DNA of 14,893 nt, taken from positions 1 to 14,893 of the forward strand of contig JAOTWH010000035.1 of NCBI GenBank assembly GCA_029863035.1, in the 5' to 3' direction. The DNA comes from Acidimicrobiia bacterium. Lineage in GTDB: Bacteria; Actinomycetota; Acidimicrobiia; UBA5794; JAOTWH01. The position numbers were made by a program, and so were the translations under genes. Positions 1-14,893 of this stretch are shown piece by piece. The first letter of the stretch is position 1; the number at the start of each line of letters is the position of its first letter. The notes beneath the pieces were generated by a model. That model was not told where the DNA came from. It ran no database searches and saw nothing but the letters and a program-made list of their open reading frames with translations.

Positions 1-70
1 CCTCGATGAGCACCCGGAACTCCCTGGTGGTGCTGTGCTGGTGGGCCACGACGCGGCCGACGGCACTCAT
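1..70 (-). CDS. Probable HerA-like DNA-translocating ATPase, N-terminal fragment (cut by left window edge)
   Basis: Only the first 23 codons are inside the window; the start codon is ATG at 70-68. The visible protein begins MSAVGRVVAHQHSTTREFRV, which resembles the N-terminal beta-barrel (HAS-barrel) of HerA/FtsK-like hexameric ATPases, where a 'GRVxG...S/T..EF.V' pattern is common. The ATG overlaps the TGA stop of the preceding NurA-like gene (ATGA), so the two are probably translated as a coupled pair. HerA and NurA form a known DNA-end-resection complex in archaea and occur together in some bacteria. The Walker motifs lie outside the window, so the call rests on the N-terminal pattern and the partner gene. 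Confidence 0.55.
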   Translation of the reverse strand, partial: MSAVGRVVAHQHSTTREFRVLIE

Positions 71-999
71 GCTGCCACCGCTTCGAGGATCATCCGCTGC
101 AGGAATGGGGCCGAGCCCATATGGCGCCGCAGCTCGCGCTCAAGGCCTGCAATAGGCACGAGGTTCTGGGGTGCCCTCGCGTCGCGATGACGCTCCGACG
201 CCACCCCAGGTAGCAGAGTCGTAGTGGCATCGGCGTACCCAGCCGCAGCGTCTATGCCGTGCCGAGCCGATACCTCGCAACGCACCACCCCAGACCAGGA
301 GTGATCACCGGGCGATGACGCCAGCCGCAGATACCACGAGAACCTCTCGTAGTTGGGGATGCCGAAGATAGGGCTGCGCTGGCCGGCACCGAGTTCGGCG
401 ATGATGTGGGCGCGATGGTCCGGCAGATATGAGGTGCGGTGGGACTTGATGAACCCCATCTGCGGAGTTGGCTCGAGGCGGTTGAGCGGCCCATCGGCAA
501 CCACGAAGTAGCCACCGCGGGCCAGATCCTCCGCTAGGTCGGCTTCGGCAACGCGCATCGCGTCGTGGAACGCGGCGATGAGAGCACCGGGTGATCGGTC
601 CTGGACAGAGATGGGCTGGTACTCGATGCCGGGGCCGACCGTTGGTAGATGGACCAGCTGGCTATCACCGCACACGACAACCCGTTCCACCTTGGGGCGG
701 TGGAACTCTGCCATTGTTCCATCTCGGCGCCACAGCACAGCGCCCGTCGCGAACGAACCAGCCAGGCCGGGCACGGGAACCTCGCCGGGAGTGTCGAGGG
801 TGATACGAGCATCGGGGCGCCGCACCCCGTCCACGAACGCGATGATCGGCAGTCCCGGACCGGGGCGGACCATCGGCTCCCATCGGCCCTCGACCTCTAC
901 CCCATCGGCGATGTCCTGAGGATCGAAGGCCATCTCATCGTCAAAATCAACCGGGCTGCCGTAGTCGGGCGCCCACGGCTCAACATGAAGGGTCGCCAT
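67..999 (-). CDS. NurA-like nuclease (probable HerA partner)
   Basis: This 310-residue protein resembles the NurA 5'-3' exo/endonuclease family, which works with the HerA translocase in resection of DNA ends. Visible support: an acidic motif IIAFVDGVRR near residues 52-61 (D57, typical of the first metal-binding Asp of NurA), a second candidate catalytic Asp in FVVADGPLNRL (D169), a conserved IKSHRTSYLP segment (184-193), a YERFSWYLRL segment (217-226), and a C-terminal stretch with RAPQNLVPIAGLERELRRHMG character. The start ATG at 999-997 lies 8 nt downstream of a good -10 box (TACTAT on the minus strand) and has no Shine-Dalgarno sequence, so a leaderless or near-leaderless mRNA is likely. 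The TGA stop overlaps the ATG of the HerA-like gene. The catalytic assignment is by motif only; the family is divergent. Confidence 0.65.
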   Translation of the reverse strand: MATLHVEPWAPDYGSPVDFDDEMAFDPQDIADGVEVEGRWEPMVRPGPGLPIIAFVDGVRRPDARITLDTPGEVPVPGLAGSFATGAVLWRRDGTMAEFHRPKVERVVVCGDSQLVHLPTVGPGIEYQPISVQDRSPGALIAAFHDAMRVAEADLAEDLARGGYFVVADGPLNRLEPTPQMGFIKSHRTSYLPDHRAHIIAELGAGQRSPIFGIPNYERFSWYLRLASSPGDHSWSGVVRCEVSARHGIDAAAGYADATTTLLPGVASERHRDARAPQNLVPIAGLERELRRHMGSAPFLQRMILEAVAA

Positions 1000-1007
1000 G
1001 ACGCCAG

Positions 1008-1013
1008 ATAGTA
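1008..1013 (-). promoter_or_regulatory. -10 box of the nurA-like/herA-like pair
   Basis: Read on the minus strand this is TACTAT, 8 nt upstream of the ATG at 999. No Shine-Dalgarno motif lies between box and start, and I see no convincing -35 hexamer. The spacing places transcription initiation at or next to the start codon. Confidence 0.5.
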
Positions 1014-1032
1014 GCGGGCGAGTGACACGCGT

Positions 1033-1080
1033 GTAATTCGGAAGCGAGTTCTTCGTTCTTCGTAACGAACAACGAATTAC
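1033..1080. repeat. AT-rich intergenic inverted repeat / hairpin
   Basis: The 87-bp gap between the nurA-like and sugar dehydrogenase genes is unusually AT-rich. It holds an 11-bp stem with one mismatch (TTCGTTCTTCG at 1052-1062 against CGAACAACGAA at 1066-1076, loop TAA), nested inside outer arms GTAATTCG (1033-1040) and CGAATTAC (1073-1080). A direct repeat of GTTCTTC (1048-1054, 1055-1061) forms part of the 5' arm. It lies directly downstream of the dehydrogenase pair on the minus strand, so it may act as their terminator. It could also be one copy of a dispersed small repeat family. Confidence 0.6.
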
Positions 1081-1086
1081 GAATCA

Positions 1087-2322
1087 CTACCTCGCCGCTT
1101 CCACCCGATAGATGGTCCCGGAACCGAAGCCGAGGTAGATCTCGCCCTGACTATCGGCGCCGATCGAAAGCAGCGGTCCCAGCTCGCCGACGTCGTCTGA
1201 CCAATCGGCCTCGGCAGTGACCTCTCCATCCTCGTAGCGGAAGGACTTGAGCCACCCTCGGCACCAATCGCCGTAGAGATAATGCCCCCACAGCTCGGGT
1301 ATCTCCTGGCCTCGATAGACCGGACCGCCGATGATGGCGCACCCGCGGCGGTGGTGGTAGGTGAGGATCGGTGCGGCGAAGCCCGAATCGATGCACTGAA
1401 CCGAGCCACCGGCGTCGGTCACCTCCTGGGGCACAAAGCATTCGGCCCCCTCGAATACCGGCCATCCGAAGTTCGCTCCCCCACCGTCGAGCGGGATCAC
1501 ATCTATCTCCTCGAACGTTGCCTGACCAACATCGGCGATATACACCAGCCCATCGGTGGCGTCGATGGCGAAGCGCCAAGGGTTGCGCAGGCCGTAGGCC
1601 CACACCTCTGGAGCTCCCGCCTCATCTAGAAACGGATTGTCTGGAGGAATCGAGTAGGGATCTCGGTAGTTCACGTCCAGCCGCACCAGGGTTCCCAACA
1701 ACGTGTCGGACCGCTGGCCGTTGCCGTACATGTCCTCGATGCCTCCCCCATCGCCGAACGAGATCCACAGGTAGCCGTCGGGCCCAAAGCGAAGCTGGCC
1801 GCCGTTGTGCCACTTGTGAGGCTGATCGATCGCGAGGATGACCCGCCCCACGTCCAGATCAGCCACGTCGCTCGTCGGGTCGGCCGAATACTCAACCACC
1901 TTGCTGTCACCTGCGACATCTGTGTACGACACAAAGAAACGCCCGTTGCTCATGAACTCGGGGTGGAAGGCGATATCGAGCATCCCCTGCTCCAGTTCCT
2001 CCGAACCAACCAGGCTTTCGATCTTGAGGAACGGGGGCTCCACCAGCTCGCCGTTGCGGACTATCCGCACCCGGCCCCCCTGCTCCACCACGAAGACCCT
2101 GTCGTCACCCGCCGCGGACGAGATGGCAACAGGGCGATCCAGTCCCTCGGCCACCGCCGTAAGTGCAATGCCCTGCAGTTCTTGGGTCGACTGTGCGGGT
2201 CGAGAAGGCAGGGCGACGTTGAGCGTGGTAGCAGGCGCCACCTGGATGGTCTCTGCCGTGTCGCCGCATGCGGCAGCCACCAGCGCCGCCCCAACCACCA
2301 CGAGCCAGAGGCGAGAGATCAT
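1087..2322 (-). CDS. PQQ-dependent sugar dehydrogenase, lipoprotein (glucose/sorbosone dehydrogenase family), copy 1
   Basis: This 411-residue protein belongs to the soluble PQQ-dependent aldose sugar dehydrogenase family (YliI/GSDH six-bladed beta-propeller), which oxidises sugars outside the cytoplasm. The N-terminus is a lipoprotein signal peptide with a hydrophobic stretch and a VAAAC lipobox (C19). Family motifs in order: LDRPVAISSA (61-70), EQGMLDIAFHPEF (111-123), KWHNGGQLRFGPDGYL (170-185, H172 aligning with the catalytic base), GDGGG, NGQRSDTLLGT, DPYSIPPDNPF and YGLRNPWRFAID (PQQ-site arginines), ending with DWCRGWLKSF. Length is normal for a single-domain member. The ATG overlaps the TGA of the paralogue upstream (ATGA), so translation is probably coupled. 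The true substrate and a PQQ source cannot be read here; apo-like or non-sugar substrates are possible. Confidence 0.9.
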   Translation of the reverse strand: MISRLWLVVVGAALVAAACGDTAETIQVAPATTLNVALPSRPAQSTQELQGIALTAVAEGLDRPVAISSAAGDDRVFVVEQGGRVRIVRNGELVEPPFLKIESLVGSEELEQGMLDIAFHPEFMSNGRFFVSYTDVAGDSKVVEYSADPTSDVADLDVGRVILAIDQPHKWHNGGQLRFGPDGYLWISFGDGGGIEDMYGNGQRSDTLLGTLVRLDVNYRDPYSIPPDNPFLDEAGAPEVWAYGLRNPWRFAIDATDGLVYIADVGQATFEEIDVIPLDGGGANFGWPVFEGAECFVPQEVTDAGGSVQCIDSGFAAPILTYHHRRGCAIIGGPVYRGQEIPELWGHYLYGDWCRGWLKSFRYEDGEVTAEADWSDDVGELGPLLSIGADSQGEIYLGFGSGTIYRVEAAR

Positions 2323-3566
2323 CTCACCGGAACCAGTTTGAGCCCCAGCCCGGCGCCTGTCGTCACATACAGCTCACCGGCATCATCATGACCGAAGCTC
2401 GTGACCTGACCCACCGTGCCGAGGTCGGACGTCCAATCCTTCTGATCTGAAGTGGCATCCCCGTTCCAACTGAAACTGCGGATCCAGCCTCCACACCAAT
2501 CGCTGTAGAAGTAATGGCCGCCAAGTTCTGGCATAGCGGCGCCTCTGTACACGAAACCCCCGGTGACCGAGCAGCCCTGGCCATGGTCGTATGTCAGCGC
2601 AGGATCAACGAAGCTAGAGCAGTCGTCAACCAGGCATCGGTCGCCCTCCGCCGACGACCACCCGTAGTTGAGCCCAGCGACCGAAGCATCCACGACGTTG
2701 ACCTCTTCCCGCGCACCCTGACCCACATCGCCGATGACAATCGTGCCGCCCTCGAAGTCGAAGGCGAACCGCCAGGGGTTGCGCAGGCCGTATGCCCACA
2801 CTTCGGGCGCACCGTTGCCGGAGGTGGCGAACGGGTTGTCCGGAGGGATGGCGTAGGGGTCGCCGGAGTCGATGTCGAGGCGAAGAATGGTGCCGAGCAG
2901 TGTGTCGGGACGCTGCCCGTTGCCGAACTGATCGTCGGCCCCGCCACCGTCCCCGAGAGCCAAATAGAGGTAGCCGTCCGGCCCGAACGCCAGCATGCCA
3001 CCGTTGTGGTTGCTTGCTGGCTGGGCGACTGTGAGCAGCGTCTTGGCCGATTCCGGCTCCGCCATCGTGTCCGAGATGGCGGAGAACTCCGCTAGCTCCG
3101 ACTGCCCACGGGCATTGATGAAGTAGACGAAGAAGCGGCCGTTGTCTGCGTATCGGGGATGAAACGCCAAGCCCAACAAACCCTGCTCCAGGCCCCCGGA
3201 CTCGACGTCGGCCCGGATATCGAGGAATGGCTCGGTTGCCAGCTCGCCGTCGTAGATGAGGATCGAGCCGCCCTGTGACACGATGAAAAGGCGGCCATCG
3301 CCGGGGGGTGCGGTGACGAAGATGGGCCTGTCGATATCACTCGCCACGACCTCCAGCTCGAGGCCAAGCAGCGGCGCCGCGGGCTCGGTAGTTACCGGCG
3401 CCATGGTGGTTGTGGTGGAGGTGGTACCAGGGCCTACCACCGCGGTGCCTGGCGATGTTGGCTCCGGTCCGGTGCGTTGTTGCACCGCGACGTCACTGTC
3501 GGAAGAACAGGCGCTAGCGGCCACGACCAGGGCGACGAACACCATCGGCCGGAAAGGGATGCCCAT
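2319..3566 (-). CDS. PQQ-dependent sugar dehydrogenase, lipoprotein (glucose/sorbosone dehydrogenase family), copy 2
   Basis: This is a 415-residue paralogue of the next gene downstream, with the same architecture. It has a lipoprotein signal ending in ASAC (C20), then a Thr/Pro-rich linker (about residues 36-64), then the beta-propeller. Motifs: IDRPIFVTAPPGDGRLFIVS (78-97), EQGLLGLAFHPRY (127-139), SNHNGGMLAFGPDGYL (185-200, H187 as candidate base), GDGGG, NGQRPDTLLGT, DPYAIPPDNPF, YGLRNPWRFAFD, GCSVTGGFVYRG and DWCGGWIRSF. It precedes the other copy in a two-gene unit with a 4-nt stop/start overlap. The start ATG at 3566 has no clear Shine-Dalgarno sequence; a weak -10-like TAAGCT lies 10 nt upstream (3577-3582). 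The 56-bp gap to the hydrolase upstream leaves open whether the three genes are cotranscribed. Tandem gene duplication followed by divergence is the simplest origin. Confidence 0.9.
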   Translation of the reverse strand: MGIPFRPMVFVALVVAASACSSDSDVAVQQRTGPEPTSPGTAVVGPGTTSTTTTMAPVTTEPAAPLLGLELEVVASDIDRPIFVTAPPGDGRLFIVSQGGSILIYDGELATEPFLDIRADVESGGLEQGLLGLAFHPRYADNGRFFVYFINARGQSELAEFSAISDTMAEPESAKTLLTVAQPASNHNGGMLAFGPDGYLYLALGDGGGADDQFGNGQRPDTLLGTILRLDIDSGDPYAIPPDNPFATSGNGAPEVWAYGLRNPWRFAFDFEGGTIVIGDVGQGAREEVNVVDASVAGLNYGWSSAEGDRCLVDDCSSFVDPALTYDHGQGCSVTGGFVYRGAAMPELGGHYFYSDWCGGWIRSFSWNGDATSDQKDWTSDLGTVGQVTSFGHDDAGELYVTTGAGLGLKLVPVR

Positions 3567-3622
3567 GAGGAGCGGAAGCTTATCCCTGTACCGACATCTA
3601 CTCAGGGCAAGGTGGCCCTGCT

Positions 3623-4414
3623 TCAGCTATCGGATCGTGTCCAGAAGTCGCTGACAAGGGTGCTGAACCGATCTGGCTGCTCCATGGGCGTCATGTGGCC
3701 CGCGTCGCTGATCACCTCGAGACTGGAACCAGGTATCGCACCGGCCATCGCTTCGGCCACGGCGGGGGGGGTGACTCCATCCTGATCGCCAACGATGATC
3801 AACGTCGGCGCGGTGATGCTCCCAAGCATCTCGGTTCGATCCGCCCGCTGCTTCATCCCCTCCAGGGCTGCCACGATGGTCTCATACTCGGTGGATTCGA
3901 TCATCTCACGCACGCCGGCACGAACTTCGACCGCGGAGTCTGGAGCCGTCAGCGCAACGGCCATGGCCCCGGCCAGGGCCTGGCGGCCATCGCTCACGAG
4001 GAACTCCTTGGCGGCATCTCGCTTCGCCTTGCCAGCATCGTCGTCGGCCTTGGCCTGGGTATCGGCGAGAACAAGCGAGCGGATCAATGACGGGTAGCGC
4101 TCCCACATGGCCAACGCCACGTATCCCCCCATCGAAAGCGCAACGACGTCGGCTTGCTCTTCCCCCAAGGCTGCGATGAACGCAGCCATGTCTTCGGCAT
4201 GTATCTCCATGCTCAGGCTGTCGGCAACCTCCCCCTCGGACTTTCCCGAACCGCGCAGATCGACCGCAACGCAATGTCGGTGGTCGGCCAACCTTTCGAG
4301 TTGATGCCGCCACATGCGGGCATCGAGCGGGTAACCGTGGATGAACAGAGCGAGGGGTCCCGAACCCGACTCGCTATAGCTGAGCGAAACGTCGCCGACG
4401 TCGATGGATGGCAT
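3623..4414 (-). CDS. Alpha/beta-fold hydrolase
   Basis: This 263-residue cytoplasmic protein has the complete alpha/beta-hydrolase pattern. It has the oxyanion-hole strand LALFIHGYPLDARMW (21-35), then DLRGSGKSEG (52-61), then the nucleophile elbow VALSMGG (S94). The acid is in GDQDGVTPP (D212) and the catalytic His in DAGHMTPMEQP (H240). Size and layout match the 3-oxoadipate enol-lactonase/haloperoxidase-like subgroup, but the substrate cannot be read from sequence. The nucleophile elbow has Ala instead of the usual first Gly (A-L-S-M-G). The start ATG at 4414 lies exactly 6 nt behind a TAGAGT -10 box, consistent with a leaderless mRNA. It is upstream of the two sugar dehydrogenase genes on the same strand. 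Confidence 0.9.
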   Translation of the reverse strand: MPSIDVGDVSLSYSESGSGPLALFIHGYPLDARMWRHQLERLADHRHCVAVDLRGSGKSEGEVADSLSMEIHAEDMAAFIAALGEEQADVVALSMGGYVALAMWERYPSLIRSLVLADTQAKADDDAGKAKRDAAKEFLVSDGRQALAGAMAVALTAPDSAVEVRAGVREMIESTEYETIVAALEGMKQRADRTEMLGSITAPTLIIVGDQDGVTPPAVAEAMAGAIPGSSLEVISDAGHMTPMEQPDRFSTLVSDFWTRSDS

Positions 4415-4420
4415 TCCGAG

Positions 4421-4426
4421 ACTCTA
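4421..4426 (-). promoter_or_regulatory. -10 box of the alpha/beta hydrolase gene
   Basis: TAGAGT on the minus strand, followed by CTCGGA and then the ATG. The 6-nt spacing fits transcription starting at the A of the start codon. Confidence 0.5.
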
Positions 4427-4478
4427 CGAGGTGCTGCGTGATGTTGACGACACCGCGGCGTCACCGAGACGTGACTCC

Positions 4479-4877
4479 CTAGACGCCAGGGTCCGGCCCG
4501 AAACCGAATTCCTCGGCTCGTGCCGAGTTGGGGCAAACAACTGGAATCGAATCGAATCGGCCGTAGAGCCTCTCACCCTGCGACTCCCACACTCCGAAAA
4601 CCGAACCGGAAGCGGATGACGTCCACAGGCAAGTTGCCAGTAGGTCGGGGGATCTGACCAACTGAACACCCGCGACCGATACGTCTTCGGCTAGTGGCTC
4701 ACCATCGTTGGCCACGATCGCGCTGCGCAGATCTGCTGCCGCCGCCACGTCATTGACGCCGTCGGTCAGACCACCGATGGACGCGAAGGCGGTCCCAGCC
4801 AGCAGGGCCACCAGGAAGATCGACACACCCAGCTCTACTGCCTTCACGCCACTGTCATCTTTGATAAGACGAATCAT
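4479..4877 (-). CDS. Flp-type (type IVb) pilin-like protein with C-terminal extension
   Basis: From the ATG at 4877 the product is 132 residues and begins MIRLIKDDSGVKAVELGVSI. This is the Flp prepilin pattern: a short basic leader, a Gly at the prepilin-peptidase cleavage site (G|VKAVE), Glu at +5, then a roughly 20-residue hydrophobic helix (LGVSIFLVALLAGTAFASIG) and a TDGVNDVAAAA stretch resembling the end of Flp. Typical Flp pilins stop there at 50-70 residues. This one carries about 80 more residues with two Cys (CLW and VCP), so it may be a minor pilin or TadE-like component. The frame stays open upstream to a TTG at 4940 (153 residues), but the ATG gives the shorter leader usual for prepilins. 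No Shine-Dalgarno sequence is clear for either. No tad assembly genes are in the window. Confidence 0.65.
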   Translation of the reverse strand: MIRLIKDDSGVKAVELGVSIFLVALLAGTAFASIGGLTDGVNDVAAAADLRSAIVANDGEPLAEDVSVAGVQLVRSPDLLATCLWTSSASGSVFGVWESQGERLYGRFDSIPVVCPNSARAEEFGFGPDPGV

Positions 4878-4959
4878 GTAGCGGCTATCGGGCGAATGGG
4901 AGCCGCCTTGACTGGTACTACTCACGGTGGGCTTGGCCAACCACAGTGAGCGAGGCGAC

Positions 4960-4965
4960 TACTGT
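4960..4965 (+). promoter_or_regulatory. -10 box of the nuclease lipoprotein gene
   Basis: TACTGT, 8 nt upstream of the ATG at 4974, with no Shine-Dalgarno motif between. It lies just outside the longest possible start of the divergent pilin gene. Confidence 0.45.
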
Positions 4966-4973
4966 CCCGCCGG

Positions 4974-5822
4974 ATGCTGTCCCGCCTCACCGTATTGGCC
5001 CTTTTGATCTTCACTGCTTGCGATCAAGCGTCCGCCCCCGAAATCACGGCCCAGACGACACCGGCGCCAAGCCAACCCGCCCTGGGCGAGGTGCGATCGG
5101 GCACCGTTATCGACGTCATCGACGGTGATTCCTTGCGGGTCGAGGTCGATGGTCAGGAAGTAGAAGTCCGCCTGATGGGAATCAATACGCCGGAGCGGGA
5201 CGAGTGCGGTGGCGAACGGGCTACAACCGCCCTGCAAGACATGGCGCTTGGTCGAACGGTGACCATTAGCTGGGAGGAACTCGATCAGTTCGGGAGAGCT
5301 TTGGCCTATGTCGACGTAGGCGACGGTCTCGACGTGGCCGCCGCCCAGCTATCCACAGGCAACGCTGTGGCGTTTTCGATCGATCACCCTCGCTTCGAGC
5401 GATACGCCGAAGACGAGGCCGATGCCGTCTCATCCGCGCTTGGGATGTGGGCACCATCGTGCCAGCCGGCGTCTGACGCCTCGGTGCGGATCGCGGCATT
5501 GGTCTACGACCCCGCCGGACCCGACGGCGACAATCGCAACGGTGAGCAACTGGGCATTCGCAACGAAGGTGCTGCCGCTGTCGAGCTAACGGATTGGGTG
5601 CTTCGTGATGAGTCGACCCAATGGCGCTACCGCTTCCCGGTCGGGTTCACGCTTCAGCCGGGCGACGGAGTGGTGGTTCACACCGGGTGTGGCCGGGACA
5701 GCGCCGACGAGCTGTTCTGGTGCGCGGACGATCCCTTGTGGAACAACGGCGGCGACACAGCGCTGCTGCTGGATGCCGGCGGCAACGTTGTCGACCGGTG
5801 GGTCTATGGACCGAAGGGCTAG
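4974..5822 (+). CDS. Exported thermonuclease-like (SNase) lipoprotein with C-terminal lamin-tail domain
   Basis: This 282-residue, two-domain protein starts with a lipoprotein-type signal (hydrophobic LTVLALLIFTAC, C16). Residues about 38-163 form a staphylococcal-nuclease domain. It has VIDVIDGDSLRVEV (D50 and D52 match D19/D21 of S. aureus nuclease), EVRLMGINTPERDE (R66 = R35, T72 = T41, E74 = E43) and DQFGRALAYV (R108 = R87). One calcium ligand is changed: the residue matching D40 is N71. Residues about 168-282 look like a lamin-tail/LTD beta-sandwich (IAALVYDPAGPDGDNRNGEQ, LTDWVLRD, LQPGDGVVVHTG, LWNNGGDTALLLDAGG). LTDs often accompany secreted nucleases. Likely role: phosphodiester cleavage at the cell surface. 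The gene ends 12 bp from the convergent aldehyde dehydrogenase stop codon. Confidence 0.88.
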   Translation: MLSRLTVLALLIFTACDQASAPEITAQTTPAPSQPALGEVRSGTVIDVIDGDSLRVEVDGQEVEVRLMGINTPERDECGGERATTALQDMALGRTVTISWEELDQFGRALAYVDVGDGLDVAAAQLSTGNAVAFSIDHPRFERYAEDEADAVSSALGMWAPSCQPASDASVRIAALVYDPAGPDGDNRNGEQLGIRNEGAAAVELTDWVLRDESTQWRYRFPVGFTLQPGDGVVVHTGCGRDSADELFWCADDPLWNNGGDTALLLDAGGNVVDRWVYGPKG

Positions 5823-5834
5823 AAGCGCGCAGTC

Positions 5835-7382
5835 CTACAGCTTCTCGGCCACCGTCTTCATCTCCATGAACAACCGCAGATAGTCGGGACCACCGGCTTT
5901 GGAGTTAGACCCCGACATCTTGAAGCCGCCGAAGGGTTGTACACCGACGAAGGCGCCGGTGATCTTGCGATTCAAGTAGAGGTTGCCAACGTGGAGCCGC
6001 CGCTTGGCTTCGTCGAGCCGCGACCGATCGCCCGAGAACAGCCCCCCGGTGAGTCCGAATTCGGTTCCGTTGAAGATGTCGACAGCATGGTCGTAGTCGT
6101 TGGCACGGATCATCGACAGCACCGGTCCGAAGATCTCATGTTGAGCGAGACGAGCATCGGGCGGAACATCGGCGAAGACGGTCGGCTGGATGAACCACCC
6201 GCCGTCGAGGTCTATCGCCGAACCGCCCTGAACGAGCTTCGCCTGGGTCTTGCCTTGGTCGATCTCGTCGAGGATCATCTTGTGCTGGCCGGCGCTGATG
6301 ACCGCTGTGACGGGGAAGTTCTCGGTGGCTGGCCCCACTTCGAGCTCTCCTGTCAAGGCCACCACTCGATCGACGATCTCGTCGTAGACGTCGCCGACCG
6401 CGATCGCTCGCGAGCAGGCAGAGCACTTCTGGCCCTGGAAGCCAAAGGCCGAGCGGACGATGCCCTCTGCGGCAGCGTCAAGGTCGGCGGTCTCGTCCAC
6501 GATGATGGCGTCCTTGCCACCCATCTCCATGTAAGAGCGCTTCAACCAACTCTGGCCAGGATGGACCACGGCCGAACGTTGCGCGATGCGAAGACCGACC
6601 TCCTTCGATCCCGTGAAGTTGATGAACCGAGTCGTTGGGTGGTCGATCAACGTGTCGCCCACCTCTCCACCTGCACCTGGCAAGAAGTTGATCACCCCGG
6701 CCGGGATACCGGCTTCGGCAACGATCTCCATGAACTTGTAGGAGACCATCGGGGTGGCCGATGCCGGCTTCAGCACAACGGTGTTGCCTGCCGCCACGGG
6801 TCCCAGCGCCATGCCGGCGGGAATGGCCAGCGGGAAATTCCACGGCGGTATCGCAACGCCGGCTCCCATCGCCTGGAGCCGCGACTCGTTGACCTCGCCT
6901 TCCATTTGGTAGGTGGGCACCGGCTCGGCCAGGCGACGGGCCTGCACTGCGTAGTAGTCGGCGAAGTCGATCGCTTCTGCGACGTCCCCCTCGGCCTCGC
7001 CCCAGTTCTTGGAGGCTTCGTACGTTTGCCACGCTGCCAATTCGAATTTTCGCTCCGCCATGATGGCGGCCACCCTGGCAACAGCCTCGGCCCGCTCTGC
7101 CGCCGGAGTCTCAGACCATCCCGGATAGGCCTTCCAGGCGGCCGCCAGACCTTGCTCGGCTTGGTCGGGGCTCGCCTTGGACGCGGTACCGACGACCTCA
7201 TCGGGTTTGGACGGATTGACGCTCGTGATGACATCGTCGGTGTCGATCTCCTCGCCTCCGATCACCAGCGGCGCGTGGGCACCGAGCTGGCTCGCCACTC
7301 CATTCAAGGCGAGCTCGTAGGCGGCGCGGCTGGCCGGGTCGGTGAAGTCCGAGTAGAGCGTTGGGCTGTAGTCGTTAGTCAT
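5835..7382 (-). CDS. rocA: L-glutamate gamma-semialdehyde (1-pyrroline-5-carboxylate) dehydrogenase
   Basis: This 515-residue NAD(P)+-dependent aldehyde dehydrogenase performs the last step of proline/arginine catabolism, converting glutamate semialdehyde to glutamate. Motifs: IPPWNFPLAIPAGM (178-191, N182 in the oxyanion hole), the cofactor site FTGSKEVGLRI (256-266), the general base in YMEMGGKDA (E286), and the nucleophile in GFQGQKCSACSRA (C320). The QKCSACSR signature and 515-residue length match the RocA type rather than the bifunctional PutA type. I chose the ATG at 7382 because AGGAGG lies 4 nt upstream of it (7387-7392), although the frame runs open for 64 more codons. A TACTGT -10 box sits at 7400-7405. 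It diverges from the OsmC-family gene. Confidence 0.92.
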   Translation of the reverse strand: MTNDYSPTLYSDFTDPASRAAYELALNGVASQLGAHAPLVIGGEEIDTDDVITSVNPSKPDEVVGTASKASPDQAEQGLAAAWKAYPGWSETPAAERAEAVARVAAIMAERKFELAAWQTYEASKNWGEAEGDVAEAIDFADYYAVQARRLAEPVPTYQMEGEVNESRLQAMGAGVAIPPWNFPLAIPAGMALGPVAAGNTVVLKPASATPMVSYKFMEIVAEAGIPAGVINFLPGAGGEVGDTLIDHPTTRFINFTGSKEVGLRIAQRSAVVHPGQSWLKRSYMEMGGKDAIIVDETADLDAAAEGIVRSAFGFQGQKCSACSRAIAVGDVYDEIVDRVVALTGELEVGPATENFPVTAVISAGQHKMILDEIDQGKTQAKLVQGGSAIDLDGGWFIQPTVFADVPPDARLAQHEIFGPVLSMIRANDYDHAVDIFNGTEFGLTGGLFSGDRSRLDEAKRRLHVGNLYLNRKITGAFVGVQPFGGFKMSGSNSKAGGPDYLRLFMEMKTVAEKL

Positions 7383-7386
7383 GCTT

Positions 7387-7405
7387 CCTCCTGGAACTAA
7401 CAGTA
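7387..7405 (-). promoter_or_regulatory. -10 box and strong Shine-Dalgarno site of the P5C dehydrogenase gene
   Basis: On the minus strand TACTGT (7405-7400) is followed by AGGAGG (7392-7387) and, after 4 nt, the ATG at 7382. This fixes the translation start and shows that this gene, unlike many in the window, uses a short leader. Confidence 0.6.
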
Positions 7406-7444
7406 GGCCCACTTTCGGCACCGCCGCGGCCGCCACGCGGTCGA

Positions 7445-7474
7445 TATGGTTAGCAACCCGGACGCGGTTGGAGG
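7445..7474 (+). promoter_or_regulatory. -10 box and Shine-Dalgarno site of the OsmC-family gene
   Basis: TATGGT at 7445-7450 is a candidate -10 box. GGAGG at 7470-7474 lies 5 nt before the GTG at 7480 and decides that start. I see no clear -35 hexamer. The promoter faces away from that of the P5C dehydrogenase gene within a 97-bp spacer. Confidence 0.6.
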
Positions 7475-7479
7475 TCACA

Positions 7480-7950
7480 GTGTCAGAAGTCGTGTACCGA
7501 TCCAAAGTGAAGGTCGAACGAGTCAGGGGCCCCATACGCAAGGCGTGGCTTCCCGGGCGCTCGGACAACATCACGTTCGGTGTCCATTCGAGGATCGCCG
7601 AGCATTACAAGACAGACATGGATGCCTACCCGCCCGATGCCACCACTATCGACTACCTGGTGTCGGCAGCCGCTGGCTGACTGACTGGAACCTTCGGAGG
7701 CGCGCTGGAGGCGCGTGGCATCAACGCAAGCAACGGAGACCTCACCTCGACAACGGTCGGGGAGGTCGAGCTGGAAGGAAAGGTCCTGGTAGTGAAACGG
7801 ATTCACGTCACCTACCACTTGGCTGGCGCCAAGCACGAAGATCTCGAGACCATCGAGCGAGTCCACGGCTTCCATGCCGATAAGTGCCCGGTGGCTCGCT
7901 CGATCCGTGACGCCATCGATATCACTACCGAGTTCGAGCTGGTGGGCTAA
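7480..7950 (+). CDS. OsmC-family peroxiredoxin-like selenoprotein with in-frame TGA (probable selenocysteine, U67)
   Basis: Reading from the GTG at 7480 (GGAGG 5 nt upstream) through the TGA at 7678-7680 to the TAA at 7948 gives 156 residues with the OsmC/Ohr fold pattern. OsmC proteins reduce organic hydroperoxides with two conserved cysteines about 66-70 residues apart. The first lies after an Ala/Gly-rich helix ('EE.L..A.A.C....'), the second in a 'CPV...' motif. Here the helix reads DATTIDYLVSAAAG, then the TGA, then LTGTFGGALEARG. The second motif is intact as DKCPVARSI (C136). The TGA therefore replaces exactly the peroxidatic Cys, 69 residues before C136. The 89 codons after it stay in frame without another stop and remain family-like. 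A hairpin at 7701-7715 fits a bacterial SECIS. OsmC-like selenoproteins are a described class. The alternative is a Cys-to-stop pseudogene (one base change), but the SECIS-like hairpin and intact downstream frame argue against it. An automatic caller would stop at 66 residues. Confidence 0.85.
7678..7680 (+). other. In-frame UGA, probable selenocysteine codon
   Basis: TGA in frame with the GTG at 7480, codon 67. It occupies the conserved peroxidatic Cys position of the OsmC family and is followed by C, a weak termination context. No start codon that could restart translation lies in the first codons after it. Confidence 0.82.
7701..7715 (+). promoter_or_regulatory. Candidate bacterial SECIS hairpin
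   Basis: A perfect 5-bp GC stem (CGCGC 7701-7705, GCGCG 7711-7715) closes the loop UGGAG (7706-7710), with a further G-U pair at 7700/7716. The loop starts 25 nt after the UGA and has G at its second position. Both properties lie within what is accepted for bacterial SECIS elements (G among the first loop bases; loop roughly 16-37 nt from UGA). A weaker 3-bp hairpin (CCU/AGG, 7691-7700) could compete. Confidence 0.7.
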
Positions 7951-7966
7951 GACCCCCCTCACCCCC

Positions 7967-9643
7967 CTACCCGCCAGATCGGAGCACCTCGAGGAACGCC
8001 TCGCCGTATGACTCCAGCTTCTTGGGCCCCACTCCGCTCACGTTGAGCAGCTCTGCTTCCGTGGTGGGGCGGGCCGCCACCATGGCCAAAAGGGCCGCGT
8101 CGCTGAACACGATGTACGCGGGGACTCCCTTGGCATCCGCCAGCTCACGCCGCACCGCTCGCAGGTCTTCGAAGAGCTGCGAGGTGCGGCCGTCGTCCAT
8201 CCCCGGGGTCGTCGACGTATGGGCAACCTTCGGTTGAGCGGTAAGCCCCTCGAGCAGGTCAATGCCCGAGCACACATCGCACGCAGCTCCGCAGCGATCC
8301 AATTCCTCGCCAAAATAGGCGGCGATGGTCTGATGGCGGCACACGGCGCGGTCGGCCCAGTTGTACATGGCACGGATCTGGCGCCGGTGCGAATCTCCCA
8401 CCTCATCGGATTCCATCATGCGTTCGAGGTTCACGACGTCCGCCCACGAATAGAAGAGAACGCAGTCGCTGTCTACACCGTCTCGGCCCGCTCTGCCGAT
8501 CTCCTGATAGAAACCCTCGATCGACTTCGGCATGTCGCGATGGATCACGTAGCGAACGTTCGACTTGTCGATCCCCATCCCGAAGGCCACCGTGGCGCAC
8601 ACCACGTCGATCTCGTCACGGATGAAGGCATCCTGGGCCGCGGTGCGCTCTTCGGAGGTGAGACCGGCGTGATAGGGCAGCGCTTTGATGCCGAGGCTGT
8701 TGAGGTACTGGGCAGTCGACTCGGCCGCTGCCCGGGAAAGCGTGTAGACGATGCCGCTCTCGCCCTTGCGGGCAACGCACAGCTTGCCGATCGACTCCCG
8801 CACCTTGATGCGACGACCCTCGTGGTCACCCTTCTTGAACAGATGGACCTTGAGATTCGGGCGGAAGAACGATCCACGGAACTGGAGCGCATCGAAGAGG
8901 CCCAGCTGACTTTCGATGTCCCGGGTCACCTCTGCGGTTGCCGTGGCGGTGAGCGCCAGTACCGGCACGCCGAACCGCGACTTCAAACCGGCCAGCTTGC
9001 GGTAGGCCGGACGGAAGTCATGACCCCATTGCGATATGCAGTGCGCCTCGTCCACAGCGATCAGGCTCAGATCCATGTTCGTCAACGCAGACCCAACCGA
9101 CGCCTCCAGGCCTTCCGGGGCGGCGTATACGAGCTCGTACTCGCCGTTTCGCATCCTGGCGATGCGCTCTTCCCGCTCACCGCCTTCCAGACTCGAGTTG
9201 AGGTAGGTGGCCCGCACACCCATCTCGTCGAGGGCGTCGACCTGGTCTTTCATCAGCGCTATGAGAGGCGAGATGACGAGGGAGGTACCGCCTAGAACGC
9301 GGGCCGCCAGCTGATAGGTGAGCGACTTGCCGGCGCCCGTTGGCATGATGCCGATGCAGTCTCGGCCCGAAACGGCTGCTTCGATGATCTCTCGCTGTCC
9401 TGGACGGAAGGACGAGTAGCCGAAGGTGTTGTTCAGTACCTCATCTACCTCGCCAAGCAAGGCGGAGTTGACGGCGGCGGCCTGTTCCTGCAGGGCCGAA
9501 ACGGCTTGGGGTGAGAACGACTCCGGCTCGCGACGCCACCGATTTCGCAGGTGCGCCAACAGGTCGGCCGCTTTGGCGACGGAGTCGTCCTCCACCAGAG
9601 TGCTGAGACGGGTGATCTGGTCTGTGATCGCGGGTTCGCCCAT
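7967..9643 (-). CDS. recQ: RecQ-family ATP-dependent DNA helicase lacking the winged-helix domain
   Basis: This superfamily 2 3'-5' DNA helicase has 558 residues from the ATG at 9643. Its N-terminal extension of about 70 residues precedes the normal RecQ start ([16 protein letters not shown], 72-87). Helicase motifs: Walker A PTGAGKS (101-107), [10 protein letters not shown] (125-134), [17 protein letters not shown] (198-214), LTATAT (231-236), [13 protein letters not shown] (324-328), [10 protein letters not shown] (351-360) and [10 protein letters not shown] (380-389). The zinc-binding Cys set is C435, C451, C455, C458. Only about 27 residues separate it from a C-terminal HRDC domain (about 486-556, with [17 protein letters not shown]), so the RQC winged helix is missing. 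I chose the ATG at 9643 because TACTGT sits 7 nt upstream; the open frame to 9997 runs antisense into the transporter gene and is not family-like. Confidence 0.92.
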
Positions 9644-9650
9644 GGCGGGC

Positions 9651-9656
9651 ACAGTA
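9651..9656 (-). promoter_or_regulatory. -10 box of recQ
   Basis: TACTGT on the minus strand, then 7 nt to the ATG at 9643. No Shine-Dalgarno motif is present, so a leaderless start is likely. Confidence 0.5.
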
Positions 9657-9765
9657 CGGCCGCGGTCTGACTCGGCGACGGCACTGAGGTTGGTTAAGTG
9701 CGAGGCGAAGACGGTCGGCCACCACCCGGTCATCTGAAGTCCGGCGACGCCAACTCTGGGAGCGG

Positions 9766-9771
9766 TAGCTT
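9766..9771 (+). promoter_or_regulatory. -10 box of the MFS transporter gene
   Basis: TAGCTT, followed by 7 nt and GTG at 9779. Its position favours the 9779 start over the longer frame beginning with GTG at 9698. Confidence 0.45.
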
Positions 9772-9778
9772 CGATGCC

Positions 9779-11011
9779 GTGCAACCGGATTCTTGGCGAC
9801 CGACCCGGCTCAGCGTGGCGGCATGGGCAACGTATGACCTCGCCAACACGGTCTTCGCTCTTGGAGTTGGAGCGCTCTTCTTCGCAGATTGGCTCACCGA
9901 GAACGACACGCCGGACCTGGCTCTGGCTATCGCCATCGACGCCGCCATGGTGGTGGTCATCGTATTGGGGCCGTGGATCGGGGCCAGGAGCGATCACTTC
10001 GGCAAGCGGGTGCCATACCTGTTTCCGGCGACCCTGCTGGCCGTGATCCCCACATTCTTTCTCGCCTCGGTTGACGTTGGGCCGTCGCTCGTGCTCTTCT
10101 CCGTGGCACTTGTCGGCTTCAACCTGGGGTCGGTTATCTACGACGCGCTCTTGCCCGACGTCTCGACGCCGGAGAACCGCGGATTCGTATCTGGACTGGG
10201 AGTCGGCGTCGGCTACATGGGCTCTTTCATCGCAGTGGGCGTGGGAGCTGTGCTGCTCGATAGCCAGGGTTACACCGGGGTATTCAAGGCGATCGCGATC
10301 CTGTTCCTGTTGTTCGCCCTGCCCACGTTCCTCGTCGTACAGGAACGACCCCGCGGTCGCCGAAAAGGCCCAGCCCCGGCGGTGCTACAAAGCCTGTCGG
10401 GCTTGGTGGACTCCTGGCAAAGCGCCCGGCGCTACGACGACGTGGCCCGCTTTCTGGTTGGGCGGTTCCTCTACACCGACGCTGTCAACACATTGATAGG
10501 AGGTTTCCTGACGATCTTCGTCAAAGAAGAGCTCGACTTCACCACAGAAGAGGTCGAGGTCTTCCTCCTCATCTCGATCGTCGGAGCCATGGCGGGCGCG
10601 TTCTTCGCCGGACGGCTGGTCGACATCATCGGACCTCGTCGGGTGCTGTTGGTAACGCTCAACACCTGGATCCTCTCGATCGTGATCGGCATTCTGGCGG
10701 TGGTGTTGGATGTCCGCTCCGTCATATGGGTGTTGTCAGTCACCGGAGGGTTGGCGCTTGGGTCAACCTGGACAGCAGACCGAACCTTCATGGCAAGGAT
10801 CAGCCCGCCGGAGCGGCTCGGCGAGTTCTACGGTCTCTATGCGACGGTCGGGAGGTTCGCGACCGTGCTTGGGCCGTTGTCGTGGGGCTTGGTGGTCACG
10901 GTGATGGGTCTGCCCCGCACGGTTGCCATGGGTGTCCTGGTGTTGTTCCTAATCGCATCACGGGTCGTCCTGGCTCCCGTCTCCGATCGAAGACGATCGT
11001 TTGGCCAATAG
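9779..11011 (+). CDS. MFS transporter, UMF1/Atg22-like
   Basis: This 410-residue integral membrane protein has about 12 predicted hydrophobic helices. The N-terminal pattern [20 protein letters not shown] resembles the 'YDWANSAF' signature of the UMF1/Atg22-like branch of the major facilitator superfamily. The first half also shows the loop [15 protein letters not shown], a form of the MFS 2-3 loop motif, and [20 protein letters not shown], typical of the branch. The second half repeats the helix pattern ([15 protein letters not shown]). The substrate is unknown. The GTG at 9779 is chosen because it is preceded by a -10 box and gives the usual short N-terminus; an upstream GTG at 9698 with a TGAGG motif 8 nt before it would add 27 residues. 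The last 54 bp overlap the convergent phosphoribosyltransferase gene. Confidence 0.85.
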
Positions 11012-11626
11012 CGCGATCACTTCGTCGTTAGAGGTCTGACCGAAATCCTCGTACCACTCCCCTACCGACATGAACCGCGGCGGACGCAAAGGGCAAACCA
11101 CCACATCAGCTTGATTCCCAAGACGTTCCAACGTCTCGGAGGCGCCGACCGGTGCGGCGCAAATGAGTGTTTTGGGCTGACGCCTCCGCGCCCATGACAA
11201 CACCGCGCTCATGGTGGCGCCGGTGGCGACGCCATCGTCCACTACCACCACCACCCTGTCGCGCATCACTGGCTCCGGCCGATCAGCGCGGTAGAGAGCC
11301 ATCCGCCGTTTGAGCTCCTCGAGCTCCCGCTCGATCTCTGCAGCTACGTATTGGGCGGTGGCGCCAAGGCGCTTCACAAGGAGCTCGTCCAACGAGGCGT
11401 TCCCGTCGGCGTCCACTGCCCCAATTGCCAGCTCGGGATTGAGCGGCGCCCCCAACTTGCGAGCCGTTGCCACATCGAGATCCCCATTGAGCGATTTGGA
11501 CACCTGCGCCGCTACCACCACACCCCCGCGGGGGATGCCCAATACCAAAGCGTTGGAGTCGACCAAGTCGGTTAGCTCCGCGGCCAAGATATTTCCCGCT
11601 TCGACGCGGTCTCGATATCGCCTCAC
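10958..11626 (-). CDS. Phosphoribosyltransferase-domain protein (COG1926-like)
   Basis: About 222 residues from the GTG at 11626, or 224 from the TTG at 11632. It contains a type I PRTase fold with the PRPP loop RVVVVVDDGVATGATMSA and an upstream LVLGIPRGGVVVAAQV segment, as in COG1926 predicted phosphoribosyltransferases (the group often found fused or adjacent to erythromycin esterase or dienelactone hydrolase domains). The ELAIGAVDADGNASLDELLV segment and the C-terminal PLRPPRFMSVGEWYEDFGQTS are also typical of that group. The biochemical substrate is not established for this family. I favour the GTG because TACGCT ends 6 nt before it. The 3' end overlaps the convergent transporter gene by 54 bp. 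Confidence 0.85.
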   Translation of the reverse strand: MRRYRDRVEAGNILAAELTDLVDSNALVLGIPRGGVVVAAQVSKSLNGDLDVATARKLGAPLNPELAIGAVDADGNASLDELLVKRLGATAQYVAAEIERELEELKRRMALYRADRPEPVMRDRVVVVVDDGVATGATMSAVLSWARRRQPKTLICAAPVGASETLERLGNQADVVVCPLRPPRFMSVGEWYEDFGQTSNDEVIALLAKRSSSIGDGSQDDP

Positions 11627-11632
11627 TCCCAA

Positions 11633-11638
11633 AGCGTA
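11633..11638 (-). promoter_or_regulatory. -10 box of the phosphoribosyltransferase gene
   Basis: TACGCT on the minus strand, 6 nt before the GTG at 11626. Only 8 bp separate it from the opposing -10 box of the lipid kinase gene. Confidence 0.45.
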
Positions 11639-11646
11639 CGCGTCGG

Positions 11647-11652
11647 TAGCCT
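11647..11652 (+). promoter_or_regulatory. -10 box of the lipid kinase gene
   Basis: TAGCCT, 6 nt before the ATG at 11659; no Shine-Dalgarno motif. This fits a leaderless mRNA. Confidence 0.5.
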
Positions 11653-11658
11653 TCGCTC

Positions 11659-12570
11659 ATGAAACGGCTCCTGCTGGTTGTGAATCCGTCTGCCTCATCG
11701 TTCACCGGTGAGCGGTTACGGCGTGTCCAAGCTGGGATATCTGGGGTTCACGAGGTAACGACGGTATGGCCGGCCAGCCCAGAGGAATCAACCGAAGCGG
11801 CGGCGTTCGGGGCCAAAGAGGGATTCGATGTGGTGGTCGCCATGGGGGGCGACGGCACGGTTCATCACGTCGCGAACGGGTTAGTCGGCACGGAAAGCGC
11901 CCTAGGCATCGTGCCGTCGGGCACAACCAACGTCATCGGTCGCCTTCTCGGGATCAAGCGAAAGAACGCCGCTGCTGTCCTCGGCGTTGGCAACGAGAGG
12001 TCACTTCAAGTGGCCCGGGTGACAATCGATGGCTCGCCGCGGGCCAATTATGGGATCTTCGCGGTAGGTGCCGGCTACGACGCCGAGGTCCTACAGGCGG
12101 CAGATCGCCAGCCCGCCTCGAAGTTGTCCTTTGGATCGTTGCACTATGCCCGCAATGCCTTCAATGTCCTGTGGTCCGGTTTCCGCGATCGCCACCCAAC
12201 ATTGCGAGCCAAGGCTCATGGGCGCCACGCCGATGGCGTGGCGGTGTCGGTGCAAGTCCAGACCTCGTACTCGTACTTGGGGCCGCTTTCGCTTCCGCTA
12301 GGGCCAAAGCGATCGGAAGGCTTCACCGTCCTTACCGCCCGCAACCTCGACTTGTGGGCGGCGACGCGCCTCGGACTACGCATCGCCACCAGGCGCACGG
12401 CCGGGACGTCGAATGGTGAACTGTGGTCGGGGGTGGACGACTTGATGATCACAGCCGAACCAGACGCCCTGGTGCAGATCGATGGGGAGCTGATGGGCCG
12501 AGCGTCACTCATCACAGTCTCCCCCGCTTCGGAGGGGCTGACTGTGATCGCTCCACCCTTCAAGGTCTAA
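11659..12570 (+). CDS. Diacylglycerol kinase-family lipid kinase
   Basis: This 303-residue protein carries the DAGK catalytic domain: an N-terminal KRLLLVVNPSAS segment (2-13), the ATP-site motif VVAMGGDGTVHHVANGL (59-75) and the SGTTNVIGRLLG segment (87-98, in place of the usual GTGNDFAR form). The C-terminal half is the beta-sandwich of the YegS/DgkB fold (FAVGAGYDAEV; DALVQIDGELMG near the end, with the conserved 'DGE'). Members phosphorylate diacylglycerol, sphingoid bases or related lipids at the inner membrane face; the substrate here is unknown. The gene stops directly before the acyl-CoA synthetase gene, and its TAA stop forms the first three bases of that gene's -10 box. Length is normal. 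Confidence 0.9.
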   Translation: MKRLLLVVNPSASSFTGERLRRVQAGISGVHEVTTVWPASPEESTEAAAFGAKEGFDVVVAMGGDGTVHHVANGLVGTESALGIVPSGTTNVIGRLLGIKRKNAAAVLGVGNERSLQVARVTIDGSPRANYGIFAVGAGYDAEVLQAADRQPASKLSFGSLHYARNAFNVLWSGFRDRHPTLRAKAHGRHADGVAVSVQVQTSYSYLGPLSLPLGPKRSEGFTVLTARNLDLWAATRLGLRIATRRTAGTSNGELWSGVDDLMITAEPDALVQIDGELMGRASLITVSPASEGLTVIAPPFKV

Positions 12571-12573
12571 TGT
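12568..12573 (+). promoter_or_regulatory. -10 box of the acyl-CoA synthetase gene, overlapping the upstream stop codon
   Basis: TAATGT, whose TAA is the stop codon of the lipid kinase. Six nt (TCAGAT) separate it from the ATG at 12580. There is no Shine-Dalgarno sequence. Confidence 0.45.
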
Positions 12574-12579
12574 TCAGAT

Positions 12580-14373
12580 ATGGCCAACGACACCATCATC
12601 ACCCGATTTCAGGACAGGGCGAGTAGGCACTCAGACGACGCCGTCTGGCACAAGTTCGCCAACGGATCATGGCAGGCGACAACTTGGTCACAGGCCAGGT
12701 CATGGGTTGAGGAGATCGCAGCAGGGCTCATGGCCCTTGGGGTCGAAAGCGGCGATCGCATAGGCCTGGTCGGGGCCAACGATCCAGCCTGGCTGGCGAC
12801 CGACTACGGGATCCAACACAGCGGGGCGGTGGGGGTACCGCTGTACAACACCCTCTCCACCGACCAGACCAGCTACGTGCTTGGCCATGCTGGAACCCGA
12901 GCCCTCTTCGTCGACAACCAGGAGCAGCTCGACAAGGCATTGGCATCGAATATCCCCAACGTCTCCAAGATCATCGCTCATCACCTTGGCGATGCAGATC
13001 GCGGCAGGGTGCTTGGAACCGACCGGCTGCGCGAGATGGGGAGGCAATGGGCCGCAGACAACATCGGCGCGCTCACCGAGCGGATGAACAGCGTCACCGG
13101 CGACGACATCTTCTCGATCATCTACACCTCCGGAACCACGGGCCCGCCCAAGGGAACGGTGCTGACCCAGGCGAACATCGTGTGGACCCTCGACAGTGCT
13201 CTGGAGCGTCTCGGCCTCACCAACCCGGTGGAGCACGTGATCTCCTACCTGCCGCTCAGCCACATATTCGAGCGACTCACCACCAGTGGCGCCGGCCTCT
13301 CCAGCGCCAACAACCGCTTCGAGTACTACTTCGTCCCCGAGCTCCCGATGCTCCCCGATGCCCTCAAACACGCCCGTCCCACCTTCTTTGTCGGCGTGCC
13401 AAGGGTGTGGGAGAAATTCGAGGCGCGCATCAAGGCTGAGGTAGCCGAGACACCGAAGGTCCGCCAACGCCTCTTCAACTGGGCTACCACCGCCGGCATC
13501 GACGCCATTCGGATACGCGACGAGGGCGGGCGCTCTGGCCCTGGAACCTCACTTGGCGCGAAAGTGGCCGCCAAGGTCGTTGGCAAGAAGGTCTTCGGCG
13601 AGCTCGGCTTGGATCGCTGCCATTACGCGGTGTCGGGAGCAGCACCTCTGGCGCCCGACGTGCAGCGATTCTTCCAGGGCATTGGTTTGCCACTCCATCA
13701 AGGCTGGGGAATGACCGAGACCACGGCCGCATGCACCGTTCAGGGTCCGAGCGACCTCCACGTTGGCAGCGTCGGACAGCCGCTTGGCGGCGTGGAGCTG
13801 AAACTGGAGGACGACGGAGAGATCAAAGTGAAGGGTCCGAACATATTCCAGGGCTACTACGACCAGCCTGAACAAACCGAGGAAGCTCTTGGCAAGGATG
13901 GCTGGCTGTCTACCGGCGACATCGGAGAGCTCACCGCGGACGGTTCGGTTCGAATCGTCGACCGTAAGAAGGACATCATCATCACCGCCGGGGGCAAGAA
14001 CATCGCTCCCCAAGAGATCGAGGCTCGGCTCAAGGCCGATGGTTTGATCGGCGAGGCCATCGTTATCGGCGACCAGAAGCCCTTCCTGGTGTCGCTCATA
14101 TCACTTGACCCGGATGAGGTGCGGGCGTTCCTGCACCACCACGGAGTCGAACCGAAGACCGACGCCGAGCTCTACAAACACCCCATGGTCCTGGACCACA
14201 CCGAGAAAGTGGTCGAAGGTGTTAACGCCCAGTTCTCTCGGGCAGAGAGCGTTCGTAAGTGGTCCATCATCGACGGCGGTTTCCCAGGGGAGGCGCTCAC
14301 CCCGACGCTGAAGCTCAAGCGCAGCGTGGTGAACAGTCTGTTCTCCGACGAGATCGAGGCGCTCTACACCTAG
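12580..14373 (+). CDS. Long-chain fatty-acid--CoA ligase (FadD15-like, AMP-forming)
   Basis: This 597-residue ANL-superfamily enzyme activates long-chain fatty acids to acyl-CoA through an acyl-adenylate. Motifs: P-loop-like IIYTSGTTGPPKGTVLT (180-196), the FadD-type YLPLSHIFER (223-232), SGAAPLAPDVQRFF (352-365), the A5 motif GWGMTETT (375-382), GWLSTGDIG (441-449, the Asp that binds ribose), DRKKDIIITAGGKNIAPQEIE (461-481) and a C-terminal LTPTLKLKRSVV carrying the expected catalytic Lys. Length and the long insert between the first motif and A5 match actinobacterial FadD15-type long-chain ligases rather than short-chain acetyl-CoA synthetases. It lies 9 bp after the lipid kinase, so joint lipid metabolism is plausible, although it appears to have its own -10 box. 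The stop codon lies inside a tandem repeat. Confidence 0.92.
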   Translation: MANDTIITRFQDRASRHSDDAVWHKFANGSWQATTWSQARSWVEEIAAGLMALGVESGDRIGLVGANDPAWLATDYGIQHSGAVGVPLYNTLSTDQTSYVLGHAGTRALFVDNQEQLDKALASNIPNVSKIIAHHLGDADRGRVLGTDRLREMGRQWAADNIGALTERMNSVTGDDIFSIIYTSGTTGPPKGTVLTQANIVWTLDSALERLGLTNPVEHVISYLPLSHIFERLTTSGAGLSSANNRFEYYFVPELPMLPDALKHARPTFFVGVPRVWEKFEARIKAEVAETPKVRQRLFNWATTAGIDAIRIRDEGGRSGPGTSLGAKVAAKVVGKKVFGELGLDRCHYAVSGAAPLAPDVQRFFQGIGLPLHQGWGMTETTAACTVQGPSDLHVGSVGQPLGGVELKLEDDGEIKVKGPNIFQGYYDQPEQTEEALGKDGWLSTGDIGELTADGSVRIVDRKKDIIITAGGKNIAPQEIEARLKADGLIGEAIVIGDQKPFLVSLISLDPDEVRAFLHHHGVEPKTDAELYKHPMVLDHTEKVVEGVNAQFSRAESVRKWSIIDGGFPGEALTPTLKLKRSVVNSLFSDEIEALYT

Positions 14374-14432
14374 CCGGCCTCCAGCCAGACACACCTAGCC
14401 GGCCTCCAGCCAGACACACCCAGCCGGCCTCC
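14366..14432 (+). repeat. 25-bp tandem repeat, about 2.7 copies, spanning the acyl-CoA synthetase stop codon
   Basis: Copies lie at 14366-14390, 14391-14415 (identical to the first) and 14416-14432 (partial, one substitution). Each full unit begins ACACCTAGCCGGCC. The first copy contains the last codons and the TAG stop of the acyl-CoA synthetase gene, so the stop-codon neighbourhood has been duplicated downstream. Confidence 0.9.
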
Positions 14433-14446
14433 GCCGCCTGCGGCGG
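14431..14446. terminator. GC-rich hairpin, upstream part of the intergenic terminator region
   Basis: CCGCCGC (14431-14437) and GCGGCGG (14440-14446) are perfectly complementary with a 2-nt centre, in practice a 6-bp stem with a 4-nt loop. It directly precedes the stronger hairpin at 14450-14469. Confidence 0.45.
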
Positions 14447-14449
14447 GTA

Positions 14450-14469
14450 CTCCCCCCTAACGGGGGGAG
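14450..14469. terminator. Strong hairpin, probable bidirectional terminator
   Basis: CTCCCCCC (14450-14457) pairs perfectly with GGGGGGAG (14462-14469) around the loop TAAC. It lies between the convergent acyl-CoA synthetase and MscS-type genes. There is no T-tract on either side, as is common for actinobacterial hairpin terminators. Confidence 0.65.
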
Positions 14470-14479
14470 AGACAATCGA

Positions 14480-14893
14480 CTAAGTAGCTTCCGGCATCTG
14501 CTCTTTCGGCCGACCGGCGTGCAGAACCGACCCGGGGCCGCTGCCGGGGCCTTCTGATCTGTTCCATACCACCCGTTGCGGGAATGGGATATCGATCCCG
14601 CCAGCATCGAACGCAGGCTTGAGACGACCCCTGATCTCTCGGGCCGCCGCGAACTGCTCTCCCGGTTCGGTTTGAATCACCAAACGGATGGCTATCGCAC
14701 TGGACCCGAACTCCTGCACACCCCAGATCTCTGGCTCGGAGATGATGGTGGCGTATTCGAGCCGCTCCTCCCACACCGAATCGGCCACTGACTTGATCAC
14801 TTCGGCAGCGTGGCCAAGGTCGGTGTCATAGGCCACCTCGATGTCGAGCACGGCCCGCGACCACAGCTGACTCTTGTTGCCGATTCGGTGGAT
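14480..14893 (-). CDS. MscS-type mechanosensitive ion channel, C-terminal part (cut by right window edge)
   Basis: The last 137 residues of a small-conductance mechanosensitive channel are visible; the frame is open to the window edge. The first visible residues, IHRIGNKSQLWSRAVLDIEV, match the cytoplasmic beta-domain motif of MscS ('P N..I...N.S..WSRAVLDV.VAYD.D'). They are followed by AYDTDLGHAAEVI and the alpha/beta C-terminal domain (EPEIWGVQEFGSSAIAIRLVI, then FDAGGIDIPFPQRVVW, a classic MscS end). After IPFPQR comes a 20-odd residue hydrophilic tail. The transmembrane pore helices are outside the window. The channel protects cells from osmotic downshock. It converges on the acyl-CoA synthetase gene across the hairpin region. 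Confidence 0.88.
   Translation of the reverse strand: MHRIGNKSQLWSRAVLDIEVAYDTDLGHAAEVIKSVADSVWEERLEYATIISEPEIWGVQEFGSSAIAIRLVIQTEPGEQFAAAREIRGRLKPAFDAGGIDIPFPQRVVWNRSEGPGSGPGSVLHAGRPKEQMPEAT

Follow-up and report, generated by a model that had tools for sequence, protein, structure and literature searches.

OsmC-like selenoproteins have been known since 2005 from the Sargasso Sea and GOS surveys (PMC1088965, PMC2398784), which contribute three and five sequences, respectively, with the motif UxxT, where U is selenocysteine (Sec). A review likewise gives the OsmC-like selenoprotein as PF02566 with the motif UxxT (PMC13188914), and an earlier, sequence-only reading of the locus studied here was right to count OsmC-like proteins among the described bacterial selenoproteins. 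A second described system is Sec encoded by UAG in Geodermatophilaceae, for which the accessible text of the report names formate dehydrogenases, UGSC-motif proteins and AhpC, and no OsmC protein (PMC5330540).

The gene examined here lies in a 14,893-nucleotide stretch of DNA from an Acidimicrobiia bacterium, analysed as a whole and called the window below. It shares with the published OsmC-like selenoproteins the superfamily and the placement of Sec (here predicted) at the N-terminal redox Cys. It differs in motif, U-L-T-G-T (UxxG) as opposed to UxxT, the comparison being made with the motif as published, and because of this difference, UxxG(T) against UxxT, we treat it as a separate subfamily. 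Its relatives in Geodermatophilaceae carry TAG together with a CUA tRNA-Sec, like the UAG selenoproteins in the available text of PMC5330540, whereas the window gene itself carries TGA; UAG-coded members of a UxxGT OsmC clade did not appear in the accessible text of the literature searched. Positions 7480-7950 very probably encode a 156-residue OsmC-family selenoprotein in which TGA codon 67 is predicted to be read as Sec. The gene probably belongs to an undescribed clade of predicted UxxGT OsmC selenoperoxidases with members in at least Actinomycetota, delta-proteobacteria and Gemmatimonadota, in which Sec and Cys have been swapped several times and the active-site codon has switched from UGA to UAG together with the anticodon of tRNA-Sec. 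Such a clade would add a subfamily to the OsmC selenoproteins.

An OsmC reading frame spans an in-frame TGA

The frame runs from GTG 7480 to TAA 7948-7950 with a single internal stop, TGA 7678-7680 at codon 67, which is also the only stop in this frame between 7369 and 7948. Its features are as follows.

7470..7474, + strand: GGAGG, ribosome-binding-site-like, 5 nt upstream of GTG 7480 (direct reading)
7480..7950, + strand: predicted OsmC-family selenoprotein gene, 156 residues with U67 (frame, Pfam, selection, modelled fold)
7678..7680, + strand: in-frame TGA, predicted Sec codon 67 (TGA, TAG or Cys in DNA relatives; anticodon match)
7700..7716, + strand: GC hairpin 20-36 nt 3' of the TGA, candidate bacterial SECIS (family-level codon constraint)
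7885..7887, + strand: TGC for C136, predicted resolving cysteine (direct reading; invariant in 70 aligned sequences)

Direct reading confirmed the frame as first described, broken once at codon 67 and preceded by GGAGG 5 nt before its GTG. Assignment to the OsmC family also stands: the Pfam model PF02566 matches across the TGA (residues 57-151, E 3e-12, 47.2 bits against a cut-off of 27.5). The second Cys motif that had been pointed out, DKCPVARSI, contains TGC at codon 136, and C136 is invariant in a 70-row alignment. The nearest relative of the window gene is L001, from an Acidimicrobiaceae MAG, at 73-74% identity, and dN/dS between the two is 0.15 before the TGA and 0.19 after it; both halves are under purifying selection. 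Uninterrupted homologues align end to end with both halves, which together with these ratios disfavours a chance open frame.

Codon 67 is a stop or a Cys codon in related DNA

Relatives were sought in one genome per species with patterns of which none touches codon 67; of 130 pattern-matching stretches, 22 encode a relative. At the column of codon 67, 13 of these 22 similarity-found loci (one of the 22, L016, cut by a contig end) have TGA and the other nine TAG; a sense codon never occurs there, and the remaining protein is intact. The TGA loci include four from Acidimicrobiaceae or Acidimicrobiia (L001, L002, L005, L016), the others coming from Nitriliruptoraceae, two Haloechinothrix, one actinomycete MAG, three Gemmatimonadota, one delta-proteobacterial symbiont and one further bacterium. 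All nine TAG loci belong to Blastococcus, Modestobacter or Geodermatophilus. In a wider set, 92 of 93 sources could be placed at the column, giving 75 TGA, nine TAG and eight Cys codons (repeats of the same genome included); the degenerate paralogue L110, which has no motif, was left out of this count, and dropping six identical stretches reduced 92 to 86. The TGA thus sits where related DNA has Cys, TGA or TAG, as expected from the proposal that it occupies the Cys position of the family and that homologues should show Cys or TGA there. The exceptions among otherwise intact sister copies are the second copy in G320, which has decayed, a cut piece in G184, and L110; this result speaks against the decay raised earlier as a possibility. 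Because 44 of the 71 OsmC-domain matches in the 22 genomes have no internal stop, such stops are confined to the window-gene type and five other OsmC-domain matches.

The tRNA-Sec anticodon tracks the stop codon

The 22 genomes that hold the closest loci were searched for Sec machinery. Over the cut-offs, tRNA-Sec, SelB and SelD were each found in 22 of 22 and SelA in 20 of 22 (not found in G008 and G011), compared with five, two, two and one, respectively, of 14 control genomes at the same cut-offs. In ten of the 22 (G001-G022), selD itself carries one in-frame TGA; Sec-containing SelD is known. The window's own organism presumably has the same machinery, to judge from the genomes of its relatives.

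The best tRNA-Sec found by ARAGORN has the anticodon UCA in 13 of 13 TGA genomes and CUA in nine of nine TAG genomes. ARAGORN labels the CUA tRNAs tRNA-Pyl, but they reach 64-67 bits with the Rfam tRNA-Sec model, whose cut-off is 47; three of them, compared with all of Rfam, matched tRNA-Sec each time. True Rfam tRNA-Sec matches in the 22 genomes score 57-81 bits. Codon and anticodon agree in four further genomes, as TGA with UCA in G290, G407 and G632 and as TAG with CUA in G693. The proteins of G632 and G693 are identical at 122 of 145 residues (84%), yet both codon and anticodon differ between them. UAG-coded Sec was reportedly first described by Mukai and colleagues in 2016. If the present reading is correct, codon-anticodon covariation inside the UxxGT clade amounts to a natural experiment that reveals decoding, and the switch from UGA to UAG, matched by tRNA-Sec, would offer a clean comparative system for the replacement of a recoded codon.

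Larger genome samples, whose phylum names were inferred, gave a related picture. Among 396 sampled genomes from the phylum of G001, a relative occurs in 46 and the stop form in 41, which take in one 55-residue match and two of UMMGT type. SelB, called at E 1e-64, occurs in 34 of these 41 and in 184 of the 355 others (Fisher 1e-4, a value that is too small because related genomes, here counted as independent, are not). Two of the seven stop-form genomes without SelB have tRNA-Sec(UCA); neither SelB nor tRNA-Sec was found in the remaining five of 41, likely owing to incompleteness. In the same phylum, SelB was found in none of the five genomes that have stop-free forms only. Rfam tRNA-Sec matches lie just over the cut-off in three of these five (47.9-50.9 bits), and ARAGORN identifies the matches in these genomes as tRNA-Ser. 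In 198 genomes from the phylum of G009, 20 have a match; 19 of the 20 carry TGA, 17 of the 19 being of UMMGT type. The SelB and tRNA-Sec search in that sample covered G009. Overall, the state of the column, the Sec machinery of the relatives and an anticodon that follows the stop codon uphold the original reading of a probable selenoprotein, and these comparisons strongly support SelB-dependent Sec insertion at the UGA as the predicted decoding event.

A position-specific hairpin follows the codon

We scanned 404 possible helices against a null of synonymous recoding. Of 50 distinct TGA genes, 40-41 retain stems located about 20-36 nt 3' of the codon, compared with 2.6-4.7 expected, and the best z was 18.7 with a null maximum of 3.6. 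After thinning to 16 genes the hairpin is kept in 11-12 against 0.4-1.0 expected. The initial register (+20/+34) had been chosen by eye; the scan favoured adjacent registers with the same arms. Separate helices were found for the TAG genes (z 6.2) and the UMMGT clade (z 4.9), and no helix exceeds z 1.7 in Cys genes, a control set of only eight that includes the distant L102 (57 bits).

The stem at 7700-7716 in the window has a predicted energy of -9.7 kcal/mol and a pair probability of 0.68. It is not more stable than shuffled sequence (z 0.37; 127 of 200 shuffled versions fold as well or better), and in the main TGA group the folding energy of the 54 nt 3' of the codon is not below that of synonymous recodings (mean z -0.17). 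Over the same 54 nt, z is -2.05 for the TAG genes and -0.91 for the UMMGT clade. Since overall folding energy is no better than in synonymous recodings, the argument for a candidate SECIS rests on the position-specific hairpin.

Database records and alternative readings

A protein database search returned 426 relatives, of which 120 were listed and sorted into classes by sequence patterns. Among these 120 matches, 70 span the column (37 with Trp, 32 with Cys, one with Leu), 45 are pieces of the C-terminal half beginning past the stop, and five fit neither class. The entry derived from the window, P0018, is such a piece, with 89 residues that begin directly after the TGA; the expectation of a 66-residue N-terminal annotation therefore failed, the database holding the opposite half. 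A likely selenoenzyme whose stop form occurs in 41 of the 396 genomes sampled from its phylum is stored in databases largely as a half-length piece that lacks the active-site residue.

These pieces, together with the CTG directly 3' of the TGA in the window, are what one would see if termination and reinitiation, or two genes, gave a 66-codon first part and a separate second half starting from that CTG. We consider this highly improbable. The break would fall inside the modelled helix 56-77, so that neither half could be expected to fold alone, and Cys homologues span it. Reinitiation also leaves unexplained both the pairing of TAG with a CUA tRNA-Sec and the absence of SelB from the five stop-free genomes. 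Readthrough with Sec remains the preferred reading of codon 67.

The Leu row, P0002, is a 63% identical homologue on a 5.9 Mb contig, and it demonstrates that a sense codon is possible at the Sec column. With this and a single stop dividing the two halves of a known domain, one could suppose that an ordinary OsmC gene acquired the TGA by a recent nonsense mutation, or that one of its Cys codons was miscalled as TGA. The likelihood of this is minute: all 22 independent loci have a stop at the column and keep both halves intact, purifying selection acts on the two halves, and TAG appears exactly where the tRNA-Sec anticodon is CUA. The conserved stop refutes a pseudogene.

The Trp rows reach 90% identity to the TGA gene L009 among the matches listed, and because one of them is this close, Trp in 37 of the 70 spanning proteins listed appears to be mistranslated TGA. 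That TGA is instead naturally read as Trp, by a changed code or read-through, has next to no probability: those 37 database rows favour it, but Trp is encoded in none of the 92 placed DNA matches, the rows themselves have the look of mistranslated TGA, in L001 TGA occurs inside the gene and again as its final stop, TAG takes the place of TGA only in genomes with a CUA tRNA-Sec, and the other residue at the column is Cys. The claim that this column holds only Cys or Sec accordingly survives for loci read as DNA (TGA, TAG or Cys) and meets exceptions in the database, namely Leu in P0002 and Trp in the spanning rows.

Fold and proposed chemistry

A structure model of the window protein has the OsmC/Ohr fold, with codon 67 within the long helix 56-77. 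Structural alignments of the model with E. coli OsmC (1nye) and OhrB (6eb4) give about 13-14% identity. Sequence searches of the PDB returned no match at E 0.001; in a weak profile alignment (E 0.009), positions 67 and 136 both fall on Cys of 2pn2. The SACOL1771 family peroxiredoxin model TIGR03563 scores 23.1 bits, below its NCBIfam cut-off of 166.15. In contrast to the OsmC/Ohr organic hydroperoxide reductases, which have Cys at this site, the window protein has predicted Sec, and its peroxidase activity is likewise a prediction.

In the mechanism that we propose, SelD and SelA would make Sec on tRNA-Sec(UCA), and SelB, docked on the hairpin at 7700-7716, would bring it to the UGA. By analogy with general knowledge of OsmC/Ohr enzymes, the U67 selenolate in the middle of helix 56-77 would reduce a hydroperoxide, C136 would resolve the resulting selenenic acid to a selenenyl-sulfide, and a dithiol partner would then reduce the selenenyl-sulfide. 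We infer decoding in the window's organism, the peroxidase chemistry, the substrate and the reductant. If this is correct, the gene points to a predicted Sec-based peroxide defence in Acidimicrobiia and their relatives.

The UxxGT clade and other OsmC genes with in-frame TGA

A tree of 56 rows, in which 13 of 19 paralogue rows were kept and six left out, places 41 sequences of UGA, UAG, UMMGT, ULLGT and Cys forms in one group (97/99). Outside it lie 13 other OsmC paralogues and two UxxT-type TGA genes, L134 and L135; the order among these outside rows is unsure because some are long branches. The four TAG rows form a single clade that joins three TGA rows (95/93), and the Cys label requires five changes on the tree, two of the changes being forced by well-supported branches. 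BLASTP of L134 and L135 gave no match to the window gene at 1e-3.

Several further OsmC-family genes with an in-frame TGA were observed. A second gene, of UxxT type (UMLT, ULLT), lies at L134:253-561 (- strand) and L135:327-635 (+ strand) in G001 and G004. TGA-bearing genes of a UMMGT clade (L085-L101, L111, L112) come from 17 genomes in the phylum of G009 and two in that of G001. The paralogues L136-L138 read ULLGTLNG in Gemmatimonadota (G022, G020) and UASM in the delta symbiont G009.

Gene neighbourhood

In Haloechinothrix aidingensis (L007:8001-12509) selA and selB separate the OsmC gene from selC, which is about 4 kb away. This OsmC-selA-selB-selC arrangement was not seen elsewhere among the 22 loci, L007 alone having an ARAGORN tRNA-Sec within the locus. 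An ORF group common to many loci proved to be antisense to OsmC and was discarded. In the window, an L-glutamate gamma-semialdehyde dehydrogenase gene (5838-7382, - strand) is divergent from the OsmC gene; the pair also occurs in L002, at 66% identity, and is the only neighbour in common in our comparison. Elsewhere in the window are two tandem glucose/sorbosone-dehydrogenase-like genes (1090-3566, - strand; PF07995) and a small ORF (4479-4940, - strand) whose N-terminus, judged by eye, is pilin-like.
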